The notes beneath the pieces were generated by a model, which had not been told where the DNA came from, ran no database searches, and saw only the letters and a list, made by a program, of their open reading frames with translations. A stretch of DNA of 37,304 bases. Source: Chloroflexota bacterium. Lineage in GTDB: Bacteria > Chloroflexota > Limnocylindria > Limnocylindrales > CSP1-4. Positions within the stretch are counted from its first letter, which is position 1; each line of letters opens with the position of its first letter. Shown piece by piece: positions 1-37,304 of this stretch. A program made the position numbers and the translations under genes. The DNA is taken from positions 1 to 37,304 of the forward strand of contig PLMA01000060.1 of assembly GCA_003141455.1 (NCBI GenBank), given 5' to 3'.

Positions 1-1763
1 GACGTAGATGCCCGGGAGGTGGGTGAAAAGGCTCTCCAGCGTCTGCGAATGCTGCCCGCCGTAGCCCTTGCCGGCCCCGACAGACGCCCGGATCACGAGC
101 GGGACCTCCACCTGGCCGCCGCTCATGTAGTGCCACTTGGCGGCCTGGTTCGCGATCTGGTCAGACGCCATGAGCGCGAAGTCCATGTACATGAGCTCGA
201 CCACCGGCCGGAGGCCGACGATCGCGGCCCCCACGGCCGTACCGCAGATGCAGGCCTCGGAGATCGGCGTGTTGAAGACGCGATCGCGCCCGAACGCCTC
301 GAGGAGCCCCTTCGTGAGCTTGAACGCGCCGCCGTAGTCCGCGACGTCCTCCCCGTAGAAGAGGACGCGGCCGTCGCGGATCATCTCCTCCGCGAGCCCG
401 TCGCGGATGGCATCGCGGTAGGTGATCGCCCCATCGGCGTCGCGCTTGGCAGGCGGCACCGGCTCGAACGGCACGATCCCGGCACGGGACGGCGGGACCA
501 CGTCGGAGGCCGTCTCCGTGTAGAGGTACTTCAGCGCGTCGGCCGGATCCGGGTCTGCGGCCTGCGAGGCGCGGACGGCGGCCCGTGCGTTGCGCGCACG
601 GACCTTCGTCTCGATGGCCGCCACTGCCGCCTCGTCGGCGACGCCCGCATCGACGATCTGCAGCTTGAGGCGCTCGATCGCGTCGACCGCCCGCCAGGCG
701 GCCTCCTCCTCGCGCGTCCGATACTCGTTGCGCGGGTCGGAGAGCGAGTGCCCGTAGTAGCGGTAGGTGCTCGCCTCGATCAGGACCGGGCCCTGGCCGG
801 CGCGGCACAGCGCGGCTGCGCGCCGGACCGCGTCGCGCACCGCCAGGACGTCCATCCCGTCGATCGTCTCGGCGTGCATGTTGTTCTCGGCAAAGCCGGC
901 CGCGCGCCGGGCAAGGTGCCGGACGCCCATCACCTCTTCGTCCGTGTGGTGGGTCATCCCGTAGTGGTTGTTCTGGATGAAGTAGATGACGGGGAGCCCG
1001 TACGCGTTGTCGCCGGCCAGGTGGTTCGTCCACTGCGCCTGCGCCGCCCAGTTGAGCGACTCGAGGACGACGCCGTTGGCATAGGCGCCGTCGCCGGCGA
1101 AGCAGCAGACGACGCGGTCCGACCGCTCGTAGCGGTGCGCCATCGCCGCGCCCGTCGCGATCGGCACGCTGCCGCCGACGATCGCGTTGGCGCCGAGATG
1201 GCCCGTCGAGAAGTCGCCGATGTGCATGCCGCCACCGCGACCGGCGCTGTAGCCCGTCCCCTTGCCGAAGAGCTCGGCGATGACGTGGTAGACGTGCTCC
1301 TCGAGCGCTGCCTCCAGCAGCTCGTCGCGGGTGCCGCCTGCGGAGGACGGGACGCGGGCCCGCAGCTCGTCGTCGGACATCCGGCGGATCGCGGCGAAGC
1401 CCTTGGCGACGGCGTCGCCGTGGCCGCGGTGCGAGCTCGTGATGTTGTCGTCGATGCGGAGCAGGCTGCACGCTCCCACGGGAGATGCCTCCTGGCCGAT
1501 CGAGACGTGCGTCGGGCCGCGGTACTCGTAGCTCGGAAGGGGATCGTAGCCACCCGACCGGAGGCGGACGATCATCTCCTCCAGCTCGCGGATCGCCAGC
1601 ATGTCGTCGAAGAGGTCAAGTGCCTCCGCACCGGTGATGCCGCCAGCGGCGATCTCCGTCGCGAGGGTGCCCGTGTAGGCGAAGCCCCTGATGGTTCCCG
1701 CGGACTCCTCGAAGGAGAGCGTGTCGGGCCGATGGTCGCTCCGATAGGCGGCCGCCGTGGTCA
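1..1763 (-). CDS. Fused E1 alpha/beta 2-oxoacid dehydrogenase (partial at left edge)
   Basis: Thiamine-diphosphate-dependent E1 component of a pyruvate, branched-chain or acetoin dehydrogenase complex, with the alpha and beta halves in one chain. Translating from the ATG at 1763 gives 587 residues without a stop up to the window edge. The alpha half has the phosphorylation-loop-like SHRGHGDAVAKGF and the ThDP motif (GDGAYANG, with an N some 30 residues later). A linker is followed by the beta half, which begins near ITYRDAIRDG and contains GEDVADYGG, FNTPISEA (catalytic Glu) and GGQHSQ (conserved His). GGAGG five bases upstream supports the start. A DeoR regulator lies 53 bp upstream on the same strand, so the two are probably co-transcribed. 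The substrate cannot be told; lipoyl E2 and E3 genes may lie to the left. The 3' end is outside the window. Confidence 0.9.
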
Positions 1764-1816
1764 TCGATGCCTCCGATTCCGCGCCGCGCGCCCGCCCCTG
1801 GGGGCCGAGCCGGCGC

Positions 1817-2620
1817 TCATGCCTTGATCACCTTGACGCCCCGACGTTCGAGGCTGCGCACGACGCGCTCGTCGATTCCCGTGTCCGTGACGAGGACGTC
1901 GATCTCCTCGAGGCGGCCGGAGCTGACGAACGAGCGCGTGCCCACCTTCCGGCTGTCGGCGAGGAGGATCACCTCGCGCGACCGACCGAGGACCAGCTCC
2001 TTCGTGTAGGCCTCGGCTGGGTCCGTGGTCGTGAGCCCCTCCTCGAGAGAGAACGCGAACGTCCCGATCAGGGCGCGATCGACGTGGAGCGTGTCGAGGA
2101 GGAGGCGCGTCAGCGGCCCGACGAGCGCCTGGCTGGTCGCGCGGAACTCGCCGCCGATGACGATCAGGCGCGGGCCGCGGCCGGCAAGCTCCGTCGCGGC
2201 AGGCAGGCTGTTCGTCACCACCGTCAGGCGGTCCCAGCCGCGGAGCAGGCGTGCCGCCTCGAGGACCGTGCTGCCGCTGTCGAGGTAGACCGTGTCGTCC
2301 GGCGAGAGCAGCTCGACGGCGCGGGCGGCGATCCGGGCCTTCTCCGCCCCGGCCTCCACGGCCTTGACGTCGAAATGGAGCTCGCTCGGCCGCTCGTCGA
2401 GGGCGACGGCGCCGCCGTGGACGCGGCGCAGGCGGCCCTCCATGGCGAGGGCGTCGAGGTCCCGGCGGACCGTCGCCTGCGAGACGCCCAGCGACGCGCT
2501 CAGATCCTCGAGACGTGCCGCGCGACGTGACTCGACGATCGAGCGGATCCGCTGCCTCCGCTGCGGTGCGAGATCGCGCGCGGCTGCCGTGCCGTCCTCG
2601 CTCATAACCTTCCACGTCAT
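1817..2620 (-). CDS. DeoR/GlpR-family transcriptional regulator
   Basis: 267 aa, the normal length for the family. The N-terminal DeoR helix-turn-helix covers about residues 20-75 (RRQRIRSIV, then LGVSQATVRRDLDAL and the LRRVHGGAV wing). The C-terminal sugar-phosphate sensor domain has the typical LDSGSTVLEAA, VVTNSLPAA and LIVIGGEF motifs. The family senses phosphorylated sugars or related metabolites and usually represses adjacent catabolic genes; here the downstream partner is the fused E1 dehydrogenase. The ATG at 2620 lacks a Shine-Dalgarno, but TTGACA and an AAGAAT box sit upstream with only 6 nt between box and ATG, which suggests a leaderless message. An internal ATG at 2605 is the alternative start; its GGAAGG lies too close to be a good ribosome site. 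Confidence 0.9.
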   Translation of the reverse strand: MTWKVMSEDGTAAARDLAPQRRQRIRSIVESRRAARLEDLSASLGVSQATVRRDLDALAMEGRLRRVHGGAVALDERPSELHFDVKAVEAGAEKARIAARAVELLSPDDTVYLDSGSTVLEAARLLRGWDRLTVVTNSLPAATELAGRGPRLIVIGGEFRATSQALVGPLTRLLLDTLHVDRALIGTFAFSLEEGLTTTDPAEAYTKELVLGRSREVILLADSRKVGTRSFVSSGRLEEIDVLVTDTGIDERVVRSLERRGVKVIKA

Positions 2621-2656
2621 TGCAGGATTCTTGCATCATCTTGCGTAGAATGTCAA
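2620..2656 (-). promoter_or_regulatory. Promoter and phased TTGC repeats at the deoR start
   Basis: On the plus strand TTGC occurs at 2620, 2631 and 2641, spaced 11 and 10 bp, so all three lie on one helical face. On the minus strand TTGACA (2656-2651) is followed after 18 nt by AAGAAT (2632-2627), then 6 nt to the ATG. DeoR proteins often bind phased direct repeats, so autoregulation is plausible; this is inference. Confidence 0.4.
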
Positions 2657-2748
2657 GTTGCGCCAAGCCGGTCGCCAGGCGCGCGGTCCCCGTTCGGCGA
2701 CGCGGTTCATGCCGGAGCGAGGTCGGGAGGCCGCCGCGCAGCGGGCCG

Positions 2749-2997
2749 TCAGGCGAGCGGGCGCCCCGGGTTTCCATGCGGGCGACGCGGGCTCTTCGGG
2801 GCGCGCGAACGCTCCTCGTCGAGACGCGGATCGTCCTCGGCCTCGCGACCCCGCTTCACCTGGGCGTCGAGCACCTGCTTGAACTGCTTGGCCAGGCCCG
2901 TCCGCATACCGGCCCGGGCATTGGCGTCGGCATCGCGATCGCGACGCCTTTCCCGCGCTGCCTCGGCGGGAGAAACCTCATCGTCGAACCCGTCCAC
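2749..2997 (-). CDS. Small charged hypothetical protein
   Basis: An 82-codon frame from a GTG, not recognised. The product is very rich in Arg, Asp, Glu and Lys, with a central stretch (about residues 30-55, GLAKQFKQVLDAQVKRG) that looks like an amphipathic helix, and no Cys or membrane segment. It would be transcribed away from the 3049 gene. No convincing Shine-Dalgarno precedes the GTG. The balanced acidic/basic composition is unlike the Arg/Pro-rich shadow frames nearby, which is the main reason for listing it. It may be spurious. Confidence 0.35.
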   Translation of the reverse strand: MDGFDDEVSPAEAARERRRDRDADANARAGMRTGLAKQFKQVLDAQVKRGREAEDDPRLDEERSRAPKSPRRPHGNPGRPLA

Positions 2998-3030
2998 CGA
3001 CCCGACCTTCGCTCCTCACTTCCGGCGACC

Positions 3031-3039
3031 TGCTACGAT
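3031..3039 (+). promoter_or_regulatory. Extended -10 box upstream of the 3049 gene
   Basis: TGCTACGAT matches an extended -10 (TGN plus TACGAT), with 9 nt between the box and the ATG at 3049. The untranslated leader would be only a few bases long. No clear -35 was found. Confidence 0.35.
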
Positions 3040-3048
3040 CCGGCCGCG

Positions 3049-3426
3049 ATGGAACTGTACGGCGTCCGCATAAACACGATCGTCACCGACAACATCGCCG
3101 TCCGCTGCGCGGGCTGCGGCGAGGTCATCGAGGGAAGGCCCTGGCGGGTCAGCATCCTGGATATGGTGGCTCCCGAGGCTCCCGTCTCATGGACGGAGTC
3201 GGCCGGCCTCAATCCCGGCCCGTTCGAGTTTCACAGCGATCCGAGCCACGTGCTGGCCTGGATGGCCGAGCGTGGGACCCTCTTCTGCCGGCGTTCCCAG
3301 GTCCGAGAGATCCTGAGGCCGGTCTGGCTTCCAACGGAGCCGCGCCGTCTGGGGCTGTGCGACGGCATCCACCGCGACAACCACGAGTTCGTCGAGCCGG
3401 CCACGCTGGTGGCCGACCGAAGCTGA
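3049..3426 (+). CDS. Cys-containing hypothetical protein upstream of galU
   Basis: 125 aa, start ATG with an extended -10 close upstream. The frame is open further 5', but the preceding codons look non-coding. An N-terminal CAGCGE (CxxC) pair, a later Cys in GTLFCRRSQ and another in LGLCDGIHRDNHE could bind one zinc in a treble-clef or zinc-ribbon-like fold. No membrane segment or signal peptide. The stop is 6 bp before the galU ATG, so the two are very likely one operon. I do not recognise the family. Confidence 0.65.
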   Translation: MELYGVRINTIVTDNIAVRCAGCGEVIEGRPWRVSILDMVAPEAPVSWTESAGLNPGPFEFHSDPSHVLAWMAERGTLFCRRSQVREILRPVWLPTEPRRLGLCDGIHRDNHEFVEPATLVADRS

Positions 3427-3432
3427 GGGCAG

Positions 3433-4311
3433 ATGCGAGTCAGGAAGGCGGTCTTTCCGGCCGCGGGTTGGGGAACCCGCTTCCTCCCGGCCACCAAGGC
3501 TCAACCCAAGGAGATGCTCCCGCTAGTCGACAAGCCCGTGATCCAGTACGCCGTCGAGGAGGCGGTCGAGGCCGGGATCGAGCAGGTCATCATCATCACC
3601 AGCAGCCAGAAGCGGGCCATCGAGGATCATTTCGACCTGAATCTCGAACTCGAGCAGCTGCTCGAGGCCCGCGGCGACATCGACATGCTGCGCCAGATCA
3701 GGGCCATCTCGGACCTGGCCCAGATCTCGTACGTCCGTCAGAAGGAACAGCTCGGCCTGGGCCATGCCGTGCTCGTCGCCAAGGAGCTGATCGGTCACGA
3801 GCCGTTCGCGGTGATCCTCTCTGACGACGTCGTGGTGGGCGAGCGGCCGTGCATCGGACAGCTCATTGAGGCCTATCAGCGGACCCACTGCTCCGTGGTG
3901 GCCGTGATGGAGGTGCCGCACGAGGAGACCTGGCGCTACGGCATCATCGCGGGTGAGCCCGCAGGACCCGACGAGGATCCCCGGCTGTACAAGGTCTCAG
4001 GTCTGGTCGAGAAGCCGGATCCGGCTCAGGCCCCATCCGACCTGGCGATAATCGGGCGCTACATCCTGACTCCCAAGATCTTCGACAAGCTCGAGCAGAC
4101 GCAGCGTGGGGCCGGTGGGGAGATCCAGCTTACCGACGCCATCGAAGCCCTGATGAAGGAACAGGACGTCTACGCCTATGCTTTCGAAGGCGTGCGATAC
4201 GATGCCGGCACCACGATGGGCTGGCTCAAAGCGTCGGTAGAGCTAGCGCTCCAGAGAGAAGACATCGGGGTCGAATTCCAGAAGTACTTGCAGACGCTCG
4301 ACTTGAACTGA
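3433..4311 (+). CDS. galU: UTP--glucose-1-phosphate uridylyltransferase
   Basis: Makes UDP-glucose from UTP and glucose 1-phosphate for cell-envelope and exopolysaccharide synthesis. 292 aa, standard for bacterial GalU. The N-terminus carries the nucleotide-binding signature FPAAGWGTRFLPATKAQPKE; PLVDKPVIQYAVEEA, YVRQKEQLGLGHAV, VILSDDVV and GLVEKPDP follow in the order expected of the family. A GAGGGC Shine-Dalgarno lies just upstream of the ATG. The kinase-like PASTA gene begins 87 bp downstream on the same strand, so cell-wall precursor supply and a wall-sensing protein are physically linked. Confidence 0.96.
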   Translation: MRVRKAVFPAAGWGTRFLPATKAQPKEMLPLVDKPVIQYAVEEAVEAGIEQVIIITSSQKRAIEDHFDLNLELEQLLEARGDIDMLRQIRAISDLAQISYVRQKEQLGLGHAVLVAKELIGHEPFAVILSDDVVVGERPCIGQLIEAYQRTHCSVVAVMEVPHEETWRYGIIAGEPAGPDEDPRLYKVSGLVEKPDPAQAPSDLAIIGRYILTPKIFDKLEQTQRGAGGEIQLTDAIEALMKEQDVYAYAFEGVRYDAGTTMGWLKASVELALQREDIGVEFQKYLQTLDLN

Positions 4312-4398
4312 CCGACCGGGTGAGGTCGGCGGCTTACGAACGAGGGGCAAGTCGCATCCAGCGTCGGCGCACCCGCGCCGGCCCGAAGAGGACTATTC

Positions 4399-6183
4399 GT
4401 GGCCGAGATCGGACGCATGATCGGGGGCCGTTACCGGCTCATCGAGCTGCTCGGAGAAGGTACCGTGGCAACGGTCTACCGGGCGGCGGACGTCCAGCTG
4501 GACCGAGACGTTGCGGTCAAGCTGCTCCGGCCGGAGTTGTCCGGCGACCCCGACTTCCTTTCGGAGTTCCGCTGGCAGACGCGCGCGGCCGCGGCCCTCA
4601 GCGACCAGAACGTCGTCGCCATCTATGACTCCGGCACGGACGCCTCCGGCACGTACGTGATCATGGAGTACGTGGACGGGGCCGACCTGGCAACGTTGCT
4701 GGAACGAAACGGACCCGTTCCTCCGCGCAGGGCCGCGCGCGCGGCGGCGGAGACGGCGCGCGCTCTGGCTGCCGCCCACGACCACGGGATCGTCCACGGC
4801 GATCTCACCGCCCGCAATGTCATGGTCATGCGTGACGGCCACATCAAGGTCACTGACTTCGGCATCGCACGAGCCCTGGCAGCCGCCAGCGACAGCGCCC
4901 TGAACGTCAAGGAGCCGGTCGACGAGACGGCCGAGCCACCCGACGGCGAGGCTTCCCCGGCCCCACGGGTCGCGTCGAGCGAGTCTGGCGACGTAGAGGA
5001 TCTCGGCCGGCTGTTCTTCCTGATGCTGACTGGGCGTGCGCCCTGGGGAGGAGAGACGCCCGCGGCGATTGCCCTGGCCCGCCGCGCCGGTCCCCCACCC
5101 CGACCGTCGTCGCTGCGAGCGGGAATACCCGCAGCCCTGGACGAGATCGCGCTGAAGGCGCTTTCGCCCGCGCCCGAAGACCGATACGACTCGGCGGCTG
5201 CGATGGCCGAGGACCTGGAGCGCTTCATCGACGAGGATGACGCCGCCGAGGCGGCTGCGAGTGCCCCGGCCGCTGCCGCGGCGGGTGGCCTCCCCGTTGC
5301 GGCGGCAGGCGGTCTCGGAGCCGCCGGCTTCGCCGGCGCCGCTGGCCCAATCGTCCCCCAACCCGCTGCCAGCCGCGTGATCTACTCGCCGGACGCCTAC
5401 GCTACCGGACCCAGCCCGTACGACGACTACGAGTCGGGGCTCGACCAGTCGAACGGATACGCTCCGGAGCCGGCTCGCCGGCCCGCTCGCAGGACACAAC
5501 CGTCCGAGACGGACGAAGAGCTCGAACCGTCAGGCACCAGCCCATGGGCCTGGGTTGCGGCAATCCTGGCGATCCTCCTGATCGTCATCATCGCCGTGAT
5601 CGTTGTGCTGCTCTTCTCCGGCAAAGGGGCCTCGGGCGACGTCGTATACGCGCCCAATCTGGTCAGCGAGTCGTACAACCAGGCCCAGCTGGACGCGCAG
5701 CAACGCGGCCTCAGTCTCACCATCACATTCAAGCCCAACGACACTACCCAGGCCGACGGCACCGTAGTCACGCAGGACCCGGCCGCCAGCACGGCCATGC
5801 ATCGCGGCGACACGATCAACATCACCGTCCTGCAGGGTCAGGCAACGGTCTCCGTCCCGAATGTGGCCGGAATGACAGAGAGCGATGCCCGCACGGCCCT
5901 GGCCACGGCCGGACTCCAGGCCGGCGTCCGCAGCGACCAATACGACCCGTCGATTCCATCCGGCCAGGTCATCAGCACCAACCCGCGAGCTTTGACCCAG
6001 GTTCAGAAGAGCACGGCTGTCGACTACGTCGTGTCGAAGGGGCCCGCCCCAACTCCGACACCGACACCCACGCCAACCCCAACTCCGACACCCACGCCAA
6101 CCCCAACTCCGACACCGACTCCCACGCCAACCCCGACTCCCACGCCGACGCCGACGCCCGCGCCAACTCCGTCCCCCGCGTAG
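4399..6183 (+). CDS. PASTA-domain membrane protein with a degenerate Ser/Thr kinase domain
   Basis: 594 aa from a GTG preceded by AGAGGA at 6 nt. Order: cytoplasmic PknB-like domain (10-275), Ala/Pro-rich linker, one membrane segment (about 382-405), two PASTA repeats (about 414-478 and 480-546) outside the membrane, and a Pro-Thr tail. PASTA repeats of this family bind peptidoglycan fragments. Several kinase residues are altered. K41 (VAVK), D135, N140 and DFG (153-155) remain. The alphaC Glu is Q60, HRD is HGD (133-135), the catalytic-loop Lys is T137, and the activation segment lacks a recognisable T-loop and SPE/APE motif before the DVEDLG helix. It is probably a pseudokinase or a very weak kinase acting as a wall sensor or scaffold. 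It follows galU. Confidence 0.9.
6049..6180 (+). repeat. Pro-Thr coding tandem repeat
   Basis: Degenerate 6-bp CCNACN units, grouped into longer 12- and 18-bp near repeats, encode a (Pro-Thr)n tail from residue 551 of the PASTA protein to its C-terminus. Such tails are usually extended, often glycosylated, wall-spanning spacers. The tract is likely to vary in length between strains. Confidence 0.85.
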
Positions 6184-6188
6184 GCTCC

Positions 6189-6665
6189 TTAGCCCCAGCC
6201 CCTCGCCTTCGACCTGAGCCCGGCGAGCCGACCGGCGGGCTCCGTCTGTCCTGGGACACGACCCCACGGTCGCGATCGAATCGAACGTCCGTGCGAGGTT
6301 CCCGCCGGTCGGCCGCGCGCCCCCGAGTCGAGCTCGGTCCACATGCCGGTGGCGCGGACCGTTGGATCCTCGGTCATCTGGGCCGGTCGGGGAGCCCCCC
6401 ACAGGTTGAGGCCGGCGGCCGGGTGGAGTTCGGCGGAAGCGGCACCAGCGGCCGTTTCGGACGCCGATCTCTCCCAGCAGGCACGCTCCTCATCCCCGGT
6501 GAGCGGGCTGCGTCGCCTGTCGAGGCCGCAGTACCCGAGCCGGATAGTGACGCCCTTGCGGAAGTGGCGGCAGCTCGCGCACGAGGTCGTAGAGCGACTA
6601 CAAACCCAGCACCGCGCCGTTTCGGGCTGCGGCGCTCCGCAATGGGGGCAGCGCCAGCTGGCCAT
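6189..6665 (-). CDS. Zinc-ribbon hypothetical protein
   Basis: 158 aa from the ATG at 6665. The N-terminus has a zinc ribbon (CPHCGA...CWVC) followed by a second Cys cluster (CASCRHF...GYCGLDRR...GDEERACW), so two zinc sites are likely within the first 70 residues. The rest is low-complexity and Arg/Gly-rich. Upstream in-frame codons exist, but the Cys signature begins right after this ATG. The stop lies 5 bp from the stop of the convergent PASTA gene. No function is assigned; zinc ribbons of this kind mediate protein or nucleic-acid contacts. Confidence 0.65.
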   Translation of the reverse strand: MASWRCPHCGAPQPETARCWVCSRSTTSCASCRHFRKGVTIRLGYCGLDRRRSPLTGDEERACWERSASETAAGAASAELHPAAGLNLWGAPRPAQMTEDPTVRATGMWTELDSGARGRPAGTSHGRSIRSRPWGRVPGQTEPAGRLAGLRSKARGWG

Positions 6666-6740
6666 GCCGTGATTGTAGCTGCCACGGCGACCCCGGGCCA
6701 GCGCATCGCTCCCGGCGCCGGCCGCGTCCCGCACCCCGAC

Positions 6741-7934
6741 TCAAGTGGTCGTGATCGGCGTCGTCTCCCTGACCTCATCTCCGGCCGGCGACGTCACCAG
6801 GACGCTCGCTCGTCCGTTTCCGGGCGCCCCACCTGAGATGGGCACCTGCCAGGTCGCCACACCGGTCGCGTCGGTCGTGAGCTCGGGCGAGTCGATCGGG
6901 CCGAGGCCCTGGATCTGGACGCTGAACGTCACCTTCGCGTTGGCCAGCGGGCCGCCGTTCGCCGACGTGGCATGGATCGCCAGCGCGACGGTGGTCTGCG
7001 AGGAAGCGGCGAACTTGCTCGGGGTCGCGGTGAGATGAGCGGCCAGCTGGCCGTAGTAGCGGTTGACCGTGAACGAGCTGTTTGAGCTGTTGCCGGCCTG
7101 ATCCGTCGCGGTCAGATCGATCGTGTTCGGCCCGGCGACCACCGGGACGGTGAGCTTGAATCTGCCGTCCGCGCCGGCGGTCTGGTTGCTCTGGGCGCCT
7201 CCGGGCGCCTGGCGGTTGCGGATCGTGACCGTGACCCCCGGATCGGTCTTGCCGGTTACGTCGACGGAGCCGGCCGAAAGCTGGGCATTCTGGGCCGGCG
7301 ACGTAACGGTGATCGGCGGGTCCGTGGTGTCGAGTATGTAGGTGACCGGCGGTGACGCCTGGCCCTCGCCCGCGGGGGTGTCCAGCGCGGCGACGAAGAC
7401 GTTGTTGCCCTCGTTCAGCGCGATGGGGGGCGTCACGAATCGCGTCGTCGGTCCGAGGGTGACCTTGGCAACCTGCTGCCGGGCGCCGTCCTTGCCCATG
7501 CGGTAGACAACGACGGAGTAGCCGGTCTTGCCGAGCGCTCCGCCCGGCGCGCTGCCCTGGATCGGCGTGGGCGTCTGGCTCATGTAGCCGTTGTTGTCCG
7601 GTACGTCGAGCACGGGAGTGTCCAGGGTGGCTCCCGAAGGCGCGAGCGTGGCAGGGGCCTGGGACGACAGCCGCGAGACGGCGCCGCTGAACGCCGACGT
7701 CAGGTCGGTGACAAGCCCGGAGCCAACGTTCACGGCGAAGAAGCCGACGACGAGGCATCCAGCGACGATAGCGACGACCGTCGGCGGGCGAACCTGGCGA
7801 CCGGACCGGTCCGGCCCGTACCGCCGCAGAGTGCCCCGAGACGGGGCATCCGCTCGAATCGTCTCCGTCCGAAGCCGGTCGCTCGACGGCGGCCTGGGTC
7901 GAACGTGCGCGGCTCGTCGTTCTCGCATCGGCAT
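6741..7934 (-). CDS. Membrane-anchored protein with Ig-like domains
   Basis: 397 aa from the ATG at 7934. A basic cytoplasmic N-terminus (about 60 residues) is followed by one membrane segment (VVAIVAGCLVVGFFAVNVG) and an extracellular part. That part has a beta-rich domain with a repeated NxVxVxAxD pattern, a Big-type Ig domain (ITVTSPAQNAQLSAGSVDVT, with DLTATDQAGNSS at its end) and a C-terminal invasin/Big_1-like domain (LTATPSKF...LANAKVTFSV...TDATGVATW). Domains of this type form stalks or adhesive surfaces. The protein is probably anchored in the cytoplasmic membrane and exposed outside. The zinc-ribbon gene follows after 75 bp. Confidence 0.8.
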   Translation of the reverse strand: MPMRERRAAHVRPRPPSSDRLRTETIRADAPSRGTLRRYGPDRSGRQVRPPTVVAIVAGCLVVGFFAVNVGSGLVTDLTSAFSGAVSRLSSQAPATLAPSGATLDTPVLDVPDNNGYMSQTPTPIQGSAPGGALGKTGYSVVVYRMGKDGARQQVAKVTLGPTTRFVTPPIALNEGNNVFVAALDTPAGEGQASPPVTYILDTTDPPITVTSPAQNAQLSAGSVDVTGKTDPGVTVTIRNRQAPGGAQSNQTAGADGRFKLTVPVVAGPNTIDLTATDQAGNSSNSSFTVNRYYGQLAAHLTATPSKFAASSQTTVALAIHATSANGGPLANAKVTFSVQIQGLGPIDSPELTTDATGVATWQVPISGGAPGNGRASVLVTSPAGDEVRETTPITTT

Positions 7935-8065
7935 GCTCGCTATTGTCGCATCCGTGAAGGCCGGGCCACGAGATGGATCGCTCGGGTCCACCCAAACCAA
8001 GCCGACTACTCCCAAGTAGGACGCTCCGCCGTTACGCTCGGAACAAACCCGCGGAGGGCGGAACG

Positions 8066-8221
8066 ATGTACTCTGCTGGAGAGAGCGAACGTCCAAGGAG
8101 CGTTCGTCCAGGTTCGAGGCGACAGTGCAGGCCCGAGATTCAAAGCCCGATCGTCCCCGTACCCTCGATAGCGGTGGCGCGCGCCCGGCGCCCGGCTCTC
8201 AGCGTCCGATCGGCCCGATGA
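8066..8221 (+). CDS. 51-aa sORF leading the folate cluster
   Basis: ATG at 8066 with a very good Shine-Dalgarno (GGAGG, 8 nt spacing). The basic 51-aa product has no recognised domain. Its TGA overlaps the ATG of the next gene as ATGA, the same 4-nt arrangement seen at the three following junctions. It may be a leader peptide that couples translation, or a small protein. The sequence itself is Arg/Ser/Pro-rich and not distinctive, so support comes from the ribosome site and the overlap. Confidence 0.45.
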   Translation: MYSAGESERPRSVRPGSRRQCRPEIQSPIVPVPSIAVARARRPALSVRSAR

Positions 8222-8607
8222 CATCCGGCCGACCCGACCCGAGGCTGCCGCAGCGGCTGCCGGTGGGGCGAGTGGCGACTCGGCCCGGCCCGCGACACCC
8301 ATTCTTCACGCCCCCCGAGACCGGTCAGCCGCGTCGTTACCCGGGCCTCCCGGCGGGCCGGGGCACGTTCGGGCTGCCGAGCCTGCGCCGCAACGTCTGC
8401 CCTCACTTCTTCGTCACGGGCAGCCGCGGCGCCATCCCGATCCAGGCGCCGCACCTGCTCAAGGCGCTGATACGGCAGGAGCAGAACGTCTCGCGCTGTC
8501 AGCTCCGAGGCGGAGTTCACCTCGAGCAGGGCTTCGTCAACGACGTCTGCCTGACGCCGAGGTTCAACCAGTGCGTCTTCTACGAAGACGACCTGACCAA
8601 GGATTGA
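8218..8607 (+). CDS. Conserved-looking Cys protein upstream of folC
   Basis: 129 aa. The N-terminal third is Pro/Arg-rich. From about residue 50 the sequence looks constrained: four Cys (NVCPHFF, SRCQL, DVCLTP, FNQCVFYEDD) with conserved-looking aromatic and acidic positions near the end. The Cys spacing recalls small metal-binding modules with a CP...C...CL...C pattern found in Chloroflexota and cyanobacteria; this comparison is from memory and weak. The start is fixed by ATGA overlap with the sORF; a GTG at 8125 with GAGG five bases upstream would add 31 residues. Its stop overlaps the folC TTG. Confidence 0.6.
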   Translation: MTSGRPDPRLPQRLPVGRVATRPGPRHPFFTPPETGQPRRYPGLPAGRGTFGLPSLRRNVCPHFFVTGSRGAIPIQAPHLLKALIRQEQNVSRCQLRGGVHLEQGFVNDVCLTPRFNQCVFYEDDLTKD

Positions 8608-9974
8608 GTCCGGCCCGGCTCAGCTATCCCGAGGCCCTAGAGGCCCTCGAGTCCAGGGGCCGGTTCGGCATCCATCTTGGACTCTCCCGGACGCGAGCCC
8701 TCCTCGCCGAGCTCGATCATCCCGAGCGGTCCTTCCGCGGCGCCCTGATCGCCGGGACGAACGGCAAGGGCAGCGTCCTGGCCTTGACCGGCGCCGCTCT
8801 CCGTGCCGCCGGTTACCGGATCGGCGAGACACCCAAGCCGCATCTCGTCACCTACCGCGAGCGGCTCCAGATCGACGGCGAGCCGGTCGATCCCGAGACG
8901 TTCGCGAAGCTCACCGGCGAGGTGCTGGCGGTCTCGGATCGGGTGGCCCGGCGTCACGGCGAGCCGACCGAGTTCGAGCTGCTGACTGCCATGGCGTTCC
9001 GCTGGTTCGCCGAATCCGGAGTGGATCTGGCGGTCGTCGAGGTGGGGCTGGGCGGCAGGCTGGACGCCACCCACGCCTGGGACGGGGGCGTCGCCGTCGT
9101 CACGAACGTCTCGCTCGATCACATGGACCGGCTGGGCCTCACGGTGGAGGCGATCGCCCGAGAGAAGGCGGCCATCATCATGCGCGGCGACCTGGCGGTG
9201 ACTGGGGCATGGGGTTCGGCGCTGGGGATCATCGAGCGCCGAAGCCGGCGAGTGGCGGCTCCTCTGGTCGTGGCGCCGCCGGCGCCGCTTCGCGGACTCG
9301 ACCGTGACGGTATCGAGGTGGAGCTGGGGCGGCTGGGACGGGTTCGGATTGGACTCCGCGGCCGCCATCAGGCGGCGAACGTGGCCGTCGCCGACGCCGC
9401 GCTCGATGCCCTGGAGGCGGCGGGGATCGCTCGCGTCGACGGGGAACAACGCCGGGCCGGCTATGCCGCCGTTAGCTGGCCGGGGCGTCTCGAGTTGGTG
9501 GAGGCCGCCGGGCGAGAAGTCCTGCTCGACGGCGCTCACAACCCGGCCGGCGCGGCCAGTCTCGCCCAGGCCCTCGACGACATGGCCCCGTTCCTGAGCC
9601 CCGGCCGGCCGACGCTGGTGCTGGCAATCATGGCCGACAAGGATGTGGAGGGAGTCTCCAGGGCACTGGCCGGAGCCACCTACCTGGCCGGCGCCCGGGT
9701 CATCGCCACCGCTCCGGCCGTGGAGCGGGCACTGCCGCCGGAAGAGTTGGCGGCCCGGTGGAGGGCGGCAACAGGGCTATCGGCTGAGGCGATCGCGGAG
9801 CCGGCGGGCGCGCTCGACGCGGCCCTCTCCGGAGGCGGCGGCTCAGGCGGCTCGGGCGGCCCGGTTATCGTGGCGGGCTCGCTGTATCTGGTTGGGGTGG
9901 CTCGATCCCTCCTCCTGCCCGATCCACGCCTGGAGCCCGATCCCCCGCCGCTCAAACGGGAGGGCGCTCCGTGA
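8604..9974 (+). CDS. folC: Bifunctional dihydrofolate/folylpolyglutamate synthase
   Basis: Adds glutamate to dihydropteroate and to folates. About 456 aa from the TTG at 8604, which overlaps the upstream TGA as TTGA; a GTG at 8571 with GAGG at 8 nt is a real alternative adding 11 residues. Motifs in order: SYPEALEALES at the N-terminus, P-loop GTNGKGS (about 51-57), VEVGLGGRLDATHAW, VTNVSLDHMDRLG, GRHQAANVAVA, and LDGAHNPAGAASL of the C-terminal ligase domain. A short Gly/Ser linker lies near the C-terminus. Part of a folC-folP-folB cluster with 4-nt overlaps throughout. Confidence 0.95.
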   Translation: MSPARLSYPEALEALESRGRFGIHLGLSRTRALLAELDHPERSFRGALIAGTNGKGSVLALTGAALRAAGYRIGETPKPHLVTYRERLQIDGEPVDPETFAKLTGEVLAVSDRVARRHGEPTEFELLTAMAFRWFAESGVDLAVVEVGLGGRLDATHAWDGGVAVVTNVSLDHMDRLGLTVEAIAREKAAIIMRGDLAVTGAWGSALGIIERRSRRVAAPLVVAPPAPLRGLDRDGIEVELGRLGRVRIGLRGRHQAANVAVADAALDALEAAGIARVDGEQRRAGYAAVSWPGRLELVEAAGREVLLDGAHNPAGAASLAQALDDMAPFLSPGRPTLVLAIMADKDVEGVSRALAGATYLAGARVIATAPAVERALPPEELAARWRAATGLSAEAIAEPAGALDAALSGGGGSGGSGGPVIVAGSLYLVGVARSLLLPDPRLEPDPPPLKREGAP

Positions 9975-10846
9975 GCAACGCAAGGGCCGCCATCGCGCCT
10001 ACTCTCATTGGCGAGCGTCTCTTCGAGTGGGGCAGCCGGACGTTCGTGATGGGTATCGTGAACGTGACCCCGGATTCGTTCTCCGGGGACGGGCTCCTTG
10101 CGACCGTCGCGGGGCACCGGGGCGCGGCCCTGGAGGCCGCGGTGGCCCAGGCCCGCCGGATGGCGGACGAAGGGGCGGACATCATCGACGTCGGCGGGGA
10201 GTCCACTCGGCCGGGGCACGAGCCCGTCTCCGAGGAGGAAGAGCTGACTCGCGTGATCCCCGCCGTTGCGGCGATCCACGCCGCGTTGCCGATCCTCCCG
10301 ATCAGCGTCGACACCGCCAAGCCGTCGGTCGCGGCGGCCGCCATCGACGCCGGAGCGGTCCTGCTCAACGACATTTGGGGCGTCTCGCCGGACGACGCAA
10401 TGGCCCGCCTCGCCGCCGCGCGCGGAGTGCCGCTGATCCTGATGCACAACCGGGCGAGGGCCGTGTACGACGATCTCGTCGCCGAAGTCCTCGCCGATCT
10501 GCGAGCGGCCCTTGATCGGGCAATGGCCGCGGGCGTCCCCCGCGAGAACCTCATCGTGGATCCGGGCTTCGGATTCGGGAAGACGCCGGAACACAACCTG
10601 CTGATCCTGCGAGAGCTGTCGGCGCTGCGCGCGCTGGGTCAGCCCATCCTGCTCGGCACATCACGCAAGTCCACGCTTGGCTTCGTCCTGGGAGGCGTTC
10701 CGCCCGAGGACCGCCTCGAGGCAACGCTCGCGACGACCGCGCTCGGCATCGCCGCCGGGGCCGATATCGTGCGGGTTCACGACGTTCGCGCTAACGTCAG
10801 GGCCGCCCGCGTCTCTGACGCCGTGATCCGAGGAGTTCCGGAGTGA
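9971..10846 (+). CDS. folP: Dihydropteroate synthase
   Basis: Condenses 6-hydroxymethyl-dihydropterin pyrophosphate with p-aminobenzoate; it is the sulfonamide target. 291 aa TIM barrel with all family signatures: MGIVNVTPDSFSGDG, DIIDVGGESTRPG, SVDTAKPSVA, NDIWG, LILMHNR, DPGFGFGKTPEHN and LGTSRKS. The GTG start forms a GTGA overlap with folC, and its stop overlaps folB the same way. About 35 residues precede the first motif, slightly longer than typical. Confidence 0.97.
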   Translation: MSNARAAIAPTLIGERLFEWGSRTFVMGIVNVTPDSFSGDGLLATVAGHRGAALEAAVAQARRMADEGADIIDVGGESTRPGHEPVSEEEELTRVIPAVAAIHAALPILPISVDTAKPSVAAAAIDAGAVLLNDIWGVSPDDAMARLAAARGVPLILMHNRARAVYDDLVAEVLADLRAALDRAMAAGVPRENLIVDPGFGFGKTPEHNLLILRELSALRALGQPILLGTSRKSTLGFVLGGVPPEDRLEATLATTALGIAAGADIVRVHDVRANVRAARVSDAVIRGVPE

Positions 10847-11226
10847 GCGACAGGATCGCCCTAACGAACATGCGGTTCCAGGGCAGACATGGAGTCTCGG
10901 CCGGCGAACGGGAAGTCGCCCAGCCGTTCGAGGTCGACGTCGAAGTCCATCTCGACCTGCGGCCGGCCGGCATCACCGACGACCTCGACAAGACGGTCGA
11001 CTATCGCGGCGTCTACGAGATCTGCCGCTCGGTGGTCGAAGGGCCCAGCCGTCTGCTCATCGAGAGTCTCGCCGAAGCGATCGCGCAGAAGGTTCTGGAC
11101 GGCTTGGTGGACCGCGGCGTGGACGAGGTCGTGGTTCGGGTCCGCAAGCCGGAAGTCCCGCTCCCCGGCCAACTCGACCACGCCTCCGTCGAGATCACCC
11201 GCCGCGCGCCGAGAGGGCGCAGCTAG
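10843..11226 (+). CDS. folB: Dihydroneopterin aldolase
   Basis: Converts dihydroneopterin to 6-hydroxymethyl-dihydropterin. 127 aa, standard length. Recognisable positions: the N-terminal RIALTNMRFQGRHGV (family FxGxHGV), EREVAQPFEVDVEV, the YRGVYE segment, IESLAEAIA (catalytic-site ES), and VVVRVRKPEVPLPG (active-site Lys). The GTG overlaps folP as GTGA. No folK or folE is seen in the window, so the pathway is completed elsewhere. The gene ends in a 4-bp convergent overlap with htrA. Confidence 0.96.
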   Translation: MSDRIALTNMRFQGRHGVSAGEREVAQPFEVDVEVHLDLRPAGITDDLDKTVDYRGVYEICRSVVEGPSRLLIESLAEAIAQKVLDGLVDRGVDEVVVRVRKPEVPLPGQLDHASVEITRRAPRGRS

Positions 11227-12569
11227 CTCGAGGTATCCGGCCGAGTACCCAGCGTTACCTGAACCGTCACGGTGCCGCCGGCCCGGTATACCTGCAGGCT
11301 GATCGTTCGACCGGGCGCGTACTGCACCAGCAAGTCCTCGAGCCTGTGGAATGCGTCGATCGTCTGGCCCTCGACGCTGGTGATGATGTCGCCGGTCTTG
11401 ATGCCGGCCTTCTCGCCTGGGCTTCCGGCGTCGACCGCCTCGATGGAGTTGCCGGATGAGTCCTCCTTGTGGACCCATGCGCCGCTGGTCACCGGCAGGC
11501 TGAAGTCGGCTGCCAGGCCGCGGTCGACGAGAACGTAGGCGATACCGATGAACGGTCGCGCCAGCTTCTCGCCCGCAAGAGCCTGCTGCATGATCGGCCT
11601 GGCGATGTTGATGGGGATGGCGAAGCCGATCCCCGTCGCGGGTTGGGCCGTAGCGGTCGTAATGCCGATGACCCGTCCCGACGCGTCGACAAGCGGGCCG
11701 CCGCTGTTGCCCGGGTTGATCGCCGCGTCGGTCTGGATCAAGCCGTGCAGGTTGGTGGTGACGTCCGCCGTGGCGGGAGTGTCGCCGGGGACCGAGACGT
11801 CGCGCCCCAGGGCCGAGATGATCCCCTCCGAGGCGCTGTTCGGGTAGGCGAGCCCGATCGGGCTACCGATGGCGATCGCCATCTGGCCCACCTGCAGCGT
11901 GGACGAGTCGCCGATGGGCGCTGCCACGAGATCGAAGACCCCGTCGATCTTGACGATGGCGAGATCCGTCAGAGTGTCCACGCCGTAGGTCGTGCCGGCG
12001 ACCCGGCGGTCGTCCGGGAGCCTGATGGTGATGGTCTTTGCCCCGACGATGACGTGCTTGTTCGTCAGGATCCAGCCGCGCACGTCGTAGATGATCCCGG
12101 AGCCGACGAGCGTGGTGCCGGCGCCGTCATTGGCCACGATCTGCACTACCGCGGAGCTGACTTTGCTCACGGCCGCGATGACGGTCGACGAATCGGACTC
12201 GACCGTGACGCTCTGGCCGATGACGCCCGTCGGCGCCGCCTGCCGGCCGTCGATCACGCCCGACGCCCGAAGAACGGCGTACGTACCGCCGGCGCCCAGC
12301 ACCGCGCCGATCAGCGACGCGATCAGCAGAACGGCGACGAGGGACCGGCCGCCGGGGCCGGCCGGTCCCGGTACCGGATCCGGCGGTTCACCGGGCGTCG
12401 CCTGAGGTGGCTCGAACCATCGCTCCGGTGTGACCGGATCGGTTCCGTTCACCGATCCGCCGTCGATGGCCGCCCGCCAGTGAGGACGCTGGGCAGGTAG
12501 CGGTTCGTAACTCTGGGTCTCCGGTGACACAACTCCCGGCAGTTCAGCCTGGGGGCGTGGGTCGGACAT
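11223..12569 (-). CDS. HtrA/DegP-like membrane serine protease with PDZ domain
   Basis: 448 aa from the ATG at 12569. A Pro-rich cytoplasmic N-terminus is followed by one membrane segment (about 76-99), a trypsin-like protease domain with the triad H172 (LTNKHVIVG), D202 (LTDLAIVKID) and S289 (NPGNSGGP), and a C-terminal PDZ domain (about 335-440, with AGIKTGDIITSVEGQ). The protease therefore faces outward and would degrade or refold damaged envelope proteins. It lies 198 bp downstream of the histidine-kinase gene on the same strand, like mycobacterial mprAB-pepD or Bacillus cssRS-htrA, and is the likely output of that two-component system. Confidence 0.93.
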   Translation of the reverse strand: MSDPRPQAELPGVVSPETQSYEPLPAQRPHWRAAIDGGSVNGTDPVTPERWFEPPQATPGEPPDPVPGPAGPGGRSLVAVLLIASLIGAVLGAGGTYAVLRASGVIDGRQAAPTGVIGQSVTVESDSSTVIAAVSKVSSAVVQIVANDGAGTTLVGSGIIYDVRGWILTNKHVIVGAKTITIRLPDDRRVAGTTYGVDTLTDLAIVKIDGVFDLVAAPIGDSSTLQVGQMAIAIGSPIGLAYPNSASEGIISALGRDVSVPGDTPATADVTTNLHGLIQTDAAINPGNSGGPLVDASGRVIGITTATAQPATGIGFAIPINIARPIMQQALAGEKLARPFIGIAYVLVDRGLAADFSLPVTSGAWVHKEDSSGNSIEAVDAGSPGEKAGIKTGDIITSVEGQTIDAFHRLEDLLVQYAPGRTISLQVYRAGGTVTVQVTLGTRPDTSS

Positions 12570-12767
12570 TGAGCCGGCTTTCTGGGCTGCGAGTGGTCGC
12601 GTCGCGAATGCTATGCACAAAGCGCCAATCGCGCTGCGACGAGCTTGCTCGCATCTATGGCTGCGACAGCTTGAAGATAGCGCCGAGCGTCGTTGCGTTC
12701 GAGCCGGGGGACGGTGAAGAATTCGCCACCGAGCCGGCGCCGCCACGGCCGAGCGCCGGCCGGAGGG

Positions 12768-14558
12768 CTACTTGGCCGGTCTGGGTGGGACGGCGGGCTT
12801 CGTGGCAGCGGCCGCGTTTGTGGCCGTGTTTGTGGCTGCAGCCGGGGCCGCCGGGCCGCTTGCCGCGCTGTCGGCGGCCGTGCGTGGATCGGCCGGAAGC
12901 GTCACCGTGAACGTCGACCCCGACCCCACTCGGCTCTCTACCATGACCCTGCCGTTGTGCATCTCCACGATCGAGCGAACGATGGCCAGGCCCAGGCCGC
13001 TTCCGCTGCCGCGTGCTTCGTTGGCGCGCGACCCGCGGTAGAAGCGCTCGAAGACGTGGGGCAGCTCGTTGGCGCCGATGCCCACGCCGGTGTCGGTGAC
13101 CTGGATTCGAGCTCCGCGACGGTGCGGGACGAGGGTCACCTGGACGGCGCCGCCACGCGGCGTGAACTTGAGGGCGTTGCCGATCAGGTTGATCAGCACC
13201 TGACCGAGGCGCTGTGGGTCGTGGCGCGTGACCAGGGGAGTCTCCGGCAGCTCGGTCGTTAGAGCGATGCCGCGTCGCGTGGCCGAGACCTGGGCCTGCT
13301 CGACGGCCGAGAGGATCGTCGCCCGCAGGTCATCCGGTCGAAGGTCGAGCCGTACCAGTCCGGAGTCGAGCTTCGAGAGCTCCAGCAGATTCTGGGCAAG
13401 CCAGTCCAGGCGCTCGATCTGTTGGGCGCTCGCCTCCAGGAATTCCGTCCGAGCGGCGGGATCGTTGCCGGCCTTCTCCTGCAGCAGCTCATTGAAGGTT
13501 CGTAGCGCGGCCAGCGGCGTCCGGAGCTCGTGGGAGACGTCCGCCAGGAACTCGCGGCTGATGTCGCGATCGCGCCGGATGACCTCCATCGTCTCCTCGA
13601 CCTGGTCCGCCATGGCGTTGAACTGGTGCGAAAGCTCGGCGATCTCGAGGCCTCCGGTCTGTGCCCGCTCGGCAGAGACACGACGGGCCAGATCGCCTTC
13701 GGCCAGAGCTCGGGCGGCGTCGGTCAGGCGGCGCAGGGGCCTGGTGAAGCGACGGGCCAGGAGCGACGACACCACGATGGCAAGCAGGAGAGCCACCGAC
13801 GCGGTAACGATCAGGAACCCGACGACGGAGGCGATGGTGCTGCTCCGCGTCGTGTACGGCGCCGAGAGGCTGACCTCGAGATACCACGTCGGCTGGACGC
13901 CTACCGGGTCCTGGACTTTGAAGATCTCCGTGTAGCTGACCGAGTCGCGGGCCTGCCCTCGCCCCGGCTGTGCCGTGAGGGAGGCGCTGAACGTCGAAGG
14001 CTCGTTGGCGGGGTAGAACTCGATCCTCCCGGGGGTGTCGGAGCCCAGGCCGACGCGGAGGCGGAGATCCGCCTGGGCGACATTGTTGGCGTAGTCGGTC
14101 AGCGTCGTTGGGTTAGACAGGGCGCTTCTGACGAGGTCGTTCAGCTGGCCGCCGGCGGACACGACCGTGACGTTGGTCGGGTCCAGCGCGGCCGAGGACT
14201 CGGCCTTGACGCGGACCACGGCCGCTACGGCGTTGGCCCGGGCTTGCAGGTTGGTCTCTTCCTGCTGGCGCAGGGCGTTGTCCAGGACGAGAACCGTCAG
14301 TGTCGAGACGGTCCCGACCGCCAGGACGAAGACCATGACGAAGGCCAGCGAGAGCCGGCCCTGGAAGGTTCGGGGCAGGGCTCGCCAGAACGGCACGTCC
14401 GGACGCCGGAAGGTTCTGCTCCTGGCGGCCTCGGCCTGCTGATCGCCTGGCTTGTCGCCCGGCTGATCGCCCGGCCCATCGGCCGGCTTGGGCGGAGTCG
14501 GGGGGAGCGGCGTCTCGGCGTTCGAGGCCGGCTTCTTCTTGCTCTTCCTCGCGGCCAT
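12768..14558 (-). CDS. Membrane sensor histidine kinase
   Basis: 596 aa, with a hydrophilic Lys/Pro/Asp-rich N-terminal extension (about 1-50). Membrane segment 1 (about 68-92), a ~150-residue extracellular sensor domain of unknown fold, membrane segment 2 (about 242-266) and HAMP (266-325) follow. HisKA has phospho-acceptor H343 in FLADVSHELRTPL; HATPase_c has N box LINLIGNALKFTP, VTDTGVGIG and GSGSGLGLAIV. The last ~35 residues are an Ala/Thr-rich tail outside the catalytic core. The ATG lies one base after the response-regulator stop, so the pair is translationally linked. Its partner is the upstream regulator; htrA is the probable target. Confidence 0.95.
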   Translation of the reverse strand: MAARKSKKKPASNAETPLPPTPPKPADGPGDQPGDKPGDQQAEAARSRTFRRPDVPFWRALPRTFQGRLSLAFVMVFVLAVGTVSTLTVLVLDNALRQQEETNLQARANAVAAVVRVKAESSAALDPTNVTVVSAGGQLNDLVRSALSNPTTLTDYANNVAQADLRLRVGLGSDTPGRIEFYPANEPSTFSASLTAQPGRGQARDSVSYTEIFKVQDPVGVQPTWYLEVSLSAPYTTRSSTIASVVGFLIVTASVALLLAIVVSSLLARRFTRPLRRLTDAARALAEGDLARRVSAERAQTGGLEIAELSHQFNAMADQVEETMEVIRRDRDISREFLADVSHELRTPLAALRTFNELLQEKAGNDPAARTEFLEASAQQIERLDWLAQNLLELSKLDSGLVRLDLRPDDLRATILSAVEQAQVSATRRGIALTTELPETPLVTRHDPQRLGQVLINLIGNALKFTPRGGAVQVTLVPHRRGARIQVTDTGVGIGANELPHVFERFYRGSRANEARGSGSGLGLAIVRSIVEMHNGRVMVESRVGSGSTFTVTLPADPRTAADSAASGPAAPAAATNTATNAAAATKPAVPPRPAK

Positions 14559-14559
14559 G

Positions 14560-15258
14560 TCAGCGCTCCGCGAACGCGTACCCCGCGCCGCGGACCGTCA
14601 GGACGAACCGCGGGCTCGAAGGATCGTCCTCCAGCTTCTCGCGCAGGTGGCTGACGTGGACGTTGATCGTCTTCTCGTCCTGATCGAGCGCTTCGTAGTC
14701 GCGGGTCAGCTCCAGCAGCTCGCGCCGGGAGTAGACGCGGCCCGGCCGGCTGGCCAGGTGGCGCAAGATCTCGAATTCGGTCGCCGTCAGGGCGATGCGA
14801 CGCTCGCCCCTCTGGACCCGCCGGCGCTCCAGATCGATCAGCAGGTCACCGTGCCGAAGCAGGCGTCCGCCGCCGGCGTCGGCGAGGTCGCCGTAGGCGC
14901 GCCGCAGCAGGGCCTTGATCCGGCTCATCAGCTCGCGCAGTCCAAAGGGCTTGGTGACGTAGTCGTCCGCGCCAAGCTCCAGCCCGATGACCTTGTCCAT
15001 CTCCTCGTCGCGGGCGGTGAGGATCAAGACCGGGGCCTTGGAGCCGCTGGTCCGCAGCCGCCGCAGGACCTCGAAGCCATCTATGCCCGGCAGTCGAACG
15101 TCCAGCAGGACCAGGTCCGGCCCTTCGCGCAGCGCGAATTCCAGGCCCTCTTCGCCGGACCTGCATACCGCCACCTGGTAACCCTCCTGCTGGAGGGCGT
15201 ACTGGATCCCACGAGCGACGGCGTATTCATCTTCGACGATCAGGATCGTTGCGGCCAT
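14560..15258 (-). CDS. OmpR-family response regulator
   Basis: 232 aa. Receiver domain with acidic pocket E9-D10, phospho-acceptor D53 (LVLLDVRLPG), Thr in LILTARD, and Lys in YVTKPFG. The C-terminal winged helix of the OmpR type includes LTATEFEILRHLA and VHVSHLREKLEDD. The ATG at 15258 is preceded by TAGATT seven bases upstream, without a Shine-Dalgarno, so the message is probably leaderless. First gene of the regulator-kinase-htrA unit and divergent from the L25 gene. Confidence 0.95.
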   Translation of the reverse strand: MAATILIVEDEYAVARGIQYALQQEGYQVAVCRSGEEGLEFALREGPDLVLLDVRLPGIDGFEVLRRLRTSGSKAPVLILTARDEEMDKVIGLELGADDYVTKPFGLRELMSRIKALLRRAYGDLADAGGGRLLRHGDLLIDLERRRVQRGERRIALTATEFEILRHLASRPGRVYSRRELLELTRDYEALDQDEKTINVHVSHLREKLEDDPSSPRFVLTVRGAGYAFAER

Positions 15259-15265
15259 CGCCGGG

Positions 15266-15271
15266 AATCTA
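15266..15271 (-). promoter_or_regulatory. -10 box for a leaderless response-regulator mRNA
   Basis: TAGATT (minus strand) ends 7 nt before the ATG at 15258, which would put the transcription start at or next to the start codon. No strong -35 is visible at normal spacing. The remaining divergent region up to 15479 holds no gene. Confidence 0.4.
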
Positions 15272-15479
15272 CACCCCGCCACCGCGCCGCAAGCCCTCGT
15301 GCCGCGACTCGCGGCCGGCCCGACGGGCGGGGCGTGGCAGGCGGCACCGGACCTGACGGGCCGGGCGTGGCAGGCGAAGCCGGCCCCTCGGACGGCCCGA
15401 GCGTGGTAGTCTCGTACCCCGCAGCGCCTGGCGTGAGCCGATCGGCGCGCCGATGGACCGCGCAGAGAGGTTTCCGCAC

Positions 15480-16133
15480 GTGAGCTCAGCCCCAACAGTA
15501 CTTGCCGCGACCAGCCGGACCGAGACCGGCAAGTCGGTTGCCCGCCTGCGCAAGGCCGGTCGAATCCCGGCCGTGGTCTTCGGCCATGGGATCGCCTCCG
15601 TCTCCGTCTCGCTCGATGCGCACGAGTTCGACCATCTGCGCAAGAAGGTCCACTCGAACACGATCATCGAGCTGGAGATCGACGGCAAGGAGAAGCACCA
15701 GGTCCTGATCCACGGCTTCCAGATCGATCCTCGGTACCGCCAGCTGCTCCATGTCGACCTGTTCGCCCTCAAGAAGGGCGAAGAAGTCACGGTCGAGATC
15801 CCGCTTCACGCCACGGGCGAGTCGTACGCGCTGGTCCGCCTGGGCGGCACTCTGCTCCATAACATCGACCGCGTGAAGATCCGCGCCCTCCCCGAGAACC
15901 TGCCCGACTCGCTCGAGTTCTCGATCGAGGGACTGGTGGACTTCGAGACATCGATCCATCTGCGCGAGGTGGCGCTGCCGCCGGACGTGACCCTGCTCTC
16001 CGACCCGGACGAGGTCGTGGCCCACGTCGCCGCGCCGCACGTGATCGAGGAGCCGGTCGTCGAAGCGGTCGAGGGCGAGGAGGCGGCGGAAGGCGAGGCT
16101 CCCGCCGAGGGCGAGGCCAAGACCGAGGAGTAA
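15480..16133 (+). CDS. rplY: 50S ribosomal protein L25, CTC type
   Basis: Binds 5S rRNA in the large ribosomal subunit. 217 aa from the GTG at 15480, supported by AGAGAGG 9 nt upstream; an ATG at 15453 has no ribosome site. The N-terminal L25 domain (ATSRTETGKSVARLRKAGR, VVFGHG, HGFQIDPRYRQLLHVDLF) is followed by the CTC beta domain with VTVEIPLHATGE and the VALPPDVTLLSDPDE end. A Glu/Ala-rich acidic tail closes the protein. The last part of this gene is duplicated at 17634-17735. Confidence 0.95.
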   Translation: MSSAPTVLAATSRTETGKSVARLRKAGRIPAVVFGHGIASVSVSLDAHEFDHLRKKVHSNTIIELEIDGKEKHQVLIHGFQIDPRYRQLLHVDLFALKKGEEVTVEIPLHATGESYALVRLGGTLLHNIDRVKIRALPENLPDSLEFSIEGLVDFETSIHLREVALPPDVTLLSDPDEVVAHVAAPHVIEEPVVEAVEGEEAAEGEAPAEGEAKTEE

Positions 16134-16348
16134 CGAGGCGGGGCGTTCGCGTATGGTCTTGCGGCCCATGCCGCCGGACTGTCCGTCATTCGACGTGGGT
16201 GTCGAGTTGCCGACACGTTGCGGCCGCCAGACGATCTATCTTCTGCCTGTCTCGTATGCCTATAGACGCGTCACATCGAAGAGGGTTCGAAGCGGCTACG
16301 CCTCGATCGGCGCTGTCGGCCGCCGAGATGGCGGGAGGGAATTGAGAC

Positions 16349-17480
16349 ATGAGATCTCGCCGGGCGGAACGGGTTCGGAGAATCCTCCTGGTCTTGCTTC
16401 CCGGCGTGGTGGCAGCGGCCATCGTTTCGGGCTGCACCGCCGCGGCTCCTTCCGCCACGTTAACGCCGTCCGCGCTGCCCACCGACGTCTCATCGGCTCG
16501 AGCGAGCCTCGCGGCTCCTTCCGCCACGTTAACGCCGTCCGCGCTGCCCACCGACGTCTCATCGATGCAGGTGAGTATCTCTGTGGCCCAGACGGTGCCC
16601 GCCGGCGGTTCGGTCGACATACCCCTCACCTTCGAGCAGTCGCCCATAGCGGGGGTCACGCTGTATAGACGGCACGCCGGTAACGGCTACGATCGACGGG
16701 ACCTCGCTGGCGCCTAGCCCGATAGTTGCCGGGTCTCTTTGGGCGAGCCTGACCAACCCGACCGACGGCAACCTTCACGTCGTCAACTCGGGAACGGCAC
16801 AGGCTCAGGTCGCGGTGGTGGTGATGATCGAAACCAGCCGGACTCTGACGATAACGGCTCCGGCGCACCAGTACGGCCACGGAGCCAGCGTCGACTTCGA
16901 CGTCGTGCTGACCGAACCTCAGGCCGGGGACACAGCCACGGCTCAGCTCCGCGACCCAACGGACAGCCAGTCCGACATCACCTTGACTCCGGCCGGGGCC
17001 GGCCATTGGACGGGCCACGTCACCCCTGGCGGCGGCGGCGGGAGCTACACGATCATGGTCGCGGTACCGGGAGCAAGCCCGCGCTTTACGAGCTACGAGA
17101 TCCTGGTTGCGAGCGGCACCGTAACGCTAAGCTCGGGTTTCTCAGAGCGTCTGGTCGACAGCGACCACGATGGGCTGGCCAACAAGCTGGTCCTCTCACC
17201 GACCGTCACCGTCCAGAACCCGGGCACCTACTCGGTGGTGGGGTACCTGCTCGACAGCACGGGAGCCGAGATCGACGTTACCGGAGGGGACGTCGATCTA
17301 GTCGCCGGCGCCCAGCCCCTCGATCTGGCGTTCGATGGTTCCACGATCTACAAGTCGGGCAAGTCCGGGCCATACCGTCTAGCCAAGGTCGCAATCCTCT
17401 CGCAATCCAAGGCGACTGAGGCATCCGCCGCCGACATGGGCCTGACCCAGGCCTACGACTACAAGGTCTTCCAGAGGTAA
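16349..17480 (+). pseudogene. Lipoprotein gene interrupted by a +1 frameshift
   Basis: The first frame (ATG 16349, GGAGG 10 nt upstream) encodes a lipoprotein signal: basic start, hydrophobic core, and lipobox VSGC with the lipidated Cys at residue 29. It then has an 18-residue segment in two copies and a beta-rich start (VDIPLTFEQSPIAGVTLY) before running out at 16717. The downstream frame is open from 16650 to 17480 and clearly coding: DGTPVTATIDGTSLAPSP, then Ig-like strands and a calcium-type DSDHDGL motif. The total length is 377 codons plus one base, so one extra nucleotide near 16660-16680 (for example in TATAGAC) explains the break. It is a recent mutation, a sequencing error, or less likely programmed frameshifting. 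The intact product would be a 376-aa surface lipoprotein. Confidence 0.75.
16441..16564 (+). repeat. Two 55-bp direct repeats inside the lipoprotein gene
   Basis: 16441-16495 and 16510-16564 are identical over 55 bp, offset 69 bp (23 codons, in frame). They duplicate the segment APSATLTPSALPTDVSS just after the lipidation site, lengthening the Thr/Ser/Pro-rich linker. No divergence between the copies means a young duplication. Confidence 0.85.
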
Positions 17481-17633
17481 GAGCCGGTCCACGCGAGGGC
17501 AGGCCGACGTTCGCCCGAGGACCACCGCAGAACGGCGCTCATCAGTTCGTAGGTGGCGTCTTCGGGCGCCCCGGTGCCGGTGAACCGGCGGACGGATTCG
17601 GTGGTGCGCCGGGGCCGTAGCCGCGTACGAACC
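17481..17633 (-). other. Possible gene relic between lipoprotein gene and L25 tail copy
   Basis: No complete gene. Read on the minus strand, one frame gives a short protein-like stretch (ESVRRFTGTGAPEDATYE, then LMSAVLRWSSGE) ending in a stop at 17459-17461, inside the convergent lipoprotein gene. It has no start of its own, because upstream it runs into the antisense of the L25 copy. It may be the 3' remnant of a lost gene or chance. Confidence 0.2.
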
Positions 17634-17735
17634 CTCTCCGACCCGGACGAGGTCGTGGCCCACGTCGCCGCGCCGCACGTGATCGAGGAGCCGGTCGTCG
17701 AAGCGGTCGAGGGCGAGGCCAAGACCGAGGACTGA
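17634..17735 (+). pseudogene. Duplicated 3' end of the L25 gene
   Basis: From 17634 the sequence matches L25 positions 15996-16080 without a mismatch, then continues as 16117-16129. The skipped 36 bp lie between two copies of GAGGGCGAGG (16071 and 16107), so the copy has undergone slippage deletion. The reading frame and stop are kept (ending EGEAKTED instead of EGEAKTEE), but there is no ribosome site or L25 domain upstream. It is a same-orientation fragment 1.6 kb downstream of its source. Confidence 0.9.
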
Positions 17736-17824
17736 CGCGGACGGCGGGGGGGCGGGCAGACCTCCACTCTTCGACGGAGACGCGAGTCTGCCTCGGTCGT
17801 TCTCCTGGTTGAGACGGCAGCGCC

Positions 17825-17830
17825 TACCAT
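17825..17830 (+). promoter_or_regulatory. -10 box for a leaderless MFS gene
   Basis: TACCAT ends 6 nt before the ATG at 17837, and there is no Shine-Dalgarno. The spacing matches that of several other genes in the window. Confidence 0.35.
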
Positions 17831-17836
17831 GCGCCC

Positions 17837-19189
17837 ATGCCCGGTTTCCGAGTATCCCGACGTGATCTGGCGCTGAGCGTGCCGGTTCTCGGCGCGTTCG
17901 TCGTGGGGGCGATCGCCTACGCCCCGCTGTATTGCTTCCCGCTGTTCGCACCCCAGTTCGAGAGTACGTTCCACACCTCGCGCGAGCTCGGGCAGATGCC
18001 GTGGACGATGTTCCTGCTGGTCTCGGCACTCGCGTCGCCGTTGCTGGGACGCGCCTACGATGTCTTCGCCGACCGCACCTTGCTGCTCGTGGGCACGCTG
18101 CTGCTGGCGGCAGGTTGGGCCGTGGCCTCCATGGCGACGGACGTCGCGTTTCTCATCGCCGCGTACGGCGCCTTGCTTGCGCTCGGGCTGCAGCTGATCT
18201 TCGTCGGCACGACGACGGTGATCGCACGCAGGTACGCCGGGGCCACCGGTCTGGCTCTCGGCGTGGCCTACGCGGGCCCCGGTATCGGAGTGGCGCTGGC
18301 ACTCCCCCTCGCGGCGGGTCTGATCCCGCAGCTGGGTTGGCGGTCGGCGGCGGTCGGCTTCGCCGGGCTTTCGCTCGTGGCCCTGCCTTTCGTGTGGCTC
18401 ATGACCAGCGGCTCGGCCGTTGTCGCGCGGGGTGCGGCGACGAAGGGCGCGCCCGGGGAAGGGGCGGCGAAGGGCGCAACGACCCGGGGCCTGCACGAGA
18501 CCGCAGCCCCAGGCGCCATCGCCGCCTCGCAGGAGCAGGTCCCGCCTGGCAGCCGCACTCGCCCCGACGCTCTCCGCAGGACTCTGCGAACTCGCCGCTT
18601 CCTGATCCTGCTGGTGGGCGCGGTGGGGATCGGGTGCATCGACGAGGGGATCTTCCAGACATCCTCGCGCCATGCCATCGGGCAGGGAATCGACGCCGGG
18701 TTCGCCGCAACGCTGCTGGCTCTGCAGTGCTACGCGTACGTCGCGGGCCAAGTGGTGGGCGGCGGGCTGTCGGATCGATTCGGGCGGCGGTATATAGGCC
18801 TGCTCTGCGCCGGGCTGGTCGCCATAGGTGCGACCGCCATATTTGCTTCGAACGGCTCGCTGCTGGCCCTGGCCGTCGCCGGCAACGCGCTCTACGGCTT
18901 TGGCATCGGCGCCACGATCGCGATCCGCTCGGCGGCCTTCAGCGACGTCTTCGGCGGCCACAACTTCGGAGCGATCTTCGGAGTCATCGCCGTCGCCTAC
19001 CCGGCCGGCGGGATCATCGTCATGAACTCCGGCGGCATCCTGTACGACCGGTTCGGCAGCTACTGGCCCGTGTACGGGATCGCGATGGTTTCACTGCTGG
19101 CATGGTCGGCGGCGCTGGTTGTGGCCGGGCCGCGGCGCCACGGATTTCGGAAGCGGCTTCGGAGCGCCCGGGCGCGCCTGCCGGTCTGA
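17837..19189 (+). CDS. MFS transporter
   Basis: 450 aa, about 12 membrane segments in two halves separated by a hydrophilic Gly/Ala/Arg-rich loop (about 195-250). The first-half cytoplasmic signature is degenerate (LLGRAYDVFADRTLLLVG); the second half has the clearer MFS signature GGLSDRFGRRYIGL. The C-terminal repeat contains GGILYDRFGSYWPVYG, common in the oxalate/formate-type and related MFS groups. The substrate is unknown. The gene stands alone, reading towards the ABC operon, with the structured element of 19250-19477 between the two. Confidence 0.9.
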   Translation: MPGFRVSRRDLALSVPVLGAFVVGAIAYAPLYCFPLFAPQFESTFHTSRELGQMPWTMFLLVSALASPLLGRAYDVFADRTLLLVGTLLLAAGWAVASMATDVAFLIAAYGALLALGLQLIFVGTTTVIARRYAGATGLALGVAYAGPGIGVALALPLAAGLIPQLGWRSAAVGFAGLSLVALPFVWLMTSGSAVVARGAATKGAPGEGAAKGATTRGLHETAAPGAIAASQEQVPPGSRTRPDALRRTLRTRRFLILLVGAVGIGCIDEGIFQTSSRHAIGQGIDAGFAATLLALQCYAYVAGQVVGGGLSDRFGRRYIGLLCAGLVAIGATAIFASNGSLLALAVAGNALYGFGIGATIAIRSAAFSDVFGGHNFGAIFGVIAVAYPAGGIIVMNSGGILYDRFGSYWPVYGIAMVSLLAWSAALVVAGPRRHGFRKRLRSARARLPV

Positions 19190-19249
19190 TCGGGCGAGGT
19201 GCCGAGGAGATGGGGAGCGGGCGGGCCGCGGGCCGGCCGGCACCCAGAG

Positions 19250-19477
19250 AAAGTGCTCATTACCAGCGGAGGTAGTGCTAAGTGGAAGCCACCGCACCAA
19301 GTGCGCCCGGCGCGAGCGCCAACCGACCGCCGGGTCCGCCAACTTGTCCCGGGCCACGCTCGCGTCGGGACAATTCGGACTCGCTATGCAGTGCCGCGCC
19401 TCAAGTGAGAGGTCTGGCACCCGCCTGCCCGCCGCCGATCTCCGCTTAGCACTATCTCCACTGGTAATGAGCGGTTT
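19250..19477 (+). repeat. Structured inverted-repeat element (MITE-like or non-coding RNA)
   Basis: Outer arms 19250-19286 and 19441-19477 are inverted repeats over 37 positions (32-nt core GCTCATTACCAG...). In the core only three positions differ, and as plus-strand RNA two of these become G-U pairs. Inside are four more hairpins: 19293-19305 (CGCAC/GTGCG), 19309-19320 (GGCG/CGCC), 19331-19383 (8-bp stem, small internal loop, then TTGTCCCG/CGGGACAA) and 19391-19420 (GTGCC/GGCAC with inner CCTC/GAGG). The RNA would fold as a five-way junction. No ORF of note is inside and no target-site duplication is evident. The element lies between convergent genes. Flanks 19190-19249 and 19478-19541 show nothing. 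Confidence 0.75.
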
Positions 19478-19541
19478 GTGGAGCGGCAGACCCGCGCCGC
19501 ACGCCGCCCGCGCGGCGCCGCAGAGGACCCAGCCCCCTCCC

Positions 19542-20689
19542 CTACGCCACTTCCCGCCGGATCGTGGCCGCGGCCAGCACAATGAATACAGCCGCGATCC
19601 CCGTGAGCACGGCCAGATCGAAGAGCACCTGCCCCGAGGTCAGGTCCGCACCCGCGATCATCACCTGCCGCAGTCCGTCGATCGCGTAGGTCACGGGCAG
19701 GACCCGGGCCACCGGCTGGAGGAGCGAGGGCAGCTGGTCTATCGGCCAGAAGAAGCCGCTCAGCAGGGCTTGCGGCACGATCACGATCGGGATGAACTGC
19801 AGGATTTGCAGCTCGGTCCGGGCGAAGGTCGACAGGAAGATGCCGAGCGAGACCGCACCCAATCCCAGGATCAGGACCAGCAGATACGAGATCAGGGGGT
19901 TGCCGGCTGTATGGACGCCGAGGCCGATGGCGAACGCCGGGACCGGCCCGAGCGACGGAATATCGAGGCGGCCAAGGACGAAGGCAAGGACCGTGGCCAC
20001 CTGCAGCGTAGCGAAGAAGCCGAAGCCAAGGCTGTAGCCGAGTACGATCTCCGCTCGACTGACCGGGGTTGCCAGCAGGCGTTCGAGCGTCCCGCCGATG
20101 CGTTCGCGCAGGAAGCTGATGCCGGTCAGGATGAACACGAAGAAGTAGACGAAGAAGCCGACCACCACAGGAGCGAGCGTGTCCACGGTGGTGGCGTCCG
20201 GGGAGCCGTAGACGGTCGATCGTTCGATCGACGGCAAGGCTCCGCCGAGGTTGCCCGCTACGGCTTTGAACAGAGCCTGCTGGACGTTCGGGATGACGGA
20301 AGCCTCGCCCGTGGGGTTCAAGCCGAGGGTCACCAGCTGGAGCTTGGGGCTCTGGACGGTGAAGTCGGCCGGGATGTTGACGACGAGATCGAGCTGCTTG
20401 TCCTTGAGCATCTGGCGGGCCGTCGCGGCGTCGTGGACGTCCGTATTCACCATGACGGTGGGCTGGCCCTGTAGGGCGGCCGTGAGCCGCGAGACCACCG
20501 CGGCGCTTGCCGGCTGGCTCGATTCGCTGACGATGGCGACTCTGGCCGTGGAGGCTCCCGAGCCGCTCAGGACCGCGCCGAGCAAGGCGATGACCGCAAC
20601 CGGGGCCGCGAAGAGCAGAGCCAGCGATCGTGGGTCGCGGCGGAACTGGGCGATGATCCGGCGGACGACGGCCGTCACGCGCAGGGCGC

Positions 20690-20693
<4 letters not shown>
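19542..20693 (-). CDS. ABC-2 type transporter permease
   Basis: 383 aa. The N-terminal membrane segment (about 22-43) is followed by a large extracytoplasmic domain (about 45-180) and five C-terminal membrane segments, the layout of ABC-2 exporters. The loop motif FLRERIGGTLERLLATPVSRAEI is the usual contact with the ATPase; GFFWPIDQLPSLLQPVARVLPVTYAIDGLR is the typical end signature. The ATG at 20693 overlaps the ATPase stop by 4 nt (ATGA). It forms an exporter with the upstream ATPase; drugs, lipids or peptides are possible substrates. Confidence 0.93.
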
Positions 20694-21487
<794 letters not shown>

Positions 21488-22459
21488 CTACGAACCTCCT
21501 GGGCTGTCTTCGGCCGGCGCGAGACCTCGCAGGAGGAGGTCCACGTAGGCCTCGACGTTGTCGATCGCTGGGTGGATGCCTGCCTGGGCGATCCGGTCGA
21601 AGACGGTCGGCCCAAGGACTATCAACAGGAAGACAGGCCCGAAAAGAGCCTGGATGACGAACGACGGATCGACCGGGCGCAGCCGGCCCCTGCCGACCTG
21701 ATGGGCGAACCAGCCCATCATCAACGGCGCGCCCTGACCAATGATCTCTCCCATCACTACCTGGGCCAGCTCCGGGTCGCGGGCCGAGTTGGCGGCAAGG
21801 TTCCGGATCAGGTCGGCGCGACTCCGCATGGCGGCGTAGTAGGCGCGGGCGATGACGGTCAGGCCTTCACGCGGCGGCAGATCTATCGTCGGCTCGATCT
21901 GTACCCGCATCTCGTCCACGGGGGAGACGCGCCGGGCCACCGCGCGCAGCAGCTCGCCCCGGTCGGCGAAATGGTGGTAGACGGCGCCCTTGGTAAGGCC
22001 GGCTTCCGCGGCGATCGCCTCGATGGAGGCCAGGCCTCCGCTGGGCCGCGACATCACACGTATGGCCGCCTCGATCAACCGCTCGCGAGTCGGCTCGTCG
22101 GCGGCCGAGGTCACGTCCATACCCTCGGCGGCGAGGGCCGATCTGAGCCCCTTCGCGCCGCCGAAGTAGTGGTGGACGGTCTGGCGGGAGACGCCAGCCG
22201 ATGCGGCCACTTCCTGGATCGACAGGTCGCCGCCCCTCTGGATCTGGCCTCGAGCGGCGGCCAGAATGGCCTCACGGGTCGAGCCGGAGGGCTGGGCTTG
22301 CGGACTGGCTGCGGAGCCGGAGGGTGGAGCTTTCGGACTGGCCGCCGGGCTGGGTTTGGGGCGCGGCGCGGGGCCTGAGGCTGGGTCGACGGCCGGGCCG
22401 GATGTCGAACGCCGCGGAGGGTCCGGAGTCGAGTCGACAGCTTGCCTCTTGTCTGACAT
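21488..22459 (-). CDS. TetR-family regulator with two tandem helix-turn-helix domains
   Basis: 323 aa from the ATG at 22459, well above the usual ~200. Residues 14-58 are a Pro/Ser/Ala-rich disordered stretch. The first TetR_N domain (about 61-110) contains IQEVAASAGVSRQTVHHYFG; the second (about 123-172) contains IEAIAAEAGLTKGAVYHHFA. The remainder is one TetR ligand-binding domain. Both helix-turn-helix units keep the family pattern, so neither is obviously decayed. It probably represses itself and the exporter that follows directly. A palindrome overlaps its own start codon. Confidence 0.9.
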   Translation of the reverse strand: MSDKRQAVDSTPDPPRRSTSGPAVDPASGPAPRPKPSPAASPKAPPSGSAASPQAQPSGSTREAILAAARGQIQRGGDLSIQEVAASAGVSRQTVHHYFGGAKGLRSALAAEGMDVTSAADEPTRERLIEAAIRVMSRPSGGLASIEAIAAEAGLTKGAVYHHFADRGELLRAVARRVSPVDEMRVQIEPTIDLPPREGLTVIARAYYAAMRSRADLIRNLAANSARDPELAQVVMGEIIGQGAPLMMGWFAHQVGRGRLRPVDPSFVIQALFGPVFLLIVLGPTVFDRIAQAGIHPAIDNVEAYVDLLLRGLAPAEDSPGGS

Positions 22460-22485
22460 ACGTACGAGTATGCATGACGTGTCAA
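22457..22485 (-). promoter_or_regulatory. Candidate TetR operator and -35 box
   Basis: CATACGTACGAGTATG (22457-22472) is an inverted repeat, CATAC-N6-GTATG, that includes the tetR start codon. TTGACA (minus strand, 22485-22480) lies upstream. No good -10 is found at 17 nt. Size and position fit an autorepression site. Confidence 0.45.
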
Positions 22486-22524
22486 GGCCGGAGGATCGCC
22501 GCCCCCGGCGTCGCGTAACGCGAG

Positions 22525-23313
22525 CTAGGGAGCGCTGGACGCCGCAGGAATCGGCCGGCGCAGGATCCGCAAGGAGACCGACTGGACGGCCGCGACGGCC
22601 ACCAACGCAGCCGCGAACGACAGCGCGATTCCGAGAGATTCGATCGCCGTCGTCACTACGAGGAAGAAGACGATGGTGCCGAACAGACCGATCTGGAGGC
22701 CGCGCACCACGCCCAGGGCCTGGTCCGGCCCTTCGAGCTTGTGGGCGAATACGGCCAGCACCGACACATAGACCGGCAGCGTTGCGAGGACGCCGCTCAG
22801 CTGCGCCCCCAGGAGCCCGGCCGCCTGCGTGATCGCCAGAACGATCGCGGTGCCTACGACCATCCGGGCCGGTATATCCCAGTTGGGAAGAGGCCGAGGG
22901 TCGAGGGCCTGAACGGCTGAGGGCGCCAGCCGCAGAAGGATCGCCATCGCGACTGCCACGGTGGCGAAGACGAGCACCGCGGGAGTCGCGAGGACCGGCT
23001 GGATGACCAGGGCGGCAACGGCAAAGCCTGCGCACCCGCCAAGGAGCGAAGCGGGCCAACCGAACCTTCGAGCCAGCCAGCCGTAGGCGAGGGCGAAGGC
23101 CGCGTCGCCGAACAACCCGCCGATCGAGCCTTTGGCCGTGCCCGCGGCAAAGACGGCTCCCCGATCGAGGGCCAGGTACAGCGCGATCGGTCCGGAAGTC
23201 AGCGGCAGGGCCACGATCCAGCCGCCTACCGAAGGTCCCCAGCGCCGCGCGGCCAGACTGGCGCCGCCGATCAGGATCGGAGTCAGCGTCAGCTTCAGAA
23301 GGAGGAGGCCCAC
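22525..23313 (-). CDS. Uncharacterised polytopic membrane protein, paralogue A
   Basis: 262 aa from a GTG at 23313; the frame is open further upstream, but that part is a minisatellite. About eight to nine hydrophobic segments and no signal peptide. Conserved-looking blocks: RRWGPSVGGWIVALPLTSGP near the N-terminus, and in the C-terminal half SGVLATLPVYVSVLAVFAHK, EGPDQALGVVRGL. The same blocks recur in the protein at 23978-24787, on the other side of the hydrogenase-protease gene. I do not recognise a transporter family with certainty. Location: cytoplasmic membrane. Confidence 0.75.
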   Translation of the reverse strand: MGLLLLKLTLTPILIGGASLAARRWGPSVGGWIVALPLTSGPIALYLALDRGAVFAAGTAKGSIGGLFGDAAFALAYGWLARRFGWPASLLGGCAGFAVAALVIQPVLATPAVLVFATVAVAMAILLRLAPSAVQALDPRPLPNWDIPARMVVGTAIVLAITQAAGLLGAQLSGVLATLPVYVSVLAVFAHKLEGPDQALGVVRGLQIGLFGTIVFFLVVTTAIESLGIALSFAAALVAVAAVQSVSLRILRRPIPAASSAP

Positions 23314-23343
23314 GAGCGCAGGGTATCGCGGCGAGGGGGATGC

Positions 23344-23433
23344 GCGTGCCCGCCGGCAGTGGCGTGGCCGCCGCGCGTGGCGTGGCCGCCGGTCGTCGCG
23401 TGCCCGCCGGCAGTGGCGTGGCCGCCGCGCGTG
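23344..23433. repeat. 18-bp tandem repeat, five copies
   Basis: Units start at 23344, 23362, 23380, 23398 and 23416 and follow GCGTGSCCGCCGSNSGTS. Copies 1-2 and 4-5 are the same pair, giving a 38-bp identical direct repeat 54 bp apart. The tract fills the gap between the start of the membrane-protein gene and the stop of the protease gene and is non-coding on present evidence. Confidence 0.85.
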
Positions 23434-23437
23434 GCCG

Positions 23438-23923
23438 TCAGTCCGCGGCCAGCCGCCGTATCTCGTCGGCGAGGGCCACCACGAAGGCCGGCAGTCCGGC
23501 AGCCACCGGAGCGGACAGCTGCTCCCCGAACCCGAAGTCGGCGCCGCCGATCCCCACGAAGCTGCCCCGAGGCAGCGGGCCGCGCAACGCCTCGGCGAGG
23601 GCCAGGACCTGGTCCGGCGGCAGCGAGTGGGACGAGGCAAGCGCCGCGCCACTCCCCGTCGACCGCGCCACGCTCGCGAGCGGCAGCACCACAACCTCGC
23701 CCGCGGCTATGCCGATCGCGGTATCCGCCACGATCACGGCCACACCCTCAGGCACGTCCAGCAAGGCCTCAACGCTGAGTAGGCCCACCTCGACGATCTC
23801 GGCCAGCGCCAGCGCGTCGGCGGGCAGTATCTCTGCGGCCAGCACCGCCGCGGCATCGTCGCCCCGCAGCCGTTCCCCACAGACCAGCACGTAGACGCGC
23901 TTCGGCTCGGTCCACTCAGCCAT
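23438..23923 (-). CDS. [NiFe]-hydrogenase maturation protease
   Basis: 161 aa, HyaD/HybD/HycI family. These enzymes cut the C-terminal peptide off the hydrogenase large subunit once nickel is inserted. The N-terminal VLVCGERLRGDDAAAV corresponds to the family GNxLxxDD/E motif, with Asn replaced by Glu (E17); D22-D23 supply the first metal ligand. VIVADTAIG holds the second Asp, and ASSHSLPPDQVLAL the conserved His. The likely substrate is the large subunit encoded at 24925-26238. The ATG is preceded by TAGACT at 6 nt, indicating its own leaderless promoter. Confidence 0.88.
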   Translation of the reverse strand: MAEWTEPKRVYVLVCGERLRGDDAAAVLAAEILPADALALAEIVEVGLLSVEALLDVPEGVAVIVADTAIGIAAGEVVVLPLASVARSTGSGAALASSHSLPPDQVLALAEALRGPLPRGSFVGIGGADFGFGEQLSAPVAAGLPAFVVALADEIRRLAAD

Positions 23924-23929
23924 ATCCGG

Positions 23930-23935
23930 AGTCTA
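23930..23935 (-). promoter_or_regulatory. -10 box for the protease gene
   Basis: TAGACT (minus strand) ends 6 nt before the ATG at 23923; there is no Shine-Dalgarno. It suggests leaderless transcription separate from the upstream membrane-protein gene. Confidence 0.4.
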
Positions 23936-23977
23936 CGGTCTTGTTATGTTCCCGGGTGGAGTCAGGGCCCATGAGTG

Positions 23978-24787
23978 TCAGTCGGCCGCCTCGAGGAGAA
24001 GCTCTTCTTCAGGTTCCTTGCGTCCGTGCGGCCGGAGAGCGGAGCGAAGCTCGATCGCCTGGACCGCGAGCACCGCGGCAAAGCCCAGGCCAAAGGCCAC
24101 GGGGATCCCCAGCGGGACGAGCGTGGCCGCCACCACCGTCAAGAACGCAGCGAAGCCGAGCAGACCGTGCGTCATCCCGCGCATGACACCGATTGTTCGG
24201 TCGGGGCCCTCCTGGGCGTGGGTGAAGATTGCCAGGACCGCGGCGACGGTCGGGATCGTTGCCAGCATGCCGCTGACCGTCGCCCCGAAGTTGGGCCCTG
24301 CCGTGGTCACGAAGACGACCATCGCCGCTCCGGCGATCATCCGCGATGGCAGCTCGGACGCAGAGGTGGCCCGGCGCGCCATCGGCGGCGCCTCGGGCAG
24401 GAGGCGGCGCGAGACAAGCAGAATCGCCACCGTGACGACGAAGGCGGGCCCCAACCCCAATGCGGAGACGGGCAGCATGGCCGCCCATGTCACTGCGAAT
24501 GCGCCGTAGGCGGCGGCTCCCGCGACGGGCCAGCTGACCCGCCGGCACACCAGGGCGTAGACGAGGCAGAAGACGCCGCAGCCGCCGGCCCCGCCCAGGG
24601 ACGCGGCGGCAGAGGTGGCCGCGAACGAAGTGCTCTGCTCCAGGGCGAGAAAGAGCAGGATCGGGCCGCCCTTGGCCGGGACCGCGCCGAGGATTCCGCC
24701 GACGGCCGGCCCGTAGCGGTGGCTGGCCAGCGTGACGATGCCGATCATCAGCACCGGCAGTCCTATCTTGAAGAACAGGTCAACCAT
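23978..24787 (-). CDS. Uncharacterised polytopic membrane protein, paralogue B
   Basis: 269 aa, ATG start, about nine hydrophobic segments and an acidic C-terminus (EEELLLEAAD). It is clearly related to the protein at 22525-23313: HRYGPAVGGILGAVPAKGGP aligns with the RRWGPSVGG block, and SGMLATIPTVAAVLAIFTHA plus EGPDRTIGVMRGM align with the C-terminal blocks. The two flank the hydrogenase-protease gene, so the arrangement may come from a local duplication. The function is not known; a link with the hydrogenase is suggested by position alone. Confidence 0.75.
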   Translation of the reverse strand: MVDLFFKIGLPVLMIGIVTLASHRYGPAVGGILGAVPAKGGPILLFLALEQSTSFAATSAAASLGGAGGCGVFCLVYALVCRRVSWPVAGAAAYGAFAVTWAAMLPVSALGLGPAFVVTVAILLVSRRLLPEAPPMARRATSASELPSRMIAGAAMVVFVTTAGPNFGATVSGMLATIPTVAAVLAIFTHAQEGPDRTIGVMRGMTHGLLGFAAFLTVVAATLVPLGIPVAFGLGFAAVLAVQAIELRSALRPHGRKEPEEELLLEAAD

Positions 24788-24865
24788 CTCGGTTCCAGGC
24801 TAACGGGTCGGCCGGGATGCGGCCCAAAGGCGCCGGGTCCAGACGCCCAGGGGCCGTAAACGCGG

Positions 24866-24909
24866 TCCGGAAAACGAAGAACCGGCGGGGCGACTGCCTC
24901 CGCCGGTTC
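24866..24909 (-). terminator. Rho-independent terminator after the hydrogenase gene
   Basis: A perfect 10-bp stem GAACCGGCGG/CCGCCGGTTC (24879-24888 and 24900-24909), with a further GGC/GCC inside, is followed on the minus strand by TTCGTTTTCC. It lies 15 bp beyond the hydrogenase stop, separating that gene from the membrane-protein gene downstream. Confidence 0.8.
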
Positions 24910-24924
24910 CCGGTGACGGTAGGT

Positions 24925-26238
24925 TCAGTCGCGCTCGATCTCGATCTTGAGGAAGTGCGTGGCGCAACTGATGCATGGGTCGTACGAGCGGATCAGCTGC
25001 TCCAGGCGCACCGTCGCCTCGGCGTGCGGTAGGGATAGGACCTGGGGCGCGAAGGCGGTCAGGTCCTGCTCGATCATCCCCTGGTTCTGACCGGTAGGGG
25101 CGATGATCTGGGCAGCGGCGACCCGCCCATTGTCGTCGACGTCGTAGTGGTGCCAGCAGATGCCGCGCGGGGCCTCCGTGCCCCAAGCCGCTTCTCCGCT
25201 CCGTGGCGCCCACGGCGTGAAGGGCCGGGCCGGCTCCTGGTACGCATCGACGATGTCGAGTGCCGCCGCCGAGGCGTGGATCAGCTCGACCGAACGGGCC
25301 GCGATGGCCCAGTACGGGTTCCGTGCGATCTGCCCGGCGAGGCCACTGGCGCGCAGCGCCTCCGCGGCCAGCGGGTGGAGCTGGTCGGCATTAAGTGTGA
25401 CCCGCGCCGACGGCCCGAGCATGTACGTCCGGCCGTCTGTCGTTCGGGCGTGGAGGGCGTTCGTGCCCTCGTGCTGCTCCTCGTGGAAGGCGTCGCGCCA
25501 GCCCCACAGCGGTACGTCGATGCCGTCGTTCGAGACGATGCGACCTTCGCTGAGCCCGTACTGGGTGGGGTGCTTGATGGCGACGTAGAGCGGATCGCGT
25601 TCGAACTTGGGCGCCTTGAACGTGCCCACGAGCTTCAATGTCGCCTGCGAGAGGGCCAGCGCCTCGGTCAGCGGCTCGCGCAAGGCCTCGATCTGAGCTT
25701 TGGTGGGCGTGTGGGAGAAGCCGCCGACGCGCATCGAGACCGGGTGGATGGCCCGTCCGCCGATGAGCTTCATCAGGTCGTTGCCGGTCCGCTTCAGTCT
25801 CAAGGCCTGCTCGACCACCGGCTTGTGGTCGCGAGCCATGGCGATGGCGCTCTCGTAGCCCAGGAAGTCCGGGGCGTGAAGCATGTAGACGTGGAGGGCG
25901 TGACTCTCGATCCATTCGCCCCAGTAGAAGAGCCGGCGCAGCGCCTTCACCTGGGGGTCGATCTCGACCTCGAAGAGGTGCTCGAAGGCCATCGACGCGC
26001 CGGTCTGGTAGGCAACGGGACAGATGCCGCAGATGCGGGTGACGATGTCGACGACCTCGTCGGGCGTCCGGCCCACGACGAGCTTCTCGAAGTAACGGGG
26101 CGCCTCGAAGATCGAGAGACGGGCCTCGCTGACCTCGCCGTCGGAGATCCGCAGGCGCAGTGTCCCCTCGCCCTCCACGCGCGCGATCCCCACAACTTCG
26201 AAGTTGTGCTCTCCGGTCGCGATATCAGCCTTTGGCAT
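24925..26238 (-). CDS. [NiFe]-hydrogenase large (alpha) subunit, group 3b type
   Basis: 437 aa from the ATG at 26238; earlier in-frame codons look non-coding. It carries the Ni-Fe site, using N-terminal C70 and C73 (RICGICPVAY) and C-terminal C422 and C425 (DPCISCATHF). The protease would cut after H428, removing about nine residues. RVEGEGTLRLRI, ESHALHVYMLHAPDFLGY and GGRAIHPVSMRVGGFSHTP are typical of soluble NAD(P)-linked or sulfhydrogenase-type enzymes (group 3/4 architecture). In known group 3b operons the beta, gamma and delta (small) subunits lie just upstream, but here the upstream neighbour is a zinc-ribbon protein. Either the partners are elsewhere or the gene is orphaned. A strong terminator follows. 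Confidence 0.93.
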   Translation of the reverse strand: MPKADIATGEHNFEVVGIARVEGEGTLRLRISDGEVSEARLSIFEAPRYFEKLVVGRTPDEVVDIVTRICGICPVAYQTGASMAFEHLFEVEIDPQVKALRRLFYWGEWIESHALHVYMLHAPDFLGYESAIAMARDHKPVVEQALRLKRTGNDLMKLIGGRAIHPVSMRVGGFSHTPTKAQIEALREPLTEALALSQATLKLVGTFKAPKFERDPLYVAIKHPTQYGLSEGRIVSNDGIDVPLWGWRDAFHEEQHEGTNALHARTTDGRTYMLGPSARVTLNADQLHPLAAEALRASGLAGQIARNPYWAIAARSVELIHASAAALDIVDAYQEPARPFTPWAPRSGEAAWGTEAPRGICWHHYDVDDNGRVAAAQIIAPTGQNQGMIEQDLTAFAPQVLSLPHAEATVRLEQLIRSYDPCISCATHFLKIEIERD

Positions 26239-26415
26239 TCGACCCACCCTGGTTGCGTACGTCCCGGTTGCCCGTCTCCGGGCTTTCCGAGGTTGCCGCA
26301 TACGCGGCCGCAGCGAATAGGGCCGTTTGTCGTGGCGAACCGTGCCGCAGGGGTTGTGGCGCAGCCGCACCGCGGTAGCGAGCTCGCCGCATGTTGGATC
26401 TGCGGGCTGGACCGA

Positions 26416-27246
26416 CTATGGCGTGAGCGTGAACGAGCCCTGCGCCAGGACGTGGCCGGCCACATCCAGGATCGAGACGGTGTGGGTCCCCATGGTTAGC
26501 GTCTCACCACTGGAGCCGGTGCAGTTCGACTTGGCCTGATCCGACGTGGTGTATGTCCAGGTACCGTCCGGCTGGCGGGTGAACATGTCGGTAGCGCGAA
26601 TCGTCGCACCGGCAGTATCCACGGTCTTCCCGTCCTGCTGGAAGACGAGAGCGTCGGTAGCCTGAACCGAGGCGGGCAGGCGCATCACGACTGTGACGAG
26701 TGTGGTCGCGGAGCAGCTGTACGTGGAAGGCGTCACCGTGATCTCGCTCGACTTCGAGCCGCTGCTGACGAAGTAGACCACGACGAGGATTGCCGCCAGC
26801 GCGATACCCGCGATGGCTGCCATCTTGGGCGTGACGTTGACACTGCCGATCGTCACCAGAGGCTTGGCGGGCGCAGACGGCGCGGCTGGCACGGGGGCGC
26901 CGGGGGTTCCGGGCGGGGCCTGGTAGCTGGGCCCGGTCGCGCCGGCGGGGACCGCCGCACCAGGCGATGCCACCGACCAGGGCGGCGGCGCGACAGGTTG
27001 CGTAGCTGCCGGCGGCGCGGGTGGCACGGACCAGGCGGGCGGCGCTGGTGGCGGCGCGAAAGGCTGAGTTGCCGCCGGCGGCGCAGCCGCTGCCGCAATT
27101 TCCGCCGGAGCGGGTGGCGCCACCGGCTCCACCGGCGCTATCGGCGCCGGCGATGAGAGCGTGAAACCACACCCGGCGCAGAACCGCTGATCGGCCGCCA
27201 TCCGAGGCGTTCCGCAGTTGGGGCAGAACCCGAATCCAGTCGTCAT
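26416..27246 (-). CDS. Zinc-ribbon membrane protein with C-terminal beta domain
   Basis: 276 aa from the ATG at 27246 (GGAG, 9 nt). N-terminal double-Cys zinc ribbon FGFCPNCGTPRM...FCAGCGF (about residues 4-30), a ~110-residue Pro/Ala-rich linker, one membrane segment (about 145-165, MAAIAGIALAAILVVVYFVS), and an extracellular beta-rich domain with two Cys (YSCSATT and SNCTGSS) that may form a disulfide. Zinc-ribbon plus Pro-rich plus membrane anchor is a common layout in Actinobacteria and Chloroflexota; the role is unknown. The 177-bp gap to the hydrogenase gene shows no further gene. Confidence 0.8.
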   Translation of the reverse strand: MTTGFGFCPNCGTPRMAADQRFCAGCGFTLSSPAPIAPVEPVAPPAPAEIAAAAAPPAATQPFAPPPAPPAWSVPPAPPAATQPVAPPPWSVASPGAAVPAGATGPSYQAPPGTPGAPVPAAPSAPAKPLVTIGSVNVTPKMAAIAGIALAAILVVVYFVSSGSKSSEITVTPSTYSCSATTLVTVVMRLPASVQATDALVFQQDGKTVDTAGATIRATDMFTRQPDGTWTYTTSDQAKSNCTGSSGETLTMGTHTVSILDVAGHVLAQGSFTLTP

Positions 27247-27438
27247 CGCCGATGTCTCCGTTCCACACATCGAACTACGGTTGAGACTTGGTCGTGGTTG
27301 GGTGGCGGGCTCGCTTCCGTTCGCGCCACGCTCCTCCGCAACCGAGCCATCGTAGATCACCCCGGAGGTCGCCGAAGGGCCATCGTCGCAGCAAGGGAGT
27401 CTCGGCGGCCGGCGTCCGGAGCGCCCCGGCCGCGGCGC

Positions 27439-27444
27439 TATAGT
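27439..27444 (+). promoter_or_regulatory. -10 box for a leaderless DNA-ligase gene
   Basis: TATAGT ends 6 nt before the GTG at 27451, without any Shine-Dalgarno. It fixes the start within a frame that is open further upstream. Confidence 0.5.
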
Positions 27445-27450
27445 CGCACC

Positions 27451-28533
27451 GTGGACCTGCCGTTTCAGCCGCCCCTCGAGCCGATGCTCGCCAAGCTCAC
27501 CGAAGCGATCCCGGCCGGCGACGGCTGGCAGTACGAGCCCAAGTGGGACGGCTTCCGGGCACTCGTCTTCCGCGACGGCGACGAGGTCTACATCCAGAGT
27601 CGCGATCTCAAGCCGCTCGACCGCTACTTCCCCGAGCTGCCGCCGGCGCTGCGCGCCGCTCTACCCGAGCGATGCGTCCTGGACGGCGAGGTCGTGATCG
27701 TCGGCGAAGACGGCCTCGACTTCGACGCGCTCCTGCTGCGCATCCACCCGGCCGCCTCTCGAGTAAAGCTGCTGGCCTCCCAGACCCCGGCTTCATTCGT
27801 GGCCTGGGATCTGCTCGCCTTCGACGACCAGGACCTGCGCGGCGTTCCTCTCGGCCAGCGCCGCCGACTGCTCGAGAGGCTCCTCGCGGAGGCGAGGCCG
27901 CCGGTTCACCTGACGCCGGCTACGCTCGACCGGTCGATCGCCGCCGGGTGGTTCGATCACTTCGAGGGCGCAGGCCTCGACGGCGTCGTCGCGAAGCGCC
28001 TCTCCGACCCGTATCAGCCCGGCAAACGAGGCTGGGCCAAGATCAAGCACGCCCGCACGGCCGACTGCGTCGTGGCCGGCTTCCGATGGCACAAGAACGG
28101 ACCGGGCACGCTGGTCGGCTCGCTCCTCCTGGGGCTCTTCGATGATACGGGCCGATTGAACCACGTCGGGATCACCGCCAGCTTCACTGCGGATAATCGC
28201 CGCCAACTCGTCGAGGAGCTTGCGCCGCTCCGCGAGAACGCCCTGGAGGGTCATCCCTGGGCCGAATGGGCCGAATGGGAGGCGGCGGCTCGCGCCTCCG
28301 GCCAGCGCATGCCCGGGGCGACGAGCCGCTGGAACCGGGATCGCGACCTCTCCTGGGAGCCGCTCCGGGCCGAGCGCGTGTGCGAGGTCGCCTACGACCA
28401 CCTCCAGGGCGACCGCTTCCGCCACGCCACTACGTTCCTGCGCTGGCGCCCCGACAAACGCCCCGACCAGTGCCGCTACGACCAGCTCGAGGTGACGGCG
28501 CCGTTCGAGCTCAAGGCGATCTTCGGCAGCTAG
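27451..28533 (+). CDS. ATP-dependent DNA ligase (LigC/LigD ligase-domain type)
   Basis: Seals nicks using ATP, typically in non-homologous end joining or base-excision repair. 360 aa, adenylation plus OB-fold domains. Nucleotidyl-Lys K31 lies in motif I YEPKWDGFRAL; motif III is AWDLLAFD, motif IV GLDGVVAKR and motif V WAKIKHARTADCVVAGF. The OB domain ends CEVAYDHLQGDRFRHATTFL, like mycobacterial LigC. The start is the GTG just after a TATAGT box; the 51 upstream codons of the open frame are untypical. It converges on the LigD-type polymerase gene 46 bp away. Confidence 0.93.
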   Translation: MDLPFQPPLEPMLAKLTEAIPAGDGWQYEPKWDGFRALVFRDGDEVYIQSRDLKPLDRYFPELPPALRAALPERCVLDGEVVIVGEDGLDFDALLLRIHPAASRVKLLASQTPASFVAWDLLAFDDQDLRGVPLGQRRRLLERLLAEARPPVHLTPATLDRSIAAGWFDHFEGAGLDGVVAKRLSDPYQPGKRGWAKIKHARTADCVVAGFRWHKNGPGTLVGSLLLGLFDDTGRLNHVGITASFTADNRRQLVEELAPLRENALEGHPWAEWAEWEAAARASGQRMPGATSRWNRDRDLSWEPLRAERVCEVAYDHLQGDRFRHATTFLRWRPDKRPDQCRYDQLEVTAPFELKAIFGS

Positions 28534-28584
28534 GCCGGCCTGCTTCTCACTCTCGTTCGCCGCCGGCCGTCTGCGCCGGCTAGC
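28529..28584. terminator. Hairpin between convergent ligase and polymerase genes
   Basis: GCTAG-G-CCGGC (28529-28539) can pair with GCCGG-CTAGC (28575-28584), leaving one bulge; an alternative is GGCCGGC with GCCGGCC (28533-28539 and 28562-28568). The arms include the TAG stops of both genes. There is no T-tract, so bidirectional termination is only a possibility. Confidence 0.3.
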
Positions 28585-29929
28585 GCGACTGTCGCACCTC
28601 GGACCACGGGTCGTAGTCCGCGTCGAGAGGTTCCTGCGGCGGCCGCTCCGCCTCCGGCACGTGCTCGAGGTTGACGCGGATGCGGTACCAGAGCGTGAAG
28701 CGGCCGCGCATCGAGTCGACCAGGATGTCGGCCGGCTGTAGCTGCGCGACGATGGCCTCGTGGCGGGTCTTCCAGCGTTCGAAGGCGGCCAGCGCCTCCT
28801 CTTTGGTGGCGGCGCGAGCGATCTCGACGAGCGGCTTGGTTGAGGCACGCCGTCCGGTCGGCGAAGGAGTGCGGGACGTGGGCGACTTCGGCGGCTTCGG
28901 CTCTCGGGATGCGTCGTCGTCGGTCGTGGCGCGCCGCGCCCGCGACGGCGCGACACGCGGCGGTTCGCCCGGGGCCTTGGCGTAGTTGGGCGGCCAGGGC
29001 GCGTCTCCCTGCCCCGCCTTCGCCTGGCGTGCCGACAGCTCGAGGAGCTCGTCCAGCGATCCCACAGCATCGTCCATCCCCGCCGCCGGATCCCCGATCT
29101 TCCCGAACCGGGCCGGCACGGTGGCCAGGGTGAAGTCGCCGAGTTCGCACAGCGGCAGCTCGTCCCAGGTCACCGGCGCCGAGACTCGCGCGTCCGGGAC
29201 GGGCCTCACCGAATACGCCGAGGCGACCGTTCGATCCTTGGCGTTCTGGTTGTAGTCGATGAAGACGCCGTGGCGCTCTTCTTTCCACCACTTGCTCGAG
29301 GCGATATCCGGGGCGCGCCGCTCCACCTCGCGGGCCAGCGCCAGGGCCGCCCGGCGAACCTCGTCGAACGACCATCGCCGCTCGATTCGAACGTTGACAT
29401 GGATGCCGCGCGAGCCGGAGGTCTTGGGCCAGCCGGCCAGCCCGTGGTCGGCGAGAACGTCGCGGACCACGAGCGCGACGCGGCGCATGTCGTCCCACGG
29501 AACTCCGGGGACGGGGTCCAGATCCACACGCAACTCGTCCGGGTGGTCCAGATCGTCAGCCCGGACCGCGTGCGGATTCAGATCCAGACAGCCGAGGTTG
29601 GCGACCCAGGCCAGTCCGGCGGCGTCGTCGACCACGACTTCGTCGGCCGTTCGACCGGACGGAAAGGAGATTTCGACCGTCCGGATCCAGTCGGGCCGAG
29701 ATTCGGGCGCCCGCTTCTGGAAGAAGAACTCCCCGTCGGCGCCGTTGACGTAGCGCTTGAGGGCCATCGGCCGGCCGCCCGCGCCCCGTAATGCCCCGTC
29801 CGCCACAGCCAGGTAGTAGGCGACCAGATCGCGCTTGGTGTAGCCCGGTCCGGCGAACATCACCTTGTCCGGGTTGCTCACGGCGACCTTCCTGCCGGAG
29901 ACCTCGACGATCTCGCTCCGTGTTGGCAT
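28580..29929 (-). CDS. LigD-type NHEJ polymerase/primase
   Basis: 449 aa from the ATG at 29929. The archaeo-eukaryotic primase-like domain of LigD (about 1-290) adds nucleotides at break ends. It begins VEVSGRKVAVSNPDKVMF and has the metal site LRVDLDPVPG, the phosphate-binding KTSGSRGIHVNVR, and FIDYNQNAKDRTVASAYSVR. A Pro/Arg/Lys-rich linker and a ~90-residue C-terminal extension (LVEIARAATKEEALAAF...) follow, as in several stand-alone LigD-polymerase homologues. TATCGT lies 6 nt before the ATG. Ligase and polymerase are separate convergent genes here. No Ku and no phosphoesterase domain is seen in the window. Confidence 0.92.
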   Translation of the reverse strand: MPTRSEIVEVSGRKVAVSNPDKVMFAGPGYTKRDLVAYYLAVADGALRGAGGRPMALKRYVNGADGEFFFQKRAPESRPDWIRTVEISFPSGRTADEVVVDDAAGLAWVANLGCLDLNPHAVRADDLDHPDELRVDLDPVPGVPWDDMRRVALVVRDVLADHGLAGWPKTSGSRGIHVNVRIERRWSFDEVRRAALALAREVERRAPDIASSKWWKEERHGVFIDYNQNAKDRTVASAYSVRPVPDARVSAPVTWDELPLCELGDFTLATVPARFGKIGDPAAGMDDAVGSLDELLELSARQAKAGQGDAPWPPNYAKAPGEPPRVAPSRARRATTDDDASREPKPPKSPTSRTPSPTGRRASTKPLVEIARAATKEEALAAFERWKTRHEAIVAQLQPADILVDSMRGRFTLWYRIRVNLEHVPEAERPPQEPLDADYDPWSEVRQSR

Positions 29930-29935
29930 GGCCGA

Positions 29936-29941
29936 ACGATA
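29936..29941 (-). promoter_or_regulatory. -10 box for the polymerase gene
   Basis: TATCGT (minus strand) ends 6 nt before the ATG at 29929; there is no ribosome site. It favours this start over the longer open frame reaching 30193. Confidence 0.4.
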
Positions 29942-30077
29942 GCGCCCAGACGGTGGCCGGCCCAGGGGGCGGGCGGTGCGACCGAGGGCCGGATCGGCAG
30001 CCTCTACCCGCGGCGTTCGGTCGATGAGCCTTTGCGGCATCGCAGAGCCTCCTCGCGTCCGCTTCCGCCGGTCCCCG

Positions 30078-30608
30078 TTACTCGGTCGGAGAGGCTCGCT
30101 CCAGTAACCCGGCCAGCAGCTCGAGCTCAGAGCGGTCGAAGCGTTCGAGGAAGGTGCGTCGAATGGACTCGAGGTGACCGGGCGTGGCGTCATCGATCCG
30201 GGCCTTCCCGTGGTCCGTCAGGACGGCGTAGAAACCCCGAGCGTCCGACTCGCACCTGACGCGCCCGACGAGGCCGTCGGCGACTAGCCTGTCCACCAGC
30301 CTGGTTATACCGGCGCGACTCAGCAGGACTCGATCGGCCAGCTCGGCCATGCGAAGCCGGCTTCCGTCCGCCGAGGCGAGCTGAAAGAGCACGTCGAACT
30401 CGGCCAACGGAAGATCGTGTCTGGCGATCAGGTCCGCTTCCAGACGGCGCGTCACTCGGGCGTGCGTCTGCAAGAAGGTTCGCCACGCCCGCCGTTCCAC
30501 CGGGTCCAGGGGGGCGGCGAAGAGGACCTCAGGCAGGTCCGCGCGCGTCGACTCGGCCGCGACCGGCGGCCGGCCGGTCACGTCCGTGACGTCTATCGGC
30601 TGCTCCAT
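30078..30608 (-). CDS. MarR-family transcriptional regulator
   Basis: 176 aa from the ATG at 30608, chosen because GGAGG sits 8 nt upstream; an ATG at 30623 would add five residues. The winged helix covers about residues 60-125: LPLAEFDVLFQLA, MAELADRVLLSRAGITRLVDRL (recognition helix) and the DARGFYAVLTDHG wing, with flanking dimerisation helices. MarR proteins usually repress themselves and a divergent gene in response to phenolics, oxidants or lipids. Here the divergent gene is yceI, and the shared region has overlapping promoters and inverted repeats. Confidence 0.93.
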   Translation of the reverse strand: MEQPIDVTDVTGRPPVAAESTRADLPEVLFAAPLDPVERRAWRTFLQTHARVTRRLEADLIARHDLPLAEFDVLFQLASADGSRLRMAELADRVLLSRAGITRLVDRLVADGLVGRVRCESDARGFYAVLTDHGKARIDDATPGHLESIRRTFLERFDRSELELLAGLLERASPTE

Positions 30609-30630
30609 CGAAAGGTCCTCCATATCCCTC

Positions 30631-30680
30631 TTGCGGATTGTTGCCGGTGCAACTATACTCTCATTTAGTTGCTAAGTGAA
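30631..30680. promoter_or_regulatory. Overlapping divergent marR/yceI promoters with MarR-type operator
   Basis: Plus strand: TTGCGG (30631-30636), 17 nt, TATACT (30654-30659). Minus strand: TTCACT (30680-30675), 17 nt, TATAGT (30657-30652). The two -10 boxes overlap. GCAACTA (30649-30655) and TAGTTGC (30666-30672) form an inverted repeat around them, and GTTGC (30640-30644) pairs with GCAAC (30649-30653). A bound dimer would block both promoters. Confidence 0.65.
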
Positions 30681-30728
30681 TGATCCAGGTCGGGTCCACG
30701 AGAGCACGAGAACTTGAGGATTTGCCAG

Positions 30729-31289
30729 ATGAGCGCTTGGACCCTTGACTCAGCCCATTCCCAGATCGAATTCGCGGTCAAGCACATGATGGTTACGACG
30801 GTCCGCGGCCAGTTCCGCCAGTTCACCGCCGAGGTCGATTTCGACGAGGAGCACCCGGAGCATTCCTCAGTCGTGGCGAATATTGACGCATCCAGCATCG
30901 AAACGGGCATGGAGGCTCGCGATGCGCACCTCAAAGGCGCGGATTTCTTCGACGTAGCCACCTATCCGGAGTTGGTGTTCCGTAGCACGGGCATCGAGCG
31001 GAAGGGCGACTACTACAGAATCAACGGCGACCTGACCATCCGGGGCGCGACTCATCCGGTCACGCTGGACTCGGAGATCGGCGGGATCGTGCCGAACATG
31101 CAGGGCGGCCGCCGAGCGGGCTTCAGCGCCACCACCAAGATCAGTCGCAAGGAGTGGGGCCTGACCTGGAACGTGGCCATGGAGACCGGAGGCTTGCTCG
31201 TCGGCGACGACATCAAGATCTCCCTCGATGTCGCGCTGGTCGCGGCCGAGGCGGCTCCTGCGAAGGTCGCCGTCGGGGCTGCCGCCTGA
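30729..31289 (+). CDS. YceI-family protein
   Basis: 186 aa lipocalin-like beta-barrel that binds isoprenoid-type lipids. The start ATG at 30729 has GAGGA 8 nt upstream. Typical positions: WTLDSAHSQIEFAVKHMMVTTVRG, IDASSIETGMEARDAHLK, ADFFDVATYPELVF, LTIRGATHPVTLD and ISRKEWGLTWN. There is no signal peptide, so it is a cytoplasmic version, unlike E. coli YceI. It is probably controlled by the divergent MarR regulator. A bidirectional terminator hairpin follows. Confidence 0.94.
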   Translation: MSAWTLDSAHSQIEFAVKHMMVTTVRGQFRQFTAEVDFDEEHPEHSSVVANIDASSIETGMEARDAHLKGADFFDVATYPELVFRSTGIERKGDYYRINGDLTIRGATHPVTLDSEIGGIVPNMQGGRRAGFSATTKISRKEWGLTWNVAMETGGLLVGDDIKISLDVALVAAEAAPAKVAVGAAA

Positions 31290-31308
31290 CCCAATACCCG
31301 ATCAACAG

Positions 31309-31337
31309 AACGGCCGCCGGGTTTTCCGGCGGCCGTT
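31309..31337. terminator. Terminator hairpin between yceI and pspA
   Basis: Perfect 12-bp stem AACGGCCGCCGG/CCGGCGGCCGTT with loop GTTTT, followed by TTCG on the plus strand. It sits between two convergent genes and is 20 bp beyond the yceI stop. Confidence 0.8.
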
Positions 31338-31378
31338 TCGATTCCCGGGAAGCGGCCTGGGCTCCAGGCGCCGCGAGC

Positions 31379-32092
31379 CTACTTGTTCGCCTTGAGAGCG
31401 GCCAGCCGGGCCTCCACCTCGGCCGAGTCTTCCTGGCCCTGGAGCGCCGCGAACTGCTCGTCGATCGAGTTGGCGTTCACTTCCGCCATGCCGCGAGCCA
31501 GCGCCTCCTGGTGGCGGATCTTGTCCTCGTACTGGCTGAGTTCGCTTGTCGGATCCATGACGGAGACGTTCTTGAGCGTGGTCTGGACCTGCGTTTGGGC
31601 CTTCGCCATCTTGGCCCGGGCGACCAGCTCGTCGCGCTTCTGAACCAGCTCGTCGCGGCGGACGCGCATCTTGTTGAGGCCGTCCTTGAGCTGGCCGACG
31701 AGCACTGTCTGCTGGTCGATTTGCGTCTGGAACGTCTTGACTTGACTCTCGAAGCTGATCTGGCGGCTCAGCGCGAGCTTGGCCAGGTTGTCGAACTTGT
31801 CGGCGTCGGCAACGTTGCCGGCCGCCCGCAATTCGTCGGCCTTCCTGGAAGCGGCCGCGGCCTTGGAGGCCCAATCGGCCTCCGCGGCGGTGGCTTCTTT
31901 GGCGTCGTCCTCGACCATGCGCAGGTTCCCGATTGTCTGGGCGACTGCGTCCTCGGCCTCGCTCATGTTGTTCGTGAAGTCCCGGACCAGCTGGTCCAGC
32001 ATCTTCTCCGGGTCCTCGGCGCCGTCGAGCATGGCGTTGATGTTTGCCCGGAGCAGCTGACCGACACGCCCGAGGATCGTCGTCTGAGCCAT
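31379..32092 (-). CDS. pspA: PspA/IM30-family membrane-stress protein
   Basis: 237 aa, almost entirely helical coiled coil, as in PspA/Vipp1, which form ESCRT-III-like polymers on damaged membranes. The N-terminus MAQTTILGRVGQLLRANINAML is the membrane-binding amphipathic helix; DPEKMLDQLVRDFTNNM follows, as in the family. GGGAGA lies 8 nt before the ATG. The gene lies 86 bp downstream of a TPM-domain protein on the same strand. No pspF, pspB or pspC is seen, so the system is of the Gram-positive/Chloroflexota style. Confidence 0.93.
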   Translation of the reverse strand: MAQTTILGRVGQLLRANINAMLDGAEDPEKMLDQLVRDFTNNMSEAEDAVAQTIGNLRMVEDDAKEATAAEADWASKAAAASRKADELRAAGNVADADKFDNLAKLALSRQISFESQVKTFQTQIDQQTVLVGQLKDGLNKMRVRRDELVQKRDELVARAKMAKAQTQVQTTLKNVSVMDPTSELSQYEDKIRHQEALARGMAEVNANSIDEQFAALQGQEDSAEVEARLAALKANK

Positions 32093-32178
32093 CGTTTCGA
32101 TCTCCCTTCAAATCTCAAAGTTGCCTTGACCTGATCTTGAGTCCCCGAAGCGCCGACGGCCTCGCGGGCTGGACTCGA

Positions 32179-34356
32179 CTACCAGCCACCTCCGCCGCCG
32201 TGGCCCCCGCCGCCTCCACCGCCTCCGCTCCAGCCACCTCCGCCGCCGTGGCCTCCGCCGAATCCGCCGAAGCCGCCGCCGCCCCCGGTCCACCCACCGC
32301 CGGAACCCCAGCGGGTCCCGCCAAAGCCGCCGCCTCGACCGCCGCTCAGCATGCCGCCGATGATGCCTCCGAGGATGGCCCCGGCGACGTTCGAGCCGCC
32401 GCCTCCGCCGCCACTATAGCCGCCTCCCCCGCCGCCACCGCGAGGACGCCCACCTCGCTCGAAGTCGACGAAGTCACCGCTGGCCAGGCTATAGGCCGCC
32501 GTGGCCATGTTGGTGGCCACGCTGGCTTCGGTGGTGGCGGTGCTCAAGTCCGTGGCAGCCAGGGAGTCGGCCAGGCCCAGATGCCGCTCTGCTTCTGCCA
32601 GCTTGGTTCGGGCCTCGCGGCCGATGCCGTTCCGCCGGCTGCCGATGAACGCCCGAGCCTGGTTCAGGCTCGTGTCCGCGGTCGCGCGAGCGGCATCGAA
32701 GGCAGCCTTGGCCCGCGCCTGCTGCGACGCCGCGTCTCGAATTCCGGCGAGTGTTGCGTCGGCGGAAGCGTGCGCATCCTGGGCGGCCTTGAGGGCGGCG
32801 ATCGTGTCGGGGGCCTGGACCGCAGCCTGGCTCTTGGCGGCTCCCAGCAGCTTCTCCGCTTTGGCGAGGTCCGCAGCCGCGGCCGATACCGCGGCCGATA
32901 CCCCAGCCTGAGTCCCAGCCGCCGCGCCGCTCGCGCTCGAACTCTGGGCCGCCGACCTGGCTGCCGCAATGTCCGCCTCGGCCTCGGCCATCTCGGGGCC
33001 CAGCTTTCCGCGGGCATCTTCGAGCGCCGCCGCCATCTGCTCCACGGCATCCAGAAGCTGGTTGGCCTGCGCCGCTGCCTCCTGGGCGGCCCGAGCGGCG
33101 TGAGCCGCGGCGTGGGCGTCCGCCGGAGTGGCGCTCAGGGCCGCCTTGCCCTTCTCTATCTGCTGCTCGGCGAAATGGCCTCGCTTGTCGGCCTCCTCGG
33201 CGTTGCCCCTCACAGCCGCCCAGGCCGATGGCGCATAGCCGGACAGAGTCTTCATTGCCATCTGAATCGCGGGCAGCCTGCCCTGCAGGGTCTCGATCGT
33301 CCTCGGCAGCGCAGCCAGCGCGTCGGGAGCGGTCTTCTCGAGGTCCCGCAAGGCCTGAATCCGCCTGGCCTGCTCGTCGATCGCGGCACTCGCGGTCTGG
33401 CAGCCGGCGATTATCTCGCCGTACATCTTTTCCTTGGTCGGCTGATCCTCGGGAATCGAGTCATCGAGCTGTTGCCGGACGGCGAAGGCCTGCTTGAGCT
33501 GGTTCTGGGCAGACCCGATCGCGTCGGCGAACGGCTTGGTGTCTGCCTCGTCGAACTCGGCCTCGGCGAACCCCAGCTCCTGCTGTGCGGCGTTGACGGC
33601 ATCGTCCGTGTCAACGAGGAGCTTGTTGGCCTGGCGGGCCAGGTCACCGGTGCGCTTGTCTCGCTCCTCGGCGCTGAGGCGGTCGCGGCGCCACGAGCGG
33701 AACCACAGAGCCACGATCACCACGCCGAAGCCGATCACGATCAGGGCGAGGATGGTCCACAGGGCGGTGAGGACGGCCGAGTTGTCGGTACTGGAAGTGG
33801 TACCGCCGGAGCCGCCCTGGTTCCCCGGAACTCCGCCGGGGTTCTCGGCAGTTGGCTTCGACACCGGCGCCCTTGCCGCGTCGATCTGCCGACCCAGGGC
33901 AGTCACGAAGTCGACAATGCCACCCGGGTAGTCGCCGGCGCGAAAACGCGGCTCCATCGCCGAACTGAGCAGGCTGTCGACCTGAGCGCCCGGAAGGCCC
34001 GTTGCGTCGATCTCCCACCAGCCGTACTGATAGTCGTTAACTGCCACGAGCAGCAGCATGTCGTTGCCGCCCAGGCCATTCCCTTCGAAGGTCTCCTGGG
34101 CCAGACGCTGCGCCGTCGTGCCATTTCCGGTCGGGACGAAGACGACTCGCAGTTGGACGTTCTCGCGGTTGAGCAGGTCGTCCAGCGCGGTCTGGACCTG
34201 AGGCCGGCCCGAGTCCAGGACGCCGGTTTGGTCGGTGATCTGACCTGTCAGCGTCGGCGTCGATTGGGCAGCCGCCGCCGCCGCGAGGAGGAGCGACAGC
34301 CCTACGGCCAGTAGCGCGGGCCGCAGGAACGTGCGGAGGCGACGGACGATGCTCAT
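32179..34356 (-). CDS. TPM-domain membrane protein with coiled-coil and Gly-rich tail
   Basis: 725 aa from the ATG at 34356 (TAGGAT 7 nt upstream). Signal-type hydrophobic segment (about 11-31), an extracytoplasmic TPM (YgcG/Psb32-like) domain to about 165 (ITDQTGVLDSG, VQLRVVFVPT, GNDMLLLVAVNDYQYGWWEI), a second membrane segment (about 195-217), then ~400 residues of Ala/Glu/Lys/Gln-rich cytoplasmic coiled coil, and a Gly-rich tail with repeated GGGGW/GGGF ending in Trp. Known TPM proteins assist photosystem repair or act with phage-shock proteins. With pspA directly downstream, a joint envelope-stress role is likely. Confidence 0.85.
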   Translation of the reverse strand: MSIVRRLRTFLRPALLAVGLSLLLAAAAAAQSTPTLTGQITDQTGVLDSGRPQVQTALDDLLNRENVQLRVVFVPTGNGTTAQRLAQETFEGNGLGGNDMLLLVAVNDYQYGWWEIDATGLPGAQVDSLLSSAMEPRFRAGDYPGGIVDFVTALGRQIDAARAPVSKPTAENPGGVPGNQGGSGGTTSSTDNSAVLTALWTILALIVIGFGVVIVALWFRSWRRDRLSAEERDKRTGDLARQANKLLVDTDDAVNAAQQELGFAEAEFDEADTKPFADAIGSAQNQLKQAFAVRQQLDDSIPEDQPTKEKMYGEIIAGCQTASAAIDEQARRIQALRDLEKTAPDALAALPRTIETLQGRLPAIQMAMKTLSGYAPSAWAAVRGNAEEADKRGHFAEQQIEKGKAALSATPADAHAAAHAARAAQEAAAQANQLLDAVEQMAAALEDARGKLGPEMAEAEADIAAARSAAQSSSASGAAAGTQAGVSAAVSAAAADLAKAEKLLGAAKSQAAVQAPDTIAALKAAQDAHASADATLAGIRDAASQQARAKAAFDAARATADTSLNQARAFIGSRRNGIGREARTKLAEAERHLGLADSLAATDLSTATTEASVATNMATAAYSLASGDFVDFERGGRPRGGGGGGGYSGGGGGGSNVAGAILGGIIGGMLSGGRGGGFGGTRWGSGGGWTGGGGGFGGFGGGHGGGGGWSGGGGGGGGHGGGGGW

Positions 34357-34419
34357 CCCACACATCCTACCCAGGCAAGTGGCCCGAGTCTCGGTTCTGA
34401 TGTGACACCACGCCCGACG

Positions 34420-34833
34420 CTAGCCGCCGCGCTCGCGGGCCAGCTCCTCGAGACGCGCGTCGGAGATCCCGAAGTGATGCGCCACTTCATGGCGTACGGT
34501 CTCGGCCACGCCTCGGGCCAGCGCGTCGGGCGTTGGGAAGACTCGCAGATGGGTGCCGCGGTAGATCGTGATCTTGCTCGGTAGAGCGGCTTCGCGGGCC
34601 CCGTACAGAGTTCGCGGCACGCCCGTGTACAGCCCGAGCAGCCCCGCCGCCCCGGTCTGCGCGAGATCATCGGAGGTCGGCTCGTCCTCGACCACGATCG
34701 CCACCGTGTCCAGGCGCTCGCGGAAGGCTTCAGGAAGCGAATCGACGGCGGCCCAAACCAGGGCGTCGAACGGATCGTCCGGTTCGCCGGCAATCGAGGA
34801 GTCCATGGGCGGTTGGTCCATGTCGGGAGGCAT
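34420..34833 (-). CDS. Minimal zinc metallopeptidase
   Basis: 137 aa with the zinc motif H115-E116-V-A-H119-H-F-G-I-S-D125 (HExxHxxGxxD) near the C-terminus, the layout of the small COG3824/zincin_1 family of bacterial minimal proteases. The preceding part (FDALVWAAVDSLPEAF...VAIVVEDEP...GLLGLYTGVP) matches this family in content. No signal peptide, so it is cytoplasmic. The GATAAT box 7 nt before the ATG suggests a leaderless start; an ATG at 34821 is the alternative. It is transcribed divergently from the tRNA-Thr fragment. Confidence 0.9.
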   Translation of the reverse strand: MPPDMDQPPMDSSIAGEPDDPFDALVWAAVDSLPEAFRERLDTVAIVVEDEPTSDDLAQTGAAGLLGLYTGVPRTLYGAREAALPSKITIYRGTHLRVFPTPDALARGVAETVRHEVAHHFGISDARLEELARERGG

Positions 34834-34866
34834 CCGCTGGATTATCCCCGAGCGGCTCGGGTAGGG

Positions 34867-34872
34867 TATATT
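34867..34872 (+). promoter_or_regulatory. -10 box upstream of the tRNA fragment
   Basis: TATATT about 40 bp before the tRNA 5' end, in a GC-rich surrounding. No clear -35. It is the likely original promoter of the interrupted tRNA-Thr gene. Confidence 0.35.
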
Positions 34873-34912
34873 CGCCGTCGCGCATCCGCGCCTGGTCGCG
34901 CTTCGCGCACGG

Positions 34913-34957
34913 GCCGACATAGCTCAGCGGTAGAGCAGTTGTTTCGTAAACAACAGG
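34913..34957 (+). pseudogene. 5' half of a tRNA-Thr(CGU) gene
   Basis: Acceptor strand GCCGACA, TA, a perfect D arm (GCTC...GAGC), and a perfect anticodon arm GTTGT-TTCGTAA-ACAAC with anticodon CGT, followed by AGG. From 34958 the sequence departs from tRNA: no T arm (GGTTCGA) and no TGTCGGC acceptor partner is found up to the window end. The break, with an integrase gene just downstream, marks the probable edge of an integrated element. Confidence 0.85.
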
Positions 34958-35018
34958 CACGCTCAAAAGGCATTCGTTTCACGCTTAGAAACAATCGTCA
35001 GGGGGGTTGATAGGACCA

Positions 35019-35042
35019 TAGACCCCCCAACTTAGACCCCCC
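35019..35042 (+). repeat. Paired TAGACCCCCC repeats before the integrase gene
   Basis: TAGACCCCCC occurs at 35019-35028 and 35033-35042, 14 bp apart, with GGGGGG at 35001-35006 able to pair with the first copy. Direct repeats of this size near a junction are typical arm-type sites for tyrosine recombinases; a role in terminating read-through from the tRNA promoter is also possible. Confidence 0.45.
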
Positions 35043-35061
35043 GTCGTGTTAAGGTCCGCTT

Positions 35062-36267
35062 GTGACACCACGGACTCGCAACCCACGCGGCGAAGGGACG
35101 GTCTATGAGCGGGCCGACCGCCCGGGCGTCTGGGTGGCAGAGATCACCATCGCCGGTAAGAGGACCCGCCAGCACTGCCCGTCGGAGAAGCTGGCAAAGG
35201 CCGCTCTCACCCGCCTCCGGCAAGGCTCGCCGTTGGCGTCGGGCAAAGCCTCGTTGGGGGCCTGGCTGACGCGTTGGGTCGAGGCCCTCGCCCGGGGCAA
35301 AAGGGTTGAGGCGAAGACCGCCCAGACCTACGCCGCGATTGTCCGTAATCAGTGGCTGAAGCAGCCCGTGAGTCGGTCGCCAATCGGATCAATCGAGCTC
35401 GAGGATGTTGAAACCGCCCTGGAGGAACTGCTGGATCGTGGGCTAAGCCGCACAACCGTTAGCCATGGTCGCGCCGTGCTGTCAGCCGCTTTCAACGCGG
35501 CGATTAGGGCCAAGCTCGTGGCCGCAAACCCCGTCCTCCTGTCCCGAGTTCCTGGCCGTCCAACCACCCCCCGCATTCGAACGCTCACGATGTCCAAGGC
35601 GGTCTATAACCAGATAGGTGAAGCCGTTGCCAACACCGAAATCCGGGCTTATGTGGAACTGATCGCAAGGACAGGCCTACGGCCAGGCGAGGCTCTCGCG
35701 CTCAAGTGGAGCGACGTGCCGATCAAGGACCAGATGATCCATGTCCGCCGGGCGCTCAAAGAGGTTGGCAGCCAGTGGCTGGTCGGGCCGACCAAGACGG
35801 CGCTGAGCTCCCGAGATGTGCCTTTCACGCCTGAATTGGTCCCCATCCTTTTCAAATACCGCCGCATCCAGGGCAAGAAACTCGGCCGCAGCCAAGGCAA
35901 GCCGAGCGCTGAAGATTGGGTCTTCCCGTCCCCGTTCGATCCTGCCAAGCCAGACAATCCTGTGCGCCTCGCTAAGATCGCCCGTCAGATATTCGACGCC
36001 GCTGGTCTGAACGGCTGGACGCCACGCGACCTGCGCGCTCTCCACGCGACGATGCTGCTGAGCAGGGGTGTTGAAGTGACTGTGGTAAGCCGACGCTTGG
36101 GGCATTCAGATCCGACAACTACCTACCGCCACTACGCCGGGGTGGTGACCGCAGCGGACCGCGAAGCGGCCCAGGAGAGCTTGTGGGATAGCCCGCGTCG
36201 TCCGAAGCAAGCAGTCGCTGATCGCGGGGACGGCAAGGACCAAGCGCCGAACACCTTGGTCGGCTGA
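35062..36267 (+). CDS. Tyrosine recombinase/phage-type integrase
   Basis: 401 aa from a GTG with AAGG 7 nt upstream. N-terminal arm-binding beta domain (about 8-52, GTVYERADRPGVWVAEI), a core-binding SAM-like domain (about 62-165) and the catalytic domain. Catalytic residues: R207 (ARTGLRPGE), K245 (GPTKTALSSRDV), R325 in RDLRALHAT (the usual His of HxLR is R322), H348 (LGHSD), and nucleophile Y358 (YRHYAG). Complete, so probably active. It sits between a tRNA-Thr 5' half and an intact tRNA-Thr whose 3' end is 7 bp beyond its stop. Confidence 0.95.
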   Translation: MTPRTRNPRGEGTVYERADRPGVWVAEITIAGKRTRQHCPSEKLAKAALTRLRQGSPLASGKASLGAWLTRWVEALARGKRVEAKTAQTYAAIVRNQWLKQPVSRSPIGSIELEDVETALEELLDRGLSRTTVSHGRAVLSAAFNAAIRAKLVAANPVLLSRVPGRPTTPRIRTLTMSKAVYNQIGEAVANTEIRAYVELIARTGLRPGEALALKWSDVPIKDQMIHVRRALKEVGSQWLVGPTKTALSSRDVPFTPELVPILFKYRRIQGKKLGRSQGKPSAEDWVFPSPFDPAKPDNPVRLAKIARQIFDAAGLNGWTPRDLRALHATMLLSRGVEVTVVSRRLGHSDPTTTYRHYAGVVTAADREAAQESLWDSPRRPKQAVADRGDGKDQAPNTLVG

Positions 36268-36274
36268 GGGAAGC

Positions 36275-36349
36275 TGGAGCCGCCTCAGGGACTCGAACCC
36301 TGGACCTGAGCTTTACGAAAGCCCTGCTCTACCACTGAGCTAAGGCGGC
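36275..36349 (-). tRNA. tRNA-Thr(CGU)
   Basis: Complete cloverleaf on the minus strand: acceptor GCCGCCT/AGGCGGC, D arm GCTC...GAGC, anticodon arm GGGCT-TTCGTAA-AGCTC (one G-U pair, anticodon CGU), T arm CAGGG-TTCGAGT-CCCTG, discriminator U and an encoded CCA. It has the same anticodon as the broken tRNA at 34913, but different acceptor and anticodon stems, so it is a distinct gene and not the other half. Confidence 0.95.
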
Positions 36350-36485
36350 CCGCGACGAACGCGAGTCTATCAGGAACTCCGTCGGCTTTGACAGACTGGC
36401 CCCACGCGGCGAGCGAGCCGGATTGCCCAGAGGCTGTCCCCGAAAGTCAGATGGTGGGTTCCAAACTTCGCGGGCCCGGTCCGGG

Positions 36486-36977
36486 CTACCAGCTTCGCTC
36501 GTCGAACGGGACGGTTTCGCTGGAGACGAGCCTTCCATTCTCGTCCCAGGTGAGGACGCAGCCGCCGTTGCGGACGACCTGGGCCATGAGTTCGTTCAAC
36601 GGATCGTCCAATGGCGCCGATCGCTCCCGCCCAGCGATCCTGGCAACAATGTCGCCGCCGCGATGGGCCTGTGTGCCCCGAATCCGGAAGACATAGTCGC
36701 CGACCACGATCTCGAACGCGAAGCTCACCGGATTGTTCCTGGTCGAATTGACGCGGATCTTGTGGATTGCGTGGGTGGCGAGGTTCGCCAAATCGTAGGC
36801 GACAGTCTCGGCGCAGTAGCCCTTGACCTGCGGGTCCCAAATGGCCATCGCGTGGTTAGCCTCCGGGGAGGCGGTGGCAATGGCCTCATTAAGCATCTCC
36901 GCGTCGCGGCGGCTTGCGAGCAGGAAGCGGGCGTTCCCGAGCACCTGGCGAACATGGTCCTGAGGCAGTGCGAGCAT
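36486..36977 (-). CDS. Hypothetical protein next to the tRNA-Thr
   Basis: 163 aa from the ATG at 36977 (GGAG about 10 nt upstream). Not recognised. The composition is ordinary for a soluble alpha/beta protein: AEMLNEAIATASPEANHAMA, then AETVAYDLANLATHAIHKI as a likely helix, then a strand-rich C-terminal half (FAFEIVVGDYVFRIRGTQAH, GGCVLTWDENGRLVSSE). No signal peptide or membrane segment; Cys only singly. Base composition is less extreme than in neighbouring genes. It may be cargo of the integrated element. Confidence 0.6.
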   Translation of the reverse strand: MLALPQDHVRQVLGNARFLLASRRDAEMLNEAIATASPEANHAMAIWDPQVKGYCAETVAYDLANLATHAIHKIRVNSTRNNPVSFAFEIVVGDYVFRIRGTQAHRGGDIVARIAGRERSAPLDDPLNELMAQVVRNGGCVLTWDENGRLVSSETVPFDERSW

Positions 36978-37304
36978 GGCAGGTCTTCTCCGACAACTGG
37001 CCCGCATCTCGGGCCCTGCTCTCTCAACACATTTCCCCGGGTCTTCGTCCGGGCCAACGGTGCTCAGGGACACCGGTTTCCGTGCAGCATCGGCGGAGGC
37101 CTAATCCAAAGCGGCGGGGCGTCGACGCTCCTCGTTCGGGACTTGATGGCCGACACCGGTTTCGGCCAGGCACTTGGTATCTGATGGCCAGGTATTGGAC
37201 GGCAGGATTCGCTGTACGGACCAGGCCACCGAGCTCGCGGCCACGAGCGAAGACGGCAATCTCGAGGACTATGAGTCACGGTGCGAATGTCAAGCGAAAA
37301 CAGG
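36978..37304. other. No confident gene; right edge of window
   Basis: No supported gene in this 327-bp stretch. GACACCGGTTTC occurs twice (near 37068 and 37152). An ATG at 37271 with GAGG just upstream could open a gene running off the right edge (MSHGANVKRKQ), but only 11 codons are visible. Confidence 0.3.

Follow-up and report, generated by a model that had tools for sequence, protein, structure and literature searches.

An inverted repeat between convergent genes

The window, a 37,304-nt stretch of a genome from an uncultured Chloroflexota bacterium (contig PLMA01000060.1), carries a long inverted repeat between two convergent genes, and the question it raises is what kind of element this is. 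The initial annotation offered two candidates, a non-autonomous transposable element or a structured RNA in the 3' region of the upstream MFS transcript, with a chance palindrome as the fallback should there be no other copy, no covariation and no transcript. We confirmed the inverted repeat at a slightly larger extent than the 19250-19477 first assigned to it, namely 230 bp at 19249..19478 (no strand assigned), and found a syntenic copy of 229 bp in the genome G009 (G009:C30). The left arm spans 39 bp (19249..19287, plus strand), with the consensus GAAACTGCGCAATACCAGTGGAGGTAGTGCTAAGTGGAG over the copies of genomes G000, G008 and G009, and contains the hexamer AGTGCT twice, 22 bp apart, as had been noted; the right arm (19440..19478, minus strand) is its inverted copy, identical at 32 of 39 positions. 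Between the arms lies a central palindrome or core (19346..19371, no strand assigned) of a type that we designate I (GTCCCGG-N12-CCGGGAC, here with one mismatch), whose centre lies 109.5 bp from one outer arm end and 119.5 bp from the other. The convergent setting also held, with genes for an MFS transporter (17879..19189, plus strand) and an ABC-2 type permease (19542..20693, minus strand) pointing towards the element and lying outside it. The same window has tandem repeat arrays at 6043-6177 and 23344-23435 (periods 6-54).

A dispersed repeat family

Homologous copies are present elsewhere in the same genome (G000, a 3.07-Mb draft of 68 contigs) and in related genomes, all of them draft assemblies, which rules against a chance palindrome, and mononucleotide-shuffled sequence gave no arm pairs in 639 kb. 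G000 holds 11 full copies and two less certain ones (C32, located via its core, and C12, cut by a contig end). A first, sequence-only arm model was built from 21 arms, and its matches mostly fall into inward-facing pairs. The set of 31 two-arm copies comes from G000 (11), G009 (13), G008 (2), G002 (2), G006, G007 and G016; a second model (57 arms) and the reading of stretches gave 23 further pairs, including some from the genera g5 and g23, a scan for core palindromes gave 13 additional loci with at least one accepted arm, and the dnaE2 locus contributed copies in G004, G010 and G011 and a weak one in G014. Copies thus occur in 17 of the 21 genomes of the genus, with G014 as a weak 18th; an arm pair was not detected in G001, G013 and G018, where absence is weak evidence in that the first model leans to the G000 variant. 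Outside the genus, copies were found in three genomes of two genera, g5 (G036) and g23 (G082, G083).

Across the taxonomic family to which the genus belongs, 13 of 107 genomes matched the first model at E <= 0.05, and 15 of 40 matched the second at E <= 3, many of these by weak single matches. An exact-pattern scan of a contig collection returned 30 stretches, with arms recognisable at <=8 mismatches in eight, all from the Chloroflexi assemblies PMIP01 or PMKV01, and in none of the remaining 22. Neither phages and plasmids (blastn) nor viral contigs (two exact patterns) matched the element, and a literature search at the level of titles and abstract openings turned up no publication that we recognised as describing the family.

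The elements range from roughly 130 to 240 bp in length and, as judged with a simple gene caller, are mostly intergenic; among 41 fully flanked copies 13 lie between convergent and six between divergent genes, and others lie between tandem genes or inside dnaE2. Tandem repeats abut element ends in 43 of 103 flanks of 150 bp, compared with 17 of 177 control windows that include coding DNA (examples at L117:3700-3830, L119:3400-3650 and the right flank of L107).

Arm distances follow the helical repeat

The outer lengths of the 31 copies fall at 176, 197-198, 207-210, 218-219, 229-230 and 240 bp, such that arm distances advance in steps of 10.5-10.7 bp, about one turn of B-DNA, with a best period of 10.7 (R=0.93). 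Restricting the set to one copy per orthologous group gave R=0.91 (n=16), which none of 5000 random sets equalled. The same phasing was recovered out of sample, where phase and period were fixed from the 31 copies and then applied to pairs that the second model had found blind to phase: under the strictest rule, which admits top-scoring pairs only and moved the p value from ~1e-8 with partly hand-chosen pairs to 7.9e-7, the mean cosine was 0.72 at 10.6 bp (n=22) and 18 of 22 pairs lay within 1.5 bp of phase. Removing five orthologues left n=17 and p about 9e-6, the removal having been done by hand with some related loci remaining.

Separation of sites by whole helical turns, as in phased DNA looping, characterises the family apart from a few named cases. 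These are the G082 copy at 178 bp, a third arm of G008:C3 at 278 bp, a related pair of elements in G058 with 223 and 215 bp, and the dnaE2 copies of G002 and G015, whose left arm is ambiguous between ~257-258 bp (top-scoring, off phase) and ~176-177 bp. We regard these exceptions as real, and they may mark other architectures. The G058 pair, from another genus (L276, G058:C26:43500-50900), carries several arm-like motifs by eye and lies out of the main family's phase.

The central palindrome shares the register

Among 54 copies, 18 carry a second core type, II (GTTAGCC-N6-GGCTAAC, <=3 mismatches), and 11 carry type I, with two copies fitting both types and 27 fitting neither. In 18 of 18 cases about 82, 93, 103, 113 or 124 bp separate the type II centre from the outer ends. 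For type I, seven of the 11 centres fall at about 98.5, 109 or 119.5 bp, and the other four, which are out of step, are probably chance fits.

The converse search was an independent test and started from 16 loci for which a type II palindrome was the sole evidence, the complete set of their kind among 28, with arms sought over 60-170 bp on each side. The score rule was passed by 25 of 32 sides, comprising both sides of 12 loci and one side of another, and the accepted sides lay at 81.5-82.5, 92.5-93.5, 102.5-103.5, 112.5-113.5 and 144.5 bp (R=0.955, reached by none of 20000 random sets). The seven rejected sides were the right side of G017:C39 and both sides of G020:C169, G002:C3 and G006:C38. 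The threshold used, -5, is more permissive than the 95% null of -2.6, and one accepted side scored between the two (G015:C143 right, -4.6). Because a blind search for the best palindrome gave centres that were scattered in many copies, we restrict the claim of a phased core to the two named types.

Arms are constrained while the interior drifts

For all 11 full G000 copies a syntenic partner was assigned in G009, nine by a shared flanking protein, C36a by its position in dnaE2 in both genomes, and C33a by DNA alignment alone. The arms of these pairs are identical at 748 of 856 positions (87.4%), the interior at 1200 of 1530 (78.4%), and fourfold-degenerate sites in 13 flanking gene pairs at 1953 of 2491 (78.4%). 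Because arm identity exceeds that of fourfold sites (p=4e-9) whereas interior identity equals it, the arms are under constraint and the interior drifts at a neutral rate. Interior length is nearly constant all the same, with 34 gap columns of 1564, 21 of which are a single indel of two helical turns (G000:C42 against G009:C79, 219 vs 240 bp); the flanks are 63.5-65.8% identical with 16-21% gap columns.

Orthologous copies also bear on the reading as RNA, whether as a structured RNA or as a bidirectional terminator in the 3' regions of convergent genes. The fold that the initial annotation predicted for the window copy is indeed very stable (-131 kcal/mol for the plus strand of 19240-19490, z -6.8, equalled by none of 200 shuffles), with the arms paired around interior hairpins, and the window copy as well as the 13 convergent cases among the 41 flanked copies sits where such an RNA or terminator would be expected. 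The minus strand of the window element, however, is about as stable as the plus strand. Across 12 copies folded on both strands, z ranged from -1.8 to -9.5, the number of hairpins varied from 2 to 5, and the minus strand was the lower in eight. Single arms (57, without shuffle control) fold at a mean of -8.6 kcal/mol. The proposal that plus-strand folding is selected had drawn on three differences in the arm core, and two of these do keep G-U pairing on the plus strand, but the third keeps it on the minus strand; overall, 44 of 195 arm differences are wobble-compatible on the plus strand and 45 on the minus strand. The check for compensatory change came out against RNA structure as well, since of 104 arm pair positions that changed between orthologues only four are compensatory, 47 going from pair to mismatch and 33 from mismatch to pair.

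Cognate arms, the two belonging to a single copy, do match each other somewhat better than non-cognate ones (26.8 vs 24.0 of 39; 16 groups, permutation p 0.0002), a point in favour of pairing that could instead reflect shared ancestry within arm variants; the advantage is seen in G000 (27.3 vs 25.3, p 0.011) but is missing in G002/G015 (24.6 vs 26.0). At the Rfam gathering score the window yields only a tRNA and no match to the element, copies also occur between genes in tandem, between divergent ones and within dnaE2, and helical quantisation is not expected of an RNA. On the compensation counts, the symmetry between strands and the variable hairpins, we judge an RNA or terminator role very unlikely, and the structured-RNA candidate of the initial annotation goes unsupported.

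Species variants, dnaE2 copies and turnover of sites

Arm sequences come in species-specific variants. A classifier of arm variants in dispersed copies separated G000, G009 and G008 from G002, G015 and G007 for 68 of 68 arms, in a leave-one-out test eased by orthologous copies in the training set. Copies at the orthologous dnaE2 site follow the variant of their own species in all four testable cases (G000 and G009 in the first group, G002 and G015 in the second), an argument that amounts to one contrast, G000/G009 against G002/G015. The dnaE2 copies of G003 and G006 resemble the first variant, the dispersed copies of these two genomes lying outside the training set, and at the place where G000 carries C42, the copy in G002 is of the G002 variant.

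Within dnaE2 the element occupies a linker, which in the 21 genomes holds a copy in G000, G002, G003, G004, G006, G009, G010, G011 and G015, a weak one in G014 and one arm in G020. Every dnaE2 copy has a length divisible by 3. Linkers without a copy are short (120-369 nt) in G018, G013, G012 and G007 and long (858-945 nt) in G001, G017 and G019; G008 has none over the available stretch, and G005 and G016 could not be scored. The linker itself (L112 (G000:C36), L123, L131, L206, L210, L229, L277-L305) is of low complexity and varies from 120 to 1116 nt between species in which both anchors were found, several having an in-frame element.

Presence of the element at individual loci varies on a species scale. 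The permease next to the window element was matched in 15 genomes of the genus, with the element there only in G000 and G009, and at the MutM locus (20 genomes) a strong element is present in G000 and G009 and a weak pair at 175 bp in G002; these patterns indicate that sites are gained or lost between species. One copy, G009:C100, shares 95% identity with C79 across 286 bp and looks recently duplicated from it, which points to some mobility. By eye, a direct repeat of ~29 bp brackets this copy together with its surrounding tandem repeats (L117:3330-3900), which could be the mark of repair or of a long duplication of the target. Another, G009:C85b, is 80.6% identical to C85a and was not found at the corresponding position of G000, around which the two genomes do not align cleanly.

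In four genomes, the last ~43-69 residues of an HTH (XRE-type) protein are encoded by the element (L104:2795-3640, L116:1072-1860, L124:3502-4290, L220:866-1723), and the protein has a possible nuclease-like D-E-K motif by eye. As a candidate binding factor it was set aside, its link to the element being positional, in that the 3' end of its gene overlaps one copy.

Weighing mobile, regulatory and recombination readings

The transposable-element candidate survives in part: the family is dispersed, but we found neither a transposase-bearing copy nor a regular target duplication. A MITE-like non-autonomous element moved in trans would have dispersed copies, inverted ends and lineage-specific presence, it could account for the two G009 copies for which no G000 counterpart was found, and it resembles the element in being short and mostly intergenic. 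If its transposase needed both ends on the same helical face, only in-phase lengths would ever have moved, and copies would then decay in place; we hold this reading, helical requirement included, to be possible but rather unlikely. The arms of orthologous copies evolve more slowly than neutral, as under purifying selection acting where they sit, dnaE2 copies share their arm variant with the dispersed copies of the species, and the core, where present, is phase-locked too, none of which is typical of MITEs, and neither is helically quantised length. At the outer ends an A/T triplet takes direct orientation in some copies and inverted orientation in others, with no regular target duplication by eye, and the single empty-site comparison did not align cleanly. 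Among the arm matches listed, no convincing pair encloses a gene-sized stretch and no transposase-bearing full-length relative shares the ends, in draft genomes where other arm variants may escape the models. An apparent 4.3-kb inward pair in G058, considered as an autonomous transposon, proved to be two separate short elements (223 and 215 bp).

The in-frame copy in a gene would also suit a mobile element, since Rickettsia palindromic elements, as an excerpt of PMC10969869 describes them, have copies in frame inside protein genes. Compared with that excerpt (PMC10969869), the present element differs in being mostly intergenic, its in-frame copy being one orthologous dnaE2 site shared by several species. 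Its coding cases comprise that copy and the 3'-end overlap with the HTH gene, so that an in-frame location is not its usual one.

Regulators that loop DNA typically do so through phased sites, and the species-specific arm variants suggest a trans-acting factor, both of which would fit a dispersed operator set for a looping regulator. We give this only a small chance: the 20 G000 proteins near copies share no functional theme in a Pfam scan, six of the 41 copies with both flanks have divergent neighbours, and one set is inside coding sequence. A recombination site of the lambda attP type, in which arm-type sites flank a core for a tyrosine recombinase (GTTAGCC-N6-GGCTAAC), would explain why the core has a 6-bp spacer and why the arms on either side of it keep helical register; with no integrase domain among the same 20 proteins (Pfam), a core type that varies and 27 of 54 copies showing none, its chance is smaller still.

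Among known systems, REP sequences and REPINs are short stem-loop units tagged GTAG or CGTC and associated with a RAYT transposase. The element resembles REP/BIME and REPIN sequences as a dispersed extragenic inverted repeat, and its G000 arm consensus contains GTAG, but it differs by paired 39-bp arms at whole-turn spacing and by the about a dozen copies detected per genome (G000, G009). Lambda attP, the Hin/Fis invertasome and the lac operators keep separated sites in helical phase for bridging. The element shares this arrangement and differs from them as a dispersed family instead of a single locus, with a partner protein that is putative.

A putative bridged DNA site and its meaning

Quantised spacing, constrained arms, a spacer that drifts at fixed phase and species-wide arm variants are together better fitted by a bridging protein than by an RNA or a decaying transposon. 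We therefore consider it somewhat probable that the element is a DNA site maintained by selection, at which a putative protein bridges arms and core. A DNA-binding protein, or a pair of them, would occupy arms and palindrome along a single face of the helix, and such bridging would make the intervening 130-240 bp form a loop or a wrapped complex, so that the spacer sequence could drift freely while its length could change only by whole helical turns. Sites over the chromosome, mostly between functionally unrelated genes, would be kept by selection in step with the binding protein. Counting against a bridged site are the 27 of 54 copies that match neither core type, the four type I fits out of step, the lineage-specific presence, the off-phase pairs, the mobility of C100 and the advantage of cognate arms.

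As for its role, we infer that the element most likely serves the architecture or topology of the chromosome; the occurrence of sites between convergent genes and within coding sequence makes regulation of individual genes a less likely role. It is possible, and we propose it tentatively, that the family represents a previously undescribed class of chromosome-organising site, in which dispersed arm-palindrome-arm copies at whole-turn spacing are read by a lineage-specific bridging protein and all sites change in concert with it, even one that lies in frame within the gene for an error-prone DNA polymerase. If so, a dispersed three-part class would be added to the known chromosome-organising DNA sites, and the helical periodicity of repeat lengths would offer a simple general test to tell repeats bound by protein apart from decaying transposons and from RNA elements. 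The quantised spacing and the arm variants would make the binding protein traceable, by pull-down or by matching protein changes to the variants, and the geometry of a nucleoprotein complex would have been revealed by sequence alone in a group represented here solely by environmental assemblies.
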